Below are positions 1 through 64,000 of a stretch of DNA of 64,000 bases, piece after piece. The translations under genes were made by a program, and so were the position numbers. The stretch is taken from assembly GCA_016196065.1 (NCBI GenBank), contig JACPYL010000010.1, positions 1,736,001 through 1,800,000 of the forward strand, read 5' to 3'. Source of the DNA: Acidobacteriota bacterium (GTDB taxonomy: Bacteria; Acidobacteriota; Terriglobia; Terriglobales; Acidobacteriaceae). Every line of letters starts with the position of its first letter. The first letter of the stretch is position 1. Below the pieces are notes generated by a model. The model did not search any database. It saw nothing but the letters and a program-made list of their open reading frames with translations, and had not been told where the DNA came from.

Positions 1-2358
1 GAGCAACGCGCCATCTGGGACTGACGCCGACGGGATCTGGTCTGGAGTCGCGAGCGGAAATCCTCCGGTGTCGAATGCGTTCCCGATCGTGTCGAGCACG
101 AAGGTGCTGTAGTCCTGCTCGAATGGCGGATTGCCTCGGGCATTGCCAAACAAGTTGCCGAATATCCGATCATGGAAGATGCCGAAAGAAGCGCGAATCG
201 CCGTCTTTCCATCCCGGAACGGATCCCAGGAAAAGCCAATTCGTGGTTCGACGTTCGAGTAATCGTCGTTGAACAACTGGTGACCAGTTCCCGGCCCTAC
301 GGTAGAGAACACGACTGGGAACGTGCGCGGATCCGTCAGAAGATTCGAAAGGTTGTTGTGTACTTCGTAGGGGACGCCGTTGAACTGATAACGAACCCCG
401 AAGTTAAAGGTGATATTCGGACGTACTTTCCAGCTGTCCTGGACGAACACACTGCCTTCTCGCTGCCGGAAATCCTTGTTGTCGCTTCCCTTTCGAACCC
501 CGGATTTGTCGAAGAACTGAGCCTGCAGGTCCGAGACCACGAAACCGTAGTAAGCGGCAATCGCGTCGTTCAGAGCCGGGTCGGAAACGCCGATGCCGGC
601 GGAATCAAATCCGCCTCCGGTGGCCGTTCCGATTCGAGTGTCAGGTTGTCGCCGGCTATTGAAGTTGTTGTCGCCGGATTCCTTAACGTTGCGGAAGTCA
701 CCGCCAAACTTCAGCGTGTGAGCGCCCTTCACCCAGGTCAGAGTATTTCCGAAACTGATCGTGCCGGTCTTCCTCGCCTGTCCGTCAGACAACAGACCGC
801 CGCAGCCGACACTGGTGAACGGATTGGTAGCGAAATCCGTACCGTTCCCGAATTGATCGACCGGGAACGCACTGTCTAGAACATTCAGTCCATCGCAGCC
901 AAACCCCGCAAAGATGTGATTCCAGCCGAACGAGAAGTTGTTGATCAGACTTGGACGAAGGTTCGAGGTGAGCGTAGCCACTCCGCCGGTCGCGATCGCT
1001 TTGAGTGACGCTGCGCCAACGTTGTCCGGCAGCGCAGACGCGGCACCCGAGTTGGGATCCTTGAGATCGTTATAGCTGTATCGGAAGCTCAAGTATTCCG
1101 AATCGGTAAAGTGATGATCGAGCTTCCCCGTTGCCTGATAGCTCCTTTGATTCGAAGAGCTGGGAAAGAATGTAACACCGCTGAACCCGTCGCCGGTTTC
1201 AAACGCTGCCTGCGGATAGAGCGAAAAAATCTTCTGCATGGTCGGATCTGCAGGAATCGATGTCACTCCCGATCCGTTGAAGAGTTCGTAGTTTGCTGTG
1301 ATTGTCTGATTGTCTGCTGACCCTTGCCGCAAGTCGATCGTTCGGGAGATTGGATCCCCGTTGTCGTCAATACCATTAAAGGTGAAGAGCCCGTCCTTAA
1401 AGGCCTGCAAAGGTACTTGAGCAGCATTGGTGCGTGCAGTGGGAAACCGCTGGAACTCCTGGTTGAAAAAGAAGAACGTCTTGTTTTTCCAGATCGGACC
1501 GCCAATCGAATAGCCAAACTGGTTCCGGACGTACGGATCTCGTGGGCCATCCGCGGCGCGATTGAACCAATCGCGGGCACCGCCGATCTTGTCATAGCGG
1601 CCAAACCAGTACGCGCCGCCGTGAAATTGATTTGTGCCTGCCTTTGTGACCACGTCGATGATCGCGCCGGTGTCTCGTCCATACTCGGCGTTGAAGTTAT
1701 TCGTGATGACCCGGAATTCCTCAGTGGACTCCGGGTTGGCCGCCAGCGCACCGCCCGGGATGCCCGGAACGGAGGTGTCGTTGTTATCGACCCCATCCAA
1801 CAGGAAATTGTTATTGCGCTCGCGAGCGCCGTTGACATTGAATCCGCCTAGCGAACTGCTCGCCGAAGACGTTCCGGGCGACAGAAGCACGAGCTCATAA
1901 GGATTGCGCGTAATCAAGGGCAACGCCTTCATGCGCTCAGAATCAACCAGGTTCGACACCTGTGAGTCTTCGGTCTCGATCGGCGCCACCGTATCCACGG
2001 TTACATTCACGTTCTCCGTGGTTGCGCCGATACGGAATTGCGCGTTGAGTGGAACGACAAGGGACGTCGATACCGTCAGATGATCGAAGGTCAGCTTCGA
2101 GAAGCCCGTCTTCTCGACGGTTACGCTGTACTCTCCTGGGGGAAGGCTGGTAATGGTGTAGTTCCCGCCCTCGGCGCTGGTCGCTGTGCGAACCGCTCCC
2201 GTGGCGGAGTTTTTCGCCGTGACCGTGGCGCCCTGCACCACCGCATCAGAAGGATCGCTGACCACTCCGGCAATTGATCCCATGCCCGCTTGTGCCGCCG
2301 CGAGGGTACTCAATGCAAACAAGACAACACAACTGAACACATATTCCATGCTTCGCAT
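1..2358 (-). CDS. TonB-dependent receptor, Oar-like, with carboxypeptidase regulatory domain (partial, C-terminus missing)
   Basis: Reading the minus strand from an ATG at 2358 gives 786 open codons that run off the left edge, so most of the outer-membrane barrel is missing. GGGAG lies about 8 bases before the start. Residues 1-24 look like a signal peptide ending in LAAAQA. About 27-105 is a carboxypeptidase-regulatory-like fold (SIAGVVSDPSDAVVQGATV). About 115-230 resembles the TonB plug (NPYELVLLSPG, FLLDGVDNND, GAIIDVVTKAGTNQFHG). Aromatic barrel strands follow. Proteins of this build are greatly expanded in Acidobacteriota and are thought to import large substrates such as oligosaccharides or peptides; the substrate here cannot be told. 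Plus-strand reading frames across this stretch are shadows. Confidence 0.9.
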   Translation of the reverse strand, partial: MRSMEYVFSCVVLFALSTLAAAQAGMGSIAGVVSDPSDAVVQGATVTAKNSATGAVRTATSAEGGNYTITSLPPGEYSVTVEKTGFSKLTFDHLTVSTSLVVPLNAQFRIGATTENVNVTVDTVAPIETEDSQVSNLVDSERMKALPLITRNPYELVLLSPGTSSASSSLGGFNVNGARERNNNFLLDGVDNNDTSVPGIPGGALAANPESTEEFRVITNNFNAEYGRDTGAIIDVVTKAGTNQFHGGAYWFGRYDKIGGARDWFNRAADGPRDPYVRNQFGYSIGGPIWKNKTFFFFNQEFQRFPTARTNAAQVPLQAFKDGLFTFNGIDDNGDPISRTIDLRQGSADNQTITANYELFNGSGVTSIPADPTMQKIFSLYPQAAFETGDGFSGVTFFPSSSNQRSYQATGKLDHHFTDSEYLSFRYSYNDLKDPNSGAASALPDNVGAASLKAIATGGVATLTSNLRPSLINNFSFGWNHIFAGFGCDGLNVLDSAFPVDQFGNGTDFATNPFTSVGCGGLLSDGQARKTGTISFGNTLTWVKGAHTLKFGGDFRNVKESGDNNFNSRRQPDTRIGTATGGGFDSAGIGVSDPALNDAIAAYYGFVVSDLQAQFFDKSGVRKGSDNKDFRQREGSVFVQDSWKVRPNITFNFGVRYQFNGVPYEVHNNLSNLLTDPRTFPVVFSTVGPGTGHQLFNDDYSNVEPRIGFSWDPFRDGKTAIRASFGIFHDRIFGNLFGNARGNPPFEQDYSTFVLDTIGNAFDTGGFPLATPDQIPSASVPDGALL

Positions 2359-2783
2359 GTCTTTGCTCCCTTGAATCACTTGCGCCGTGCGCCCGATGGC
2401 ACACCAGTCTCGTGATCCCTTCACAAGGGCAATCAGTTGGCCATTCCTGTTGAGGGTTGTGAGAGAGGACTTGTGTAGTGCGTGCGTCGAGTCCACAGGG
2501 AGATGACAAAATCACAACGAGCGTCAAGGTTTGTCTTGTTGTGAGAATCAATTCCGATGTTCTTGCTGCGCTATGACTTCTGGAAGTCAGCGAGAGCAAC
2601 GCTACAGAATCCGGGAAGTCAGCCGGTGTTCGAAAGAAAAAGAATCGCTACACAAACACGTCGGACAAGTACGCGGGGCGTGTTGCGATATTGGCGGGTG
2701 TTATTGAGCATGGCCCTCTGATCGAAGCGTCCGGAGAGATTCCGCCGGCCATCGCGGGGCCGCGCAAACGCGTTGCTCCGCGC
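2359..2783. other. Intergenic region upstream of the TonB receptor gene
   Basis: This 425-base gap between two minus-strand genes should carry the promoter of the receptor gene. A TTGACG element can be read on the minus strand near 2526, but no good -10 box follows at 17 bases, so I do not call a promoter. I see no convincing gene or terminator hairpin. Confidence 0.4.
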
Positions 2784-3494
2784 CTACTTCCGCGGCGGAG
2801 CGAAGACTTCCGCGTCGACAGGAACGTTCAATTGCATTTTCTCGATTTGCAGCGTGGAGGCAGTAGGATTCTCGCGCGATCCACTCACGAAGCGATGAGC
2901 AAATTTCACGCCGTCCACTTCGCGATAGTCGCCCACGTCCTCCACGATGATCATCAGCTTGCCGTTTGCAGAGCGCTCGATCTCCTCATGGATTTCGAGA
3001 TAGCTGGCCGCGTCCAGAAATTGAGTGATGCTCGTGCCCAGCGTGGTCATGATTTTCAGTTTGTAAACCGCTTTGCCATCGATGTCCGCCTTGCCGAGCG
3101 CTTCGATCCGGCTTCCCTTCCTGGCGTAGTCGAGCAGGGGTCCTTCGATCGCGTTCTCGGCTTCTTCGCGGATATTGTTCAATTCCCCTCCTTCAAGTTG
3201 TCGAGTCTTTCCGCCCTGGACTTCCCATCCCGAGCTGCCGTCGTACGATCGAGTGATGTCGCCGCCATTAATCTTGAAATCCTCTCGTATCTGGCTGGGC
3301 CGCCGCACTTTCACAGTCAGAGGCGAACTAGCGTCGCCAAAACTGATGGTACCGATCATCGTCATCGTCTTAATGGAACGCAATTTCTCGGCTCCGCCGC
3401 GCGCGACCAGGTTCCTGGCAACCAACTCATCTGCTGTCTGTGCATAAAGTGGCAAGGCAAGCATAAGAAACACAAGCGTCTTGACTGGATTCAT
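2784..3494 (-). CDS. LolA-like outer-membrane lipoprotein-sorting family protein
   Basis: This 236-residue protein begins with a signal peptide (about 1-19, ending PLYAQ). The rest has the LolA/LolB-like all-beta pattern, for example AEKLRSIKTMTMIGTISFGD, SQIREDFKINGGD and the late DYREVDGVKFAHRFVSGS. Related acidobacterial proteins are annotated as outer membrane lipoprotein-sorting or LolA-like proteins. They are predicted to hold a hydrophobic ligand in the periplasm, although true LolA function is rarely tested. It stands alone between the receptor gene and a STAS gene on the same strand. The fold call is fairly sure, the ligand unknown. Confidence 0.7.
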   Translation of the reverse strand: MNPVKTLVFLMLALPLYAQTADELVARNLVARGGAEKLRSIKTMTMIGTISFGDASSPLTVKVRRPSQIREDFKINGGDITRSYDGSSGWEVQGGKTRQLEGGELNNIREEAENAIEGPLLDYARKGSRIEALGKADIDGKAVYKLKIMTTLGTSITQFLDAASYLEIHEEIERSANGKLMIIVEDVGDYREVDGVKFAHRFVSGSRENPTASTLQIEKMQLNVPVDAEVFAPPRK

Positions 3495-3578
3495 AAATTT
3501 TCTCTGTTGGGGAGTCGCGCCCGTGTCCGCAGCGCCGCGTTCACGGCAACTACGGTAGCTCTTATTTTGTAGTTTGTC

Positions 3579-3941
3579 TTACGCAGTCCCTGTATTGGCC
3601 AGCGCTTCTACCGCTTCCCAGGTGGTGGGGAACGTCATGAAGAAATCGTTAACCTTTGTAATTTTCAGGACTTTCATGACCCGAGCAGTCACTCCGGTGA
3701 GCACCAGGCAGCGCCCTGTTTTCTGGTGAGAGACATACGTGGAGACCAGTGAGCCCAGGCCGACGGAATCGATATAGGGAACGTCGGTCAGGTCGAGGAT
3801 CATCGTCTCCGCGCTTTCGTGGCGTACCGCTCGCTCAAATTGCGGCGTGGTCTCGATGGTCAGCGGTCCTTTAATGAGCAGAACGCGCTGTTCGTCCGTC
3901 ACACCCGCGTAACGCTCGACCGTCAGTTCTTGCAAACCCAT
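3579..3941 (-). CDS. STAS-domain anti-sigma factor antagonist-like protein
   Basis: This 120-residue protein is a single STAS domain. The hallmark strand-loop-helix is seen as ILDLTDVPYIDSVGLGSLV. Ser59 sits where SpoIIAA-type antagonists are phosphorylated by a partner-switching kinase. No anti-sigma kinase (RsbW/SpoIIAB type) or phosphatase lies next to it, so the partner is unknown. It is divergent from the AraC-family gene at 4088. It could equally be a stand-alone STAS protein of another signalling complex. Confidence 0.8.
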   Translation of the reverse strand: MGLQELTVERYAGVTDEQRVLLIKGPLTIETTPQFERAVRHESAETMILDLTDVPYIDSVGLGSLVSTYVSHQKTGRCLVLTGVTARVMKVLKITKVNDFFMTFPTTWEAVEALANTGTA

Positions 3942-4087
3942 GGGACGCGATTGTAGGCCAGTCCGTGCGTTATGTCACCTCTACTTGGGACCAAACGGCG
4001 CCACTTTTAGCCCCGCAAAATCTCGCGCGATTCCTTCGCGGTTGGTTACATTCTCGTGCCTCCGCCGTCTAGAACCCTGGAGAACTG

Positions 4088-4945
4088 ATGCGCCCGTTAG
4101 TCCACCGCAATGCCCCAACCTCGGGTTCGCTTGCAGTGTGGCAGTCGAGACTGGCACCGGGGATCATCTTCCACGGTGGTACCCGCGTATCCCATCCTTT
4201 TCCTCGACACTGGCACGACGAATTACACATCTGTGCTTACACGGCCGGCGTAGGGTACCTGGCATGTCGCGGCAGTTCCCGTCTGGTCGGTCGCGGTGAC
4301 CTGGTCATTACGCCGCCGGGAGAGGTTCACGAGAACTGGGTGGAATCAGGGGCGACTGTGAGTTTCTACAGCGCATACGTAGACCGTTCGCTGCTCCGCA
4401 CGGTTGCTCGCGACATCAATCAGGAAAAGGAGCTACTGCCTGCGTTCCCAAACATGTTCCAGCATTCTCCCCGCATGCTGAGCAGCTTCCTTAGCATGGT
4501 TCGCACCATTCAACACGGAGAGTCGCGTTTGCAGTGCGATGAGTTGTTGCGGAATTTTCTTTCCTTCCTCTTCTTGACCCGCCGCTCGAACACTACCTCG
4601 CATTCCCGCGCTCCGTATGACCACACCGCGGTGACACGAGCGCGGGAATACATTGCCGCACACTTCACCGAGCCCATCACACTCGCGCAGCTTGGCCGAG
4701 TTACGGATCTCAGTCCGTTTCACTTGCAGCGCATATTTTTTCGCAAAACGGGTTTGCCCCCGCATGCTTACCAAACCCAGTTGCGGATTAATCGAGCCAA
4801 GGAATTATTGCGCCAACAACATGCTCTCTGTGAAATTGCGATCACGACCGGGTTTGCCGACCAGAGCCACCTCACTCGGCAGTTCCGTCGGTTGGTGGGG
4901 ATTACGCCGGGTCGCTATGCTGCGGAATTCAGTCGCACTCGCTAA
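4088..4945 (+). CDS. AraC-family transcriptional regulator
   Basis: The protein has 285 residues. The N-terminal half is a cupin-type sensing domain (HWHDELHICAYTAGVGYLAC, GDLVITPPGEVHENW). The C-terminal 100 residues hold two helix-turn-helix motifs (ITLAQLGRVTDLSPFHLQRIFF, split over two helices, then ITTGFADQSHLTRQFRRL and GITPGRYA). The ATG at 4088 has GGAG 7 bases upstream. It presumably binds a small ligand and regulates a nearby promoter. The metallo-hydrolase gene 73 bases downstream on the same strand is a natural candidate target, which is inference. Confidence 0.9.
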   Translation: MRPLVHRNAPTSGSLAVWQSRLAPGIIFHGGTRVSHPFPRHWHDELHICAYTAGVGYLACRGSSRLVGRGDLVITPPGEVHENWVESGATVSFYSAYVDRSLLRTVARDINQEKELLPAFPNMFQHSPRMLSSFLSMVRTIQHGESRLQCDELLRNFLSFLFLTRRSNTTSHSRAPYDHTAVTRAREYIAAHFTEPITLAQLGRVTDLSPFHLQRIFFRKTGLPPHAYQTQLRINRAKELLRQQHALCEIAITTGFADQSHLTRQFRRLVGITPGRYAAEFSRTR

Positions 4946-5018
4946 CCGCAAGATTGTTCAAGACGCCCCCATCCCCACTCTCTAAATTCAAAGTTGGAGT
5001 AACTTCCGGGGGATATCA

Positions 5019-6110
5019 ATGCGATTCGCAGGGCAGTCAGTGCGCCGAAGATTGACGCTATTCATCCTGTTTGTGACGAGCGCGACCACATTCCTACTCA
5101 GCGACTCGTCGACTTGGAAGGACCGCACCATCACAAAACTAGCTGAGGGCATCTTTGAAATTCGCCATCCCGACGCGCCCGACGGGTTCCCGCAAAGCAA
5201 CACGACGGTCATCATCGGAGACAAGACGGTATTCGTTGTCGATTCGTGCCTGCTGCCCTCGACTACCCGCGCTGACGTGGAACAGATTCGCAAGTGGACG
5301 AACAAGCCGGTCACCTATCTTCTGAATACTCACTGGCATTTTGACCATACCCTGGGAAACAGCGTCTATGCTGCAGCATTTCCCGATATTCAGATCATCG
5401 CCCAGATTCAAACGCAGAAAACGATCGCCGACTTCAACCCTGGGGCCGTGACTCGCTATCCTTCCCGAGCCCAAAGATTTCGCAAGGTGCTCGACTCCGG
5501 AAAGGATCCGGACGGCCAGCCTCTGACACCGGGTGCGCGCAAAGACTATGAGGAAGCGCTCTCCGGATTAGGGCCCGTCGTCGCGGAGTTCAAGGATGCC
5601 GTGCAACTGGTTCCCAACGTCGCCTTCGACCGGGAACTCAATATCGATCTCGGCAAGCGTCTCGTGCAGATTCGTTTCATTGGACGAGGCAATACCGCCG
5701 GAGACACCATCGTGTACTTGCCGAAGGAAAGAATTCTAATTACCGGCGACCTGGTGGATCATCCCGTGCCCTACTTCTTCGGCGGCTTCCCGGTGGACCA
5801 GGTCGGCACCCTGCAGGCTCTGGCGCAATTTGATGCGCAAGAGATTGTTCCGGGCCATGGCGACGTTCTCCACGACAAGAGCTACATCGCGCAGATGATT
5901 TCGTTTTTGCAGGTGGTGAATACCGGCGTTGAAAAAGAAATCAACAATGGCAAGACATTGGAAGAAACACAGGAGGAGCTGCCCAAACAGATTGATTCCA
6001 AAGCGTGGCGAGACAAATTTGCTGGGAATGTTGCAGAAGATCAGTCCTTCTTCGACCAATCATTCGCCGGACTGGTCAAGGCTTCGTATAACCAGATCAA
6101 GGCTCGATAG
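5019..6110 (+). CDS. MBL-fold metallo-hydrolase, probably exported
   Basis: The protein has 363 residues with a hydrophobic N-terminal segment (about 10-25) that could be a signal peptide or anchor. The metallo-beta-lactamase signature HWHFDH lies at residues 105-110. The later metal-ligand motifs are GDLVDHP (about 243) and PGHGD (about 285). This is the subclass-B-like hydrolase family often annotated as MBL-fold hydrolase; the substrate cannot be predicted. A ribosome site GGGGG lies 8 bases before the ATG. It follows the AraC gene on the same strand, while the next gene converges on it with only 15 bases between. Confidence 0.85.
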   Translation: MRFAGQSVRRRLTLFILFVTSATTFLLSDSSTWKDRTITKLAEGIFEIRHPDAPDGFPQSNTTVIIGDKTVFVVDSCLLPSTTRADVEQIRKWTNKPVTYLLNTHWHFDHTLGNSVYAAAFPDIQIIAQIQTQKTIADFNPGAVTRYPSRAQRFRKVLDSGKDPDGQPLTPGARKDYEEALSGLGPVVAEFKDAVQLVPNVAFDRELNIDLGKRLVQIRFIGRGNTAGDTIVYLPKERILITGDLVDHPVPYFFGGFPVDQVGTLQALAQFDAQEIVPGHGDVLHDKSYIAQMISFLQVVNTGVEKEINNGKTLEETQEELPKQIDSKAWRDKFAGNVAEDQSFFDQSFAGLVKASYNQIKAR

Positions 6111-6125
6111 AAGACTGGACGCGAG

Positions 6126-6587
6126 CTACTGCGGCTTTTGCTCCGCAGGTTTCTCCTCGGGAGTTTTCGCATCCGGCTTCGACTCATCTTTCTTGGCTTC
6201 GGGATGATCTTCGAAGACCGAATACTGCCCTTGCGGACGCTTCAGTTTGATCGTGATTTCCAATTCCGGTTTGTCGACGACGTAATCTTCTCCGTAGGTT
6301 TGAAAGCCCTGCGCCAGCACCTGCACCCGCAATGCGCCGTACGGGATGCCATCAAAGCTCGTTTTGCCGTCGGTGTTCGTCTTCAGCTGCATGCCGGAGT
6401 TCTTCTGCTTCCCTTTCTTGCCGACGGGATGCATGATGACGCTGGCATTCTTGATCGGCTTGCCGTTGTAGTCCCGCAAGACGACGAATGCTATTGCGGC
6501 ATACTGTTCGTCGTCTTGGGCAATTGCAACGCCTAGCCCCAAACCAACCAGCAAGAAAATACCGATCCCTAAACGAAGCCTTCTCAT
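6126..6587 (-). CDS. Secreted carboxypeptidase regulatory-like domain protein
   Basis: The protein has 153 residues: a signal peptide (1-23, LGVAIAQ), then one carboxypeptidase-regulatory/Ig-like domain (VLRDYNGKPIKNASVIMHP, NTDGKTSFDGIPYGALRVQV), then a charged tail rich in Lys, Glu and Pro. The domain has no catalytic residues and is normally a structural module. Small secreted versions are common in Acidobacteriota and their role is unknown. It converges tail to tail with the metallo-hydrolase gene. Confidence 0.65.
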   Translation of the reverse strand: MRRLRLGIGIFLLVGLGLGVAIAQDDEQYAAIAFVVLRDYNGKPIKNASVIMHPVGKKGKQKNSGMQLKTNTDGKTSFDGIPYGALRVQVLAQGFQTYGEDYVVDKPELEITIKLKRPQGQYSVFEDHPEAKKDESKPDAKTPEEKPAEQKPQ

Positions 6588-6798
6588 GGGTTTCCATTCT
6601 AAGCAGGAGTTCGATTTCTGTCACGAAAACCGGTACGTTACGCCCCCGGTGCGCGGCTGGTCCCGGAGATCTGCTGGGAGGATACTCTCTGGGAAACCGA
6701 CGTTGCCGTAAACATAAACGTAGTGGTATCAGGCAGTTGTATAGGTTTGCTCTTGGTCAGCTGAGGCTACAGAACACGGTTTCCAGCAGCTCCTGCTC

Positions 6799-6827
6799 TT
6801 GACAATTCAGCACTCATATCTGATAAT
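6799..6827 (+). promoter_or_regulatory. Sigma70 promoter of groES-groL
   Basis: A perfect -35 TTGACA (6799-6804) and a -10 GATAAT (6822-6827) are separated by 17 bases, about 90 bases before the groES start. The CIRCE element begins at the last base of the -10 box, so repressor binding would cover the transcription start. Confidence 0.85.
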
Positions 6828-6853
6828 TAGCACTCAACCATTGCAAGTGCTAA
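6827..6853 (+). promoter_or_regulatory. CIRCE operator (HrcA-binding inverted repeat)
   Basis: TTAGCACTC, nine spacer bases, then AAGTGCTAA. This matches the CIRCE consensus TTAGCACTC-N9-GAGTGCTAA with one changed base in the right arm. HrcA is known to repress groE operons through this element until heat shock. No hrcA gene is in the window. A further partial left arm, CAGCACTC, lies at 6808-6815 between the -35 and -10 boxes. Confidence 0.92.
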
Positions 6854-6915
6854 CAGGAAACCGCAGGGCCCAGCATTCAAACCCGTATCAACTCAATTGA
6901 AAGGAGTACGCAACT

Positions 6916-7245
6916 ATGGCTACGAAGTTTACCCCGCTCCATGACCGAATTCTGGTCCGTCGAGTGGAAGAAGAAGGAACCACACGTGGCGGCATCATTA
7001 TTCCTGATTCCGCAAAGGATAAACCGCAGGAGGGAGAAGTTGTCTCCGCCGGCAAAGGCAAGATCAGCGAAGAAGGCAAGGTTCGCCCGCTCGACGTGAA
7101 GGAAGGCGACCGCATTCTGTTTGGCAAGTATTCCGGGACCGAAATCAAGATCGATGGTGAAGACTTCATCATCATGCGCGAAGAGGAAGTACTTGGCATC
7201 CTCAGCGGCGCGACCAAGAAAGAAACCGCCGGATCCCGCAAGTAG
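6916..7245 (+). CDS. groES: Co-chaperonin GroES
   Basis: This 109-residue protein caps the GroEL ring during ATP-driven folding in the cytoplasm. Family motifs are [12 protein letters not shown] at the N-terminus, then the mobile loop [19 protein letters not shown], then [20 protein letters not shown]. It is about ten residues longer than usual, with an extra C-terminal tail rich in Lys and Thr. AAGGAG lies 9 bases before the ATG. It is the first gene of a heat-shock operon with groL, 92 bases upstream of it, behind a CIRCE-controlled promoter. Confidence 0.98.
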
Positions 7246-7248
7246 TCA

Positions 7249-9008
<1,760 letters not shown>

Positions 9009-9045
9009 GAACCGCTTCGAGCCACGAGCTTCGAGCTTGAATCTA

Positions 9046-9071
9046 GCCCCGCCTTACGGCGGGGCATTTTT
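9046..9071 (+). terminator. Rho-independent terminator after groL
   Basis: An 8-base-pair GC stem, GCCCCGCC (9046-9053) with GGCGGGGC (9058-9065), a TTAC loop, and then ATTTTT. It lies 38 bases after the groL stop codon. Confidence 0.92.
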
Positions 9072-9238
9072 ATGTGCCAGATTCATGTCCGCAGGCGTCT
9101 CTTCTCGAGAGATGCGAACGCGTCAATAGGTTGCGCCGCGATCAGTTGAAAATTAGCGCGCTCCGACTCAACTCCACGCAGCCCGCGGTAGTATGCTGTC
9201 GGTCGGGTTGGGCCATCTGTTTCAGTGGGGGTAGCACA

Positions 9239-10777
9239 ATGCGCGTGAATTTTCGGTGGCAACAAGCAATTCTCGCAGTCCTGGCCATTTTGACGACCAT
9301 CACTCCTCTCCCGCTCGCCGCCCAAAATCCCTCCGACCCCGTCATCAAGAACGCCGATAGGTTTGACGTGCGCCGTCCGCTCGCTCGCGAACTGGAAACG
9401 AATGTCCCCGATGGATTCACATTCGTCGCTGTCGGAGACTGCATCATCTCGCGTCCGCTTTCGCAATATGCCGCCAGCGATCCGGCGTTTGCTCGGCTGC
9501 TGCAGATTCTCAAGCGAGCGGATGTCACCTACGGCAATATGGAGTCCTCCATCCTCGATCTGCGGCGGTTCACTGGATTCCCTTCTCCCGGTCCCGACGA
9601 TATGAGCTTGGTGGCGCAGCCTGCCGTGGCCAGGGATTTAGCAGCGATGGGTTTTGATATTTTGTCGCGTGCGAATAACCATTCCCTCGACTGGGGCGTT
9701 GAAGGCATGCGCGAAACCAGCCGCCTGCTCGATGAATCCGGATTGAGCTACGCCGGAGTGGGAGAAACAGAGGGGTTGGCACGCTCGGCGGGATATTTTG
9801 AAAGTCCGAAGGGGCGGATCGCGCTGGTTTCGATGGCGTCCACCTTTCGACCAGGCAGCGAAGCGCTCGCGACGCACGGAGCCGCACCGGGCCGTCCCGG
9901 AATTAGCGCACTTGCCGTAAAGAAGACGACCGTCGTTCCCAGCGACATCATGAAGGATCTCGATGGTCTCCGGACAAAACTGTATCCGGGATGGCAGAAA
10001 GACGACGCCAAAGTACTCACGAGCCCTCCAGCAGCAGATGCCCCTGAAGAACTGTCACTGTTTGGGCAGAAATTCAGGGCGGGCAGAACCTTCGGATATC
10101 AATACGCGATGGATCCCACCGATCTCGCCGACATTTTGCACGGCGTCCGGCAAGGCAAGCAGCACTCAGATTTTCTGATGGTATCGATCCACTCTCACGA
10201 GCCTGCCAACAGTAGTGCGCCTGAACCAAAGAATGATTTCCTCGACGTCCCGGCAGATTTTGTACAGGATCTCGCGCACCGAGCGATTGATAGCGGTGCC
10301 GACATGTTTATTGCCACTGGAATTCATCACCTGGGCCCGATTGAGATCTACAAGGGACGCCCGATCTTTTACGGCATGGGGAACTTCTTCTGGGGAGATA
10401 TTCAGGAACCGATCTCGGCCGACATTTATCAGCAGTACAACAAAGCCTTGCTCGACGCTTTCGGTGATCCTGGCAAGGCCACGGACGCCGACTTGACGAA
10501 CCTGATGAACGCCTCCAGCTTTGCCGGCAATCCACCGTTCGATGCGGTTGTGGCCGAGAGTCGTTTCGATCACGGCAAGGTCTCTGAGGTCAGGTTGTAT
10601 CCCGTCGATCTGGGTTATGGGAAGAAACTGACCGAGAGTGGATTACCTCGCCTCGCGGGCGCCGACCAAGGCAAAAAAATATTGCAGCGAGTGCAGGAGA
10701 TGTCGGCAAAGTACGGAACCCATGTTCAGATTGAGACTTTGCCGCCGAACAATCTTGTGGGTGTCATTCGGCCTTGA
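9239..10777 (+). CDS. CapA-family protein (poly-gamma-glutamate capsule synthesis-like phosphoesterase)
   Basis: I start this 512-residue protein at the ATG at 9239. GGGGG lies 8 bases upstream, and residues 1-29 form a clear signal peptide (ending LPLAAQ); codons further upstream in the same frame are unlike protein. The body matches the PGA_cap/metallophosphoesterase fold: VAVGDCI, YGNMESS, NNHSLDWG, MVSIHSHE, TGIHHLGPIEIYKGRPIFYG, and GMGNFF. CapA is part of poly-gamma-glutamate export in Bacillus, but most family members have other or unknown roles. No capBC genes are nearby, so capsule synthesis is unlikely here; an exported metallophosphoesterase is the safer reading. Confidence 0.85.
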   Translation: MRVNFRWQQAILAVLAILTTITPLPLAAQNPSDPVIKNADRFDVRRPLARELETNVPDGFTFVAVGDCIISRPLSQYAASDPAFARLLQILKRADVTYGNMESSILDLRRFTGFPSPGPDDMSLVAQPAVARDLAAMGFDILSRANNHSLDWGVEGMRETSRLLDESGLSYAGVGETEGLARSAGYFESPKGRIALVSMASTFRPGSEALATHGAAPGRPGISALAVKKTTVVPSDIMKDLDGLRTKLYPGWQKDDAKVLTSPPAADAPEELSLFGQKFRAGRTFGYQYAMDPTDLADILHGVRQGKQHSDFLMVSIHSHEPANSSAPEPKNDFLDVPADFVQDLAHRAIDSGADMFIATGIHHLGPIEIYKGRPIFYGMGNFFWGDIQEPISADIYQQYNKALLDAFGDPGKATDADLTNLMNASSFAGNPPFDAVVAESRFDHGKVSEVRLYPVDLGYGKKLTESGLPRLAGADQGKKILQRVQEMSAKYGTHVQIETLPPNNLVGVIRP

Positions 10778-10851
10778 TCTCCACTTGACGGAGCAGGGGC
10801 TGCTGACGTAGCCTCGCCTGCGAATTCAGTGTGTCTTGAAGGAGGCTCCTC

Positions 10852-11409
10852 ATGGTTCCCCTTGCTGCCCTCTGGCTGCCCATTGTGTTATCGGCAGTGA
10901 TCGTATTTGTCGCGAGTTCGATCATGCATATGCTGCTGCCGTATCATCGCAGCGATTATCACCGGTTACCTAACGAGGACAAGTTCATGTCCACCTTACG
11001 CCCGGACAATCTCAAGCCCGGTCTCTATGTGTTCCCCTATTGCCTGCCGAAGGACATGAAGACTCCGGCCGCCATCGAAAAATACAAACAGGGACCGGTC
11101 GGCCACCTCATCATCATCCCGAATGGCCCACCGGCGATGCCAAAATTCCTCGGCCAGTGGTTTGGATACTGCTTGCTGATCGGCTTTTTCGTCGCCTATC
11201 TGGCGGCACATACTCTTGGGCCGGGTACACATTATCTGACCGTATTTCGCGTGGTCGGCACGGCCGCGTTCCTGGCATACGGCCTCGCCAACGTCAGCAA
11301 CGGGATCTGGAGAGGCCAGAGATGGAGTGCCGTCATCAAAGATACTTTCGACGGACTCGTTTACGGCTTATTGACTGCCGGCACCTTTGGGTGGCTTTGG
11401 CCGCACTAG
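10852..11409 (+). CDS. Conserved hypothetical membrane protein
   Basis: The protein has 185 residues with an N-terminal membrane helix (about 5-27) and two or three more in the C-terminal half (about 103-125, 128-150, 165-182). A soluble loop between them contains STLRPDNLKPGLYVFPYC and IIIPNGPPAMPKFL. GGAGG lies 8 bases before the ATG. I recognise the general type as a widespread uncharacterised membrane protein but can give no function. Confidence 0.7.
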   Translation: MVPLAALWLPIVLSAVIVFVASSIMHMLLPYHRSDYHRLPNEDKFMSTLRPDNLKPGLYVFPYCLPKDMKTPAAIEKYKQGPVGHLIIIPNGPPAMPKFLGQWFGYCLLIGFFVAYLAAHTLGPGTHYLTVFRVVGTAAFLAYGLANVSNGIWRGQRWSAVIKDTFDGLVYGLLTAGTFGWLWPH

Positions 11410-11425
11410 AGATGAAGCTAATAGA

Positions 11426-11614
11426 TTGACCGCAAAGCGAAATCTCCGTGTCGCGAAGTGGATCGGAACTACTCCTGTGATCGGAGTGTGCACTCTGTGT
11501 GCTCGCGAGTTCAGCGTCCCTGTAACGTCACTGAAGAGACTCGTCGACGTACAACAGAGCCTGACCACTCAGTTCAATGAACACGAGTGCGGCGTCAAGC
11601 CTTCTGACTCGTGA
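11426..11614 (+). CDS. Small CxxC...HxC protein, possibly zinc-binding (start uncertain)
   Basis: The frame reads a 62-residue protein from a TTG at 11426, or 75 residues from an ATG at 11387 inside the preceding gene. Neither start has a strong ribosome site. The body has the pattern of a short zinc ribbon: VCTLC, then about 28 residues including VPVTSLKRLVDVQQSL, then FNEHEC. The Cys-x2-Cys and His-x-Cys pairs and the amphipathic middle look selected rather than random. A 10-base-pair hairpin starts 10 bases after the stop. Such small proteins occur in Acidobacteriota, as far as I recall; function unknown. Confidence 0.55.
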   Translation: MTAKRNLRVAKWIGTTPVIGVCTLCAREFSVPVTSLKRLVDVQQSLTTQFNEHECGVKPSDS

Positions 11615-11623
11615 TGCGATAGG

Positions 11624-11646
11624 ACCGGACAGCGCGGCTGTCCGGT
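11624..11646 (+). terminator. Strong hairpin after the small CxxC gene
   Basis: ACCGGACAGC (11624-11633) pairs with GCTGTCCGGT (11637-11646) around a 3-base loop, 10 perfect base pairs. No T-run follows, so it may be a terminator of another kind or an RNA stabiliser. Confidence 0.5.
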
Positions 11647-11819
11647 TCGCTAGCGCAGAAACCCAGGTACCTGGTTACCCTCTGCTTTGAGTACGGTCCA
11701 GCCGCATTTTCGGATTCCCTCTTTTGGTCAAATAGTTCTCTTTCCCAAGCAATCCATCTTCGTAGCCTCTGCGTACTTCAATCGGAATCACAAATTCAAT
11801 TCTGAGAGGATTTCGATCT

Positions 11820-12374
11820 ATGAAACGCAAGCTTGTTGTTTCGGTAGCGCTGATGGCATTGGCCATCGGTACCGCAGTCGCTGGAATGAAGAATCCAACG
11901 GTTGGCGGCCAGGAAATGTATCCCACCAAGAACATTATTCAGAACGCAGTGAACTCTGCTGACCACACCACGCTGGTGGCCGCGGTCAAAGCCGCGGGGC
12001 TGGTCGAGACGCTGGAAGGGTCCGGCCCGTTCACCGTATTCGCTCCGACGAACGAAGCTTTCGGAAAATTGCCGGCCGGCACGGTCGACACGCTCCTGAA
12101 GCCGGAGAACAAAGGCACGCTGAGTAAGGTTCTGACCTATCACGTGGTAGCGGGCCGGTTGAGCGCCAGAGACTTGATGAACAAGATCAAAGCTGGCAAT
12201 GGGATGGCCGAATTAACCACAGTCGAAGGCGGGAAACTCTGGGTGTCACTGCATGATGGAAAGCACATCATGTTGAAAGACGAGAAGGGTGGCACCGCAT
12301 TGGTCACGATCGCCAACGTATTTCAATCGAACGGTGTGATCCACGTGATCGATTCCGTAGTAATGCCGAACTAG
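11820..12374 (+). CDS. Secreted fasciclin-domain protein
   Basis: The protein has 184 residues: a signal peptide (1-21, [10 protein letters not shown]) followed by one FAS1 domain. Family motifs are [48 protein letters not shown] and the C-terminal [16 protein letters not shown]1 domains mediate adhesion or binding at the cell surface. GAGAGG lies about 10 bases before the ATG. It is a single gene, ended by a strong terminator. Confidence 0.9.
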
Positions 12375-12394
12375 GCGTCGATGCAAATGAGAAA

Positions 12395-12427
12395 GCGGCC
12401 CTGTGATGAACAGGGCCGCCTTGTTTC
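12395..12427. terminator. Terminator, probably bidirectional, between convergent genes
   Basis: GCGGCCCTGT (12395-12404) pairs with ACAGGGCCGC (12410-12419) around GATGA; CTTGTTT follows on the plus strand, and the left flank reads TTTCTC on the minus strand. It lies between the stops of the fasciclin and DUF3617 genes. Confidence 0.88.
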
Positions 12428-12439
12428 TCGACTCTGGGT

Positions 12440-12976
12440 TTACTTTACGTCGCCGCAGGCGGCGCCCAGATATTTGGAGAGGAAGTCGAAGTCCATATTC
12501 ATGTTTCGTCCGTGCGCGTTGGTGACCATGCGCATCGTGCCTTTGACGCTTTCCGAGGACAGCGCTTCAATCTTGAACGTGCCGTCGGAAGTCACATCCT
12601 TCTCCTGGCAGTGTACTTTCACTTCAGTCATGGTGCTCGAAGAACTGAGAACGGTGCGCGTGCATTCGGGACGGTTCTCGCCAAACACCATGTCTTTTTC
12701 CAGCTTCTCTTTGGTGACGCAGTATTTGCGGGTGGTGGTTTTTGGGCCGCCGCCCATGGAGCTCTTCATGTGTTCTTCCATCTGCGCACGTTGTTCAGGA
12801 GTCATGCGGGCGAGCGCTTCGGGAGGAATCGAGGGCATCGCAGGCATTCCGGACATGGTGTGCGTCTCCGTCATCTCCCAGAGTCCGGTCTTAATGTTGG
12901 GCGGAATAATCCTGTCGGCGGCCCAGATCGAAGTCGTACAAACAGCAATCAGTGCGAGCAGAATCGCGGTACGCAT
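12440..12976 (-). CDS. DUF3617 family secreted protein
   Basis: I start this 178-residue protein at the ATG at 12976, which has GGAGGC 5 bases upstream and a signal peptide directly after (MRTAILLALIAVCTTSIWA). An upstream in-frame start adds 43 residues that look non-coding. The mature part has the DUF3617 pattern: GLWEMTETHTMSG, the helix EALARMTPEQRAQMEEHM, paired cysteines (KYCVTKEKLEK, ENRPECTRTV, VKVHCQEK), and a final Cys. It is a periplasmic domain of unknown function found in many Gram-negative bacteria. Confidence 0.8.
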   Translation of the reverse strand: MRTAILLALIAVCTTSIWAADRIIPPNIKTGLWEMTETHTMSGMPAMPSIPPEALARMTPEQRAQMEEHMKSSMGGGPKTTTRKYCVTKEKLEKDMVFGENRPECTRTVLSSSSTMTEVKVHCQEKDVTSDGTFKIEALSSESVKGTMRMVTNAHGRNMNMDFDFLSKYLGAACGDVK

Positions 12977-13109
12977 AGAGCCTCCAGCGTTAGAGTCGCG
13001 GATCAGCCTCTTGGAGATCAATCCGCATCTTGGAGGATGGCATACGAAGGAAACAGCTGCCAAGTCCAGAGATTGATTCCCAGCCACGAAGGCCTCCGCA
13101 TTCAACTTC

Positions 13110-14237
13110 TTATTTCACAGTAGCTGCCGGAGATATACCGAGCAATGCCTTCATGAGTTCGAACGCAAGAGCCGAGGCGTCGCCGCCTTCGAGATTCATG
13201 AGAACAACTACCCCCGCTTTGCGTTCGGGGACCATGAGGATGTACGTGCTGGTTCCCTGCTGGCCGCCGCCATGCCCGACGTCCGCTACGCCGAGATCGT
13301 TTCCAAGTCCCCAGCCCAGTCCGTAGCCAGTGGCCTTACCATCGGATGCCTGCAGGGATGTCCACATCAGGTCACGAGTAGAGCGCTGCACGATCTTGTC
13401 GGTAAGCATCGCGACCATGAAGTGAGCCATGTCGTCCGCCGAGGAGAGCCAACCGCCCCCTGCGACCTTATAGCTGGAATCGAGGAAATCGGCGTTCCTG
13501 ATCGTTCCAGATTTGTCTTTTTCATAGAAGCGCGTGCGGTATGGAACGATCGCGAAACGGTCGTCGGTGCGGGTGTGGACCATACCGGCTGGTTGCAGCA
13601 CATTTTTCTGAACGTAGTCGATGTACTTTTCCCCTGATGCGCCTTGCAGAACACATCCGACGAGGGTGAATCCCTGGGTGGAATAGTGAAATGCGGTACC
13701 AGGCTTGGCGACCAGCGGGTCGTTGGCGAATAATTTCAGTCCGGAGTCGATCGTGTCGTCAAAGTGGCGGGTGTTGCCGAGTTCCTGATCGCCCTCTTCC
13801 GCCGGCTTGTAATGACGGATCCCGCCGAGGTGGCCCAGTACCTGGCGAGTCGTGATAGTGGAATCCTTTTGCGGAAACGCCGGGCAGTATTTCTGCACGG
13901 GAGCGTCCAGGTCAAGTTTGTGCTGCTGCCAGAGCAGCATCGTCCCGGTGGAGGTGATCGGCTTGGAGATGGAGGCAAGACGGTAAAGAGTCTGCGAGGT
14001 AGCGGGAACAGAGTTTTCCAGATCGGCCATGCCGAACCCGGCGGACCATTCGTAGGTGTTGTTTTCGACGACGCTGACGGAAACGCCGGGGATCTGGTTC
14101 GCGGCCATGAAGTGCGCAATGATGGCTTCGAGTTTCGCCTGCTGATCGGGCGCAAGTTTGGCGTCCTGCGCGAAGGCCCCTATCGAAAATAGGACGCCAA
14201 GGATGACCAGGCGCACGATACGAGCGTGCTTAGTCAT
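13110..14237 (-). CDS. Serine hydrolase of the beta-lactamase/D-alanyl-D-alanine carboxypeptidase (class C-like) family
   Basis: I start this 375-residue protein at the ATG at 14237, where a signal peptide begins (MTKHARIVRLVILG, ending GAFAQ). The catalytic SxxK is seen as SISK in YRLASISKPITSTG (about residue 80). A YST triad lies in FHYSTQGFTLVG and a HGG motif (DVGHGGGQQG) replaces KTG near the C-terminus. This is typical of esterase-like or peptidase-like beta-lactamase relatives. The start codon overlaps the end of the upstream lysine-rich gene by 8 bases, which implies translational coupling. Substrate unknown; antibiotic hydrolysis should not be assumed. Confidence 0.85.
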   Translation of the reverse strand: MTKHARIVRLVILGVLFSIGAFAQDAKLAPDQQAKLEAIIAHFMAANQIPGVSVSVVENNTYEWSAGFGMADLENSVPATSQTLYRLASISKPITSTGTMLLWQQHKLDLDAPVQKYCPAFPQKDSTITTRQVLGHLGGIRHYKPAEEGDQELGNTRHFDDTIDSGLKLFANDPLVAKPGTAFHYSTQGFTLVGCVLQGASGEKYIDYVQKNVLQPAGMVHTRTDDRFAIVPYRTRFYEKDKSGTIRNADFLDSSYKVAGGGWLSSADDMAHFMVAMLTDKIVQRSTRDLMWTSLQASDGKATGYGLGWGLGNDLGVADVGHGGGQQGTSTYILMVPERKAGVVVLMNLEGGDASALAFELMKALLGISPAATVK

Positions 14238-14694
14238 TGTCCAGGTATTCCCCTGGGATATCGTCTTCCGAAACTTCGTGAGTATGGACTTCCCGCCCCT
14301 CGGTATTGCCGGCCTCTTCCACGCCGCGGACGACGTTAGCTTCAAAGGAATTGCCTTCTTCCAGCAACTCATCGACGCTCTCCGAATCCGAGCCCTGAAC
14401 GTCAGACAAACCCTGCAGATCGCCGGACATGCGACCCGAAGTGTGTCGTGTTCTCTCGCGCGGGAACGCAACCATATTGTCGACCTGCTTCTTCGGTGCA
14501 GCGGTCGTTACAGAGGAGGCTGGCTTCTTAGGAACCGGCTTGGCCTTGAGAGTAACTCGCTTCCGGGCTACCTTCTTCACTTTCTTGCGAGGAGCGGGTT
14601 TCCGTTTTGCGACCTTTTGTGCAGGCTTAGTTTTCTTGCGGGTGGCTTTCTTGGGTTGCGCTTTCTTCTTCCTGGTTTTCTTTTTGGCGGCCAT
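14230..14694 (-). CDS. Lysine-rich (histone H1-like) N-terminus with acidic C-terminus, hypothetical
   Basis: The protein has 154 residues of two opposite halves. Residues 1-70 are almost entirely Lys, Ala, Arg, Pro and Thr (repeats such as KKK, PKKATRKK, PRKKVKKVARK), like histone H1-like or AlgP-like tails that bind DNA or RNA. Residues 85-154 are acidic and conserved-looking (LSDVQGSDSESVDELLEEG, EVHTHEVSEDDIPGEYLDND). I recall similar acidic tails in acidobacterial proteins but know no function. It overlaps the serine hydrolase gene by 8 bases. The basic half could compact nucleic acid and the acidic half could regulate it; this is inference. Confidence 0.65.
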   Translation of the reverse strand: MAAKKKTRKKKAQPKKATRKKTKPAQKVAKRKPAPRKKVKKVARKRVTLKAKPVPKKPASSVTTAAPKKQVDNMVAFPRERTRHTSGRMSGDLQGLSDVQGSDSESVDELLEEGNSFEANVVRGVEEAGNTEGREVHTHEVSEDDIPGEYLDND

Positions 14695-14742
14695 AGGCGC
14701 AGTCTACCACTGCTTCGTACATGACGTCGTGCTCAGCGACCC

Positions 14743-15648
14743 TCACCGTTGCTTCAAGAAAGTACCTTCCTGCAGTTCAGAGAATGCCTGCTGGAGTTGT
14801 TCCCGGGTATTCATGACGATGGGACCACGCCAGGCGACCGGCTCCCCGAGGGGCTTGCCGGAAACCAGAAGGAAGCGAATACCGTCGTCTCCGGCCTGCA
14901 CGGTGACTTCATCTCCACGGTCGAACAGAATCAGAGAGCGGTTGTCGGCTTCAACGGGCGGTGCAGTGTCCAACCATTTCACGCCTTCAGTTGGGACAGC
15001 GAGCGGGGCGGACGCGTTACAGAACTTTCCGCTCCCGGCAAAAACGTATGCAAACGCATGACGGGTCGTTTCCACGGGCAGACTCTTTCTGCGGCCGGGT
15101 GAGACAGAGACGTCAAGGTAAATGGGATCAGCGGCGATGCCATCGACGGGGCCGCTCTTGCCCCAGAAGTTACCGCAGACAATGCGTACGCGAGTACCGT
15201 CATCGTCGGTCACCTCGGGGATATCCAGGGCCTTTACTTCTTGATAACGAGGCTCCGTTAATTTCAGGGCGGCAGGGAGATTCGCCCATAGTTGAAAGCC
15301 GTGCATGCGTCCGGACTGGTCGCCTTTCGGCATTTCCTGGTGAATGATGCCGCGACCAGCGGTCATCCATTGCACATCGCCGGCAGCGATCGCGCCATGA
15401 TTGCCCATGCTGTCGCCGTGTTCGACGGTTCCGGCCAGCACATAGGTGATGGTCTCAATACCGCGATGCGGATGCCATGGAAATCCTGACAGGTAGTCCT
15501 CCGGAACATCGTTGCGGAAATCGTCGAGCAGGAGGAAAGGGTCGAACTCCTTAGTGTTTCCAAATCCGAAGGCGCGCCGCAGATGCACGCCTGCTCCTTC
15601 GAGCGTCGGCTTCGATTGAATGACTCGCTTCACCGGGCGAATTGACAT
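14743..15648 (-). CDS. Pirin family protein
   Basis: This 301-residue protein has the bicupin fold of pirins. The metal-binding residues of the first cupin are in FPWHPHRGIETITYVLAGTV (HPH at about 58-60) and in IIHQEMP (His and Glu near 101-103). The C-terminal Pirin_C cupin follows (YVFAGSGKFC). Bacterial pirins bind iron; some have quercetinase activity or interact with pyruvate dehydrogenase. The TGGAGGC ribosome site lies 5 bases before the ATG. It is divergent from the diguanylate cyclase gene. Confidence 0.92.
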   Translation of the reverse strand: MSIRPVKRVIQSKPTLEGAGVHLRRAFGFGNTKEFDPFLLLDDFRNDVPEDYLSGFPWHPHRGIETITYVLAGTVEHGDSMGNHGAIAAGDVQWMTAGRGIIHQEMPKGDQSGRMHGFQLWANLPAALKLTEPRYQEVKALDIPEVTDDDGTRVRIVCGNFWGKSGPVDGIAADPIYLDVSVSPGRRKSLPVETTRHAFAYVFAGSGKFCNASAPLAVPTEGVKWLDTAPPVEADNRSLILFDRGDEVTVQAGDDGIRFLLVSGKPLGEPVAWRGPIVMNTREQLQQAFSELQEGTFLKQR

Positions 15649-15763
15649 GGCGCCTCCAGACTAAACTTTTTGATGATCTCCACTCCAAACCGGACTCGCT
15701 GAATTACTGCGGTAACACTACTCCTGATTGGAATTGTCGGTACACCCCCAAGAAAGGCCGATA

Positions 15764-16729
15764 ATGAGGCTTACATCTGGAGACACGTTCATGGAAGTCC
15801 TGCTGGTGGAAGATTCACCGGTCTACCGAAAACTGGTTGGCACGCACTTGGAGAATTGGGGCTTCAAGTTGACGATCGCCAAGGACGGACATGACGCCTG
15901 GAGCCTATTGCAACGCACGGACTGTCCGAAACTGGTCCTGCTGGACTGGGTTCTCCCGGGCATGGACGGCATCGAGATCTGCCAGAAGATTCGACAAGCC
16001 GCCAAGGGCCCACAGTATTCCTACATCATCATTCTGACCGGTAAAGACGCCAAGAAAGACATGCTGGAAGCGATGCAGGCGGGCGCCGATGACTACCTCG
16101 TCAAACCGTTTGATGAAATGGAATTGAAGGCACGCCTGCTGGTCGGGAAACGAATCCTGGCATTGCAGGAGGAGTTGGTTGCGGCGCAGGAATCCATGCG
16201 TCACGCGGCGACCCATGATTCTCTCACCGGCCTGATGAATCGCGGCGAGGTCATGGACACCCTTCGCCGGGAACTGGAGCGAGCGCGACGAAGCCAGAAA
16301 CCAGTCTGCGTAATCCTGGGCGATCTGGACAAGTTCAAGGACATCAACGACACCTGCGGGCATCTGTTTGGCGATGAAGTGCTTCGCGAAATAGGGCGCC
16401 GACTGCGCGCAAAGCTGCGCGTATACGACGCGGTGGGGCGATACGGCGGCGAAGAGTTCCTGATGATCCTTCCGGGCTGCGATGCCATGACGGGGATCAT
16501 TCGCGCCGACCAGTTGCGTCTAAACGTGGCGGCCAAGCCCGTGGTCAGCACACGCGGATCGCGGACCGTTACGCTGAGCCTGGGCATCGCGGTGTCCACT
16601 GACATCGACGGCCAGGATGTTGAAGTGCTGCTGCACCATGCTGACAAGGGTCTCTACCTGGCGAAAAAGAATGGACGCAACCGCGTCGAGCATATCGAAG
16701 CCGACCTTCAAAGTACGTCCAGCCGTTAA
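15764..16729 (+). CDS. Response regulator diguanylate cyclase (REC-GGDEF)
   Basis: The protein has 321 residues. Residues about 10-125 are a receiver domain with the acidic pocket (VED), phospho-acceptor Asp61 (LVLLDWVLPGMDG), a Thr (ILTG) and Lys (LVKPFD). A short coiled coil leads to the GGDEF domain: HDSLTGLMNR, the active-site loop RYGGEEF, and an upstream RVYD in the position of the RxxD inhibitory site. It should make c-di-GMP from GTP when phosphorylated and be product-inhibited. Starts at 15764 (AAAGG 6 bases upstream) and 15791 (GGAG 8 bases upstream) are both possible; the second begins directly at the receiver domain. A PilZ gene follows. Confidence 0.93.
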   Translation: MRLTSGDTFMEVLLVEDSPVYRKLVGTHLENWGFKLTIAKDGHDAWSLLQRTDCPKLVLLDWVLPGMDGIEICQKIRQAAKGPQYSYIIILTGKDAKKDMLEAMQAGADDYLVKPFDEMELKARLLVGKRILALQEELVAAQESMRHAATHDSLTGLMNRGEVMDTLRRELERARRSQKPVCVILGDLDKFKDINDTCGHLFGDEVLREIGRRLRAKLRVYDAVGRYGGEEFLMILPGCDAMTGIIRADQLRLNVAAKPVVSTRGSRTVTLSLGIAVSTDIDGQDVEVLLHHADKGLYLAKKNGRNRVEHIEADLQSTSSR

Positions 16730-16932
16730 GAGCGTCGGACCAATACCCATCCAGGCTGATGAACTCCGGTAAATCTCCAAACGGGGAGCCAGTTTTCGAA
16801 CTGACGCGAACAGCCATGCTCTTTAGTAACCCGCCGGGCACTATTACTCTTCCGCATACATGCCGATAGGAGAAGTGAGGCCTTCCAAGACGCGCCTGTC
16901 CGGAATGGCTTGTTCATTCGTGAGGCATAAAG

Positions 16933-17292
16933 ATGGATCGCCGCGAGCATCCGCGCTACATGGTTTGTCTGGAGATCGAAGTCCGCGAGGCCACGAGCTG
17001 CTTCTCGTCTCGCGGGACTACGACGGATGCGAGCCTGGGGGGCTGCTACATCGCCACCATATTTCCGCTCGCGCCAGGGTCGGTTGTGACGTACCGGTTG
17101 TGGGTTGGCGATCAGCCGATTCAAGGCAGCGCAACCGTGCAAACATGCCATCCCGGCGTAGGCATGGGCCTCAAGTTCAACGACTTGTCGACTGAAGCTG
17201 TATTAGTCCTGGATCAGTATCTTCGGAACTCGACTTCTATTCCCATGCACGTGGCTTTTTCACAAGTGCGTTCGTTTCAGTCTGGCAAGTAG
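16933..17292 (+). CDS. PilZ-domain protein (c-di-GMP receptor)
   Basis: This 119-residue protein is a single PilZ domain. The c-di-GMP-binding motif RxxxR is seen at the N-terminus (RREHPR), and D/NxSxxG as DASLGG about 30 residues later, so the binding residues are intact. It lies 203 bases downstream of a diguanylate cyclase gene on the same strand, so it may read the signal made there. GAGG lies 9 bases before the ATG. PilZ proteins can control motility, pili or exopolysaccharide; which one is not visible here. Confidence 0.9.
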   Translation: MDRREHPRYMVCLEIEVREATSCFSSRGTTTDASLGGCYIATIFPLAPGSVVTYRLWVGDQPIQGSATVQTCHPGVGMGLKFNDLSTEAVLVLDQYLRNSTSIPMHVAFSQVRSFQSGK

Positions 17293-17384
17293 AGAGCCGC
17301 ACAGCAGAAACATTGATGGTGCCGGATCGCCTTCGCGCCTTCTCTTTTCCTGATTCGATTTCCCTGATTTGAAGAGTGTGCGGG

Positions 17385-17465
17385 TGCCGGTCGCGGCGTT
17401 GTTCAGCGCCGCCCACGGCCTACCCGTGGGCTGTAATCCAACGCCGCTTCGTAGCTGAAGACGCA
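17385..17465. repeat. REP-like palindromic element
   Basis: A GC-rich block holds two imperfect hairpins: GCGGCG/CGCCGC around TTGTTCAG, then GCCCACGG (17411-17418) pairing with CCGTGGGC (17424-17431) around a 5-base loop. Related CCCACGG...CCGTGGG palindromes are dispersed in acidobacterial and planctomycetal intergenic regions, as far as I recall. Here there is only one copy and no T-run. Confidence 0.5.
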
Positions 17466-17497
17466 GTCCTATCCAACCGTAAGCCAGGATTCCTGAC

Positions 17498-19474
17498 TTA
17501 TTGCACTTTCAACGAGAACGTCTTGCTGTGAGAAACGTTTCCAGATACGGCGGACACGGTCACGGTGTAGGTGCCGGCAGGAGTCGTGACACCGGTCTTT
17601 CCGCCCAGTGTGCCGCATCCGAACAATCCGCCGCAGAGAATCAGAACGATGAGCAGGGCTTGCGTCAGCCGCGCCCGCTTGCTCTGCGCGATGCGCCTGC
17701 GCAATGCAATCGGTGCAAATACGAAGCCCACAAGGCCTGTGCTCAACACGCCCGCCATGCTCGCCAGGAACGTCGATCCCGCGGGCGGTTGCATGGCGGC
17801 GACATTGGAGAGACCGGTAGAGACGGTGATCGATGAGGTCAGGGGAGTATTGCTTCCATTCGCCTGGAGTACCGCCGGCGAAAAAGAACATGCTGCATGC
17901 GAAGGCATGCCGCTGCAACTCATCGTAATTGCGCCGGTGAAACCGCCCGAGGGAGTCACAGTCGCTGACAGGGCGCCGGATGCCTGGGTGCCGACAGTCA
18001 AAGACGGAACCGAAGTTGCAATTGAAAAATCAGGCTGCGCCGCGATCTGGCCTTGCCCCGTGAGGGCGACGATGTGCGGGCTTCCGGGGGCGTCGTTGGT
18101 GACTGTCACGGTGCCGGTCAGGTTTCCGCCGGCGAGTGGGCTAAAAGAAATATCCAGCGGGCAATCCGCACCCGGCGTTAAGGGCGTTGCGATCGAACAC
18201 GTGGACTGGACCCCGAAGTTCGAACTGGCAGCGATGGCGCTGAAATGCAGACTGGCTGCCCCGGCGTTCGACACAACCACTCGTCGCGCGACGCTCGTCT
18301 GGCCTACGGTTATAGTTCCAAAATCGAGTGCAGTAGCATTAACTTTGACGCGCCGGATCACGTTGTTGCCGCTGTCGGCGATAAACAAGTTCCCACTGCT
18401 GTCGAGAACCATCGCGGTAAGGCCTGCGAACTGCATGGCAGAGGCAAGGGCTCCGTCGCCGGCATATCCGTAGTTGCCATCACCAGCAATCGTGCTGATG
18501 GTTCCCGCTGCGTTCACTTTGCGGACGGTGTTGTTCGAGGAATCAGAAACATAGAGATTGCCGCCGGCATCGACTCTGACATCGCTGGGGCCGTTGAGTT
18601 TCGCGCTGCCGGCGGGGCCACCATCGCCCGAGTATCCGAACTGTTGATTGCCGGCAACGGTGGTGATGATTCCGTTGGTCGCGACTTTGCGGACGTCACT
18701 GTTTGTTACTTCCGCGAAATAGAGGTTACCCTGGCTATCGACCGTCAGCCCTGCTACGCCTGCGGTCTGGGCAAGGAGCGCCTGGCCGCCGTCCCCACCA
18801 AAGCCGGGCGCGCCATTGCCGGCGATCTTGGTGACGTTGCCGACGGTGTCGATCTTCCACACGCCTTCAAAAGAGCTTGAAAAATAGACATTGCCGGCTG
18901 CGTCGGCAGCGACGCCTCGAATCAGGAAGCCGGATGCAGTCGCGATCGTGGAAATGTTTCCGTTAACGGCTACTTTGCGGACGCATGCGTTGAAGAAGTC
19001 AGCAATGTAGAGATTGCCGGCGGCGTCGAGTGCAACGGCTGTTGGAAAAGCAAGTTGAGCCTGCGTGGCGGGTCCGCCGTCACCGCTGTAGCCCTGAATT
19101 CCGGTGCCCGCGAACGTAGTGATCGTGCCTGCAACGCTAAATTTGCGGACGACACTGTTAGCGGAGTCTGCGACATAGAAGTTGCCCTGGCTGTCGAGGG
19201 CCATGCCGGCAGGAAAGTTGAGTTGTGCCGCGCTGGCAGGGCCGCCGTCACCGGCGTAACCGCCAATTCCGGTTCCGGCGACGGTGCTGCCGATTCCGGG
19301 AGTGAATGTGAGAACAGGGGCAGCACCCGCGGGCGCCGCTAGCAAGGCCGATTTTCTTCGCGCATTTCGTCCAGTAGTCCCGGCGACTACCCGGGGAGCA
19401 ACCACGCACACAACCAATATGGTCAGAACTGCTACTCGAAATCCCTCGCGAAGAAATTGCGATGCCTTCCCCAT
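17498..19474 (-). CDS. NHL-repeat surface protein with choice-of-anchor and Ig-like domains
   Basis: The protein has 658 residues. A signal peptide (about 1-32) is followed by at least five NHL-type blades, each with a variant of GYxGDGGPA and repeats such as GNLYIADSxNxVVRKV, predicting a beta-propeller (about 55-375). Residues about 376-475 are a choice-of-anchor-D-like Ig domain (LDFGTITVGQTSVARRVVVS) and about 480-560 a further beta domain. Then come hydrophobic segments at about 570-590 and 604-622 and a last short beta domain (TPAGTYTVTV). AGGAGA precedes the ATG at 19474. Family members are abundant in Acidobacteriota and presumably sit at the cell surface. Confidence 0.8.
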   Translation of the reverse strand: MGKASQFLREGFRVAVLTILVVCVVAPRVVAGTTGRNARRKSALLAAPAGAAPVLTFTPGIGSTVAGTGIGGYAGDGGPASAAQLNFPAGMALDSQGNFYVADSANSVVRKFSVAGTITTFAGTGIQGYSGDGGPATQAQLAFPTAVALDAAGNLYIADFFNACVRKVAVNGNISTIATASGFLIRGVAADAAGNVYFSSSFEGVWKIDTVGNVTKIAGNGAPGFGGDGGQALLAQTAGVAGLTVDSQGNLYFAEVTNSDVRKVATNGIITTVAGNQQFGYSGDGGPAGSAKLNGPSDVRVDAGGNLYVSDSSNNTVRKVNAAGTISTIAGDGNYGYAGDGALASAMQFAGLTAMVLDSSGNLFIADSGNNVIRRVKVNATALDFGTITVGQTSVARRVVVSNAGAASLHFSAIAASSNFGVQSTCSIATPLTPGADCPLDISFSPLAGGNLTGTVTVTNDAPGSPHIVALTGQGQIAAQPDFSIATSVPSLTVGTQASGALSATVTPSGGFTGAITMSCSGMPSHAACSFSPAVLQANGSNTPLTSSITVSTGLSNVAAMQPPAGSTFLASMAGVLSTGLVGFVFAPIALRRRIAQSKRARLTQALLIVLILCGGLFGCGTLGGKTGVTTPAGTYTVTVSAVSGNVSHSKTFSLKVQ

Positions 19475-19542
19475 GATTCGACTCTCCTTAATTTTCGGTT
19501 AGGCGCACGTTTCCCCGTTGCTGCAGTGCAGCTGCTCTCCAT

Positions 19543-21021
19543 CTACTTGGAGATGCGATCGGCGACCATCACCAGAACAAGTGGATCGCCCGGGTGCTGC
19601 ATCACATAGCTGTAGTCGGGGTGAACGAAAATCAAGCCGCGAACTTTGACGGCGTCGCCGTCATTGAAGGTCGGGCTATTGCGCAGATAAGTTTGGGGGA
19701 CCTGACGGACTGAAATGGAAATCAAGCCCGTGTTCATTGTCCTGATCGCTGAATCGGATGGTACGTCGAGCGTAAAGGTTCCGAGTAGCGCGTTGTAAGA
19801 GGAGACTTGTCCAGTGACGGTCTGTTCTTCCAATTCGATCATGCGCGGAGACATGAAGCCGGCATTCACCGCATCGGGATCGGGAACAATCAGCGTGTCC
19901 CACTTCACTTCTACAGACTGCCCAGGAAATATGCGAACTTCATCAAACACAAGATCGGTGGATCCTGAGAGATCGAGGCGAGCGGCATTGACGGAATAGC
20001 CGGTGGCGAGCCAGTCCACGGTGATGTTTTTGCCCAGCAATCCGCCGGCGTAATTGACGCCCATACCGCCATCCACCAAGAAGTTGTAGTTCATACCGTC
20101 GGGCGCCAGCCCCGTGAAGGTGCCATACAATTCAGAACTGGAGGCGCTGTTTTCGATCAGTGCCACTTGCGTTGCGAGAACAACTGCGCTCGTTTGAGTT
20201 TCGGCCTGGGTTTCGACCATCATTCCGGTGAGCGCGGCGGGATCGCAATTCGCAAATACTGTGTTGTTGTCGTAGGCAATTTGCATCTCATTCCCGGCGG
20301 GCGGCTGCAAAGAGATGACCTTTGCATTGGTATCCACGGCCGTCACGGTGCCCACGAGGAACGCCACGCTTCCGGATTCGGGCTGGCCGACCGCGGGAGC
20401 GACTGGCGGCGCGGGTATCACGGCTTCCGTCGTCGCCACCAGACTGTTGATCGTGACGGTGTCGGTATTGACAGTGAAGCTTTGCGCCAGATCCAGTGAG
20501 ACGTTAAAAACCTGGGCATCAGTCCCAAGCACAAGGTTCGGGCTGAGCGCGATGGTCTGTCCGGTGATGTTCAGAGTTTGCGAAGTGAGTTGTCCGTTGT
20601 TGTCGAAGAATACGACCTGGCCGGTCATATCCGGAAGAACTAGGGCGGAGTAAGTGTCCTGATAGATGTCGCGAACGACCACGGGTTCGGTGACGATCGC
20701 GCTCCGCGTAAATTCGACGGTGATCGGGGCGGTCAGGAGTTCAAGATCCTGGGCTCCCGAGTTGGTCGCTTTCAGAGAGGTCATGGTAAGTGAGAGCGAC
20801 ACAATGCGTTCGGTGGGTACGCTTCCGACGCGAACTTCGATGGTCTGCGGATCTGGAGAACCCAATGGTCCAGGTACGACACCCAATCCGAGGGGATCGC
20901 GATTGACCTGATGGGAACCCAGGGCGCCGCTGCAGCCGGTAGTCACGACCAGTGCGCTCAGGAGGACGGCAAATCCAAATACGGCGGAAAATGTATTGAG
21001 ACGACCACGCAGCGACGACAT
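19543..21021 (-). CDS. Lipoprotein with DUF4382/DUF5666-like domains
   Basis: The protein has 492 residues. The signal peptide ends in a lipobox (LVVTTGC, Cys about 30), so it is probably a lipoprotein. The first 200 residues resemble DUF4382 (SLSLTMTSLKATNSGAQDLE, YSALVLPDMTG). The rest contains repeats of a small beta module, DUF5666-like (VGTVTAVDTNAKVISL, VTGQVSSYNALLGTFTL). Function unknown. GGAGG lies 8 bases before the ATG. It lies 68 bases upstream of the NHL-repeat gene on the same strand, so both may be one surface operon. Confidence 0.7.
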   Translation of the reverse strand: MSSLRGRLNTFSAVFGFAVLLSALVVTTGCSGALGSHQVNRDPLGLGVVPGPLGSPDPQTIEVRVGSVPTERIVSLSLTMTSLKATNSGAQDLELLTAPITVEFTRSAIVTEPVVVRDIYQDTYSALVLPDMTGQVVFFDNNGQLTSQTLNITGQTIALSPNLVLGTDAQVFNVSLDLAQSFTVNTDTVTINSLVATTEAVIPAPPVAPAVGQPESGSVAFLVGTVTAVDTNAKVISLQPPAGNEMQIAYDNNTVFANCDPAALTGMMVETQAETQTSAVVLATQVALIENSASSSELYGTFTGLAPDGMNYNFLVDGGMGVNYAGGLLGKNITVDWLATGYSVNAARLDLSGSTDLVFDEVRIFPGQSVEVKWDTLIVPDPDAVNAGFMSPRMIELEEQTVTGQVSSYNALLGTFTLDVPSDSAIRTMNTGLISISVRQVPQTYLRNSPTFNDGDAVKVRGLIFVHPDYSYVMQHPGDPLVLVMVADRISK

Positions 21022-21040
21022 CTTAATCCTCCAGAACTTG

Positions 21041-21057
21041 ACTCGAACTATTCGAGT
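21041..21057. repeat. Small palindrome in the leader of the lipoprotein gene
   Basis: ACTCGAA, CTA, TTCGAGT: 7 perfect base pairs, about 20 bases before the start codon at 21021. It could be a leader hairpin or an operator. Confidence 0.4.
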
Positions 21058-21249
21058 GCGTGCACGTCACCGCGTACTTACTTGCGAAAGTCATCGGTTA
21101 GGCGTTAACGCATCCGGCTGCCCTAAAACCGAGGTCCGGCCGAGCGACCCACGCGTGCTATATCGGCCATTGCGGAGGCAAAAAACAGGCACCACCTAGA
21201 CGTAAGTACACTGTGACGAGTTACCAAACGTGCATCCTCGAAGATGACC

Positions 21250-22071
21250 CTAGGGTTTATTGCCCGTTCCAAAGGACTTCGCCGGCATATCAGCCTCGTC
21301 GGCAGGACCAGAGAGGACAACCAGATCAATGCGGCGATTCTTGCTTCTCCCGGTTTCGGTAACGTTACTGGCGAGTGGACGATACTGCGCGTATCCGGCA
21401 ACGGAAATTCGAGCGGGATCGAAGCTGTATCGCGTCACCAGTACGGAAACGACTTCAGTAGCGCGAGCAGTCGAGAGTTCCCAGTTCGAGTGATAGGCAG
21501 CGGTGTGGATCGGGAGATCGTCCGTATGCCCTTCGACACGAATATCGAAGCCTCTGGAAGCAAGAGCCTGTCCGACGTGGGCGAGCACCGGTTCTGCGCC
21601 GGGCAACAAATGAGCGTCGCCGCTCTTGAAGAAACCGACTTCCCTGAGACTCACGACCAGGCCGTCAGGCACAACTCTCATTTCGATCTGATTTTTCTTG
21701 ATCTCGTCACGCAGCACGGTTTCGAGCTGGCGCTTTACCTCGGACACAGGAACATTCTTGAAGGAGCCGCGTGCCGGGGACATGTCATTCACAAGGCGCT
21801 CAAATTCCGGTATCGTGGGCGGCGAGATGGCCGGCGACTGAGCAGCCGCTTCGACGCGAAAAACAGCTTCCTGCTTCTGTGCGGAGAACATTCCGAGATC
21901 TGCGAATCCGACTTGAATGGCGCGGGCGACTTGTCCCACTTTTCGCTGGTCAACTTGCGATGATGCGTACAGGACAACAAAGAAGGCAAACAGCAACGTA
22001 ATAAAGTCCGCATAGGACACCAACCAACGCTCGTGACTGGCGTGGGGGGCCGGTTTCTTACGGCGTCTCAT
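21250..22071 (-). CDS. motB: Flagellar motor stator protein MotB
   Basis: The protein has 273 residues. A single membrane helix near the N-terminus carries the proton-pathway aspartate Asp22 (WLVSYADFITLLFAFFVVLYA, split at the helix start). The C-terminal OmpA-like domain binds peptidoglycan (VEGHTDDLPI, NWELSTARATEVV, KNRRIDLVV). It anchors the stator to the cell wall. The ATG overlaps the motA stop by 4 bases, so the two are translationally coupled. It is the last gene of flbD-motA-motB. Confidence 0.95.
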   Translation of the reverse strand: MRRRKKPAPHASHERWLVSYADFITLLFAFFVVLYASSQVDQRKVGQVARAIQVGFADLGMFSAQKQEAVFRVEAAAQSPAISPPTIPEFERLVNDMSPARGSFKNVPVSEVKRQLETVLRDEIKKNQIEMRVVPDGLVVSLREVGFFKSGDAHLLPGAEPVLAHVGQALASRGFDIRVEGHTDDLPIHTAAYHSNWELSTARATEVVSVLVTRYSFDPARISVAGYAQYRPLASNVTETGRSKNRRIDLVVLSGPADEADMPAKSFGTGNKP

Positions 22072-22841
22072 GCCGGCTTGTCTCCCTGCTTCTGGTGGTG
22101 CTCTTCCATGAAGCCCTGAAGTTTGGTTTCAAGCATGCGAGGGTTGATGCCTTCCAGAATCGACGCCACGCCTTCCAACGTCATTTCGCGCAGAGCCTGT
22201 TCCTGCCGCATGCGGATCTTCAACTTCCCGGATGAAGGGAGCAAGAAAATGTTGGCGGAACCGACGCCGTAGATGGTCGCTACGAAAGCGACTGCAATGC
22301 CCTTGCCGACTTCGTCAATATTTTCCAGGTGCTGCATGACTTGGATCAGGCCAAGTACAGCACCGATGATCCCGATGGTCGGAGCGAACCCGCCCGCGGA
22401 TTCGAAGACCTGGGGGATGCGCTCTTCTTCTTCCGCTTTGCTGTCGAGGTCGAACTCCATGATCTTGCGAAGTTCCTGGGGTTCAGTTCCGTCAATCGCC
22501 AACATCAGAGCTTTCTTCAGGAATGGATCCTGAATGTCATTGACTTGCGCATCCAGCGACACGATGCCGTCTTTGCGGGCCTTGGTGGCATACCCAACCA
22601 GCGTGTCAACCAGTTTGCCGGGATCGTTGGCAGGTTCAAAGAAGACCTGCGTGAGTGACTTTCCAGCCTTCAACACCGTAGCCATCGGAAACTGAACCAT
22701 TACGGCGCCGAGGGTCCCGCCAAAAACGATCATGGCGGCGGTGGGTTGTAGGATCTGGCCAATACGGCCGCCTTCGATCATGAGGCCGAGGAGGATGCCA
22801 GCGGCAGCCAGAAGAATTCCACCCAACGTACTCTTATCCAC
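22068..22841 (-). CDS. motA: Flagellar motor stator protein MotA
   Basis: The protein has 257 residues with four membrane segments (about 5-22, 33-52, 150-170, 180-200) and the family motifs GGTLGAVMVQFP, AGGFAPTIGIIGAVLGLI and VAFVATIYGVGSAN. The large cytoplasmic loop contains the charged residues that act on FliG. It forms the ion channel of the motor with MotB. It overlaps flbD by 8 bases upstream and motB by 4 bases downstream. Confidence 0.96.
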   Translation of the reverse strand: MDKSTLGGILLAAAGILLGLMIEGGRIGQILQPTAAMIVFGGTLGAVMVQFPMATVLKAGKSLTQVFFEPANDPGKLVDTLVGYATKARKDGIVSLDAQVNDIQDPFLKKALMLAIDGTEPQELRKIMEFDLDSKAEEEERIPQVFESAGGFAPTIGIIGAVLGLIQVMQHLENIDEVGKGIAVAFVATIYGVGSANIFLLPSSGKLKIRMRQEQALREMTLEGVASILEGINPRMLETKLQGFMEEHHQKQGDKPA

Positions 22842-23112
22842 GGCGGGCTCTTTCGGAATCGGTTTCGCCCGGGCCGGCGTCAGACTTTAGAAGAGTTGCG
22901 AGTGCGCCCTGCGGATTCAACGATGGCAGGCCCGCCAGCACGCTACGGCGAAATTCGATGATTCGCTGGATGACTTCATCGGGCTGTTCGCGCACCACTA
23001 CCTTCTCCCCGTTAAGCAACGTCAGGACGGTGTCGTGCGCGCTCTCGACGAACTTGATGAGGTCCGAGTTCACGGCGATGGGCTGACTGTTTAATCGTGT
23101 GAGGTGAATCAT
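22834..23112 (-). CDS. flbD: FlbD family flagellar protein
   Basis: I start at the ATG at 23112 (AAGGG about 8 bases upstream), which gives the typical FlbD beginning MIHLTRLNSQPIAVNSDLI. The 92-residue protein has the short conserved FlbD domain (FVESAHDTVLTLLNGEKVVV, split) and an unconserved C-terminal tail. FlbD-domain proteins commonly lie next to motAB; their role is poorly known. This is not the Caulobacter NtrC-type regulator of the same name. It is the first gene of the flbD-motA-motB operon, divergent from fliC. Confidence 0.88.
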   Translation of the reverse strand: MIHLTRLNSQPIAVNSDLIKFVESAHDTVLTLLNGEKVVVREQPDEVIQRIIEFRRSVLAGLPSLNPQGALATLLKSDAGPGETDSERARRG

Positions 23113-23471
23113 GCGATTCCCTTCCCGTCGCCGGAAACTGGGCCAAAACTCCAACCCGAAGCGCGGTCATCCGCGATCCTTAATCGGTACGTTGACGGCA
23201 TTTCATAAGCTGGGGCGTGTGCTTCGCGGAACTCATTAATGATGAGAACAGTATGAGAAGGGCAATCGGTGACCAACGTACATGGCCTGAAACCACCTTA
23301 GTGACGGACAGGACAGGTACAGGCGTGTAACAGAGTAGATAAAGTCCGGGCCGAGATTGTGTCGATAAGGGTCCCGACACAAACGGCCTTCTGCAAAGCA
23401 AGGGTTCCCGCGATGCGCTAACCGGCTAGCTGAAGCATAGGTCGAATCCACCTGACTAAGGAGCTTCACCA
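23113..23471. other. Divergent control region between flbD and fliC
   Basis: This 359-base gap separates the stator operon from the flagellin operon. It holds a sigma28-like promoter for fliC and a weaker sigma28-like match for flbD: minus strand, ACCGATTA at 23188-23181 with TATG 15 bases further upstream. No small gene was recognised. Confidence 0.5.
23340..23368 (+). promoter_or_regulatory. Sigma28-like (FliA) promoter of fliC
   Basis: TAAAGTCC (23340-23347), 13 bases, then GTCGATAA (23361-23368). The known consensus is TAAAGTTT-N11-GCCGATAA, so boxes match well but the spacer is 2 bases longer. The leader to the fliC start is about 100 bases. The promoter before flgM shares the TAAAG and TCCGG parts. 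Confidence 0.6.
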
Positions 23472-24320
23472 ATGTCGTTTAACATTCTCTATAACGTTCC
23501 GTCTCTGGCGGCGCAGAACCAAATGAACATGACTAGCGCGTCGCTGCAGCAAACCCTCTTCCGCTTGTCTTCGGGCTCGCGGATCAACTCCGGCGCAGAC
23601 GATGCCGCCGGACTGGCTATTGCCGATGGCTTGCAGGCGAACGTTACCGCCCTCAGCCAGTCTGCCCGTAACGCCAGCGATGGCCTCGGCGCATTGCAGG
23701 TTGCCGACGGTTCTCTGGCACAGGTCACCACTCTTCTGAACCGCGCCGTCACACTGGCCACCGAATCTGCGACCGGCACAGTGAGCGACACGCAGCGCAC
23801 GGCTCTGGACGCCGAATTCACCGCGATCAAGGCTGAAATTGACCGCATCGGCAGCAACACCACCTACAACAGCGCCGCAGTATTCAGCGGAGTGACCTCC
23901 GCGGTCTACCTCACGGACGCAACGACGGTGGGCAGCAGCTCGATCGACATCACGGTCGGAAAACTGGCCTCCACCAGCATCGGTTTCGCGGCTGGCGAAA
24001 CACCGGTCGATTTGAGCAAGAGCGACCTGACGACCGCCGCTAATGCGCAGGCTGCATTGGCGAACATCGACACTGCTATCGCCAACGTAGCCGGCGATCG
24101 CGGCGCACTCGGCGCGGTCATGAACCGCCTCCAGAGCGCGGGCAACGTTATCAGCAACCAGGTGCAGAACCTGACGCAGGCCGAAAGCTCCATCCGGTCG
24201 GCGGACATTTCGCAGGAAGTTGCGAATATGTCGAAGTACAACATTCTGCAGCAGACTGGTGTCGCCGCTCTGCAACAGTCGAACCAGATGAACCAGGGCG
24301 TTCTCCAGTTGTTGCGGTAA
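23472..24320 (+). CDS. fliC: Flagellin (short type)
   Basis: This 282-residue protein forms the filament. The N-terminal D0/D1 region (LQQTLFRLSSGSRINSGADD, AAGLAIADGLQANVTALSQS) and the C-terminal region (ALGAVMNRLQSAGNVISNQ, ADISQEVANMSKYNILQQTG) are well conserved, while the middle is only about 100 residues, so the outer D2/D3 domains are mostly missing. GGAGC lies about 8 bases before the ATG. It is the first gene of fliC-flaG-fliD-fliS, with a strong terminator after it and a sigma28-like promoter before it. Confidence 0.97.
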   Translation: MSFNILYNVPSLAAQNQMNMTSASLQQTLFRLSSGSRINSGADDAAGLAIADGLQANVTALSQSARNASDGLGALQVADGSLAQVTTLLNRAVTLATESATGTVSDTQRTALDAEFTAIKAEIDRIGSNTTYNSAAVFSGVTSAVYLTDATTVGSSSIDITVGKLASTSIGFAAGETPVDLSKSDLTTAANAQAALANIDTAIANVAGDRGALGAVMNRLQSAGNVISNQVQNLTQAESSIRSADISQEVANMSKYNILQQTGVAALQQSNQMNQGVLQLLR

Positions 24321-24343
24321 CAGTGGTAAGGCGTACTCTCCGA

Positions 24344-24377
24344 CCTGGTGGCGGTGGTACTCGCCACCAGGCGTTTT
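24344..24377 (+). terminator. Terminator after fliC
   Basis: CCTGGTGGCG (24344-24353) pairs with CGCCACCAGG (24362-24371) around an 8-base loop, followed by CGTTTT. It ends 9 bases before the flaG start, so it probably lowers expression of flaG-fliD-fliS relative to flagellin. Confidence 0.9.
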
Positions 24378-24386
24378 CCTTAGACC

Positions 24387-24716
24387 ATGCGCATCGAGAA
24401 TCCGATTCCTGAAATTCCGTTTGGTGGAGCTGCCACGAGCGCGGCGCACAAGTCCGCTCCCTTACCGCCGCAGGTGTCGGCACCGGCAGCATCGGAGTTA
24501 CCCGACGTAGTCGTCTCGGCACTCAAGCGAGATTTATCGTCCATACAATTTGCGATTGAAAACGATTCCAGCACACACGAGATTGTCGTGAAGATGGTGG
24601 ATCAATCTACTGGAGAAGTCGTGCGCCAGATCCCCTCCGAGGAGATTCTCCGTACGGCGCGGGCGATCACTGAAATGATGGCCGCCCAACAGAAACGCAT
24701 CAACGCGCGAGGATAG
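24387..24716 (+). CDS. flaG: FlaG family flagellar protein
   Basis: This 109-residue protein has an unconserved Ala/Pro-rich first 40 residues and then the FlaG domain (SIQFAIENDSSTHEIVVKMV, STGEVVRQIPSEEILR). FlaG proteins influence filament length in several bacteria. It lies between the flagellin terminator and fliD, 6 bases before fliD, in the usual fliC-flaG-fliD-fliS order. Confidence 0.9.
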   Translation: MRIENPIPEIPFGGAATSAAHKSAPLPPQVSAPAASELPDVVVSALKRDLSSIQFAIENDSSTHEIVVKMVDQSTGEVVRQIPSEEILRTARAITEMMAAQQKRINARG

Positions 24717-24722
24717 GAATTC

Positions 24723-26072
24723 ATGGGAACATTCGGTATCGATCTAAGTTCGTTGACCGGAACCACGGGCATCGATGTCAATACGCTGGTGGCGCAATTG
24801 AGTTATGTGGCTCGTGCTCCGGAGCGTGTCTGGCAGAATCATCAGCAAGGCTTACAAGTTCAGATTAACGCCTTGACGGAACTGAATACCGGTCTCGCTG
24901 ACCTGCTGACCAAGATCAACAATATGAAGGATTTGACCGGCGGTCTCGGCGCGGTCCTCACCACCTCTTCCGATTCAGCGGTAGTCAACGCGACCGCAAC
25001 CCCTGGCGCAGTGATTGGCACTCACACAGTGATTGTGAACACTCTCGCCACGACGGCGTCCTACTACAGCGCGGCGGTAGCCACCGGCGATACTGCTCTC
25101 AACAACGGCAGTTTCACGATCCAGTTGGGAAGCAACGCACCGACAACGATCACCATCGACAGCACCAACAACACATTGAACAAACTGGCCGCGAGCATTA
25201 ACAGCGCGAACCTTGGGGTTACCGCGAACGTGACGACCGACGTTTCTGGCGCACGCCTGGCACTGGTGGCGAACACTTCAGGCGCGAGCAGCGACATTAC
25301 GATCACGAACGATACCAGCGGCATGGGCTTTACCAAGGCGGCGTCGGGTAAAGACGCGACCCTCACCGTCGATGGCGTTCCCATAACGAGCAGCAGCAAT
25401 ACAGTGACTGGCGTCATTCCGAATGTCAGCTTCAGCCTGTCGGCTGCAGCTCCGGGCGAGCAGGTCGCGATTGGCATCTCTCCGGATACGGAGGCCGCCG
25501 TGCAGGCGGTTACCGACTTCGTGGATTCGTACAATACGATCGCGAAACAAATGGCTGATGGTTTCAGAGTTGATACGACTTCCCATCGGGCGGGTGCCCT
25601 GGTTGGAGACACCTCGGCAGACATCCTGCAACAGCACTTGCTGGACATGAGCACGTATTCGGTCGGCGGCGCCGGCGCCTTTACGACACTGCGGTCGCTC
25701 GGAATCACCATCGGGAACGATGGGACGATGGCGGTTGACAAGAACGCCCTCACCAAAGCCGCCAACAGTGACTACGCAAACTTCAAGAATTTCTTTCAGA
25801 GCACAGATGGTTTTGCATCTTTCTTCAGCAAGCGCTTGACCGAGGAAACGAGTCCCACACAGGGATTGGTCTCGGTGGACATGAAGGGCTTGCAGGCAAC
25901 GCAGCAGAGTCTGCAGAAACAAGTCGACGACTTTGAGCAGTTTCTCCTTGCACAACAGCAGCAATGGCAAAAACAGTACGAGCAGGCAAACATCATATTG
26001 CAGCAGTTGCCACAACTCCAGAAGCAGATCGAGAGCCAGCTGGGAACTTTGAGCACGAGCAGCAGCAAATGA
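24723..26072 (+). CDS. fliD: Flagellar hook-associated protein 2, filament cap FliD
   Basis: This 449-residue protein forms the cap under which flagellin polymerises. The N-terminal FliD_N domain (IDVNTLVAQLSYVARAPERV) and the C-terminal FliD_C (VTDFVDSYNTIAKQMADGF, GITIGNDGTMAVDKNAL) are recognisable. The end is a Gln-rich coiled coil (about 395-440). The stop overlaps the fliS start by 4 bases (ATGA). Confidence 0.95.
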   Translation: MGTFGIDLSSLTGTTGIDVNTLVAQLSYVARAPERVWQNHQQGLQVQINALTELNTGLADLLTKINNMKDLTGGLGAVLTTSSDSAVVNATATPGAVIGTHTVIVNTLATTASYYSAAVATGDTALNNGSFTIQLGSNAPTTITIDSTNNTLNKLAASINSANLGVTANVTTDVSGARLALVANTSGASSDITITNDTSGMGFTKAASGKDATLTVDGVPITSSSNTVTGVIPNVSFSLSAAAPGEQVAIGISPDTEAAVQAVTDFVDSYNTIAKQMADGFRVDTTSHRAGALVGDTSADILQQHLLDMSTYSVGGAGAFTTLRSLGITIGNDGTMAVDKNALTKAANSDYANFKNFFQSTDGFASFFSKRLTEETSPTQGLVSVDMKGLQATQQSLQKQVDDFEQFLLAQQQQWQKQYEQANIILQQLPQLQKQIESQLGTLSTSSSK

Positions 26073-26500
26073 ATTCGGACACGCTCCAATATCGTGTGGC
26101 GGCGGTGCAGAGTGCGACGCCGGTCCAGTTGGTGTGCATGCTGTATGACACCCTCGTGCGGGACCTCAAGCGCGCGCTGGACGCGATCGACAACAAGAAC
26201 ATCGAGACACGGGCTGATGAGGTCAAGCATGCGTTGCTGGTGTTAGACCAACTGGACTCGTGGCTTGATTTCAACAACGGAGGCGCCGCGGCCACGAGCC
26301 TGAGCCGGTTCTACGCGGTGGCTCGAAGCAGGATTGTAGAAGGCCACGCCAAGGTCGATCCGGCGCTATTTCAGGAACAGATTCGCCTCTTTCTTGAAGT
26401 ACGGTCGGCCTGGGAGCAAGCGGAAGCAACGCGAAAAGCGAGCGCCGGTCCTGCTGTACCCGAAACAAAAGGTTCTTCCAGCTTGAGTTGTTCGGCCTAG
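26069..26500 (+). CDS. fliS: Flagellin export chaperone FliS
   Basis: I start at the ATG at 26069, which overlaps the fliD stop (ATGA). The 143-residue helical protein has the FliS signature (ATPVQLVCMLYDTLVRDLKR, KHALLVLDQLDSWLDFNNGG). FliS binds the flagellin C-terminus and prevents early polymerisation in the cytoplasm. Translational coupling to fliD is usual. The last 25 residues are Ala/Ser-rich and unconserved. Confidence 0.93.
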   Translation: MNSDTLQYRVAAVQSATPVQLVCMLYDTLVRDLKRALDAIDNKNIETRADEVKHALLVLDQLDSWLDFNNGGAAATSLSRFYAVARSRIVEGHAKVDPALFQEQIRLFLEVRSAWEQAEATRKASAGPAVPETKGSSSLSCSA

Positions 26501-26648
26501 GTCCCAGCGGTTTTCAATTGATAGTCCCCGATGAGCTGATCGTTCCGCCCGCCCATAGGGCGCACCCAACTCCATTGAGTCGACCTATGAGGCCCGGAAT
26601 ACTCTCAGTTTCTAGAAGCAGCATTACACGGCAACGGCACGACGTGGC

Positions 26649-27533
26649 CTACCGTAGGTAGTCGAGCAGGGACGGTTGCAGGACCTTCGCAGCGGCCGCC
26701 AGGGCAGCCTGGTGCGTTGTCTGCGCTTGCGCCAGGTCGGTGGCAGCCTTGGCGAGATCGACTCCTACCAGGCCATTGTCTTGCGTTTTCAGTGCCAGGT
26801 TGCGCTGCTGGAGCGCCTGTTCATCGCCGTTCAGCTGGTTGAGATTGTTGCCATAGAAGGCGCGCTGTGCGCTCAGGTAGCTCAACGACGTGCTCACAGC
26901 CGTGGTCGCGGTGCCAATGGCGGCGTGATCTCCACTCTGAAGGGCGGTGATGAGTTGCTGGAGTGAATCCATAACGCTGGATCCGGGCTGCTGGAACAGT
27001 TGATCTCCGGGCACGTTGATGGCAAGTGCGCGGCCATCCGCGATGGCAACGTTGTTCACGCCTTCATTTCCGTTGTAGGTAACACCGGTCGGGGTTAGCG
27101 TAAAAGGAGAAGTAGTGGTGGCGGTTCCCGCAAAAATATAGGTTCCATGAAACGATGTATTGGCTAACTGAACGACGCTATTCAACACACCTTGTACAAC
27201 TTGAAGAATGGCATTGAGGTCCAGCTGGCTCATGGTGCCATTGGCGCCTTCGGTGCCGAGGCTAATCGCCTGATTGAGATTGGTCACAATCGATCCCAGG
27301 GCGGCGTCGGCAGTTTGGTTGAGCGCTCGAACGCTCGCGACACTTTGCAGATATTGGTCGATGCGTGATTCCACCGCGACGTTGCCGCTGTAGATTGCTG
27401 CAGCCGCCGGATCGTCCGAGGGCTGATTGACACGCCTGCCGGTAGACAGCTGCAGAAGGACGGTCTGCTGCCGTTCCTGCGTGGTTGAAAGTGCAGCGAG
27501 AACGTCGTCAGTGGGATTCGGATTAATACGCAT
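26649..27533 (-). CDS. flgL: Flagellar hook-associated protein 3 FlgL
   Basis: The protein has 294 residues with flagellin-like D0/D1 ends: N-terminal LSTGRRVNQPSDDPAAAA and C-terminal AATDLAQAQTTHQAALAAAA. It joins the filament to FlgK at the hook. The start lies 4 bases after the flgK stop. It is the last gene of flgM-flgN-flgK-flgL and converges on fliS with a 148-base gap holding only a weak 5-base-pair hairpin (26550-26562). Confidence 0.95.
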   Translation of the reverse strand: MRINPNPTDDVLAALSTTQERQQTVLLQLSTGRRVNQPSDDPAAAAIYSGNVAVESRIDQYLQSVASVRALNQTADAALGSIVTNLNQAISLGTEGANGTMSQLDLNAILQVVQGVLNSVVQLANTSFHGTYIFAGTATTTSPFTLTPTGVTYNGNEGVNNVAIADGRALAINVPGDQLFQQPGSSVMDSLQQLITALQSGDHAAIGTATTAVSTSLSYLSAQRAFYGNNLNQLNGDEQALQQRNLALKTQDNGLVGVDLAKAATDLAQAQTTHQAALAAAAKVLQPSLLDYLR

Positions 27534-27537
27534 AGGC

Positions 27538-28905
27538 TTAGGCCGGGATCATGTTAATGACGGTCTGCGTCATCTGATCGATCGTGGTGATGACGCGCGC
27601 CGCTGCCGAGAAAGCATGCTGGTAGCGGATTAGATTGGCAGATTCCTCGTCGATCGAGACGCCGGAGACGCCCTGACGCTGGTCTTTGAGTTGCTGCAGT
27701 GAGAGCGCAGAAGCATCCATCTCAGCTTTAGCTTGGGCGGCGGCATCGCCGACACTGAAGACAAGTGCTGCGTAAGAGTCGTCGGGCGTTTTGCCGGACG
27801 GCAATGCCTGGTTCCGGACATCCAGCAATTTCTGGACATTGCCGTTGCTGCCTGCCGCTCCGTCGGAACTGGCGGCAATGGCGTTCGGATCGGTGATCGC
27901 CACTCCGAAACCGAGTGCCGCTCCTGCTCCCGCTGCGACCGGTGTGAAGAAATCCTGTCCGGCAGCGCCGTTCAAATCGAAACCCTGATGGTGCGCTGCG
28001 TTGAAGTTCGCAGCGAATCCGGAAGCCATGTCATTCAATTGGATGAGCACATTGGGAATGGCCTGGTCCCGGACGGCGAAGAGTCCGCCGAGCTGTCCTC
28101 CTTTAAGGGAGGCGGTGATGTCCTGACCCAGCGCAAATACGTGTTGGTTACCGGAAGAGTCTGGAGAAGCCTGCAGCGTGAAGCTTTGTCCGCCCACAAC
28201 CAGCGCCGTACCACTTCCGGTCGTGATGGTTTCGTCCTGTTCGGTCTGAATCACGTGAACGTCAGTGATCTGCGAAAGTTGATTGACCAGTTCGTTGCGC
28301 TGATCTTCCAGCGCACCCGCATCCTTGCCGAGACTGGTTAAGGCTCTGACTTGCACATTGAGACGTGCGATCTCGGCAGTCAAGCGGTTGATGTTGTTCA
28401 CCGATTGGACGACGTTCTGATTGAGATTGGTTTGAATCTCTGAGAGTTGACTGACTGTGTTGTGGAAATCGTTCGCAAGATTGTTTGCGGCCGTGAGCAC
28501 AGCCTGCCGCAAGGGCAGGTTGGTCGGGTCGGTGGAGAGCTGGTTGAGGCTGTTGAAGAATGCAGTCACGTCAGAACCGATGCCGCGCGCTGAATTGCTG
28601 AACAGGGCTTGGACCTGGTTGAGAAAGCCAGTTTGGGTGCTGGCATTATTTTGCTGCTGGCTCTCATCGAGGATGCGCAGTTCAAGCAGGCGGTCTCGAA
28701 TGCTATCGACGCTCTTTAGCGTGACGCCCTGGCCGTAGAGTACGCTGCCCAGAAGTACCGGAGTTGCTTCCGTGAAGATCGGAACTTCGCGCGAGTAGCC
28801 GGGTGTATTGACGTTCGCAATATTGTTGGAAGTGGTAGCAAGCGCGCCTTGTTCGGCCTGCAAGGCTTGCGCGGCCATCAACATTGAAGCGGTGAGTCCA
28901 CCCAT
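27538..28905 (-). CDS. flgK: Flagellar hook-associated protein 1 FlgK
   Basis: The protein has 455 residues. The N-terminus has the rod/hook family motif (ATTSNNIANVNTPGYSREVP) and the C-terminus the matching motif (SANLIRYQHAFSAAARVITT). It forms the hook-filament junction next to the hook. It lies between flgN and flgL, 3 bases after flgN, in the standard late operon. Confidence 0.95.
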   Translation of the reverse strand: MGGLTASMLMAAQALQAEQGALATTSNNIANVNTPGYSREVPIFTEATPVLLGSVLYGQGVTLKSVDSIRDRLLELRILDESQQQNNASTQTGFLNQVQALFSNSARGIGSDVTAFFNSLNQLSTDPTNLPLRQAVLTAANNLANDFHNTVSQLSEIQTNLNQNVVQSVNNINRLTAEIARLNVQVRALTSLGKDAGALEDQRNELVNQLSQITDVHVIQTEQDETITTGSGTALVVGGQSFTLQASPDSSGNQHVFALGQDITASLKGGQLGGLFAVRDQAIPNVLIQLNDMASGFAANFNAAHHQGFDLNGAAGQDFFTPVAAGAGAALGFGVAITDPNAIAASSDGAAGSNGNVQKLLDVRNQALPSGKTPDDSYAALVFSVGDAAAQAKAEMDASALSLQQLKDQRQGVSGVSIDEESANLIRYQHAFSAAARVITTIDQMTQTVINMIPA

Positions 28906-28908
28906 GCT

Positions 28909-29298
28909 CTATGCCTCGCTCGACCATGTGCTGCCCGAGAGAAGACTGCCATCCTCAGAGTAGCCGGCACGGGATTGGTGAATTGTGAGGAGCACTTGTA
29001 CCCAGGTTCTTGCGCGCCGCAGCAGAGCGGAATACACACGCTTCTGGTGATCAAGCCTTTGAAGGGCCTGGCGCACCGGAACCGATGACGTGGATAGAAC
29101 TCCAGCTTCAAGCAGGAGGTTACAGATTTCTTCTTGCGCAGCGACGTGCTTTTCAAAGGACTGCAAATCCTGACGAGCAAGCGCGCCATTACTGGCATCG
29201 AGCTCCGCCGACAGCTTGCGGAGCACCGGCAGACTAATCTGCCACGCCAGTTCCAACCCATTCTTATCGTTCTGACCGTTTCTACCTGGGACTGACAT
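28909..29298 (-). CDS. flgN: FlgN-like export chaperone for FlgK/FlgL
   Basis: This 129-residue helical protein matches FlgN in size, position and pattern (ISLPVLRKLSAELDASNGAL, FEKHVAAQEEICNLLLEAG, QALQRLDHQKRVYSALLRRA). FlgN is the cytoplasmic chaperone of FlgK and FlgL, and here it lies directly before flgK. The sequence is weakly conserved in the family, so the call leans on context. Confidence 0.8.
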   Translation of the reverse strand: MSVPGRNGQNDKNGLELAWQISLPVLRKLSAELDASNGALARQDLQSFEKHVAAQEEICNLLLEAGVLSTSSVPVRQALQRLDHQKRVYSALLRRARTWVQVLLTIHQSRAGYSEDGSLLSGSTWSSEA

Positions 29299-29313
29299 AC
29301 TCTTGTTCTCTTC

Positions 29314-29598
29314 CTAATTGCCGGAGGATTCCCTGATCATCGCGTTCGCCGCGGCGTCCGCGTCCACGGAATACGTTCCGCTGTTGACCGCATCCCGCAG
29401 GGCTGCAATTCTTTCCTGGCGCACGGTGGAGGGATGCAGCGCACTTTGGACCAGTTGGTGGATCGATGGGCCGTGGTTGGAGAAAGTCGCTTTGTCCTCT
29501 GGCGGCAGCGGGCTTGGCTGGGGCTTGCCACCTTTATGGGTGCTGTTCTTTTCAGCGGCGAGCTGTTGCGCAATTGCGTTGTTTAGATCGATTCTCAT
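29314..29598 (-). CDS. flgM: Anti-sigma-28 factor FlgM
   Basis: This 94-residue protein has a disordered N-terminal half and the FlgM-type C-terminal helices (VRQERIAALRDAVNSGTYSV, then DADAAANAMI). FlgM holds FliA (sigma28, here at 37874-38653) inactive until the hook is complete and FlgM is exported. It is the first gene of flgM-flgN-flgK-flgL behind a sigma28-like promoter, so FliA likely drives its own inhibitor as in other bacteria. Confidence 0.88.
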   Translation of the reverse strand: MRIDLNNAIAQQLAAEKNSTHKGGKPQPSPLPPEDKATFSNHGPSIHQLVQSALHPSTVRQERIAALRDAVNSGTYSVDADAAANAMIRESSGN

Positions 29599-29626
29599 GT
29601 GATCACCTTTAGCTGTGAGCTGATCC

Positions 29627-29655
29627 TGTATCGGTCACTTTGGTCCGGACCTTTA
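29627..29655 (-). promoter_or_regulatory. Sigma28-like (FliA) promoter of flgM-flgN-flgK-flgL
   Basis: On the minus strand TAAAGGTC (29655-29648), 12 bases, ACCGATAC (29635-29628). The spacer is one base longer than the E. coli consensus. The predicted start lies about 20 bases before the flgM ATG. Confidence 0.6.
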
Positions 29656-29721
29656 GTCACTTTTCGCAGTTTTTATCTGCCTTGAGTCACCGCTTGGTAA
29701 CCCGCCATAAATCTCGTACTA

Positions 29722-30069
29722 TCAGTGCGATGCGGGCTCTTTTATCGACGCCAGCAACAACTTGGCGATCCCGAATCCGCCATGAGCGCTAATACTCTCG
29801 GCCAAAGACTGCGTTCCGAGGGACGAAAGTTGCTTTACTGAGCCATCTTCCTGCTCCTCCTCAGTACCGCCGGGGACGGTGCCGAGGGACTGTTCCGCGG
29901 CCTCCAGCCACTTTCCTATTAATAAGGATTCAAAGGCGCGCGCGGAGGCCTGCATTTTCTTGGGGTTATCGGCCGTTGGATGTTTCAAGTCGCTTACTGC
30001 CCGGTCGTCTTGCGCCCGCTGCCAGTCCTGCATACCAGCCACACCCGTCAGGTTGAGTAGATCCGCCAT
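29722..30069 (-). CDS. flgJ: Rod-binding protein FlgJ (N-terminal domain only)
   Basis: I start at the ATG at 30069, two bases before the flgI stop; an upstream start adds an out-of-character stretch inside flgI. The 115-residue protein has the rod-binding domain (ARAFESLLIGKWLEAAEQSL and SLAESISAHGGFGIAKLLL). It lacks the muramidase domain of enteric FlgJ, as in many non-enteric bacteria, so a separate enzyme must open the wall. It is the last gene of the large superoperon. Confidence 0.88.
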   Translation of the reverse strand: MADLLNLTGVAGMQDWQRAQDDRAVSDLKHPTADNPKKMQASARAFESLLIGKWLEAAEQSLGTVPGGTEEEQEDGSVKQLSSLGTQSLAESISAHGGFGIAKLLLASIKEPASH

Positions 30070-30070
30070 A

Positions 30071-31300
30071 TTAGAGAATCTCCAATTCCGCGCGCAGGCC
30101 ACCGGCGGCTTTGATCGCTTGCAGGATGGCAACAACGTCGCGCGCGGTCGCACCCATCTCATGAAGGCCATTGACGAGATCTTCGACGCGCGCACCGTCG
30201 GGCAATTGGATCTTGTTTACAGAGCTTTCTTTTGCCTGGGTGTTGATCTCGGGAACAACCGTCGTATCGCCTTTCGAAAATGGCTGGGGTTGGGACACAA
30301 CCTGCGTAGTGGCAATATCGATCGTGAGATTGCCATGCAATACCGAGACCGCCGACAACTTCACGTCTCCGCCCAGGACAATCGTGCCCGTACGTTCGTT
30401 GATCACGATCTTCGCGGGCGGATGAAACGCGATCGCAAGATTCTGCACCCGTGAAATCAATTCCGGCACCGGCAGCGCGCCAGCCAACGAGACGCTGACG
30501 TCAATCCTTCGACTGTCGACAGCGGTTGCAAGGTGACGTCCGAATTCCTTGTCGATGGCTTCGGCAACGTCGTGACTCGCCGTGAAATCAGAGTCGTGGA
30601 GCATGAACGAAACTGTCGTCAGATGACTGAGGTCGACGGCCGCATCACGCTCGACGATCGCGCCATTTGAAATTTGTCCAACCGTGGGATGATTCACCTG
30701 CTTGGTGTTGCCTTGCCCTCCAGCGGAATAGCCTCCCAGGGTCAGAGGGCCCTGCGCGGATGCATAAACCTTGCCGTCCGGGCCTTGCAATGGAGTCAAT
30801 ACAAGGACGCCGCCTTCCAAACTCTTGGCGTCTCCGATGGAAGAGACGGCGACGTCGATTGGTGTGCCAGAGCGAGCGAAGGCGGGCAGCGATCCGGTAA
30901 CGAAAACAGCTGCGACGTTGTTCACACGAACGGCTGCAACGGGGATCTGCACTCCCAACCGTTGCATCACGTTGGCAAGAGTTTGAGTCGTGAAGAATGT
31001 TTGCCGGCGATCGCCGGTTCCGTTGAGACCGATGACAAGGCCATAGCCCACTAGAGAGTTGGTGCGCACGCCTTCGATACTGGTGATGTCGCGAAGTAGA
31101 ACGCGATCGCGGGCAATAGCCGCGCTGACGGGCGCACTTGTGAGAAGCGGTTGCGACGGAGACGCCTCGACTACTCCTGCGACCAGAATCCTCGGGGCAA
31201 GCACGGTCACAAGAAGGAGCGCGCAGGAAAATGGATCTCCCATGCCGCGCAGAGATATCAGCCTGCGGAGACTGCGTTTGATCAGAATCCAAAAATCCAT
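30071..31300 (-). CDS. flgI: Flagellar P-ring protein FlgI
   Basis: The protein has 409 residues with an N-terminal signal peptide (to about residue 42) and family motifs RDITSIEGVRTNSLVGYGLV, GLNGTGD, LTPLQGPDGKVYASAQGPL and the C-terminal GARVEDLVNGLHEMGATARD. It forms the bushing in the peptidoglycan layer. AGGAG lies 6 bases before the ATG at 31300, and the start overlaps the flgH end by 19 bases. Confidence 0.96.
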   Translation of the reverse strand: MDFWILIKRSLRRLISLRGMGDPFSCALLLVTVLAPRILVAGVVEASPSQPLLTSAPVSAAIARDRVLLRDITSIEGVRTNSLVGYGLVIGLNGTGDRRQTFFTTQTLANVMQRLGVQIPVAAVRVNNVAAVFVTGSLPAFARSGTPIDVAVSSIGDAKSLEGGVLVLTPLQGPDGKVYASAQGPLTLGGYSAGGQGNTKQVNHPTVGQISNGAIVERDAAVDLSHLTTVSFMLHDSDFTASHDVAEAIDKEFGRHLATAVDSRRIDVSVSLAGALPVPELISRVQNLAIAFHPPAKIVINERTGTIVLGGDVKLSAVSVLHGNLTIDIATTQVVSQPQPFSKGDTTVVPEINTQAKESSVNKIQLPDGARVEDLVNGLHEMGATARDVVAILQAIKAAGGLRAELEIL

Positions 31301-31989
31301 TGCAGGCTCCTCATAATGACGTTGGGTGGGCGAGTGGCGTCGGAAACGACGCCCTTCCCTTTCAGTTCAATTTCCAGGTTCGCTAAGGAAGTGGAAAGCA
31401 CGACATTGTTGGGGCTAACGTCGCCGGGGCGAACTACACCGCGGACCGTTGCTGTCTCGCGCTCGTGATTCAAGAGAACTTCGCGCTGGGCTTCGACGAC
31501 CAGGTTGCCATTGGGAAGAACTGAGATCACCTGGCCGGACAAACTTGTTTGCAGTCGCGAGGCGCTGGAAATCTGCCCCTGGCCTTTCAATTTGTTGGAG
31601 GAGTTGGCGGCGAAAAGGGGATTGATGCCGCCGACCTTCAGACGCCCCGGCAGAGCCGTGACAGCGGATGAAGTATCAAAAGTTCGTTGTGCGTCCGTGC
31701 CGCCGCTGGCGGACGATGTGGTCTGCTGCACCACTTGAATGATGATCGAATCGTTGACGCGGGACGCTTTGTAGTCCGACGCCATGTATGTCAGTCTTCC
31801 GTCGGGGACCCAGAGACTGCCGGTAAAGACAGGCTCGGCCGTTCCAGAAGTTTGCGTGACTCGTTGCAGATATTCCTGGCGCAGTTCTTGCGGAGACTTG
31901 AACTTCGTCCGCGCCTCGGCGCTCGGCAACAGAGCAACAATCAGTAGCGCCGCAGTGAACGAGACAAGTTGTCGTAGCGAGTTCTTCAT
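31282..31989 (-). CDS. flgH: Flagellar L-ring protein FlgH, without lipobox cysteine
   Basis: The 235-residue protein matches FlgH (GSLWVPDGRLTYMASDYKAS, DSIIIQVVQQTTSSASGG, SSNKLKGQG, GNLVVEAQREVLLNHERETA, VRGVVRPGDVSPNNVVLST). It forms the outer-membrane bushing. The N-terminus is a signal peptide (LIVALLPSAEA) but has no lipobox; the protein contains no cysteine at all, while FlgH is normally a lipoprotein. The stop lies inside the start of flgI, and the ATG is 2 bases after the flgA stop. Confidence 0.93.
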   Translation of the reverse strand: MKNSLRQLVSFTAALLIVALLPSAEARTKFKSPQELRQEYLQRVTQTSGTAEPVFTGSLWVPDGRLTYMASDYKASRVNDSIIIQVVQQTTSSASGGTDAQRTFDTSSAVTALPGRLKVGGINPLFAANSSNKLKGQGQISSASRLQTSLSGQVISVLPNGNLVVEAQREVLLNHERETATVRGVVRPGDVSPNNVVLSTSLANLEIELKGKGVVSDATRPPNVIMRSLQWIFGF

Positions 31990-31991
31990 AG

Positions 31992-32564
31992 TCAGTACCG
32001 AGCCTCGACCAAGCCCCGACCGACAATCTGGGCGGCGAGAATACGTTTTGTAGCCACGTTGCGAACGCGAATGCTTGCCCCTCGTTCACCACTCTCCAGG
32101 CAGATGACGGATGTCCGGATGCTGGCTGGCCCGCTCTTGAGCAGCAGTGTCGCGCGGCTGCCGGCGCGAATCAGAGATGGACTGAGAGTCTTTCGGATCG
32201 ATCCCGACTGCGTTTTTGAGTCTGGGAGAATGGAGAATGAGGGGACGATTCCCTTTTCGGCTGGATGCAGGAGAATGAAGAACGGTAAGCAGTCCTGAGC
32301 CCGGCGGCACACCAGGCGCACCCATACCGTACCTGTGTTCAGTTTCCGCCATCCTGTGACGCGCAAAACAGCGTCGGTGTCAGAGGCTGGTACAGAGCCC
32401 ACGAATTCAATTTCTCCTGCTTTCGCTTCTACACCTGCGTTGTGGAGTGCCTCGACAATCGGGCGAGCGGTGAGCATGGAGGACATGGATGTGCTGGCGC
32501 GGAGGCTGTACGAGCCACCCAGCAGCAAACAAATCCCGATTGCCAGTTGTGAAGTGCGAATCAT
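31992..32564 (-). CDS. flgA: P-ring assembly chaperone FlgA
   Basis: This 190-residue protein has a signal peptide (1-23) and the C-terminal SAF/FlgA fold (TLSPSLIRAGSRATLLLKSG, IRTSVICLESGERGASIRVR, RILAAQIVGRGLVEARY split). FlgA helps FlgI assemble the P-ring in the periplasm. The middle is short and divergent, as is usual for FlgA. It lies between flgG and flgH, in the common flgFGAH(I) order. Confidence 0.85.
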   Translation of the reverse strand: MIRTSQLAIGICLLLGGSYSLRASTSMSSMLTARPIVEALHNAGVEAKAGEIEFVGSVPASDTDAVLRVTGWRKLNTGTVWVRLVCRRAQDCLPFFILLHPAEKGIVPSFSILPDSKTQSGSIRKTLSPSLIRAGSRATLLLKSGPASIRTSVICLESGERGASIRVRNVATKRILAAQIVGRGLVEARY

Positions 32565-32594
32565 TCTTCCTGACGCTGCCCTTCTTGCGCTACG

Positions 32595-33386
32595 TTATCG
32601 TCCGAGAGTGTTCAACTGTTGCAACATCTGATCGGCAGCCTGTACGACTCGTGAATTCGATTCATACGAGCGCTGCGCCAGAATCATTTGGATGAATTCG
32701 TCGACGGTGCTGACGTTCGACTGTTCGAGGAAACCTTGCTGTAGAGTGCCCAAACCTTCGGATCCGCCCGGTGTCCCAACAATCGGGTCTCCCGAAGCGG
32801 TCGTGGAGAGAAACATGTTCTTGCCGATACTGTTCAGTCCACCCGGATTGGCGAACATTGCGAGCTGTACGCTGCCCACTTGCTGCGCAGCGGTCTGTCC
32901 GGGCTGGGTCACAGAAACAGTGCCGTCTTCACCGATCGTGATGGAAAGTGCATCGGGCGGAATGGTGATGGCCGGATCCAGTGGGTTGCCATCAGCGGTT
33001 ACGACGTTGCCTTGCGCGTCCATGTGGAATGTGCCGGCGCGCGTGTAGCCGGTCGAGCCGTCGGGCAATTTCACTTGAAAGAAACCTGCGCCTTGAATTG
33101 TGAGGTCAAGAGGATTGCCGGTTTGCGAAAAGTCGCCTTGCACCTGAACCATCTCGGAGGCTCCGGGACGCGTGCCCAAACCAATTTGCAGTCCGGCGGC
33201 TACCGTAGTCTGCTGGGTGGCGGCGGAACCGGGCATGATCATGTTCTGGTAGATCATGTCGGAGAACTGGAGGCGTCGCCGACGGAATCCGGCCGTGCTG
33301 GCATTGGCCAGGTTGTTTGCCACGTTGTCGAGATTCAACTGCTGGGCACTCATGCCGCTGGCGGCTGTGTACAGGGCGCGAAACAT
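32595..33386 (-). CDS. flgG: Flagellar distal rod protein FlgG
   Basis: The protein has 263 residues, the standard size. The start is the FlgG signature MFRALYTAASGMSAQQLNLD followed by NVANNLANASTAGFRRRR. The C-terminus (EQSNVSTVDEFIQMILAQRS, YESNSRVVQAADQMLQQLN) is also typical. It builds the distal rod. AGGAGA precedes the ATG. It lies 22 bases after flgF. Confidence 0.97.
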   Translation of the reverse strand: MFRALYTAASGMSAQQLNLDNVANNLANASTAGFRRRRLQFSDMIYQNMIMPGSAATQQTTVAAGLQIGLGTRPGASEMVQVQGDFSQTGNPLDLTIQGAGFFQVKLPDGSTGYTRAGTFHMDAQGNVVTADGNPLDPAITIPPDALSITIGEDGTVSVTQPGQTAAQQVGSVQLAMFANPGGLNSIGKNMFLSTTASGDPIVGTPGGSEGLGTLQQGFLEQSNVSTVDEFIQMILAQRSYESNSRVVQAADQMLQQLNTLGR

Positions 33387-33408
33387 TGAGTCTCCTTAAT
33401 AATTGCGA

Positions 33409-34143
33409 CTAACCCATGCGCGGCAACTCTTCGGCCGCGATGCGATTGAACTGCGTGTCAAAAATTGAAAGTGCGCGCTGCATCATTTCCGTGGAGCGCT
33501 GTACGGTGATCAAGTCCACTGCACCCATGACAGGATCGACATTGGAAGATTCCAGTGCTCCCTGCCGGACGACTGATTTCTTGGAGGGCACTCCATTGCT
33601 TTTTTCTGCGGAATAGTACGTCTTGCCGACACTCTGGAGTTGCACCTCGGGTGGGAACTCAACCACTTCGATTTTTCCCGCGACAGCGCCGTCAACCGAG
33701 AGTGTTCCATCGCCACTCATGGTTACCGGGCCATCTGGAACTTTAATGATGCCTTTTTGGCCCAATACGGGATCTCCTTCGGAAGTCACCAGTTGCCCGT
33801 GACTCAAATGAAAGGATCCGTTGCGGGTGAAGACTTTTCCGTTGGCGGTTTGCACGGCAAAGAACCCAGGACCTTCGATCGCCAGGTCAAGTTGGTTGCC
33901 GGTGGTTTGCAATCCACCTTGTGCCATGTCGAGGCGACTGCCTTCGAGCACGCCAAAGTTGTTCGTAGCCTGGTTGACTTCGCTGATCGGCATCCCGGCA
34001 TTTGCAGCCAGTACGGACCGGAAGATACTACGCTGCGCGCGATACCCTGCCGTGCTGCCATTGGCAAGGTTGTTGGCAACCAATTCGAGTGACTGAGCCT
34101 GGGCCATCATTGCGGTGCATGCAGCGTAGTATCCGGGATCCAT
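33409..34143 (-). CDS. flgF: Flagellar proximal rod protein FlgF
   Basis: I start at the ATG at 34143 (AGGAGA about 7 bases upstream), giving 244 residues beginning MDPGYYAACTAMMAQAQSLE. The rod motif VANNLANGSTAGYRAQ and C-terminal GALESSNVDPVMGAVDLITV fit FlgF/FlgG-type rod proteins; FlgF is chosen by length and position before flgG. It is preceded by a 197-base gap with a weak sigma54-like match (34173-34187). Confidence 0.9.
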   Translation of the reverse strand: MDPGYYAACTAMMAQAQSLELVANNLANGSTAGYRAQRSIFRSVLAANAGMPISEVNQATNNFGVLEGSRLDMAQGGLQTTGNQLDLAIEGPGFFAVQTANGKVFTRNGSFHLSHGQLVTSEGDPVLGQKGIIKVPDGPVTMSGDGTLSVDGAVAGKIEVVEFPPEVQLQSVGKTYYSAEKSNGVPSKKSVVRQGALESSNVDPVMGAVDLITVQRSTEMMQRALSIFDTQFNRIAAEELPRMG

Positions 34144-34340
34144 TGACACTCTCCTGACTGCGTAGAAGAAGAGCACTTCATGCCCCAGCATGGATCGTTG
34201 TCTTTTTCTGCTAAGTGCTTGAAAACCACTGGTGGAGAACTACTGGATGAGATACAGATGAGGATCTGCGATTTCAGGTGGCGGGAAGCCCGTCAGGGAT
34301 CGACGATGCGTTCTAACTTCGTACTATTCTGGCGACGAGT

Positions 34341-35159
34341 TCAGCCTGAGTACGCGTGCTGCCATTCATCCACCTTGTTCGCCAGCTTCTGCAGGACTTC
34401 CATCTTGTTCGGCAGGTGCTGCCAGAGGAGGTTGTCCGCGACAAGCTGATCCAAAGCCGCCGGGCGGTCCGCGGAGGTGGTCTGAAGTTTGTTCACCCAT
34501 TCTCGAGCGACTGCAACTCGCCGGACCGTCTGGAGATGCTGCGGCGCTGCCTGCACCGGTTGCCGGTGCCAGCGCATGCTCTCCACCAGGTAGTCGGGCA
34601 GATTCCAGTTCTCCCGAGAAGGCGCGATGTCCTTGAGTGAGCAGTTGCAGTTATCGCTCAGGCAAACCAGGGCGGGAAGGTCGTGTAGCAATCCTGCCAT
34701 GTATGCAGTTTCAGGCGAGAGGTCACCAAGTTGGATGGAGATCGTTTCGGCTGCGAGAGCAACGAAACGGGTCCGGCGCAAACGCCAGCGGAGCTTCCAG
34801 ACTTCTGCTTCGGAGAGCGGCTGGGTCCACACTGGCACCATGCGCGCGGCCCGTCGCAGAGTGCGCGTACCGAGATGGATCAAGCAGGTTTCGAGAGAAA
34901 GCGGGCGTTGGTCCTCGTAGCTGCGTGCCAGACGGATCATTTCGGCTGCAAAGCCAGGATCCCCGCGTACCACGGATACGATCTTTGCCAGGTCGAGGCT
35001 CTGGCCGCCCAAAAGCAGCTCCAGTTCCACCAGCGTCGTCGGCAGAGCCGGGAACGGCGGGAAATAGCGACAGGGACTTGGTTGAGCCTGCTCTTTCCAG
35101 GGGAGAGGAGCCTGGCTTCGTCTCGCCTCCCCTTTGCCGACTTGGACTGGTTCGTGCAT
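34341..35159 (-). CDS. HDOD-domain protein within the flagellar superoperon
   Basis: This 272-residue protein has an HDOD domain: a helical core with SLDLAKIVSVVRGDPGFAAE, RPLSLETCLIHLGTRTLRRA and an HD-like motif (ETAYMAGLLHDLPALVCL). HDOD proteins are regulatory relatives of HD-GYP enzymes; here I see HD but no GYP motif, so phosphodiesterase activity is not expected. It lies 62 bases after the MshEN-domain gene, before flgF. HDOD proteins have been linked to signalling and motility in several bacteria; a role in flagellar control here is inference. Confidence 0.75.
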   Translation of the reverse strand: MHEPVQVGKGEARRSQAPLPWKEQAQPSPCRYFPPFPALPTTLVELELLLGGQSLDLAKIVSVVRGDPGFAAEMIRLARSYEDQRPLSLETCLIHLGTRTLRRAARMVPVWTQPLSEAEVWKLRWRLRRTRFVALAAETISIQLGDLSPETAYMAGLLHDLPALVCLSDNCNCSLKDIAPSRENWNLPDYLVESMRWHRQPVQAAPQHLQTVRRVAVAREWVNKLQTTSADRPAALDQLVADNLLWQHLPNKMEVLQKLANKVDEWQHAYSG

Positions 35160-35221
35160 TGGCCGGGTACTTCATCGGCCATAAGCACTTCGCAGCTTAG
35201 TGGATCGCTCTATTTGTGCAT

Positions 35222-36106
35222 CTAGGAGTTGTGACGGAAGAGCAGGTCAACGTCATTCTTGTGTCCGCTCATCCGTACCCACAGGTGCTCGCCACAAAGG
35301 GCATGATGAACCCGCCGGCTGCCGAGCTTCCCAACGTAACTGGCGCAGATTCGGGCCATCTCGACCGGTGGACAGACCCGGTCGAAAACCACTTCGTGCA
35401 ACCGTTTTTCAGTCATGAGGAACTGAAGCCGCCGTTCGTACTCGCTCATGGTGATGAAGCAGGCGTCCACAGAACAGTTGAGCATGCGCTGCAATACGGC
35501 GAGTAGGCGGTGATCGGGACCGTCGGCAAAGCCCAGTAGTAACGTCCGCGAGGACTCCACAAAGTGCAACGGGACGATACGGTAGAGTTCTACGAGATAG
35601 AGCGGGACTCGGACGGGCAGCCACGAGATCGCGCTATTCGACGGGAATGTGGGGTGACCCCATTGTGCGGCGAGAGCGGCTGTAACTTGTTCTTCGGTTA
35701 CGAACTTCTTCTGCAAGAGGATATCGCCGAGACGTGAGCCCGTGGAAAGATGCTCCTGCAGAGCCTCCGCCAGTTGTCCTTCCGTGACCTCTCCGCGCGA
35801 CAGAAACATCAGACCGAGAGGCAGGCGCGCCTTGCGGGCAGGTCGGGGCTGCTTGCGCGTCACAACCAGGCTGTTGAATTGGCGCAAGAGGGCTGCCTCG
35901 TAACAGGGTGGGCTGCACAGCCATTCGCCATCGACAATGACTCCGTCGAGACGGCGCGCGAACGAATACTGCACCGACTTGCGTTTGCAGTCGGGATACG
36001 CGCAGGGCGTAACCATGCTTTGCCAGCGGCGCGAAGACGAGCCAAAAAGGTCGACCAGGCGGTTGACGAGTGAAGAGTCTCTCACAGCAGGATTCGATGT
36101 GCTCAC
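35222..36106 (-). CDS. Zinc-finger-like plus MshEN (c-di-GMP-binding) domain protein
   Basis: The 294-residue protein starts with GTG (36106), overlapping the fliN2 stop by 4 bases (GTGA). Residues 35-68 carry Cys35-x4-Cys40-x23-Cys64-x3-Cys68, a likely zinc site. Residues 96-148 match the MshEN c-di-GMP motif as two 24-residue units separated by 5: the first from PLG at 96, the second RLGDILLQKKFVTEEQVTAA (125-144) to AAQ (148). The first unit has Pro instead of Arg. The following region (PLYLVELYRIVPLHFV, TLLLGFADG) fits the rest of the GspE N-terminal fold. There is no ATPase domain, so it is a stand-alone receptor, not a secretion motor. Position suggests it acts on the flagellar switch. 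Confidence 0.78.
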   Translation of the reverse strand: MSTSNPAVRDSSLVNRLVDLFGSSSRRWQSMVTPCAYPDCKRKSVQYSFARRLDGVIVDGEWLCSPPCYEAALLRQFNSLVVTRKQPRPARKARLPLGLMFLSRGEVTEGQLAEALQEHLSTGSRLGDILLQKKFVTEEQVTAALAAQWGHPTFPSNSAISWLPVRVPLYLVELYRIVPLHFVESSRTLLLGFADGPDHRLLAVLQRMLNCSVDACFITMSEYERRLQFLMTEKRLHEVVFDRVCPPVEMARICASYVGKLGSRRVHHALCGEHLWVRMSGHKNDVDLLFRHNS

Positions 36107-36876
36107 AGTTGGCTCCTGTCAAACAATTCAGTGACACGCAATCCGTAGTTGCCGTCGACGATCATGACTTCACCACGCGCCAGCACGCGATCGCCGAGGA
36201 CGAGGTCGATTGGTTCTTCCACTTTTCGATCGAGTTCGATTACGGATCCGGGCCCGAGGGCGGCCAATTTCGCAAGCGTGATGGACTGCTGTCCGAATCG
36301 CAATGTGACGTCCAGAGCAGCGTCCATGACCAGCTTGAAGTTGCCCGCACCATCGAGTGCAGAGGTTCGTGCGTTGACCAGATTGTTGATGGTGAGATTC
36401 GAATGGCAAAGGAAATATGCACGCACCGTGGGACGGTCAGCACTTGTTGCCTCGAGAACAATTGTCTGCTGGGGAGTCCACGTCGGAGGGTCGCAAGCTT
36501 CCATGCGGCCCACTAGCGGTCCATGATTTGCCTGAAACGCGCTCATCGCCGCCACCAGCGCCTGCCGCAGGTTCTGTTGGATCGCGGAGGCCCCAGCATC
36601 GGGGGTGGCGTCAGATTGTGGCCGCCCGGGATCACAGGACATCTCTTCCAACGTTTGCAGGCCGTCAGTGGGAATCACCAGGGCCGCGTCCCCAAGAAGC
36701 GAGCCGTCGAAGGATATTCCTATGCATAGGGGATGAGTTCCAGCATCCGACAGATCTCCATTTTCGAGCGTGACCTGGCAAGAGGTGCCGAGCAAGCGGC
36801 CAACGGCGTCAGCCCATGGCTTCGTAAGGCTTTCCAGTAAGTTTGAAATTGCGTTCTCCAGGGTGAGTTCGTTCAT
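36103..36876 (-). CDS. FliN/FliY-like flagellar switch protein (long form)
   Basis: The 257-residue protein has a C-terminal SpoA/FliN domain (about 180-250: VMDAALDVTLRFGQQSITLA, IDLVLGDRVLARGEVMIVDG, YGLRVTEL). The N-terminal 150 residues resemble the middle domain of FliM or the CheC-like part of FliY (NAISNLLESLTKPWADAVGR, IQQNLRQALVAAMSAF). A second, short FliN lies at 44256-44522. The start overlaps the fliM stop by 4 bases, and its stop overlaps the MshEN gene. Phosphatase activity of the FliY type is not evident. Confidence 0.85.
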   Translation of the reverse strand: MNELTLENAISNLLESLTKPWADAVGRLLGTSCQVTLENGDLSDAGTHPLCIGISFDGSLLGDAALVIPTDGLQTLEEMSCDPGRPQSDATPDAGASAIQQNLRQALVAAMSAFQANHGPLVGRMEACDPPTWTPQQTIVLEATSADRPTVRAYFLCHSNLTINNLVNARTSALDGAGNFKLVMDAALDVTLRFGQQSITLAKLAALGPGSVIELDRKVEEPIDLVLGDRVLARGEVMIVDGNYGLRVTELFDRSQL

Positions 36877-37865
36877 TGCAGTTCGGACCTCCGTGATTCA
36901 ATACCGGTTGAAGGAATAGGTTGTTCAATCTTTGCGGCTCTCCAGTGGCCATTCCGGGCCGGTAGCGCCGAAAATATCTCTCGTCCGCCAACTAAGAGAT
37001 GGGCCGGCTGATCGGCCCGCAAAGGAAGTTTCAGCAGAGAGTTGAGGCCGAGTTCTACCAGGTCTCGAATGGCAACACGCATGGCAGGAAGGACGAGTTC
37101 CGTTGAAACAGACATTGTGGAAAGTGCGTCTCCAAATTCCTTGCTCATGGGTGGGGCGGAATTTGCCGCCAGCGCTGGTCCTGGAAGATTCAATGCTTTG
37201 GCCATGGATTCGACCAGAGAAGGGTTGAGTAGAACGCTGATCTTTCCTTCGTTCTCTCCCAACTTCATCTTGAAATCCAGACTCAGCAGGCGTCCCGATG
37301 GTGGAATGAGGCGGCGAGCGGCTTTGCCAACGCTGAGATCGGAGTGGAGACGGAGATGCAATTCGTGCCAGGCGATTTCCAGTTCGCGCGCCACCATTCG
37401 ACTCATTTCGGAGAGGATTTGGACGTCGACTTCAGTCAATTCGGGTCGATCGAGAGGTTTCTCTCCGGAGCCGCCGAGCAAAAGGTCGAGGCAGGCAGCC
37501 GCAATCGGAGCGTCAATGACGACAAAGACCGGTGACGGGTGCGACTCGATCTTGAGCGCGACCGGAAGCGAACCGGGTGTGAGAGTCTCCGCGACCTGTT
37601 CGTAGAGCATCTCTCGGGCTGCGGACGGTTCGAGTTCGACCAGCGCGCGGAAATAGACGCTCAATGACCGGGCCAGTCCCCGAGCAAAGGGGCGGTGAAG
37701 ATTGCTAACGAAATCAACGGAACTTTCTGGGATTCCTGCGCCGCTTTGCGCATCCCATTTCTGGACCGATCGAAACATAAGCTTGCGCTCTGGGCGCGCA
37801 GCTGACGAGCTCTCCGGGGCGGCTACTTCGGGCGAGTTAACGACGCTCTCTTTGTTTTCGGCCAT
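36873..37865 (-). CDS. fliM: Flagellar motor switch protein FliM, lacking the usual N-terminal CheY-binding motif
   Basis: I start at the ATG at 37865 (AGGAAG about 5 bases upstream), giving 330 residues. The middle domain (SVDFVSNLHRPFARGLARSL, AREMLYEQVAETLTPGSLPV, ACLDLLLGGSGE) and the C-terminal SpoA domain (VELGLNSLLKLPLRADQPAH) mark FliM. The first 25 residues have no LSQDEIDALL-type motif, which normally binds phosphorylated CheY. It lies 8 bases after fliA and overlaps the fliN2 start by 4. Confidence 0.9.
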   Translation of the reverse strand: MAENKESVVNSPEVAAPESSSAARPERKLMFRSVQKWDAQSGAGIPESSVDFVSNLHRPFARGLARSLSVYFRALVELEPSAAREMLYEQVAETLTPGSLPVALKIESHPSPVFVVIDAPIAAACLDLLLGGSGEKPLDRPELTEVDVQILSEMSRMVARELEIAWHELHLRLHSDLSVGKAARRLIPPSGRLLSLDFKMKLGENEGKISVLLNPSLVESMAKALNLPGPALAANSAPPMSKEFGDALSTMSVSTELVLPAMRVAIRDLVELGLNSLLKLPLRADQPAHLLVGGREIFSALPARNGHWRAAKIEQPIPSTGIESRRSELQ

Positions 37866-37873
37866 GACACTTC

Positions 37874-38653
37874 CTAGGCTCCGGCTACAAACGATCGGAA
37901 GCCCTCGATTTCCTTGTCTTCGAGAAATGTGCGCAGCTTGGTCAGGGCAGCACAATGAATTTGTGAAATGCGCGATTCCCGAACATCGAGGATCGTGGCG
38001 ATTTCCTGCATGGTGAGTTGCTCGACGTAGTACAGCGAAATAACCTGCTGTTCTCTTTCGGTTAATTCGCGAATTGCCTGGGCAAGGTGCTGCTGCATCT
38101 CCGCGCGTACATAGCGGGCAAAGGGGCTGTCCTCGGGGGCTGCCGGCGCCGACTCAATCAGGTCATGGGTTTCGGTACGATCCACTCCCTGCGAGACTTG
38201 CTGGCCAACGGTTTCCAGGCTATCGAGAGTCCTGGTGAGCTTGTGAAGCGCGACCAGCGTTACACCTAGTTCTCCAGCGATTTCTTCTTCGGTGGGCTGA
38301 CGGCCCAGGCGCAGCGAAAGGTGCGTGGTGGCTTCGTCGAGCTTACGGCCGCGTGTTCGAGTGCGACGCGAAGCATGATCGAGGCTGCGAAGGCTGTCAA
38401 TGATTGCCCCGCGAATCCGAAACTGGGCATAGGACTTGAACTGAACGTTCTTGCTCGGATCGAACTTACGCGCCGCGCCGAGGAGACCGAGGACACCTGC
38501 ATGGACGAGATCCTCGAACGGGACCGACTGCGGCAAACGTTCGTGGATGCGGCGGGCGATGAATTGCACCTCCTGCAGTTGGCCAAGGACGAGCTGATCA
38601 CGCTCTTCCAGAGTCTGTGAGTTTTGAGCGTACGTCTGTTCCGCGGGTGTCAT
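37874..38653 (-). CDS. fliA: Flagellar sigma factor FliA (sigma28)
   Basis: This 259-residue protein has sigma regions 2, 3 and 4: LVHAGVLGLLGAARKFDPSK, FKSYAQFRIRGAIIDSLRSL, LGVTLVALHKL, and ERQQVISLYYVEQLTMQEIA-like text near residue 200 ending in SRISQIHCAALTKLR. It directs RNA polymerase to late flagellar genes (flagellin, flgM operon) and is held by FlgM, which is encoded at 29314-29598. It lies 31 bases after flhA and 8 before fliM. Confidence 0.95.
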   Translation of the reverse strand: MTPAEQTYAQNSQTLEERDQLVLGQLQEVQFIARRIHERLPQSVPFEDLVHAGVLGLLGAARKFDPSKNVQFKSYAQFRIRGAIIDSLRSLDHASRRTRTRGRKLDEATTHLSLRLGRQPTEEEIAGELGVTLVALHKLTRTLDSLETVGQQVSQGVDRTETHDLIESAPAAPEDSPFARYVRAEMQQHLAQAIRELTEREQQVISLYYVEQLTMQEIATILDVRESRISQIHCAALTKLRTFLEDKEIEGFRSFVAGA

Positions 38654-38684
38654 GATGTCCTCGCTGGCGTGAGACTATTTGTGG

Positions 38685-40766
38685 TCATTGGACAACTCCC
38701 ATGGCATGCACTGGAGTGGTCGCAGGAATTTCGGTCGGAGAAAGAACGACGATCTTCGGCAAAAATGGCTCGAGAATTCTCCGCAGGTAGAAGCGTCCGG
38801 GAGAGGAACAGAGCAAGACCGGAGGAGCCTGGGTCACTTGGTCTCCAAGCAAATGCTGCAGCCCTTCCAGAATTCGCCGCACCAGTGACGGATGCGGTCC
38901 GCTACCGGCGGCATAGGCAGTACCGTTGGCTGCGCGCGTACATTCGTCTTCAATCGCAGCGGCCAGGGTCACGACCTTGAGTTCTCCACGGGGATCGAGG
39001 AGTGGGCGGACGAGCGCTCGTCCCAGCGCGTGGCGGGCTGCCTCTACCAGAACGACTGGATTCTTGTTGATCGCTGCAGTTTCAACCAACGCTTCAAGAA
39101 TTGTCCCCAAATCGCGAATCGACACGCGTTCACGCAACAACTGCTGCAGAACCTTCTGTACCTCGCCCAGGGTCATCAACTTGGGAACAAGTTCCTCGAT
39201 CAACTTGGGATGGCTCTCATTCAGCAGGTCGATCAGACGTTTGGTCTCCTGTCGAGTCAGGAGTTCGTAGGCGTTCTGGCGGACAATTTCACTCAGGTGG
39301 GTGCTCATCGTCGTGGTGGGGTCGACGACGGTATAACCAAGTGAAATCGCTTTTGCCTCCAGATCTTTGGATATCCAACGGGCGGGGGCATTGAACGCGG
39401 GCTCGTGGGTATCCTGCCCAGGGATCAGGAGTGGACCATCCTGCGAACTGAGAGCCAGCAGTGAGTCGCGGCGAAGTTCCCATCGTGAGATTTCTACACC
39501 GCGCAGATACACGACATATTCGTTCTCGCGAAGAGAGAGATTGTCCGTGATGTGAATGGGCGGTACGAGAAATCCAATCTGGCGGGCTAAGTGTTTACGG
39601 AGCGCACGAATCTTGGGTAACAGTTGGCCGCTCTGCTTTTCGTCGGCGAGTGGGACCAAGCCGAAGCCAACCTCGAGCGCCAGGTCGTCGAGCTTGAAGG
39701 TTGAATTGGCGATCTCTGGCGCTGCAGTTGCCGGTGCGCCCGCCTTCGCTGTAGTTGTTGCCAGCGCCTTGGGGTCGTCGATTTTTTCTTTGATGCGGCG
39801 GGCAACCGCGACCAGGACCAGGGCAGCCAGCACGAATGACAGTTTTGGCATGCCGGGCACGAGTGCGAGCAGCAACATAGCACCCGCGGCCAGCCACAAT
39901 GGTCGTTTCTTGCCAAACACCTGTTGCCGGACGTCAGTGGCGAGGCTGGCATCGGACGAAGCGCGCGTCAATACCATCGCGCCCGCTACTGAAACCAGCA
40001 GCGAAGGAATGATGCTGACCAGGCCGTTGCCAACGGTGAGAATGGTGTAGGTCTTGAGCGCTTCCTGGAAAGCCAGGCCCTGCTGGAATACACCGATCAA
40101 GAAGCCGGCGATAATATTGATGGCTGTGATCAGAATCGTGGCCATGGAATCGCGCTGGTTAAAGCGCGCAGCGCCGTCCATGGCACCGTAGAACTCAGCT
40201 TCTCGCGCAATTTTCTCGCGACGCTCGCGAGCCTGGTGCTCGTCGATCAGGCCGGCATTCAGGTCGGCGTCGATCGCCATCTGCTTGCCGGGCATTGCAT
40301 CCAACGTAAAGCGGGCGGTGACTTCCGCCGTTCGCACTGCGCCGTGACTCACGACGAGGTACTGAATTGCGATCAAGGCGAGGAACAACACAAATCCGAC
40401 AACGTAATTGCCGCCGACGACGAACTGTCCAAAAGCCTCAATGACTTTGCCGGCTGCCTCGGAGCCCTGGCTGCCGTTGAGCAGAATTCGGCGACTGGAC
40501 GCAAGGTCAAGAGAAAGGCGAAACAAGGTCAGGAGCAGCAGGAGACTGGGGAAAACGGAGAATTGCGCCGGCTTTAGGATCTGCACGGCCGCCAGCAGCA
40601 CCAGTACCGAGACCGTGATGCTGAGGGTGAATAGCAGGTCGAGAGCAAAACTGGGGAGCGGCACCAGCATGACGAACACCATGCCTACCGTCATTGCGGG
40701 AAGCGCCCAGTCTGCGCCACCTTTCTTGATCTCGGTTAACAGGTCGAGTTTTGCGGCCTTCGCCAT
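38685..40766 (-). CDS. flhA: Flagellar export apparatus protein FlhA
   Basis: This 693-residue protein has eight predicted membrane helices in residues 15-325, with the FHIPEP signature region (AMPGKQMAIDADLNAGLIDE, AREKIAREAEFYGAMDGAAR-type text near 205). A large C-terminal cytoplasmic domain (about 355-693) docks substrate-chaperone complexes. It is a core component of the flagellar type III secretion gate. It lies between flhB and fliA; no flhF or flhG follows, unlike in many polar-flagellate bacteria. Confidence 0.97.
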   Translation of the reverse strand: MAKAAKLDLLTEIKKGGADWALPAMTVGMVFVMLVPLPSFALDLLFTLSITVSVLVLLAAVQILKPAQFSVFPSLLLLLTLFRLSLDLASSRRILLNGSQGSEAAGKVIEAFGQFVVGGNYVVGFVLFLALIAIQYLVVSHGAVRTAEVTARFTLDAMPGKQMAIDADLNAGLIDEHQARERREKIAREAEFYGAMDGAARFNQRDSMATILITAINIIAGFLIGVFQQGLAFQEALKTYTILTVGNGLVSIIPSLLVSVAGAMVLTRASSDASLATDVRQQVFGKKRPLWLAAGAMLLLALVPGMPKLSFVLAALVLVAVARRIKEKIDDPKALATTTAKAGAPATAAPEIANSTFKLDDLALEVGFGLVPLADEKQSGQLLPKIRALRKHLARQIGFLVPPIHITDNLSLRENEYVVYLRGVEISRWELRRDSLLALSSQDGPLLIPGQDTHEPAFNAPARWISKDLEAKAISLGYTVVDPTTTMSTHLSEIVRQNAYELLTRQETKRLIDLLNESHPKLIEELVPKLMTLGEVQKVLQQLLRERVSIRDLGTILEALVETAAINKNPVVLVEAARHALGRALVRPLLDPRGELKVVTLAAAIEDECTRAANGTAYAAGSGPHPSLVRRILEGLQHLLGDQVTQAPPVLLCSSPGRFYLRRILEPFLPKIVVLSPTEIPATTPVHAMGVVQ

Positions 40767-40796
40767 TGCTTCCGTTCCTTCGTTTCTTTCGTTCGT

Positions 40797-41864
40797 CTAT
40801 TTCGTTCGTTTTGCGTCCTGCCGTACCTTGGCCTGCGCACGGAAAATAACCGCCAGGATTTCAGCCACAGCCGTATACAGCTTGGCGGGAATCTCGCGGC
40901 CCACCGGCACGACTCGATACATCAACTGTGCAAGCGGGGGATTTTCAACAATTGGAATTCCATGCCAGCGCGCCACCTCTTTGATTTGCAAAGCCAAAAG
41001 ATCGCGCGCCTTGGCGACGACCATAGGCGCTGGCATATCCAACTCGTAGCGGACCGCAATGGCAAAGTGCGTTGGATTGGCGATTACCACGGTTGCGGTT
41101 TGCGCATCGCGCAACATCTGGGCGCGTCGAATGCGGCGTTGCAGTTGGCGTATCCGGGATTTAACTGCCGGATTTCCTTCTGTCTCTTTGTATTCCTGGC
41201 GCAGATCGTCTTTGCTCATGCGGAGATCGCTTTCGTGTTTGCGCCAGACGAGTAGATAGTCGATCGCAGCCCAGACCAGCAGGATGAGCAACGACTTCCA
41301 CGTAACTTCAAACAGCAGGGCGAAGGTCAACCGCAGGAAAGAGAACAGATCCACGTTGGATGCACTGATGATCGCGGGCCATTCGCGCATGATCACGCGT
41401 GCCCCGCAATACGCCATCGCAGAAAAAGGGAGCAAGGATTTCAGCAGTCCGCTCAGACCGGAAAGCGAGAAGAGTTGCTGGAGTTTAGCGACAGGATTGA
41501 TTCGCTTGAGATTCGGAGTCAGCGGGTCGGTTGCAAAGGTAAATCCACCTTGCGCGAGACTGCTGGCAAGAGCAATCGTAAATGCTCCCACCATTGCGGG
41601 CACGGCCCAGCGCAGGAGCTCAACACTGGTCCAAAGAAACACCGCACTGGCCGGCTGCAGTGTGGATTGCAAGGAGAACTCGAGGCTCGACCGCAAGAAT
41701 CCGCGCCACGCTTCGACGGCGTGGGATGCTTGCCATGCAAAGATACCGAATGCCGCCGCCGCCGCGAGCACGCTGGGGAGTTCGCGCGTGCGGACGACCT
41801 GGCCCTGTTCACGGGCCTTTTGGCGTCGACGCGGTGTCGGTTTTTCTGTCTTGTGCTCGGACAT
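40797..41864 (-). CDS. flhB: Flagellar export specificity switch protein FlhB
   Basis: The protein has 355 residues with four membrane helices and the autocleavage motif NPTH in VVIANPTHFAIAVRYELD (about residue 265). The N-terminus (EKTEKPTPRRRQKAREQGQV-type) is characteristic. Cleavage at NPTH switches export from hook to filament substrates, together with FliK. It lies 5 bases after fliR and 30 before flhA. Confidence 0.97.
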   Translation of the reverse strand: MSEHKTEKPTPRRRQKAREQGQVVRTRELPSVLAAAAAFGIFAWQASHAVEAWRGFLRSSLEFSLQSTLQPASAVFLWTSVELLRWAVPAMVGAFTIALASSLAQGGFTFATDPLTPNLKRINPVAKLQQLFSLSGLSGLLKSLLPFSAMAYCGARVIMREWPAIISASNVDLFSFLRLTFALLFEVTWKSLLILLVWAAIDYLLVWRKHESDLRMSKDDLRQEYKETEGNPAVKSRIRQLQRRIRRAQMLRDAQTATVVIANPTHFAIAVRYELDMPAPMVVAKARDLLALQIKEVARWHGIPIVENPPLAQLMYRVVPVGREIPAKLYTAVAEILAVIFRAQAKVRQDAKRTK

Positions 41865-41869
41865 TACAT

Positions 41870-42637
41870 TTACCTGGCTAACACCAACACACGTTCGGTC
41901 AGAGAGAGCGATTGCTGCATGACTTTGGAAAACAGGGTCGGCCAGTAAGGAAGCGCTCCTGCCAGCAACAAAACAGAGAGCATGGCTTTCACCGCTGGTC
42001 CGAGAAATAGAACTGGCATCTGCGGAGCAGCTTTGCTCAACAGTCCCAGCAGGAGGTCCGCGACAATCGTGGCCGCGAGAACCGGGGCGGCGATCTGTAC
42101 GCCGAGTCCGAGAATGCTTCCTCCGCAGCGCAAGATGGCCACAAAGAATCCAGGGCCGAAGGTTGCGAGACCGGGAGGAACGCTCTCGAAACTCTGCGCC
42201 AGCAGACGCAAGATCCAGTGATGAACATCGAGCGCAAGGAACGTCAGCAGGGCCATTAATTCCGTGAACAGCGATACCACTGTGGTTTCGACCTGGGTTT
42301 GCGGATCGAGAATATTGACCAGCGAGTAGCCCATCTGCACGCTCATAACGTGACCCGCGACCTGAACCCCTTCGAACAGCAGGTTGGTGGTGATACCCAT
42401 TCCGACTCCGACCAGAACTTCACATCCCAGTACCCAAAGCCACCGCTCGACTGGCGGGGTCTGCAATCTTCCGGAGAGCGCGGGATACAGAACCGCCGTG
42501 ATCGCGATCATGAGGACAGCTTTCATCCGGACCGGAATTGCAGCGTGGCCAAAGAACGGCACGAAGATCATCAGTCCCGAAATGCGGGAGCCTATGACCA
42601 GCAATGCGCCGAGGAATTTGGCCAGTGGAATGTCCAT
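41870..42637 (-). CDS. fliR: Flagellar export apparatus protein FliR
   Basis: I start at the ATG at 42637, two bases after the fliQ stop (TAAGCATGG), giving 255 residues beginning MDIPLAKFLGALLVIGSRIS. There are about six membrane helices, with motifs IPVRMKAVLMIAITAVLYPA and LLFEGVQVAGHVMSVQMGYS. FliR forms the export gate with FliP and FliQ. Confidence 0.95.
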   Translation of the reverse strand: MDIPLAKFLGALLVIGSRISGLMIFVPFFGHAAIPVRMKAVLMIAITAVLYPALSGRLQTPPVERWLWVLGCEVLVGVGMGITTNLLFEGVQVAGHVMSVQMGYSLVNILDPQTQVETTVVSLFTELMALLTFLALDVHHWILRLLAQSFESVPPGLATFGPGFFVAILRCGGSILGLGVQIAAPVLAATIVADLLLGLLSKAAPQMPVLFLGPAVKAMLSVLLLAGALPYWPTLFSKVMQQSLSLTERVLVLAR

Positions 42638-42639
42638 GC

Positions 42640-42906
42640 TTAGCGGTAGCTCCCCAGGGTTGAGAAAAGGTCGATCGTGAAATGAGCCATCTGGCGCCAC
42701 ATCCACGGCATCATGACGAAAGCAGCGGCGGCGGACGCGAGCAGGCGAGGAACCGTGGAAATGGTCGAGTCCTGCAAGGAAGTCAACACCTGCGCAATAT
42801 TGATGAGAAGGCTGACTACAAGAGCTACGCCCAGGATTGGTCCACCCAAACGGAAGACTTCAAGCAGCGTGCGTTGCCCGAGTTGGACCACTTGTTCAAC
42901 AGGCAT
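42640..42906 (-). CDS. fliQ: Flagellar export apparatus protein FliQ
   Basis: This 88-residue protein has two membrane helices and the FliQ signatures LEVFRLGGPILGVALVVSLL and INIAQVLTSLQDSTISTVPR. It starts 4 bases after the fliP stop and belongs to the fliO-fliP-fliQ-fliR-flhB-flhA export block. Confidence 0.96.
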   Translation of the reverse strand: MPVEQVVQLGQRTLLEVFRLGGPILGVALVVSLLINIAQVLTSLQDSTISTVPRLLASAAAAFVMMPWMWRQMAHFTIDLFSTLGSYR

Positions 42907-42910
42907 AGTT

Positions 42911-43780
42911 TTATCCGAAGGCCTTCATGAGCGACCCGATAACTAGATTCCAGCCGTCCACCATGACGAACAACAGCAATTTCACCGGCGTGGAAATCAC
43001 GACCGGGGGGAGTTGAAACATTCCGATCGAGGTCGTGATGGAGGCAACGACCATGTCAATAATCAGGAATGGAAGAAAGAGGACGGCGCCAATCTGGAAT
43101 CCAGTCCGTAGTTCAGAAATGATGTAAGCGGGAACGACCACGCGCAGAGAAATATCCTTCGGATCGCGCGGACGAGGTTCCTTTGCCAAATCGATGAAGA
43201 GTGCCAGATCTTTTTCACGCACGAAGTGCAGCATGAAGTCCTCGACCGGTTGCGCGGCTCGCGTGAAGGCATGCATGGCGGTAATCCGGCCCTGCTGATA
43301 CGGTTCCACTGCGTTGTGGACGATCACGGTGCCCACCGGTTGCATGACAAAGAAGGTGAGGATCAACGCCAGTCCGATGAGCGTCTGGTTGGAAGGCGTG
43401 GTTTGCAGCCCAAGAGCCTGGCGCAGGAAATGGAAGACGACCAACAGCCGCGCAAACGGGGTAATACACAGCAGGATCGACGGAATGAGCGTCAGAAAGG
43501 TCAGCAGGACGGCAATGTTCAGCGCCGAATTGTTTCCGACTCCGATGATTCGAATTTCACCGTTCTGTTCTTTGGAGTCCTTCGTGGGCAGCACGGGAGG
43601 GGGCGAATCATCCTTTGACGATTGCGGAGTCCCGGGTGTTGCGGGAGTTGGGTCTACTGATGCCGGGAGAGTAGCTGGAGTAGATGCAAGCGCCGGCTCA
43701 ATCTCAGCGGCGGTCGAGACCGCTGGGATCATGAGGAGCATGATCCCTGCCAGCAAGCTTGTGAGGCGAGGAAACTTCAT
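42911..43780 (-). CDS. fliP: Flagellar export apparatus protein FliP
   Basis: The protein has 289 residues. An N-terminal signal peptide (about 1-24) and a Pro/Ser-rich linker (about 25-75) precede the conserved core: LTFLTLIPSILLCITPFARL, FHFLRQALGLQTTPSNQTLI, FQIGAVLFLPFLIIDMVVAS. The linker is longer than usual. The start overlaps the fliO stop by 4 bases. Confidence 0.96.
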   Translation of the reverse strand: MKFPRLTSLLAGIMLLMIPAVSTAAEIEPALASTPATLPASVDPTPATPGTPQSSKDDSPPPVLPTKDSKEQNGEIRIIGVGNNSALNIAVLLTFLTLIPSILLCITPFARLLVVFHFLRQALGLQTTPSNQTLIGLALILTFFVMQPVGTVIVHNAVEPYQQGRITAMHAFTRAAQPVEDFMLHFVREKDLALFIDLAKEPRPRDPKDISLRVVVPAYIISELRTGFQIGAVLFLPFLIIDMVVASITTSIGMFQLPPVVISTPVKLLLFVMVDGWNLVIGSLMKAFG

Positions 43781-44259
43781 CGGAGCAAGCCGGCATCGAC
43801 AGATTTGTTTTGCAGCACTGCAGAAAACGATCCCTGGTCGTTAAGTTTTGCGAGCATAGAGACGCTGCCGGTCGAGCCTCCCAGAAGGAAGCTCTCGCAA
43901 TCGACTCTGACAATGGCAAGAAATCGCTTATCGCCCAGTGAGACGCTCTCACAAACGCGCATGCGCTTTTGCGGAGCGCGCATGTTCCTGAAGTAGCGCA
44001 GAAGGACATTCCAGATGCCGCGCTGGGAAGAATTTGAGGGCAGCTCGAGCTTGCCTTCGGAAGTTGGACTCGGCGAGAGCGGGTTGGGCGTGCGCGATGT
44101 AGACGAAGCGGTTCGAGTACGCAGGGCGGTCGTACGGCGTCCGCGTTGCTTCCCAATATCTTTTGCGCGGCTGGTCCGGCGATTCCGGAGAGCAGGCTGC
44201 CGCGCAGGTTCTGTGCTTTCAACTTCGGTCACGCCAACTTCGGGAACATCGATAATCAT
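43777..44259 (-). CDS. fliO: FliO-like flagellar biosynthesis protein without an evident membrane segment
   Basis: The 160-residue protein sits exactly between fliN and fliP. Its last 70 residues match the cytoplasmic FliO domain (KRMRVCESVSLGDKRFLAIV, RVDCESFLLGGSTGSVSMLA). FliO normally has one membrane helix before this domain. Here the first 90 residues are Arg/Ser/Thr-rich and polar, with only a short amphipathic stretch (IWNVLLRYFRNM). Either FliO works as a soluble or peripheral protein here, or the helix is lost. It overlaps its neighbours by 4 bases on both sides. Confidence 0.78.
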   Translation of the reverse strand: MIIDVPEVGVTEVESTEPARQPALRNRRTSRAKDIGKQRGRRTTALRTRTASSTSRTPNPLSPSPTSEGKLELPSNSSQRGIWNVLLRYFRNMRAPQKRMRVCESVSLGDKRFLAIVRVDCESFLLGGSTGSVSMLAKLNDQGSFSAVLQNKSVDAGLLR

Positions 44260-44522
44260 AGGAGCTCCGTAATTCTTGCGGCCAGGTGATCGCCGACGAC
44301 GTCAAGCTTGGCCCAGGCCATTAGTTTTCCGTTCACCAGGACCGGTATTTGAGCACCGGCGGGAATGGTCCCCTGCACAATCGAGCCCGGTGCCAGATGC
44401 AGTAACTCCTGCACTGAAAAACGTTCCAGGACAGTTTCTAAACAAACGGTTAAGGGTATCCATCCCAGCTTTTTCAGCGGGTTATTGACCGTCACCGTTG
44501 GTTGCTCGATCACTTCAGCCAT
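44256..44522 (-). CDS. fliN: Flagellar motor switch protein FliN (short form)
   Basis: This 88-residue protein is essentially one SpoA domain: WIPLTVCLETVLERFSVQEL, LLHLAPGSIVQGTIPAGAQI, VLVNGKLMAWAKLDVVGDHL. It forms the lower C-ring with FliM. It is 27 bases downstream of fliL and overlaps fliO by 4 bases. It is one of two FliN-type proteins here; the other (36103-36876) is three times longer. Confidence 0.92.
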   Translation of the reverse strand: MAEVIEQPTVTVNNPLKKLGWIPLTVCLETVLERFSVQELLHLAPGSIVQGTIPAGAQIPVLVNGKLMAWAKLDVVGDHLAARITELL

Positions 44523-44549
44523 TGCGACTTCGCTCCGTCGTTCGATACT

Positions 44550-45014
44550 TCAGCGCTGTACCAGGAATTCCGTGAAGTACACTTCGCGTACTCCGAGCTC
44601 GGGCAATCGCTCCTTCAGAGCGGCCAGAATCTGTTCTTTCAACTTCCGCTTCCCTTCCACTGTGGTTACATCCTGAGGCTTCGCTGCCATGAGGACGTTC
44701 AGGATGGCGTCCCTCAAAATCGCGGTAGGCGATACCACATTGCTCTTCGAATCCTTGAGGTCGCGATCAAGACCCAGGTCGATCCCCACTCGCAGATAAG
44801 TGCGCTGGTCGGGATCGTCGATATTGAGAGTGAAGGTCTCGAGGTGTAATACGGCCGCCACCGGAGCCGATGACGAATGGCCGGGCGCGGCCTCCGCCGA
44901 GGTATGCCGCAGCCAGAAAAAATAGACGGCGGCATTCAACCCCAATGTGACCAATACGGCGAGAATCACCGTCGTCTTACTCGACTTGCCATTCTTGCTT
45001 TCAGGAGTACTCAT
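44550..45014 (-). CDS. fliL: Flagellar basal-body associated protein FliL
   Basis: The 154-residue protein has one N-terminal membrane helix (TTVILAVLVTLGLNAAVYFF) and a periplasmic FliL domain (LETFTLNIDDPDQRTYLRVG, ILNVLMAAKPQDVTTVEGKR, LGVREVYFTEFLVQ). FliL rings surround the stator and raise torque. It starts after a 271-base gap that holds a sigma54-like promoter and two hairpins, and heads the fliL-fliN-fliO-fliP-fliQ-fliR-flhB-flhA-fliA-fliM run. Confidence 0.92.
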   Translation of the reverse strand: MSTPESKNGKSSKTTVILAVLVTLGLNAAVYFFWLRHTSAEAAPGHSSSAPVAAVLHLETFTLNIDDPDQRTYLRVGIDLGLDRDLKDSKSNVVSPTAILRDAILNVLMAAKPQDVTTVEGKRKLKEQILAALKERLPELGVREVYFTEFLVQR

Positions 45015-45044
45015 AAACGTCGATCAGGTTGTCAGCTCAAGAAG

Positions 45045-45060
45045 TGCAACTTCGCTGCCG
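45045..45060 (-). promoter_or_regulatory. Sigma54-like promoter before fliL
   Basis: On the minus strand CGGCAGCGAAGTTGCA. It has the invariant GG and GC separated by 10 bases, and TTGCA at -12; the consensus is TGGCAC-N5-TTGCA. The predicted start is about 20 bases before the fliL ATG at 45014. Confidence 0.55.
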
Positions 45061-45145
45061 AGAATAGGGCTGGAACGCTGTGCGGACGAAATAGCGTGGA
45101 ACTGCTGGAAGGGGTCATGCCTACAACGACTTAGGGCGCGGCGGG

Positions 45146-45177
45146 TGCCAGCGCCGTGATTCGATCACGGTATGGCA
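45146..45177. repeat. Stepped hairpin in the flgE-fliL gap
   Basis: TGCCA (45146-45150) and CCGTGAT (45154-45160) pair with ATCACGG (45164-45170) and TGGCA (45173-45177): 7 base pairs with a 3-base loop, then 5 more after a small internal bulge. No T-run on either side, so probably an RNA structure rather than a terminator. Confidence 0.55.
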
Positions 45178-45207
45178 GATGCGCTCAATTAGAGCAAAGA
45201 CAGAGGG

Positions 45208-45253
45208 GAGGCGATTCCGTCGATCGATGCTTCGATCTTGCCGGAATCGCCTC
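45208..45253. repeat. Long hairpin after flgE
   Basis: GAGGCGATTCCG (45208-45219) pairs perfectly with CGGAATCGCCTC (45242-45253); inside it GATCGA (45222-45227) pairs with TCGATC (45232-45237). It begins 32 bases after the flgE stop (minus strand). It may protect or terminate the flgE transcript; the T-run after it is weak. Confidence 0.65.
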
Positions 45254-45285
45254 TCATCGAGAGCTAACCAAACGACGCGCGCCGC

Positions 45286-46524
45286 CTACCGTTTCAGGTT
45301 GATGGTGTCCTGCGTAATTTCGTCGAAGGTGGTCACGACGCGTGCGCTGGCCTGGAACCCGCGCTGCGTAATGATCAGCTTTGAGAACTCCTTCGCGATG
45401 TCGACGTTGGACTGTTCGAGCGCACCACCGGTGAGAGTACCTCGTCCACCGGAATCCGGAGCGCCGATCGTGGGAGAACCGGAAGGCAACGTGGCGGCAA
45501 AGCGATTGCCACCCTGGCGCTCCAGTCCCTGCACGTTGGCGAAGGTCGCGAGCGCGATTTGAGCCAGGGCAGAAGTTTTGCCATTGCTGAAAGTGCCTTC
45601 GATCACGCCGTCGCGATTGACGTTGAATCCCAGCAGGTTGCCGGCTCCATAGCCATCCTGGAAGGTTCCTGACGTCGCACTGGGTGTTGCAAACTGCGAA
45701 ATCTTCGGGCTGTTCTGGGCATCGTAAAGATCCCAGGTAACACTCAATGGCGCTGCGCCGCTCGCCAGGTTGTTGACTGTGATGCCGGAGATGTTAGCCC
45801 CAGGCGTGGTCAAGACTCCGCTGCTGTCGAAGGCAATCGCGCCGGTGGCGACAGAAACCGGATTACCCGTCTGTCCCACATCGGTGGCGGGGATGGTGAT
45901 GTCGTAGGACCAGTTGTTGGCCGCGGTCTTCGTGAAATTTACCGTGAGGACATGCGATACGCCAAGCGAATCGTAGACGGTCATCGGAGTCGAGAACGTG
46001 GTGCCGTTCGCGGCGGACGCGTCAAGGTTTGTGGAGAGTTGCATGTTGGTGGTGGCATTCGGAGGGCTTACCTGCGCCTGGGAGAGTGCTATCGGCGCCA
46101 GCGTCTGCCCAGTTGGAATGACACCGTTCACCGCGGGATAGCCCAGGACGAAGTCCCCATTGTCAGTGATCAGTTGACCCTTGGCATCGACGCCGAAGTG
46201 CCCATCGCGCGTGAAGTTCATCCCGCCATTGACATCCTGGACAGCGAAGAAACCGTTGCCGGCAATGGCGACGTCCGTGCCGACACCGGTCTGCGCAAGA
46301 GCGCCATTGGTAAATAGCCCGCTGGTTGTCGAAACTGCGGCACCGGCTCCAACCTGGATCGGACCCGAACCATTGTTGCCGATGGTTTGATAGAAGAGAT
46401 CCTGGAACGAAGTCTGCTGTCCTTTGAAGCCAATGGTATTCAGATTGGCGAGGTTATTGGAGATGACGGACAACGCGTTGCTGGCGGCGTCCAGTCCGGA
46501 TAGTGGAATCGAAAATAACGGCAT
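45286..46524 (-). CDS. flgE: Flagellar hook protein FlgE
   Basis: The protein has 412 residues, the standard size. N-terminal LSGLDAASNALSVISNNLAN and NTIGFKGQQTSFQDLFYQT, and C-terminal ALEQSNVDIAKEFSKLIITQ, mark the hook protein. Its middle D1/D2 region (PNATTNMQLSTNLDASAANG) is typical. It follows the very short flgD by 36 bases and precedes a strong hairpin. Confidence 0.96.
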   Translation of the reverse strand: MPLFSIPLSGLDAASNALSVISNNLANLNTIGFKGQQTSFQDLFYQTIGNNGSGPIQVGAGAAVSTTSGLFTNGALAQTGVGTDVAIAGNGFFAVQDVNGGMNFTRDGHFGVDAKGQLITDNGDFVLGYPAVNGVIPTGQTLAPIALSQAQVSPPNATTNMQLSTNLDASAANGTTFSTPMTVYDSLGVSHVLTVNFTKTAANNWSYDITIPATDVGQTGNPVSVATGAIAFDSSGVLTTPGANISGITVNNLASGAAPLSVTWDLYDAQNSPKISQFATPSATSGTFQDGYGAGNLLGFNVNRDGVIEGTFSNGKTSALAQIALATFANVQGLERQGGNRFAATLPSGSPTIGAPDSGGRGTLTGGALEQSNVDIAKEFSKLIITQRGFQASARVVTTFDEITQDTINLKR

Positions 46525-46560
46525 GTGAATGTCTCCTGAGTGATGTCGTGGTCTGGCTAG

Positions 46561-46797
46561 TTACTTTGCGACGCCCTGCAACAACGAACGAATCTGAATG
46601 AGCTGATCAAGTTGGTTGAGCGACACGATCTGCGCAGTCATCTGGTTGGGATCAAGCGGCGAAGTCGGATCCTGCGCCTGCAATTCGGCAATCAAAAGCT
46701 GAAGATAGTTCGCGGAAGTGTCTTTCGCGCTGACCGGGCTGCTCGATGATGCCGGTGTGCTGCTGGCCGCTGCCTGCGTCATGGGTTGGATCATCAT
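46561..46797 (-). CDS. flgD: Hook-capping protein FlgD, very short form
   Basis: The 78-residue protein has only the conserved FlgD N-terminal part: YLQLLIAELQAQDPTSPLDP and MTAQIVSLNQLDQLIQIRSL. FlgD is usually 130-250 residues with C-terminal Tudor-like and Ig-like domains; these are absent, and only 36 bases separate its stop from flgE, so no remnant follows. The conserved part suffices for export and cap contacts in principle, but the Ig-like cap domain is missing. It lies between fliK and flgE, the usual place. Confidence 0.88.
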   Translation of the reverse strand: MMIQPMTQAAASSTPASSSSPVSAKDTSANYLQLLIAELQAQDPTSPLDPNQMTAQIVSLNQLDQLIQIRSLLQGVAK

Positions 46798-46813
46798 AAG
46801 TTTCTCCTTGGAA

Positions 46814-48550
46814 CTAAATGCGAATACTGAGTCCTTCCGTTGCGATCGAAGTCTCGATCAAATCCGTTGAGGCGAGTGCTGGTTCGAGTTGCAATGACGG
46901 TGCTGGCTGGTTGGATTGCCAATCCTGCGCCCGCGGCCGTCGGCCTTGTTCTCCTGTCATGGACATCGAGGACGACTGTTCGTGCAACGTGATCTTGGCT
47001 GATGGAACATCGAGATCGGTAAGTCTCTTCTGAAGGCCGGGCAACTCCGACTCGAGAGCTCGGCTCAAATCGCCGCGTTCTACCGAGATCCTGGCGGTGA
47101 CTTCGTGATGGTCGAGCAGAGTGCGAACTTCAATGCGCCCAAACTCTCCCGATTGCATACCGAAGCGCATTTCGGATTGACGGAAATGCTCGATCAGACT
47201 CGTCTTTGACAGGCCGCTGATTTCCGCTCCCATCAGGGAGTTTTCTCGCCCGAGCGAGAGGCTGCTCGCATCGCGGTGCGGTGGGGTGGCGGGCGTGGCG
47301 GTAGCGGCTGGCCCGGACGCAATTCCATCTCGCGATTGAGCGTTCGGGCTGTGCGGCGTTGCTGCCACAGATACTGCTCCGTCCTTGGCGCTTGTTGCAC
47401 CCGATGGAACTGCGTCTTTCGGAGTCGCATCCGCGGTTGCGGGCTTGATGGTGGAGGAAGCGTCTTGCGAAGCGATCGTGGCACCCGTGGTTTCTTGCTT
47501 GCTGGACGAATGCGGGAATATCGTCGGTCCGACCGAAACAGTAGCACCCATACCGGAAGGCTTGGAAGACTTAGTAGTCTCAGATTTTGTTTGCGAGACA
47601 AGTGTCTTGGTGGCGGCGCTTATTTGGCGCGCGCCGGGCTTGGAATTGTTCGTCTGCCCGGTGGAAACGATGGCGCCAACTTTTTCAGCGGCTGCGACTA
47701 ATGCACTCATAGTCGGTTCCGTTGAGGCCGATGCCGCTGCGCTCGTATTTGTAGTCGGAACGTCGTCGCCCTTACCAGCCACGGACTTGGAGTCAGACAC
47801 TACTTCGGTCTTCGCGCCATTGGCCAGGTGTGAATCTGGTCGAGTTGCAGCCGCGCTGTCGGAAGGACCGATCAGGACGGCGAATGCTTGCGTCCGGTCG
47901 GTCGCCGAGACATCTGATTTCGGCGTCTCATTGCCACGAGCTACTTCACTTTCGCTCTGTAGCGAGGCATCAGCATCCTGGCCGTCCAACGCGTTGCGAT
48001 GAAGGCTCGAAGGTGACGCGTCCCCGGTCGAGCGATCTTGGGCGACTGCGCCAACTAGCGAGGGAGTTCCCGTAGAAGCTTGCGGAGAAATGGCGACCCG
48101 AGATTTCACTGTATCCGGCGTTCCTGGGACTTTCGTCAATTCAGAGGCGGAATCCTTAGCCTCCGAATCACCCGATTTCTGAGACCCTGTGGAAGTTGCG
48201 GGCTCGGTGCCCGTCGCCACAGGGAAGAACGATAGGCCCAGCAGTTCGTTCGCAACGACCCGAGCCGCTGGCAGAATGGCGGGTACCACGCTAGTGGCGG
48301 GTTCGGAACGTTCTGAATCTGGGGTTGCTTGCTTTGTGCCTTTGTCTTTCTTTGGATCTTGTTTCTTCTCGGAAAGCTTCTGCGCAGAAGCATTGTTTTC
48401 AGCAGCCGAATCGTGTGGGGCCTTAGGGTGAGGCTGCGCCGATAGCACATCGGCGAACGCCTGCTTCGCGTTGTTTGCGGAAACGTGGGTCGAAGGCGAA
48501 GGCGAGGATGCCTTGCTCTGCGGTAGCACGTTGATGAGATTCAGGTCCAT
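46814..48550 (-). CDS. fliK: Flagellar hook-length control protein FliK
   Basis: This 578-residue protein is mostly Ser/Thr/Ala/Lys-rich and disordered (1-430), the ruler part. The C-terminal Flg_hook domain is seen as SEMRFGMQSGEFGRIEVRTL and VTARISVERGDLSRALESEL. It is secreted during hook growth and triggers the FlhB switch. It is preceded by a 187-base gap with a sigma54-like promoter and lies 16 bases before flgD. Confidence 0.9.
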   Translation of the reverse strand: MDLNLINVLPQSKASSPSPSTHVSANNAKQAFADVLSAQPHPKAPHDSAAENNASAQKLSEKKQDPKKDKGTKQATPDSERSEPATSVVPAILPAARVVANELLGLSFFPVATGTEPATSTGSQKSGDSEAKDSASELTKVPGTPDTVKSRVAISPQASTGTPSLVGAVAQDRSTGDASPSSLHRNALDGQDADASLQSESEVARGNETPKSDVSATDRTQAFAVLIGPSDSAAATRPDSHLANGAKTEVVSDSKSVAGKGDDVPTTNTSAAASASTEPTMSALVAAAEKVGAIVSTGQTNNSKPGARQISAATKTLVSQTKSETTKSSKPSGMGATVSVGPTIFPHSSSKQETTGATIASQDASSTIKPATADATPKDAVPSGATSAKDGAVSVAATPHSPNAQSRDGIASGPAATATPATPPHRDASSLSLGRENSLMGAEISGLSKTSLIEHFRQSEMRFGMQSGEFGRIEVRTLLDHHEVTARISVERGDLSRALESELPGLQKRLTDLDVPSAKITLHEQSSSMSMTGEQGRRPRAQDWQSNQPAPSLQLEPALASTDLIETSIATEGLSIRI

Positions 48551-48570
48551 AGGTCCGACCCTTCGTGTAA

Positions 48571-48586
48571 TGCAAACGGGCCGCCA
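48571..48586 (-). promoter_or_regulatory. Sigma54-like promoter before fliK
   Basis: On the minus strand TGGCGGCCCGTTTGCA: TGGC at -24 and a full TTGCA at -12 with correct spacing. The predicted start is about 10 bases before the fliK ATG, which is a short leader. Confidence 0.6.
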
Positions 48587-48637
48587 CAGTTTTCATTGTG
48601 GGTTTCGATTCATTTTGAAAATTTATGGACTGAAAAC

Positions 48638-48665
48638 TAAAGACTTGTTGGGATTGTGCCGATAG
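48638..48665 (+). promoter_or_regulatory. Sigma28-like promoter pointing antisense to fliJ
   Basis: On the plus strand TAAAGACT (48638-48645), 12 bases, GCCGATAG (48658-48665). Shares GATTGTG(T/C)CGATA with the fliC promoter. A transcript would run antisense into fliJ and fliI; no good gene lies on that strand. Confidence 0.4.
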
Positions 48666-48737
48666 CAAGATCGAAGTTGTCGATTTATTTCGCCTGGATA
48701 GGCAACGTGTGCCTAGTTGCCGGTGGGCAAGCCTTGC

Positions 48738-49178
48738 CTACTTGCGGCGTTGCCGGCGTAGCAGGAACAGGTCGTCCCGGCCTTTTTGCTCCGCGAGAGA
48801 CTCGCGCTTCTGGTATTCCTCAAACCGGCTGGACCGCACCTGGCCAACGGTCTCGCGTTGCTGTCGTGCGCTTCGGTAACGATCAATCTGCTGACGGAGT
48901 TTCTCTTGTGCTTCGGTCAATTGCTGCAGGATCGCTTCGCGCTGACGTTCTGCCTGAAATCTCTGTTCGAGAAGTTCCTGGAGGTCGGCAGCCTTGGATC
49001 CACGCATCACTAACTCTTCATACCCCGCGCGAATCCGGCTGATGTGCTCGTCCTGCTTCGATAAGTGCTGTTGGAGAGAGAACAGCTGTCGATAGCACTG
49101 TTCGAGGGCGAGTTGTTCCTTATGCTCGAGGCTTTCGCGGATACGCAGTACAGCCGCCAATGAAAATCGGAACGGCAT
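48738..49178 (-). CDS. fliJ: Flagellar export chaperone FliJ
   Basis: This 146-residue protein is one long coiled coil, as FliJ is: FSLAAVLRIRESLEHKEQLA, QLFSLQQHLSKQDEHISRIR and a Gln/Arg-rich end. FliJ forms the stalk of the FliI ATPase. It starts 3 bases after fliI. The basic tail (FLLRRQRRK) is typical. Confidence 0.88.
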   Translation of the reverse strand: MPFRFSLAAVLRIRESLEHKEQLALEQCYRQLFSLQQHLSKQDEHISRIRAGYEELVMRGSKAADLQELLEQRFQAERQREAILQQLTEAQEKLRQQIDRYRSARQQRETVGQVRSSRFEEYQKRESLAEQKGRDDLFLLRRQRRK

Positions 49179-49181
49179 ACC

Positions 49182-50492
49182 TTAAGAGGGCAACGCCATG
49201 AACTTCTCCATGGTCTCCGACAAGGGAGCATGTTCACTTACGCTTTGGATGAGGAAAGAATTGATCTGCGGAAGCGCTGCGATGGCCTGGTCAAGTAGGG
49301 GATCGCTGCCGGCACTGTAAGCGCCGATGCGGATCAGATCTTCCGACCGCGCATAGGCCGCCAGCAGAGTCCGCAGCCCGCGCACTTTCTCAATGTGTTC
49401 GGGACGGCAAACCTTCGGCATCAAGCGGCTCAAGCTGTCGAGCACGGAAATGGAAGGAAATTGCCCGCGAGAACTCAGGTTGCGATCAAGAACAATATGT
49501 CCGTCGAGCAGCGAGCGAACGGTATCGACCAGCGGATCTTGCTGATCGTCTCCTTCCATCAGCACGGTATAAAACGCGGTGATGCTTCCGGTTGCGAAGT
49601 TCCCGGTGCGCTCGACCAGCCGGGACAACATCGAAAGCACCGACGGCGTATAGCCTTTCGTAGTCGGCGGCTCGCCAGCGGCCAATCCGATTTCACGCTG
49701 GGCCATAGCAAAGCGCGTCAGCGAGTCGACGACCAACAGGACATTCTTGCCCTTACGACAGAAATATTCAGCAACTGTGGTGGCGGCTAAGGCTGCGCGC
49801 ACCCGCAAGAGCGGTGACTGATCAGAGGTCGAGACGATGACAACGGAGCGGCGGCGACCCTCTTCTCCGAGAGCATCTTCCAGGAATTCGCGTACTTCGC
49901 GGCCTCGCTCTCCCACCAGGGCCAGAACGGTCATATCGGCGCCGGTGCCGCGAGCCATCATGCCGAGCAAGGTGCTCTTGCCGACGCCACTGCCTCCGAA
50001 GATACCGATACGCTGGCCGCGCCCGCAGGTCAGGAACGCATCGATGGCGCGAACACCGCAGCCGATTGGCTCTTGAATTGGAGTGCGATCAAGGGGCAAG
50101 GGCGCCGAACCGTCGAGCGGCAAGCGGGAAGCTGCGCGATAGTCGGCGCCGGAGTCGAGTGGTGCGCCGGTAGCGTCGATGACGCGGCCGAGCAATTCAG
50201 GACCAACACGCAGTGCCGGTGTAGCGCCCCACGCAGTAATACGATCTCCCAGGCGAATTCCGGCCGGTCGTTCGAGCGGCATTGCCAGAACGGTCGAGTC
50301 ACGAAAGCCAACGATCTCCCCCGGCATACGCTGGTCATTCGAAGTAACGATTTCACATGTCTCCCCGACGGAACAAAACGGGCCCGCCGATTCCACCAGA
50401 TTGCCGACCACTTGCGTTACGTGGCCCGTCCACCGCATGCCAGAGCAGGCTTTGACCCAGTTCAGATATGGCGACAGGGAGGGACGATTCAT
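49182..50492 (-). CDS. fliI: Flagellum-specific ATPase FliI
   Basis: The 436-residue ATPase powers flagellar type III export. Walker A is GGSGVGKSTLLG (about 165), Walker B is LLVVDSLTRFA (about 250), and the family signature PSISVLDSLSRL lies near 345. It lies between fliH (4-base overlap) and fliJ. The C-ring and export gate genes of the same locus complete the system. Confidence 0.97.
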   Translation of the reverse strand: MNRPSLSPYLNWVKACSGMRWTGHVTQVVGNLVESAGPFCSVGETCEIVTSNDQRMPGEIVGFRDSTVLAMPLERPAGIRLGDRITAWGATPALRVGPELLGRVIDATGAPLDSGADYRAASRLPLDGSAPLPLDRTPIQEPIGCGVRAIDAFLTCGRGQRIGIFGGSGVGKSTLLGMMARGTGADMTVLALVGERGREVREFLEDALGEEGRRRSVVIVSTSDQSPLLRVRAALAATTVAEYFCRKGKNVLLVVDSLTRFAMAQREIGLAAGEPPTTKGYTPSVLSMLSRLVERTGNFATGSITAFYTVLMEGDDQQDPLVDTVRSLLDGHIVLDRNLSSRGQFPSISVLDSLSRLMPKVCRPEHIEKVRGLRTLLAAYARSEDLIRIGAYSAGSDPLLDQAIAALPQINSFLIQSVSEHAPLSETMEKFMALPS

Positions 50493-51112
50493 TTCGGCTG
50501 CGGCCTTTGCGCAAGCAGGTCAAAGAGTCCGTTCTCAATTTCTTTCAGTTGCGTTTCGACACCGAGTTCCGTCGAGCCAAGATCCGTCTCCAGCGTGCAG
50601 CTTTGCGGCTGGACGGTGGCGTCCTCAACAATCTCGGGCATGGTGGCCTGATCCGTATTTTGCGCGAAATATTGTCGCCACCCGGAAGTTTCTTCGGGCC
50701 GTACTCGAATAACGGTCCTCGTATTTCTGTGCAGTTTGTCGAGAGCGACGCGCGCCAGGGCAGCCACGAGCAACGGGTCCACCTGCGACTCGCGATGGAG
50801 AATCTTGGTGGCGATCGCGAGAGAGAGTTTGACGACTTCAACTTCGATTCGCGAATAGTAGTCTGCAACCGTGACCTCGAATTGCTTCACAGCCGCCGTA
50901 ATTCGAGCGCGCTCCTGAATCATGGACTGAGCGTACTCCGCTTTCACGTTCTGCTCACCCTGGCGAACACCTTCGTCATGCACTTGCAGAAGGCGTGTCG
51001 CTAGTTGCTCATGCGGATCCTGTGAGACGCTGTTCGCGTTGGCAAGCGGCGGAGGGCCGTACGTCGATTCGCCCGTAAACGGCCGGATGTCCTGATATTC
51101 GAACGCCTTCAT
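50489..51112 (-). CDS. fliH: Flagellar assembly protein FliH
   Basis: I take the ATG at 51112 because AAGGG lies about 6 bases upstream; in-frame starts at 51136 and 51142 (the latter overlapping the fliG stop) are also possible. The 207-residue protein has a coiled-coil middle and the FliH/V-ATPase-E-like C-terminal region (VEVVKLSLAIATKILHRESQ, LVAALARVALDKLHRNTRTV, ETDLGSTELGVETQLKEIE). FliH tethers and regulates FliI. Confidence 0.9.
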   Translation of the reverse strand: MKAFEYQDIRPFTGESTYGPPPLANANSVSQDPHEQLATRLLQVHDEGVRQGEQNVKAEYAQSMIQERARITAAVKQFEVTVADYYSRIEVEVVKLSLAIATKILHRESQVDPLLVAALARVALDKLHRNTRTVIRVRPEETSGWRQYFAQNTDQATMPEIVEDATVQPQSCTLETDLGSTELGVETQLKEIENGLFDLLAQRPQPK

Positions 51113-51138
51113 TGCTTCCCTTCTACGCTGGGCCATAA

Positions 51139-52158
51139 TCAAACCACGTACTCATCCTCGCCATCGGGGCGCAATACAAGTTTCCCTTCGGACTCGAGTT
51201 GCCGCGCCACGGCGATCGCTTCTTCCTGAGCTTTCGCAATCTCTTTTCCGCGCACCGGTCCGAGAGCTTCGATATCCTCTCGCAACATCTGGGCGGCTCG
51301 CGAGGACATACCCTTCATGATGTAATTGCGAACTTCTTCGCTAGCGCCTTTAAGCGCGAGGGCGAGAGTTTTCTTTTCTATTGCAGTCAGCCATTCACGC
51401 AACGATACTTCGGGAACGGAGATCAAGTCTTCGAAGGTGAACATCAGGTTCCGGATACCGATCGCGACGGTCGGATGCTCCCTGTCCAGCGCTTCCAGTA
51501 GCGGCGCCGCATGATTCGCGTTCATTCTATTCAGGACATCGGCCGCGCTCTTGAGTCCGGAATAGTTCTGCCGGGGACGATCACCCCGGCTGGGAAGTTT
51601 GGACTGCAAGACTTCTGACACCGCTTGCGCTGACTCGGGAGAGAACTGCTTCAGCTGCGCGAGACGTGAGAGAACGTCGGACGCCGCTTCTTGCGGCAAC
51701 TTACCGAGAATTGCAGAAGCTTGTGTGGAATCAAGTTGGGCTAGAATCAGCGCGATCGCCTGCGGATGTTCCTCTTGGAGAACCGTAGACAGAAGGTGGG
51801 GATCGGTCGAACGCAGCCCATCCAGCGAAGCGGACTGTTGACGCGTCAAAGAAGGGATGCGATCCAGAAATCGTTTGCAGTCTTCTTCGTTGAAAGTCCG
51901 GCGCAGGATCTGGCGAACATACTCGGCTCCGCCGGTAACGGACGGAATCTTCTCAGCCGCTTCGGCAATTTCGAGGAGCACACCGTGCGCCACCTCAGCT
52001 TCGACTCTGTCGAGTCCAGCAAGTTCGCCGCTCAGCGCCTCTACTTCACGCTCGCTGAGATGCCGTAGGACAAGACTCGCCGCTTCTTCCCCCAGGGCCG
52101 CGAGAAAAATAGCAGCCTTGCGCGGACCGGTCATGGGACCCTGTGCCTGTGCGGCCAT
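51139..52158 (-). CDS. fliG: Flagellar motor switch protein FliG
   Basis: This 339-residue protein makes contact with MotA. The N-terminal domain (GPRKAAIFLAALGEEAASLV), the middle with the EHPQ motif (LQEEHPQAIALILAQL) and the torque-generating C-terminal domain (LMFTFEDLISVPEVSLREWL, ALKGASEEVRNYIMKGMSSR) are all present. Stop and start overlap: TAATG joins fliF and fliG by one base. Confidence 0.97.
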   Translation of the reverse strand: MAAQAQGPMTGPRKAAIFLAALGEEAASLVLRHLSEREVEALSGELAGLDRVEAEVAHGVLLEIAEAAEKIPSVTGGAEYVRQILRRTFNEEDCKRFLDRIPSLTRQQSASLDGLRSTDPHLLSTVLQEEHPQAIALILAQLDSTQASAILGKLPQEAASDVLSRLAQLKQFSPESAQAVSEVLQSKLPSRGDRPRQNYSGLKSAADVLNRMNANHAAPLLEALDREHPTVAIGIRNLMFTFEDLISVPEVSLREWLTAIEKKTLALALKGASEEVRNYIMKGMSSRAAQMLREDIEALGPVRGKEIAKAQEEAIAVARQLESEGKLVLRPDGEDEYVV

Positions 52159-53738
52159 TATTGCCCCCCTCCACGCAACAGGTTTTGTACCATCTGTCCG
52201 GCGACTGCAGGATCGGCTTTCACCTTGTCGACCATTTTCTGTTTCAAGGCCAGCGCCTGCTGACTCGGGCTCAGCAGGCTGGCCTCACTCTGCGACCGGC
52301 TGAGTTCCGATTTCAAAGGCATGCGCGACTGAATATCTTTGAACGCCAGCAACGCCTGCTTCTTTACTGGCCTCAACAAGAGGAGATACGCCAGCGCAAA
52401 CAGCAGGAGTACGACGCCATAGCGAATCGCGGTCGACCAGTCGGTGAGCGTCACCCGCACGCGTTCCACGGCCCCCGGCTTGGTGGGTTGATCGACAGTA
52501 AATTTCTGGAAGGACAGATTCTGCACCGTGACATTGTCACCGCGAGCTGAATCGAGACCAATCACGGCACTGGCAAGTTGTTCGATCTGCTTCAATTCTT
52601 CGGGAGTGCGTTTGCGGTGTGTGGTGGTGTTTTTCCCGTTTGCTGCGGCGACTTCGGCAACGTCATCGACCACAACAGCGGCGGTGATCCTGCGAATGCG
52701 ACCGCCGGGCTGCAGGATGTGCTTGGTCACCTTGCTCACGGCATAAGAACTGGATTCCGTGTGCGAAGTTTGAAAATTCTCGGGCGAGGCAGCCTGCGTT
52801 TTTGCATTCGCACTGGCGCCCGGAACATTACTGGAGGTTCCTGGGACACCGCCGTTGCCGGCGCCACCCACCTGTTCGTCGGCACGCTGCGTCGAGACGG
52901 CGACAACCTGCTTGGGATCGAATGTCTCCTGATTCTCTTCGGAACTGCTGGTATCGTATTCGACGTTCACGTTGGCTCGGACAGCTTCGGGTCCTACGAC
53001 GGGCGCGAGAGTGTCCAGGATTCGCGTGCTCAGTTCTGTCTCCAGGCCACCGGCTGCGGAGGTGGGGTCGTGTTCCGCAAAACGAGTGGGACGGTCGTCG
53101 TTTGCATCGATAACAGTCACGTTTTCGGGCGAAAGCTTGTCGACCGCTCCGGACGCAAGTCGCGCGATGGAGAGTTGCATGTCGGGAGTGATGCGTCCAT
53201 ACCGCAAATTCAGAATCACAGAGGCTTTCGCGGCACGCTCACGATCCACAAACAGGGAATCAGTGGGCATCACCAGGTGGACGCGAACGCTTTCCACGTT
53301 CTTCAGTTTTTGGATCGTTCGTTCCAACTCGCCCTCCAGCGCGCGCTGGTAGTTCACTTTGTCGTCAAACTCCGTGCCGCCCCAGTTCATCTTGTCGAAT
53401 AGTTCGAAGCCGAGGCGTCCAGAATGCGGCATGCCTTCGGAAGCCAGCTCCAGGCGGGCCGAATCGAGCTTGTCGGCGAGCACAGAAATTGATTTTCCGT
53501 CGGGAGTAATTTCGTAGACGATCTGCTTCCCAAGTAGACGCTGGGCGAGTGCCTGCGCATCGGCAGGTTCCATGTTGGTGTAGAGAGGCTTGAAGTCCGG
53601 CTTCGACAGGGTGTGCACAAAAAACAGGATGGTGGCAATTGTGACCGCGGCGCCCCCCGCAAGCGAAAGCTTCTGTTTAGTGGTGAGTACGCTCACCATG
53701 CCGCGCAACTGGTCAATCATGTCGGTCCCGGACGCCAT
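52158..53738 (-). CDS. fliF: Flagellar MS-ring protein FliF
   Basis: The 526-residue protein has two membrane helices (about 25-45 and 430-450) around the periplasmic YscJ-like domain (FKPLYTNMEPADAQALAQRL, SARLELASEGMPHSGRLGFE, YQRALEGELERTIQKLKNVE). The C-terminal tail contacts FliG. It is the base on which the motor assembles. It starts 21 bases after fliE. Confidence 0.97.
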   Translation of the reverse strand: MASGTDMIDQLRGMVSVLTTKQKLSLAGGAAVTIATILFFVHTLSKPDFKPLYTNMEPADAQALAQRLLGKQIVYEITPDGKSISVLADKLDSARLELASEGMPHSGRLGFELFDKMNWGGTEFDDKVNYQRALEGELERTIQKLKNVESVRVHLVMPTDSLFVDRERAAKASVILNLRYGRITPDMQLSIARLASGAVDKLSPENVTVIDANDDRPTRFAEHDPTSAAGGLETELSTRILDTLAPVVGPEAVRANVNVEYDTSSSEENQETFDPKQVVAVSTQRADEQVGGAGNGGVPGTSSNVPGASANAKTQAASPENFQTSHTESSSYAVSKVTKHILQPGGRIRRITAAVVVDDVAEVAAANGKNTTTHRKRTPEELKQIEQLASAVIGLDSARGDNVTVQNLSFQKFTVDQPTKPGAVERVRVTLTDWSTAIRYGVVLLLFALAYLLLLRPVKKQALLAFKDIQSRMPLKSELSRSQSEASLLSPSQQALALKQKMVDKVKADPAVAGQMVQNLLRGGGQ

Positions 53739-53759
53739 AATTAGGTCGCAGCCTTATCC

Positions 53760-54062
53760 TTAGAATTGCAGGCGCGAGATCTCCTGATAAGCATTCACGA
53801 TTTTGTTGCGCACTTGCATCATCAATTGAAATGAAATGTCGGCCTTTTCAACGGCGATCATCACGTTGTGCAGATCTTGTCCACCGTTTTGCATCATGTC
53901 GGCAGCGTTGGATTGCGCGTCAGTGTGAAGCTGTTCGACCTGCTCAATGGCGTTCGCGAGGCTCGACGAAAACCCACTCGACTTGCTTGGACCAACCCCC
54001 GTAGAGGCCGGCATGGGCGCAATCGGTAACGAACTTGGCAGATGCGAAATCGTGTTGCTCAT
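53760..54062 (-). CDS. fliE: Flagellar hook-basal body complex protein FliE
   Basis: This 100-residue protein matches FliE: a variable N-terminus and the conserved end [20 protein letters not shown] and [16 protein letters not shown]. It joins the MS-ring to the rod. It lies between flgC and fliF, in the usual flgB-flgC-fliE-fliF order. Confidence 0.95.
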
Positions 54063-54079
54063 AGATGATCTCCTGTGTT

Positions 54080-54529
54080 CTAGGCGCGCAGGATGTCAAT
54101 GGCCTGCTGGAACATCTGTTTCGAAGCATTCACCGCCGAAGCATTCAACTGGTACGCCCGGACGGCTCCCATCAGGTCCACCATTTCCTGTATGGGATTG
54201 ATTGCCGGATACGCAACGTACCCTTGCGGGTTGGCGTCGGGATGGCCCGGTTCATAGCGCATCAAAGGGGACGCAGGGTCAGCGACCACTTTCGCGACGC
54301 GAACGGCTGCGGTCGGTGCTCCAAGCAAATGGCTGATTCTCTGGAATGCCAAACGAAAAGGCGAAGCGCCAGTGCTGGAGAAAACCACTTCTTTCCTGCG
54401 ATACGGTCCGCCGTCGGTTGTTCGAGTGGTGTTGGCATTGGCCAGGTTTGCGGCTACGACTTCGGCTCGCTGCCGTTCCGCTGACATCGCGGAGCCGCTG
54501 ATCTGTAACATCGAAAACATGTCGCTCAT
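54080..54529 (-). CDS. flgC: Flagellar proximal rod protein FlgC
   Basis: I start at the ATG at 54529, 4 bases after the flgB stop, giving 149 residues. Signatures are [40 protein letters not shown], and the C-terminal [20 protein letters not shown]. It is part of the proximal rod. Confidence 0.94.
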
Positions 54530-54533
54530 AAAG

Positions 54534-54872
54534 TTACTTCCCCTCATTGATGGCAGTTAACAGCCGGTGGAACTCGGACCGGATTAACTGGACTGCGGTC
54601 CGGTATTGCATTTGCGTTTCAGCCAAGGCCATACCTTCGCGGTCAAGATTCACATTGTTTCCATCCGGCCTCTCAATCAGGCCGCGCACTTCTCTTGCTG
54701 TGGACTGCAAGCTTGATTGCGTTCCGTTAGCGACTCGCTGTAATTCCGAGCGAAAATCGACGTCGCGGGTGCGATAACCCGGCGTGTCGATGTTCGCCAT
54801 GTTGGTGACGACAGTGGTGTGGCGTTGGGACGTCAGCGAGAGATAGCGTTCCAGGAAATCGATGGCGTTCAT
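54534..54872 (-). CDS. flgB: Flagellar proximal rod protein FlgB
   Basis: I start at the ATG at 54872 (GGAGG 8 bases upstream), which shares its first base with the stop of the regulator gene (TGATG); a GTG at 54875 is also in frame. The 112-residue protein shows SQRHTTVVTNMANIDTPGYR and the C-terminal ALAETQMQYRTAVQLIRSEF. It begins the structural part of the superoperon. Confidence 0.94.
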   Translation of the reverse strand: MNAIDFLERYLSLTSQRHTTVVTNMANIDTPGYRTRDVDFRSELQRVANGTQSSLQSTAREVRGLIERPDGNNVNLDREGMALAETQMQYRTAVQLIRSEFHRLLTAINEGK

Positions 54873-56230
54873 CACGCAAACCTCCGGGGCGGCAAACCGT
54901 ATTCGCGAATTTTGTTGCGGATCGTGCGCAGGCTGACTCCAAGCATTTCAGCGGCGTGGGTTCGATTGCCGTGGGTGGCTTCCAAAGTGGATTGGAGAAG
55001 CTGTCTTTCCAACTCACGCATCGCCGTACCGGGACGCATCGGATTCCGTTCCACCCGTAACTCCGACACATTCGTGACGAATTCAGCGCTGAAGTGCTCG
55101 ATTCCAATCTCCTCGGAGCGCGTGAGTGTAAGAACCCGCCGGATGAAGTTGCCGAGCTCTCGGACATTGCCTGGCCACGATTGCCGCTGCAGTTGCAGAA
55201 CGAATTCCGGAAGCAACCGGCGCACCGGTTGTTGCGTATGAGCAGCCACTACTTCCGCAAAATGCTGCGCCAGTTGAGGAATGTCCTCGCGACGCTGCCG
55301 CAAAGGCGGTAGCGTTAGCGGAATCACGTTCAACCGGTAATACAGATCGAGCCGGAAGCGCCCTTCTTCTACCAGGCGAAGCAGCGGCGCGTTGGTGGTG
55401 GCGATGACGCGCACGTTAACCCGTCGCGGTTTGGTATCGCCCAGGCGTTCACATTCTCTTTCCTGAAGAACTCGTAGAAGCTTGGGTTGAAGCACGAGTG
55501 GCATCTCGCCAATTTCATCGAGCAGCAGCGTGCCGCCATCTGCCAGGTCGAATTTGCCTGGCTTGGTAACGGTGGCGCCGGTGAAGGCTCCACGTACATG
55601 ACCGAACAACTCGGACTCAAGCAGATGCTCAGGGAGGGCGGCGCAGTTGACGGCGACGAATGGTCCCTGACGACGGCTGCTTTGGTCGTGGATATAGCGC
55701 GCCAACAGTTCTTTGCCCGTTCCACTCTCCGCTTCCACGAGTACGTCTGCGTTGGCGGCAGCGGCATTGGCGGCGCGCTGCAGTGCATGCAAAAGCGCGG
55801 GAGAATTCCCAATGATGCGATTGGAAGGAGTGTTTGAAACTTGAACAGGACGTTTCGCGTTGGTCATCACTCGTTCGACTGCGCTCTGCAGCAGGTCGAA
55901 CGAAACCGGTTTGGTGAGGTAATCGCAGGCGCCACCTTGAATGGCTTGTACGGCTTCGGAGACGGTTCCGTACGCTGTGAGCAAGATGACTGCGGTATTG
56001 GCTGATGCGGTGCGGGCAGCTCTCATTACCTGGAGCCCGTTACCGTCAGGCATGCGGACGTCGGTGACGACGAGCGGAAAAATGTTCGCCTGCACTTTCT
56101 GAAGAGCCTCCGTCACTCCGCAGGCAGTTTCGACCGTCCATCCGGTACGCTCAAAATTGGCGGCGAGCGCCATCCGCATGGCAGGTTCATCGTCGACGAG
56201 CAGTACCGTCTTGTTCGCGAACTCAGTCAT
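54872..56230 (-). CDS. NtrC-type sigma54-dependent response regulator (FlrC/FleR-like)
   Basis: I start at the ATG at 56230, overlapping the kinase stop by 8 bases, giving 452 residues. The receiver domain has Asp13/Asp14 and phospho-acceptor Asp57 (LVVTDVRMPDG). The AAA+ domain has Walker A (ESGTGKELL) and the sigma54-contact loop GAFTGA. A Fis-type helix-turn-helix ends the protein (NRTHAAEMLGVSLRTIRNKI). By position and partner it resembles FlrC or FleR, which switch on hook-basal-body genes at sigma54 promoters. The structural genes follow directly, and three sigma54-like promoters lie in the locus. Confidence 0.92.
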   Translation of the reverse strand: MTEFANKTVLLVDDEPAMRMALAANFERTGWTVETACGVTEALQKVQANIFPLVVTDVRMPDGNGLQVMRAARTASANTAVILLTAYGTVSEAVQAIQGGACDYLTKPVSFDLLQSAVERVMTNAKRPVQVSNTPSNRIIGNSPALLHALQRAANAAAANADVLVEAESGTGKELLARYIHDQSSRRQGPFVAVNCAALPEHLLESELFGHVRGAFTGATVTKPGKFDLADGGTLLLDEIGEMPLVLQPKLLRVLQERECERLGDTKPRRVNVRVIATTNAPLLRLVEEGRFRLDLYYRLNVIPLTLPPLRQRREDIPQLAQHFAEVVAAHTQQPVRRLLPEFVLQLQRQSWPGNVRELGNFIRRVLTLTRSEEIGIEHFSAEFVTNVSELRVERNPMRPGTAMRELERQLLQSTLEATHGNRTHAAEMLGVSLRTIRNKIREYGLPPRRFA

Positions 56231-57473
56231 GAAGAGGAAACTCCAGTCGAAATGTACTTCCGGCGCCCAGTTCACTTGCTACGGAGATGGCACCGCGGTG
56301 CAACTCGACAATCTTCTTGCAAACGGCGAGTCCAAGCCCTGGATTCTGTCCTGTCGCACTGAAGCCAGCGTCGAAAAGGTGAGGGATGTCTTGGGGATTA
56401 ATTCCCTCGCCCGTATCTAGAACTTCCACGATCACGCGCTCGCTTGCGGCCGTCTCTTCTTTCGCAACTCTAACTTTCACTGTTCCACGCTTCGGCGTAT
56501 GGCGAAAAGCATTCAGCGTGAGGTTGAATAGGACTTGCTGGAGTTCTCCCGGATTGCCGGGGATTTTCTGGTCGCCTAACTCGTCCTCAAAGATCAACTT
56601 GATCTCCGCCTGTTTGGCGAGCGGCTGCACGAACTGCACGGCTTCCCGAATCACCTGCGAGAACTGGACGGGTAGGAGGGACGAGGTCCCCAGAGAGTGA
56701 TAGCGCAAAACGTTATTGACGGTTGCCGACAAGGAGCGAACGCCAGCGCGCAGGCCGTCAACCCAGGTGCGATGCTCCGACTTCAATTCGTCGCATCCGT
56801 AGAGTAAGCCGACAAGCAGTTCCATGCTGGCGAGCGGATTTCGAATTTCGTGGGCAAGCACGGCTGACATCTTCGCTAGAGCGATCAGGTGCGCCGTTTC
56901 TTCGCGGTCATTCTGTAACGCCTTTTGGGCGGTGATATCACGGCTGATCAGCACGACCCGGCCGGAAATTGCCGCCTTCTTACCATCCGTATTCACGGGG
57001 TATGGTGAATTCATGGTGGTCGAACGTACGGCTAGCCAGATTGTTCCTGTGGGGGCCGCGATGGGCACTTCTCTCTCTTCGCCATCGGGAATCGCTTGCG
57101 AGGTAATTTGCGACAACACGCTCTCGTCGTCTGGATTGCCGGTTTGCTCTTGATTTCCCCTTGTGATTGCGCGGCAGGCGCGCAGTTGGCGCCGGGCTTC
57201 GACATTCAGGAAGACAATTTCACCGGCTGCGCCCAGAACCGCCACACCGCACGGCAGCGCATCGAGGATGCAACGCAATGCCATCCGCATGCTTTGATTC
57301 TCATTCAGCGTTTCGGCGATTGCGGCGTTTCGTGTTTCCAATTCACGGCGCAGGCGGAGGCTTTCCTTTTGCAGTTCGCGATAGGAATACTCGAGCTGTC
57401 CAGCGACGGCGGAAAATGTTGAGAAGGCATCCGCCAAAGTTGGTTCGATGTCTCGTGCAGTCAAAAAGTTCAT
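56223..57473 (-). CDS. Sensor histidine kinase (FlrB/FleS-like)
   Basis: The 416-residue cytoplasmic kinase has an N-terminal coiled coil (about 35-65), a PAS-like domain (LDALPCGVAVLGAAGEIVFL), a HisKA box with phospho-acceptor His in VLAHEIRNPLASM, and a HATPase domain (NLTLNAFRHTPK, DTGEGINPQDIPHLFD, GLGLAVCKKIV). No membrane helices are seen, as in FleS and FlrB. I prefer the ATG at 57473 over 57500 because the predicted sigma54 start site lies near 57504. It overlaps its response regulator gene by 8 bases. Confidence 0.9.
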   Translation of the reverse strand: MNFLTARDIEPTLADAFSTFSAVAGQLEYSYRELQKESLRLRRELETRNAAIAETLNENQSMRMALRCILDALPCGVAVLGAAGEIVFLNVEARRQLRACRAITRGNQEQTGNPDDESVLSQITSQAIPDGEEREVPIAAPTGTIWLAVRSTTMNSPYPVNTDGKKAAISGRVVLISRDITAQKALQNDREETAHLIALAKMSAVLAHEIRNPLASMELLVGLLYGCDELKSEHRTWVDGLRAGVRSLSATVNNVLRYHSLGTSSLLPVQFSQVIREAVQFVQPLAKQAEIKLIFEDELGDQKIPGNPGELQQVLFNLTLNAFRHTPKRGTVKVRVAKEETAASERVIVEVLDTGEGINPQDIPHLFDAGFSATGQNPGLGLAVCKKIVELHRGAISVASELGAGSTFRLEFPLHD

Positions 57474-57514
57474 TGGACTCAAATGAGAACTAGGCAACAT
57501 CTGCCTACTCAGAG

Positions 57515-57530
57515 TGCATTGGGAGTTCCA
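57515..57530 (-). promoter_or_regulatory. Sigma54-like promoter before the flagellar kinase gene
   Basis: On the minus strand TGGAACTCCCAATGCA: TGG and GC at the right 10-base distance, one mismatch in each half compared with TGGCAC-N5-TTGCA. It would start the superoperon about 30 bases before the ATG at 57473. Confidence 0.55.
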
Positions 57531-57581
57531 AACTGTGCGATTGCGGAAATCCCTTGTTTCTGCGTGATGCCGCGTGAAAAG

Positions 57582-58748
57582 TTAGAGAATTATGTGTTCG
57601 GGGCGGATTGACCATTCCTGGCTGGCGAGAATGCACGCGCGTTCGATCACATTGCGAAGTTCTCGAACGTTGCCCGGCCAGTTGTGCTCCTGCAATCGAA
57701 ACATGGCTTCTTGACTGAGAGCCAATTCGCGGCGTGCATACATCCTGAGGAATGTTTGGGCGAGTGGTACGAGATCGGCGCGACGGTCGCGCAGCGGCGG
57801 AAGACAGATTGGAAATACGGACAGACGATAAAACAAATCTTCGCGGAACAGTTTTTCCTGCACCAGGCGGTTCAATTGGGCATTCGTGGCAGCCACCACT
57901 CTCACGTCCACGCGTAACGTGTCGGTGCTGCCGAGCCTTTGCACTTCTCCTTGTTCCAGGAAACGCAAGAGCTTTGATTGCAGGCCCAGTGGCAGATCTC
58001 CAATTTCGTCGAGGAAGAGTGTCCCTCCCTGGGCCGCATGGATGCGCCCGATCCTCGACTGTACGGCTCCCGTAAAAGCGCCTTTGACATAGCCGAACAG
58101 TTCCGCTTCCAGCAGTGCCTCCGGGATGGCAGCGCAGTTGATGATCACAAATGGCTTGAGCCTGCGAAGGCTAAGCTCGTGCAATGCGCGCGCGACCAGA
58201 TCCTTTCCGGTTCCAGTCTCACCGGTCAGCAAAACGGTCGTGTCACGTTGGGCAACCAACTGAATCATGGAATAGAGTTGGCGCATGGGCGGCGTATCGC
58301 CAACCATGTCCGGCAGTGCGTTGGGTCGAGCGATCTCACGAGAAGCCGAGACCTCTGCGGGAACCGGTTTGAGGGGAGACGGGCGTTCCAGGTCTCGAGT
58401 GAGTTGCACCAGAGTCGACTCGGACGGCGGGTCATGAAAAATCGGTTCGCCACTCTGCGGATGCAACGATACCACTTCGGCCTGCGGACACTGGGATCGA
58501 AGGAGTTCCGTGAATTCCTCGGCGTGCAAGTCCGGCAAAGCATGGTCGAGAAGCACGATGGAAGCTTGTCCCGCTTCCGCTTTCTGAAGTCCCTCGGCGC
58601 CACTGACTGCTTCGTCGAGACGCCAGCGTCCTGACTGAAGCTGAGAGGTGAGGTACTTCCTCAGAGATGCGTTGGGACTTACGATGAGTAATCCAGTTGG
58701 TATCTGTGCCCCAGCATAAGGCCGCTGGGCCAATCTTGCGTTGATCAC
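57582..58748 (-). CDS. FleQ/FlrA-like sigma54 activator with degenerate receiver and no DNA-binding domain
   Basis: The 388-residue protein has a degenerate receiver-like N-terminus (about 18-110; Asp68 is kept in IVLLDHALPD but the acidic pocket is replaced by VSPN), then a full AAA+ domain with Walker A (GETGTGKDLV), Walker B (LFLDEIGDL), the sigma54 loop GAFTGA and the R-finger region. It stops right after the domain (IRPEHIIL), without the Fis-type helix-turn-helix of FleQ, FlrA or NtrC. The degenerate receiver is as in FleQ/FlrA master regulators. It lies directly upstream of the kinase and may activate the sigma54 promoter there from solution. Confidence 0.88.
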   Translation of the reverse strand: MINARLAQRPYAGAQIPTGLLIVSPNASLRKYLTSQLQSGRWRLDEAVSGAEGLQKAEAGQASIVLLDHALPDLHAEEFTELLRSQCPQAEVVSLHPQSGEPIFHDPPSESTLVQLTRDLERPSPLKPVPAEVSASREIARPNALPDMVGDTPPMRQLYSMIQLVAQRDTTVLLTGETGTGKDLVARALHELSLRRLKPFVIINCAAIPEALLEAELFGYVKGAFTGAVQSRIGRIHAAQGGTLFLDEIGDLPLGLQSKLLRFLEQGEVQRLGSTDTLRVDVRVVAATNAQLNRLVQEKLFREDLFYRLSVFPICLPPLRDRRADLVPLAQTFLRMYARRELALSQEAMFRLQEHNWPGNVRELRNVIERACILASQEWSIRPEHIIL

Positions 58749-58834
58749 CTTTCCCCCTCCACAGTTCTATTTCCGCTGCTGCGAATCGCAGCGGATACTT
58801 CGAGTCTTTGCGGGAATGCAGGGACAGCAAACTC

Positions 58835-59638
58835 TCAGTCTCCGGAAAGAGCAAGGGCTTCAGGCTCGGTCCTATGTGGGGGAGGTGCCAGCACGGGGTT
58901 GCGGTCCTGGGCAACGACGTACCCGATTCCCCGGACCGTATGGATGAGCTTTTCGGTGGCTCCACCATCGACCTTGTCTCGAACGTACTTGACGTAGACA
59001 TCGACCAGGTTGGTCGCACCGTCGTAGGGAGTTCCCCACGCGCTTTCCATGATCATGCTGCGAGTGACGGGCTTGCCGGCGTTGGCCATCAGGCACTCAA
59101 GAACGGCAAACTCTTTACTCGATAGGGGAATGCGCTTGCCGCATCGTTCCACACGCTGCTGATCGCGATCCATGAACATATCGCTCACACAGATGGTACG
59201 GCCGGGATTGCCACGGACTCGGCGGAGCAGCGCTCGCACGCGTGCGCCCAATTCAAAGAGCGAGAATGGTTTACTCAGGAAATCATCCGCCCCGCTGTCG
59301 AGCACCTGGACACGATCTTCGATTCCTGAGAGCCCAGTGAGGACCAGCACGGGCAGATGCGGGCGCAAGGGGCGAAGCTTCCGCAACAGGGACAAACCGT
59401 CCAACAGAGGGAGATTCAAATCCAGTATCAACAGATCGTATTGGTCAACTTGAGCGGCTTGCCATGCAGACAAGCCGTCATGGACGAGATCGATGAGAAG
59501 ATTCTCGCGAGCGAGTCCTTTCTGGAGGCAGTGAGCCAATGCGATGTCGTCTTCGGCTACCAGGATTCTCTCTCGGGGGCGGCTGGATGTCTTATCTGAA
59601 ACTGATGTCTGCTCTGAAACTTCTGACTCCACGTTCAT
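58835..59638 (-). CDS. OmpR/PhoB-family response regulator
   Basis: The 267-residue protein has a receiver domain (VAEDD, phospho-acceptor Asp in LLILDLNLPLLDG, VLTG, LSKPF) and a C-terminal winged helix (LSSKEFAVLECLMANAGKPV, MIMESAWG, VDVYVKYVRDKVDG, IHTVRGIGYVV). No partner kinase lies beside it. It lies 86 bases upstream of the FleQ-like gene on the same strand and could control it. A 20-residue charged N-terminal tail precedes the receiver. Confidence 0.93.
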   Translation of the reverse strand: MNVESEVSEQTSVSDKTSSRPRERILVAEDDIALAHCLQKGLARENLLIDLVHDGLSAWQAAQVDQYDLLILDLNLPLLDGLSLLRKLRPLRPHLPVLVLTGLSGIEDRVQVLDSGADDFLSKPFSLFELGARVRALLRRVRGNPGRTICVSDMFMDRDQQRVERCGKRIPLSSKEFAVLECLMANAGKPVTRSMIMESAWGTPYDGATNLVDVYVKYVRDKVDGGATEKLIHTVRGIGYVVAQDRNPVLAPPPHRTEPEALALSGD

Positions 59639-59971
59639 TGAATGGCCTCGTCTTTCCGTTCGCAGCCTTCTTCCGTTCGCGTCCTAGCCGCATTTGGCGA
59701 AAACTTCCGGCGTGCTGCTTGAAATACATCTTGTTAACCCTTTTCTCTAAGGCAATTAGAAAGCCCTAATGTGCCAGATCACTTATCTCTAACTAAACTC
59801 AGCGTTTCTAGTCCGCACAAGTGACGGACATCACATCTGCGGATTGGACAATTTCCAGAAATGTGTACGGAATCCGAACAGTTCGTAAAAACGTAATAAA
59901 AATAGATCGGTGTTTTGAAAACGAATCGATGAATACGGGGTGCTGCGGAATGCAACACTCTGAGCGGGGAA
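59639..59971. other. Intergenic region upstream of the OmpR-type regulator gene
   Basis: This 333-base AT-richer gap between two minus-strand regulator genes should hold the OmpR-type gene's promoter. A weak sigma54-like match, GGGCTTTCTAATTGCC, lies at 59766-59751 on the minus strand, about 100 bases before the start. No gene recognised. Confidence 0.4.
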
Positions 59972-61354
59972 TTAAGCGGAGATATCTCTTTTTGAAAATC
60001 CGGGATGGCTTCTGCGAGCCAGCATTTCATAGAGCGTGGCTCGACTGATCCCAAGAATTTCTGCGGCTCGAACTTTGTTGCCTTGTACACGGCTGAGAAC
60101 AAGATCAAGGTGTCGATGTTGAAGTTCTTCGAAGGAAAGCAATCCATCGTCGCCGGATTGCGGCTTGGCTGCTTCGGCGCGCAGCGGTTCGGGGAGGTCG
60201 ACATCAAGAATCATGTCGCCTTCGGCCATCATGCAGGCATTTCCAATGACGCTTTCCAGTTCGCGGATGTTGCCCGGCCACGAGTATCGTGCCAACAGGA
60301 TCTGGGCACGTCGAGAGATGCCTTTGAATTCTTTTCCGTAGCGGGCCGAAAAACGCTGCAGGAAGTGCCTTTGCAGCAGAGGCAAGTCCTCTTTTCGGTC
60401 CGCAAGCAAGGGCAACTCGATTTCAATCATGGAGAGCCGGTAGAAGAGATCCTTGCGGAACTTACCCTCGGCCACCATGGCTCTCAGATTACGATTGGTG
60501 GCAGCAATGACGTGCACATCAACGACACGCGTAACAGGAGAACCGACGCGTTGTAGCTCCTGGCTCTGGAGAACGCGCAGCAATTTTGCTTGCGCCGGCA
60601 ACGGCAACTCGCCGATTTCATCAAGGAATACCGTCCCCTGATTCGCGTATTCAAACACCCCGACCTTATCCTGCGTCGCCCCAGTAAAAGAGCCTTTCAC
60701 ATGACCAAACAGTTCACTTTCCAGCAGGCTCTCCACGAGAGCGGAGCAGTTGCAGACCGTCATTCTGGCCTTCGCACGATGGCTCAAGTTGTGCAAGGCC
60801 TGCGCGATGAGCTCCTTGCCAGTCCCCGTCGGACCGGTGACGAGCAAGGTCTGGAAATAGGGAGCAACCCGGCGCAGCTTCGAGAAGACCTGCAACATAG
60901 AGGGGCTTCGAGCTACGATTCCTTGAAACTGGTAGGCCTCAACCAAGTCGTTATCCAGCTGATAGGTACGGCGTCGAGTATCCGCCTGATCGATGAAACC
61001 CGCGATGAGTTGACGAACTTCAATCGCCATCACGGGCTTGCTCAGTACATTGCTGGCACCCCGTGCGACTACTTCTTCCGCCCACGAACCGGTTGCAGCA
61101 TCGGTCATGAGCACCATCTCCACAGCCAAATCACCGCCAAATAATTCATGGACTGATCCGGTGTCAGGATCATCGAGAGTTGAGTCGAGCAGGACAATTT
61201 GAGGAAGGAAACGTTGGTAGAGTTCGCGCGCTTCGTTTCGATCGGTCGCCCGAAGGACTGCAATCGGCAAGCCAGAAAGACTGCGGCTCACTTCTTCCGA
61301 GACGCGAATATCTCGATCAACCACGAGTACCCAATACACCCTAGGTTCGGACAT
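59972..61354 (-). CDS. NtrC-type sigma54-dependent regulator with GSFTGA loop
   Basis: From the ATG at 61354 the protein has 460 residues. It has a receiver-like domain (VLVVDRD, candidate Asp in QIVLLDSTLDD, Lys in VLSKPV), an AAA+ domain with Walker A (GPTGTGKELIA) and Walker B (VFLDEIGEL), and a C-terminal Fis-type helix-turn-helix (NKVRAAEILGISRATLYEML). The sigma54 contact loop reads GSFTGA instead of GAFTGA. A GTG at 61408 would add 18 residues. The start lies 127 bases after a tiny membrane-protein gene. Target genes unknown; it need not belong to the flagellar system. Confidence 0.9.
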   Translation of the reverse strand: MSEPRVYWVLVVDRDIRVSEEVSRSLSGLPIAVLRATDRNEARELYQRFLPQIVLLDSTLDDPDTGSVHELFGGDLAVEMVLMTDAATGSWAEEVVARGASNVLSKPVMAIEVRQLIAGFIDQADTRRRTYQLDNDLVEAYQFQGIVARSPSMLQVFSKLRRVAPYFQTLLVTGPTGTGKELIAQALHNLSHRAKARMTVCNCSALVESLLESELFGHVKGSFTGATQDKVGVFEYANQGTVFLDEIGELPLPAQAKLLRVLQSQELQRVGSPVTRVVDVHVIAATNRNLRAMVAEGKFRKDLFYRLSMIEIELPLLADRKEDLPLLQRHFLQRFSARYGKEFKGISRRAQILLARYSWPGNIRELESVIGNACMMAEGDMILDVDLPEPLRAEAAKPQSGDDGLLSFEELQHRHLDLVLSRVQGNKVRAAEILGISRATLYEMLARRSHPGFSKRDISA

Positions 61355-61480
61355 AGACGAAGCAGCCCAAGCGCTACCAATTTCGACTTGCTTGCTCCGT
61401 GCCCACACGAAAGCCGTGACCAGCGCCAGTTAAGCGACGGCTTTATAGTCCAGCGTTACGAAATGAACACCCGAGCAGGT

Positions 61481-61633
61481 TCAATCCAAACTTTGCACTT
61501 GTTCTGTTTGTGTTAATCCTCCTCGTAAACTCCACACTTCACATTCAAGCTGCCGGATGTACAGCCACGCCCGGCGGCCAGCCGCGACATTAAAAACAAT
61601 TGCCACGACCAGCAAACTGAACGCGACCGTCAT
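61481..61633 (-). CDS. Putative very small membrane protein
   Basis: A 50-residue reading frame from the ATG at 61633 has a strong ribosome site (AGGAG, 7 bases upstream). It begins with one membrane helix (MTVAFSLLVVAIVFNVAAG), then RRAWLYIRQLECEVW and a polar end. It lies just upstream of the NtrC-type regulator on the same strand. The combination of a good ribosome site with an immediate membrane helix suggests a real small protein, but I know no family. Confidence 0.4.
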   Translation of the reverse strand: MTVAFSLLVVAIVFNVAAGRRAWLYIRQLECEVWSLRGGLTQTEQVQSLD

Positions 61634-61887
61634 GTATCGGCTCCTGAAACGGCATTAAGGATCATGGGGAGGGCTCCGTTCCTGCTCGTTACCCATCCGG
61701 CAGCAAAAAGCGAAACTACTCGATAACGGCGGAAAACCGCGTTAAGAAAGGAAATGTTTACAAAATCCGGAAGGCAGGAGCCTGCACTTTCAAAGACTTG
61801 GACTCACTCTCGATCAGGGCTGAGTGCCCGGAAAGCAAACACACGAGGGTGCTCGTCGATTTTTGTTACGAAACGCGAACATGACTG

Positions 61888-61916
61888 TTGAAAAGTGCTT
61901 CAGGAACTTGTATAAG
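61888..61916 (+). promoter_or_regulatory. Sigma70 promoter of the HTH/S24-like regulator gene
   Basis: TTGAAA (61888-61893), 17 bases, TATAAG (61911-61916). The predicted start is near 61923, about 180 bases before the ATG at 62103. Confidence 0.7.
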
Positions 61917-61926
61917 GGAGCGCAAC

Positions 61927-61946
61927 GGGTGAAATTTATTTCATCC
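61927..61946 (+). promoter_or_regulatory. Palindrome at the transcription start, possible operator
   Basis: GGGTGAAAT, TT, ATTTCATCC: nine pairs (one G-T) just after the -10 box. Its position fits an operator for autoregulation by the HTH protein encoded downstream; an RNA hairpin would have too tight a loop. Confidence 0.5.
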
Positions 61947-62102
61947 TGCACCTGGAGTCGTACTCTTTTACGGGGATACAGGGACTGGCCAGTAGGCGTA
62001 ACAGCTTCTGGAGTACGAAGCCGTAGCCTTAATATTAGCCCACCCCATTTCGTTGCTTTTGGATCCAGACCATAGGGCGACTCCTATGCGCCGGAGCAAG
62101 CT

Positions 62103-62993
62103 ATGTTGTCTGCGGGAGTGGGTTTGCGTCAAATTCGAGACCAACTGGGTCTCACCATGCGTGATGTCGAGAGTGCGAGCGCTAGAATCTCGGCTCTGCA
62201 CGGCAGTGAAGAATACCTGATTCCTCCCAGCAGACTTTCCGATATCGAGACCAAGGGAGTCGTTCCCAGCGTCTTTCGCTTCTACTCATTGGCAGCAATT
62301 TACCGCCGGCCGATTCGCGATCTTCTTCTGATCTACGGGATTGATCTGAGCACGGTTACGAACGACTGGTCCTCCTCGCGCCCGGCAAACTCCCACATCA
62401 GCGGCTTCGAAGAGGAAACTGCCGACTGCAACGTTCCAATCCGCTTTGATCCTGGTTTCGACTTGCGGGAGACTTCCGATTTGCGGCGCATGGTGCAGGA
62501 GTGGGGGCCTGTCCCATTTACCTTCTTGAACAGCCTCGCCTCTCAAAAATACACCTACGCATTCGTGGGGACCGAAGACTATACGATGTACCCTTTGCTG
62601 CAGCCCGGTTCATTTATTCAAGTGGATGAATCCAAACGGCGCGTGGTCAGCCGACCCTGGCGTTCCGAATATGAGCGTCCGATTTACTTTGTGGAAACGC
62701 GGGAAGGGTTTGTCTGCTGCTGGTGCTCCCTGCGGCTCAATTCTCTGGTTCTTCAGCCTCATCCTCTGTCTTCAGCCCCGGTTCGCGTCTTGAAGCATCC
62801 GCAAGAAGCGGAAGTGATCGGACAAGTAGTCGGCGTGGCGATGAAGATTGGCGACCCGCAGTCTTCGGAACTTCTAGAGCCCCGAGGGTTTGCAAGATCG
62901 ACTGCAGATGGAGTCGTGCCCACGACGGCGAACCTGCGGGTAGCAGACGCTCCGGTGATTCCTTCAGCGACGACACGTAGGATTCTGGGCTGA
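62103..62993 (+). CDS. XRE-type HTH regulator with S24/LexA-like C-terminal domain
   Basis: The 296-residue protein has an N-terminal helix-turn-helix (LRQIRDQLGLTMRDVESASA, then PSRLSDIETKGVVPSVFRFY) and a middle-to-C-terminal region resembling the S24 fold (YTYAFVGTEDYTMYPLLQPG, SFIQVDESKRRVV, VIGQVVGVAMKIG). The catalytic Lys of true peptidases is not evident. GGAGC lies about 6 bases before the ATG. The last 45 residues are unlike the rest and overlap an oppositely directed gene by 257 bases. Probably a self-regulating repressor; targets unknown. Confidence 0.75.
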   Translation: MLSAGVGLRQIRDQLGLTMRDVESASARISALHGSEEYLIPPSRLSDIETKGVVPSVFRFYSLAAIYRRPIRDLLLIYGIDLSTVTNDWSSSRPANSHISGFEEETADCNVPIRFDPGFDLRETSDLRRMVQEWGPVPFTFLNSLASQKYTYAFVGTEDYTMYPLLQPGSFIQVDESKRRVVSRPWRSEYERPIYFVETREGFVCCWCSLRLNSLVLQPHPLSSAPVRVLKHPQEAEVIGQVVGVAMKIGDPQSSELLEPRGFARSTADGVVPTTANLRVADAPVIPSATTRRILG

Positions 62994-63255
62994 CACCAGC
63001 CCCTTGGCTGGACTGTCGCAAGTCCTTGTCCAGGCTGCTGAGTTTGGTCCGCAGCACCTTTTCCATCAGTGCTTTGTGAACCTTGGCGAAGGTCGATTGC
63101 GCGACGGCCGCGCCGTGTACGCGTTCAAATCCCCAGTGTAGATACCGCCCGTCCCGGGACCGCAATTCCGCCACGTACTTCAACTGACCCCATGCTCCCT
63201 GAATCCTCGAGAGAGTCCTTCCCAGCAGGTCATCGTAGGCTGACTTCAACGCCAT
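62737..63255 (-). CDS. Conserved acidobacterial hypothetical protein, overlapping its neighbour tail to tail
   Basis: The protein has 172 residues. Its N-terminal 120 look well conserved compared with acidobacterial proteins I recall (YDDLLGRTLSRIQGAWGQLK, RSRDGRYLHWGFERVHG, LRTKLSSLDKDLRQSSQGAG, VSPESYVSSLKESPERLLPA). The helical C-terminal part (LHLQSILQTLGALE) reaches into the end of the opposite gene; after that the tail is low-complexity. Function unknown. It is listed as real because its upstream half, outside the overlap, has clear protein character. Confidence 0.6.
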   Translation of the reverse strand: MALKSAYDDLLGRTLSRIQGAWGQLKYVAELRSRDGRYLHWGFERVHGAAVAQSTFAKVHKALMEKVLRTKLSSLDKDLRQSSQGAGVSPESYVSSLKESPERLLPAGSPSWARLHLQSILQTLGALEVPKTAGRQSSSPRRLLVRSLPLLADASRREPGLKTEDEAEEPEN

Positions 63256-63372
63256 TTTGCGTTCCTTTACGTTTTCCGTAAACGGCTTTTTCGCATTTCC
63301 CTGACGTAAGAGTGGGCGTCATGCCTCATCCTGCGGGAACTAAGTCCACCCCTTTTCAGGAGACTCAACACC

Positions 63373-63507
63373 GTGAACACTCTCAAGGCGAAGATTACCC
63401 TAATTCTACTTGTACTGACAACTCTGGCGGTCGTCCCTTCCCAACTACGTGCCGATGGCAATCCCGTGCCCTGCAACCGGAAGGTCTGTCTGCCAGTTAA
63501 TAACTAG
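63373..63507 (+). CDS. Very small secreted peptide, Cys-x4-Cys
   Basis: A 44-residue frame starts with GTG at 63373 with AGGAG 10 bases upstream. Residues 1-27 form a good signal peptide (KITLILLVLTTLAVVPSQLR, then A). The remaining 17 residues (DGNPVPCNRKVCLPVNN) have two cysteines and two prolines, as in a small disulfide loop. A large inverted repeat starts 13 bases after the stop. I know no family; a secreted signal or a surface peptide is possible. Confidence 0.5.
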   Translation: MNTLKAKITLILLVLTTLAVVPSQLRADGNPVPCNRKVCLPVNN

Positions 63508-63519
63508 CGGATTCACTTC

Positions 63520-63575
63520 CTGCTTGAGCGCTACCGGATTGGGATGATACATTCCCTCGGGTAGCGCTTAAGCAG
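63520..63575 (+). repeat. Large inverted repeat directly before the last gene
   Basis: Positions 63520-63535 pair with 63560-63575, 16 pairs with one G-T, around a 24-base loop. The right arm ends one base before the ATG at 63576, so the hairpin could end the peptide transcript or hide the next start codon. Confidence 0.65.
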
Positions 63576-64000
63576 ATGATTTCGAGCCACATACTGTCAC
63601 TTTATTTGTGGATCGCCCCGCACGCGCTGTTGATTGGCGTGATTATTGTGCTGCTCCGGAATGGGCGCTACCGGGAGTTTCCGTTCTTTTTCTCGTATGT
63701 TGTTTTCGAACTCTTCCAATTTTGTTTGTTGTTCGCCATGGGTCGTCTGGACTCCATCTCGCTTTCCACTTACACCCAGACGGACTTGTTTTGTCGCACC
63801 GGCAGTCTTGCGCTGCACTTTGGGATCATCAAAGAGCTTTTCGAAGCGCCTCTCGCTAATTCTCCCGTACTTCGAAAAAGCGTCGCGTTTCCTCTGCAAC
63901 TGGCCTCGGTGTTGTTTGTGGTTTTTGCTTCTGCATTCACCGCGCTCCTTTATATGGGAGAACGTACCGCCGCATTCGTTCAGCCTTACGTAATTGAACA
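63576..64000 (+). CDS. Multi-pass membrane protein (partial, right edge)
   Basis: From the ATG at 63576 the frame is open to the window end (141 codons). It has at least three hydrophobic segments (HALLIGVIIVLL, FFFSYVVFELFQFCLLFAMG, ASVLFVVFASAFTALLYM). No clear ribosome site, because the start follows the arm of an inverted repeat. This resembles uncharacterised acidobacterial membrane proteins; function unknown. Confidence 0.65.
   Translation, partial: MISSHILSLYLWIAPHALLIGVIIVLLRNGRYREFPFFFSYVVFELFQFCLLFAMGRLDSISLSTYTQTDLFCRTGSLALHFGIIKELFEAPLANSPVLRKSVAFPLQLASVLFVVFASAFTALLYMGERTAAFVQPYVIE

Follow-up and report, generated by a model that had tools for sequence, protein, structure and literature searches.

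c-di-GMP acts on flagellar motors through PilZ proteins (YcgR) and CheY-like proteins (CleD). Another fold, the MshEN or GSPII domain, is found in ATPases of the MshE, PilB, PilF and GspE type, where it is composed of two 24-residue motifs separated by a 5-residue spacer and followed by an MshEN_C subdomain. In MshE, the contacts to the ligand are Arg9, Leu10, Gly11, Gln32, Arg38, Leu39, Gly40, Leu54, Leu58 and Gln61 (PMC5013675). The accessible text of that paper also describes, in general terms, MshEN domains joined to REC, CheX, CheA and HD-GYP, a chemotaxis-type link similar to the one considered here, but no flagellar-operon family is described in it. Within the partial coverage of our literature search, which took in FliN with HDOD as well, we found no report of an MshEN gene in a flagellar operon.

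The window analyzed here, a stretch of 64,000 nucleotides from an Acidobacteriota bacterium (contig JACPYL010000010.1), contains such a gene directly behind fliN2 (Table 1). The fliN2 gene ends CTG TGA, and the MshEN gene begins GTG AGC inside that stop, giving an overlap of four bases; the original prediction had placed the gene, its strand and this overlap correctly, as well as the HDOD gene 62 bases downstream (PF08668 cut-off, 22.9 bits). The likeliest reading, to which we assign a probability of roughly 0.52, is that its product is a cytoplasmic receptor for c-di-GMP belonging to the flagellar switch, one shared by many flagellated Acidobacteriota.

Table 1. Position of the MshEN protein gene, its parts and its neighbors within the window.
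Feature	Position	Strand	Evidence
MshEN protein gene, 294 aa, GTG start	35222..36106	(-)	NF053729, AlphaFold2 model, Foldseek/VIA
Four-Cys site, residues 35-68 (Cx4C ... Cx3C)	35903..36004	(-)	alignment; hairpin and helix start in model
MshEN_N, two 24-residue motifs and 5-residue spacer, residues 96-148	35663..35821	(-)	NF053729
MshEN_C alpha/beta subdomain, residues about 150-234	35405..35659	(-)	VIA-align; weak PF05157 at 167-226
C-terminal region (beta-alpha-beta-beta-beta), residues 235-294, including Trp276 and Arg278	35225..35404	(-)	model
GTGA start/stop overlap of MshEN gene and fliN2	36103..36106	(-)	sequence
fliN2, 257 aa, FliN domain 182-251	36103..36876	(-)	PF01052, 76.7 bits
fliM, start codon uncertain	36873..37955	(-)	PF02154, 49.2 bits
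fliA (sigma-28)	37874..38653	(-)	TIGR02479, 219.5 bits
HDOD protein gene, 272 aa	34341..35159	(-)	PF08668, 58.6 bits, best stretch 37-167
flgF, next flagellar gene downstream	33409..34191	(-)	PF22692, PF06429, PF00460

The profile NF053729 ('c-di-GMP_motif, MshE-related') matches the motif region with 53.3 bits (cut-off 38, E 1.7e-14), far above chance, and the match spans positions 1-53 of the 53-position model, in agreement with the predicted pair of 24-residue units and their spacer. The description of this motif as 'near-perfect' was too strong, as 15 of 22 constrained positions fit the consensus RLGxx(LVI)(LVI)xxG(LVI)(LVI)xxxxLxxxLxxQ taken from PMC5013675. The same profile matches all rows of a 56-row alignment of relatives at E≤0.001. 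With 14.8 bits against a gathering score of 23.1, the window protein falls short of the Pfam MshEN family PF05157; since six of the eight relatives run exceed the cut-off, this probably reflects divergence.

AlphaFold2 modeling with 55 relatives (pLDDT 87.3, pTM 0.81) yielded the MshEN fold, and the 19 of 19 Foldseek matches in the PDB at E≤0.001 are MshEN, GSPII or XpsE-N domains. In VIA comparisons, model residues 94..231 superpose on residues 7..145 of MshE with bound c-di-GMP (5htl_B; Z 12.6, 134 residues aligned, 2.6 Å), PilF GSPII-B with c-di-GMP scores Z 11.0-12.4, and the best chain outside secretion and pilus ATPases reaches Z 5.5. A profile built from the 56-row alignment matches MshE (2.5e-15) and PilF (1e-27). 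The profile match and fold comparison also confirm the predicted absence of an attached ATPase. For the C-terminal region, assignment to a known domain was dropped, as the VIA rows there do not exceed Z 4.3 and give no clear fold match.

The fold, the two motifs, their spacer and MshEN_C are thus shared with the MshE-, PilB-, PilF- and GspE-type ATPases, whereas the window protein lacks the ATPase, is encoded in a flagellar operon and has a four-Cys module at its N terminus and an alpha/beta region at its C terminus. Residues 91-264 are also matched by positions 477-649 of NfrB, a c-di-GMP activated glycosyltransferase (44.2 bits against a cut-off of 1170), and 53 of the 56 aligned relatives match it at E≤0.001; unlike NfrB, the window protein has no glycosyltransferase and occurs in an unrelated setting. 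If it relays c-di-GMP to the motor, it would do the same job as the YcgR/PilZ brakes with an MshEN instead of a PilZ fold; a Pfam search extending to E 1 found no PilZ domain in it. CleD would likewise be comparable in its c-di-GMP input to the motor switch, but uses a receiver fold.

Residue conservation was counted in the 56-row alignment (A3) and in a second alignment of 67 rows. The predicted four-cysteine site is present, Cys35, Cys40, Cys64 and Cys68 being Cys in 64, 67, 67 and 67 of the 67 rows, and this module probably binds zinc. Trp276 occurs in 67/67 rows and Arg278 in 64/67. The window equivalents of the ten MshE contacts are Pro96, Leu97, Gly98, His119, Arg125, Leu126, Gly127, Val141, Leu145 and Gln148; seven are kept, and Pro96, His119 and Val141 deviate. 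By alignment, the glycines and the glutamine at the ligand are mostly conserved: Gly127 and Gln148 (Gly40 and Gln61 of MshE) are invariant in both alignments (67/67, 56/56), and Gly98 (Gly11 of MshE) is Gly in 67/67 and 54/56 rows. Two of the misses against the consensus recur in the relatives, Pro96 in all 56 rows of A3 and Val141 in 48 of them; at the turn, where the window protein has Lys134, the residue varies, with Gly in 29 of the 56.

The deviating positions bear on a rival explanation, in which the MshEN domain is not a c-di-GMP sensor but a docking platform for another protein, for instance a PilZ protein, as with PilB of Xanthomonas, or the switch itself. The top Foldseek matches are indeed PilB-N in complex with PilZ (7lko, 7lkm), a PilZ domain is encoded in the window at about 16936-17223, and XpsE-N shares the fold yet has lost c-di-GMP binding (PMC5013675). 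The Arg and Gln of motif I (Arg9 and Gln32 of MshE) are Pro and His in the window protein; the Pro opens motif I in all 56 rows, unlike in the ATPase domains, and the His is restricted to the window protein, Gln standing there in 55/56 and 63/67 rows. The GSPII-A domain of PilF, which does not bind, has His in place of this Gln too, along with further changes (PMC12002112). Gly98 is replaced by Ala in two relatives, L150 and L169, the latter with the gene order of the window, which weakens the receptor reading and strengthens docking; replacing the corresponding motif II Gly by Ala cost PilF constructs about tenfold (PMC12002112). On the other side, Gly127 and Gln148 are invariant and Gly98 is rarely changed, and in 16 of 19 members elsewhere in the phylum Arg or Lys opens motif I, as it does in MshEN domains that bind. 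In MshE, no change at Arg9, Asp12 or Gln32 lowers binding by more than about fivefold (PMC5013675), and c-di-GMP is bound by PilF GSPII-C, whose motif II starts with Pro (PMC11731258, PMC12002112); loss of the motif Arg therefore need not abolish binding. We consider docking in place of sensing unlikely.

To analyze the distribution of the gene, we used a sample of 396 Acidobacteriota genomes, scoring at most six candidates per genome. The full-length MshEN protein was detected in 57 of 132 genomes with FlhA, which marks the flagellar export gate, and in one of 264 without it; the exception among the 58 carriers is Edaphobacter lichenicola M8US30 (G366). In the host genus, four genomes (G014, G017, G018, G019) carry the gene without a full FlhA. 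It was not found among the candidates scored in 75 of the 132 FlhA-positive genomes, from which it follows that the protein is dispensable for a flagellum, and beyond the host's family its occurrence is patchy.

In most loci the gene keeps its place: 96 of 103 have fliN on the same strand no more than 3 kb upstream. By set, these are 59 of the 64 named loci, 17 of the 19 elsewhere in the phylum and all 20 of the family, some genomes sitting in two of these three sets; the named loci, all titled Acidobacteriota or subgroups, came from a contig scan with patterns specific to the host's group. The two reading frames often overlap by 4 or 13 bases. A local oddity was rejected as an explanation, as gene and position recur across Acidobacteriota genomes. 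In three loci of the window's sub-lineage (L036, L037, L169) the MshEN gene lies between fliA and flgF with no fliM-fliN there, and because it persists in this setting FliN is best regarded as a putative partner. In one further locus (L111, G291) it stands outside a flagellar locus.

The predicted conservation beside flagellar genes therefore held for the MshEN gene behind fliN, but not for its HDOD companion, present in nine loci. These comprise the window and eight of the 134 fetched loci (some genomes counted twice), and show two gene orders: the MshEN gene precedes HDOD in the window, L036, L037 and L169, whereas HDOD comes first, 427-843 bases away, in L095, L096, L097, L099 and L105. A further candidate, L164, was rejected at 15.9 bits, below the Pfam cut-off. 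The genes adjoin in all nine, as the original prediction of a fixed MshEN-HDOD pair acting at the C-ring would have it; however, the pair is confined to these loci, and in many relatives a receiver gene follows the MshEN gene in place of HDOD. In another locus, L206, the flgF cluster stands apart, and receiver and CheX genes precede flgF. We regard a fixed pair as improbable, and the HDOD protein of this host would be an added, lineage-limited partner.

For the receptor reading, we propose that the protein, in which a four-Cys and probably zinc-binding module precedes an entire MshEN domain and then a small region of alpha/beta type, would be made together with FliM and FliN and would most likely sit on the FliM-FliN (C-ring) complex. 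It may pass the c-di-GMP level to FliM-FliN and so alter rotation, switching or assembly; the contact with FliM or FliN and the sign of the effect are what we infer. For C-ring membership, gene order and co-retention with FliM-FliN were observed. The host encodes c-di-GMP machinery, with 14 GGDEF and 27 PilZ matches, and no EIDxL-type N-terminal motif was found in FliM in the window sequence or in a motif scan of relatives.

Co-retention extends to genomes lacking most flagellar genes. A search for FliG in 19 genomes came up empty in 13, and in five of these (G449, G451, G014, G017, G018) FliP and full FlhA were not found either, G018 having two weak partial FlhA matches. All five keep FliM, FliN and the long receptor frame, the FliM of G018 being shortened to 208 aa. 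G449 is the isolate E. lichenicola M8US30; the others are MAGs by their titles, hence absences there are soft. One explanation is that FliM, FliN and the MshEN receptor form a separable signaling module, which would be the motor switch in flagellated species, would be kept after flagellum loss in some lineages, and would there be fed a phospho-signal by a response regulator, which in one lineage is joined to FliM. Such a fusion occurs in L158 (G450) and L166 (G451), where one frame contains Response_reg, part of Trans_reg_C, FliM and FliMN_C, with the same junction in both, and is followed by FliN and the receptor; no flagellar genes were found among the neighboring genes examined. Between the two fusions dS is 2.55, near saturation, and dN 0.109, so that the pairwise ratio of 0.043 (bootstrap 0.01-0.07) is rough, as are those of the receiver (0.033), the FliM part (0.067) and FliN (0.14). 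If it arose once, the fusion would be old and under purifying selection. Against a separable module, G450 retains FlhA and part of FliP, so its fusion could work in a flagellum; other flagellar genes (flgF, flgG, flgK) are retained in G449 and G451; both fusions apparently come from one soil survey; and related loci are decaying, with broken frames in G016 and G006 and receptors without the N-terminal part in G005 and G012 (the copy in G007 is cut by its contig end). A separable module is thus put forward tentatively.

The same loci can be explained, quite possibly though at less than even odds, as edge remnants of internal deletions that removed most of the flagellar cluster, left both ends by chance and are heading to decay, with no role beyond the flagellum. 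In Edaphobacter, and in the more frequent of the cluster types seen in the host genus, the fliM-side cluster ends with the receptor gene, and the upstream survivors in G000:C12, G014, G016, G017 and G018 are the regulators at its other end. Besides the broken frames, the kinase of G000:C12 is split in two ORFs, and clusters from flgF to flgK/L persist in such genomes too. Pairwise dN/dS between relic and flagellated genomes, mostly hampered by saturation or recent loss, is 0.35 (receptor) and 0.41 (FliN) for G017 vs. G008, compared with 0.24 and 0.21 for the flagellated pair G011-G008; for M8US30 vs. M8UP22, FliN has 0.168, compared with 0.068 for the flagellated pair M8UP30-M8UP22. However, the receptor (0.043) and FliM (0.031) of M8US30 are not relaxed relative to that flagellated pair (0.070, 0.065), a picture that recent loss would also give, and a response regulator-FliM fusion of single origin would likewise argue against mere remnants.

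FliM is also found fused to FlgC, with the junction after FlgC residue 103 in G000:C12, G015, G016 and G017. A single origin of all these fusions was rejected: the copy of G000 falls with G023/G014 (FliM tree, support 1.0 and 0.85; receptor tree, 0.98) and the other three place elsewhere, indicating at least two events.

Many soil Acidobacteriota thus have, next to their flagellar switch genes, an undescribed protein with the build of a known c-di-GMP sensor. If the receptor reading is true, a common soil phylum would encode within its switch operon an MshEN-type receptor, a further c-di-GMP route to the motor that is open to testing in cultured Edaphobacter, Granulicella and Terracidiphilus. 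Whether C-ring proteins are able to signal when there is no motor becomes testable in the loci where most flagellar genes are missing, especially in the response regulator-FliM fusion. It is rather unlikely, in our judgment, that FliM-FliN and the MshEN receptor form an independent two-input switch of Acidobacteriota, reading receiver phosphorylation and c-di-GMP, which would be the motor switch in swimmers and would in several lineages have outlasted FliG and the export gate, in one of them as the response regulator-FliM fusion under purifying selection; if it were true, flagellar C-ring parts would be reusable signaling hardware.

In the window, the minus strand carries flhA, fliA, fliM, fliN2, the MshEN gene, the HDOD gene, flgF and flgG in that order; the contig is 2.06 Mb long and the whole genome measures 5.5 Mb. 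The start of the MshEN gene inside the fliN2 stop, as claimed in the original prediction, is borne out by a GTGA overlap in the sequence. The cluster encodes two FliN paralogues; a short second FliN-type ORF sits between fliP and fliL. An EIDxL-type motif, N-terminal in many relatives, was not seen in the window FliM. Some 20 kb away from the MshEN gene, past the end of the cluster marked by motAB, the window also encodes a PilZ domain and a REC-GGDEF protein.

A search with the window protein gave matches at E<=1e-5 in 38 of 61 relatives; some of these matches are PilB-like ATPases, judging by open frames of 570-640 aa. A phylum sample of 396 Acidobacteriota genomes was read for full-length receptors, defined as starting at profile position <=39 and reaching >=90 bits, with at most six candidates scored per genome, so that absences are soft. 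The full-length receptor was present in 58 genomes, comprising 57 of 132 with FlhA and 1 of 264 without. Among FlhA-positive genomes it was detected in 38 of 41 from the host's family (exceptions G176, G292 and G436), 0 of 2 elsewhere in the class and 19 of 89 in the rest of the phylum. Neighbourhoods were fetched for 39 of the 58 receptor genomes, some of which are also among 64 named loci. A same-strand fliN lay within 3 kb upstream of the MshEN gene in 37/39 neighbourhoods and 59/64 named loci; the seven loci without it comprise three at contig ends (L150, L188, L102) and four away from ends (L148, L149, L169, L111). The two ORFs frequently overlap by 4 or 13 bases in the fetched loci.

Of the proposed MshEN-HDOD pairing beside flagellar genes, the adjacency to fliN held in most of these loci, but an HDOD neighbour was found in only 8 of 134 loci, a set that includes some genomes twice. 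Three of these (L036, L037, L169) follow the window's order, but with fliM-fliN absent between fliA and the MshEN gene; in the other five (L095, L096, L097, L099, L105) HDOD lies between fliN and the MshEN gene. When Pfam was run on six HDOD candidates, L036, L095, L097, L105 and L169 passed and L164 was rejected. In many relatives among the fetched loci a receiver gene follows the MshEN gene; L206 has a separate flgF cluster with a receiver and a CheX gene ahead of flgF.

The MshEN motif pair predicted at residues 96-148 was recovered over its 53 residues (NF053729, 53.3 bits against a cut-off of 38); it is followed by an MshEN_C region and a C-terminal part ending at 294. An AlphaFold2 model built on alignment A3, in which 55 relatives accompany the window protein, had pLDDT 87.3 and pTM 0.81, with pLDDT <50 for 14 residues, mostly 1-11. 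All 19 PDB chains retrieved by Foldseek at E<=0.001 are MshEN-type domains, and VIA-align scored the model at Z 12.6 against MshE with c-di-GMP and 11.0-12.4 against PilF GSPII-B with c-di-GMP, the top value for chains other than secretion or pilus ATPases being 5.5. The model places cysteines 35, 40, 64 and 68 around a beta hairpin and a helix start, an arrangement like that of treble-clef zinc sites, and they may bind zinc.

Gly127, Gln148 and Trp276 are invariant in a 67-row alignment and in the 56 rows of A3. Gly98 is conserved in 67/67 and 54/56 rows, respectively, the A3 exceptions being Ala in L150 and L169, of which L169 shares the window's gene order. Motif I opens with Pro in 56/56 A3 rows, with Arg two residues earlier, and with Arg/Lys in 16 of 19 members elsewhere in the phylum, counted in the 67-row alignment. 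Replacement of the motif I Gln by His is confined to the window protein in both alignments. According to PMC5013675 and PMC11731258, the motif Arg of MshEN domains is non-essential for c-di-GMP binding, and PMC11731258 and PMC12002112 describe a domain with Pro opening motif II that still binds. From these residues, c-di-GMP binding appears likely for the family, and for the window copy itself the chances are about even.

The host carries a second receptor copy (32% identity) on contig C12. The order there is regulators, flgB, a gene for a 359-aa fusion of FlgC 1-103 with the FliM core, fliN, and finally the receptor gene; further flagellar genes were not recognised in the 20 kb examined around it. 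Host contig C27 holds another flgG/flgK set. FlgC::FliM fusions derive from at least two events; the fusion gene of L063 is split between frames, and two N lie inside the L216 ORF. The receptor, FliN and FliM, the last of these shortened in the case of G018, are retained in G014 and G018, whose deletion ends differ from those of the FlgC::FliM loci. In G005 and G006 a receiver is joined to the receptor minus its N-terminal part. A FliC-FliD fusion ORF in G010 is another in-frame deletion product. In L051, a locus of a relative within the host genus, the N-terminal half of FliN weakly resembles CheX (23.3 bits against a cut-off of 27), which is reminiscent of FliY.

Coordinates of the features discussed (L, fetched loci; G, genomes)
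Feature	Location	Remark
MshEN gene	window 35222-36106(-)	294 aa
HDOD gene	window 34341-35159(-)	
fliN2	window 36103-36876	
FliM	window 36873-37955	
Short second FliN-type ORF	window 44259-44468	
REC-GGDEF protein	window 15728-16729	
PilZ domain	window about 16936-17223	
FlgC(1-103)::FliM fusion	L033:7317-8396 (host C12), L044:7758-8837, L063:5205-6128, L216:9932-11287	same junction in four genomes (host, G015, G016, G017)
NtrC-type receiver joined to MshEN protein without N-terminal part	L026:1091-2068, L062:9352-10014	
RR::FliM fusion	L158:5839-7161, L166:5088-6482	then FliN, then receptor
flgF-flgG-...-flgK clusters, open frames	L198:5278-12715 (M8US30), L200, L201, L202, L206, L218	flgL also, except L218
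FliC-FliD fusion ORF	L201:964-1902	312 aa
FliN of a relative in the host genus	L051:3873-4682	

The isolate E. lichenicola M8US30 (L182/L199) encodes a 195-aa response-regulator-like ORF, FliM, FliN and the receptor, about 20 kb from its open flgF-flgL cluster; FlhA, FliP and FliG were not found in this genome or in the genomes of the other flgF-flgK clusters (L200, L201, L202, L206, L218). FliM-FliN-receptor trios that persist after most flagellar genes are gone may be either chance survivors at deletion edges or a separable signalling module. In favour of edge retention are the decay seen in several genomes and elevated dN/dS ratios, both in G017 and for the FliN of M8US30. The module reading draws on L158 and L166, where a response regulator with a complete receiver and most of its winged-helix domain is fused in frame to FliM at an identical junction. 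Their dN/dS of 0.043 (0.01-0.07), with synonymous sites near saturation and the shared junction, points to selection since the fusion, given a single fusion event; receptor dS for this pair lies outside the formula's range. The GGxG loop, through which FliM contacts FliG, is gone from L158 FliM, and its genome (G450) retains FlhA and part of FliP, with FliG not found.

Several observations count against a receptor of the switch: within the limits of soft absences, no copy was detected in the majority of flagellated Acidobacteriota beyond the host's family; two polar or stacking contact residues are missing in the window copy; L169 lacks Gly98 despite its window-like order; and the MshEN gene is separable from fliN in fetched loci. 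Gene order, co-occurrence and fold support the receptor reading, and the simplest account is that this family would serve the FliM-FliN switch as a receptor for c-di-GMP, with both binding and contact predicted.
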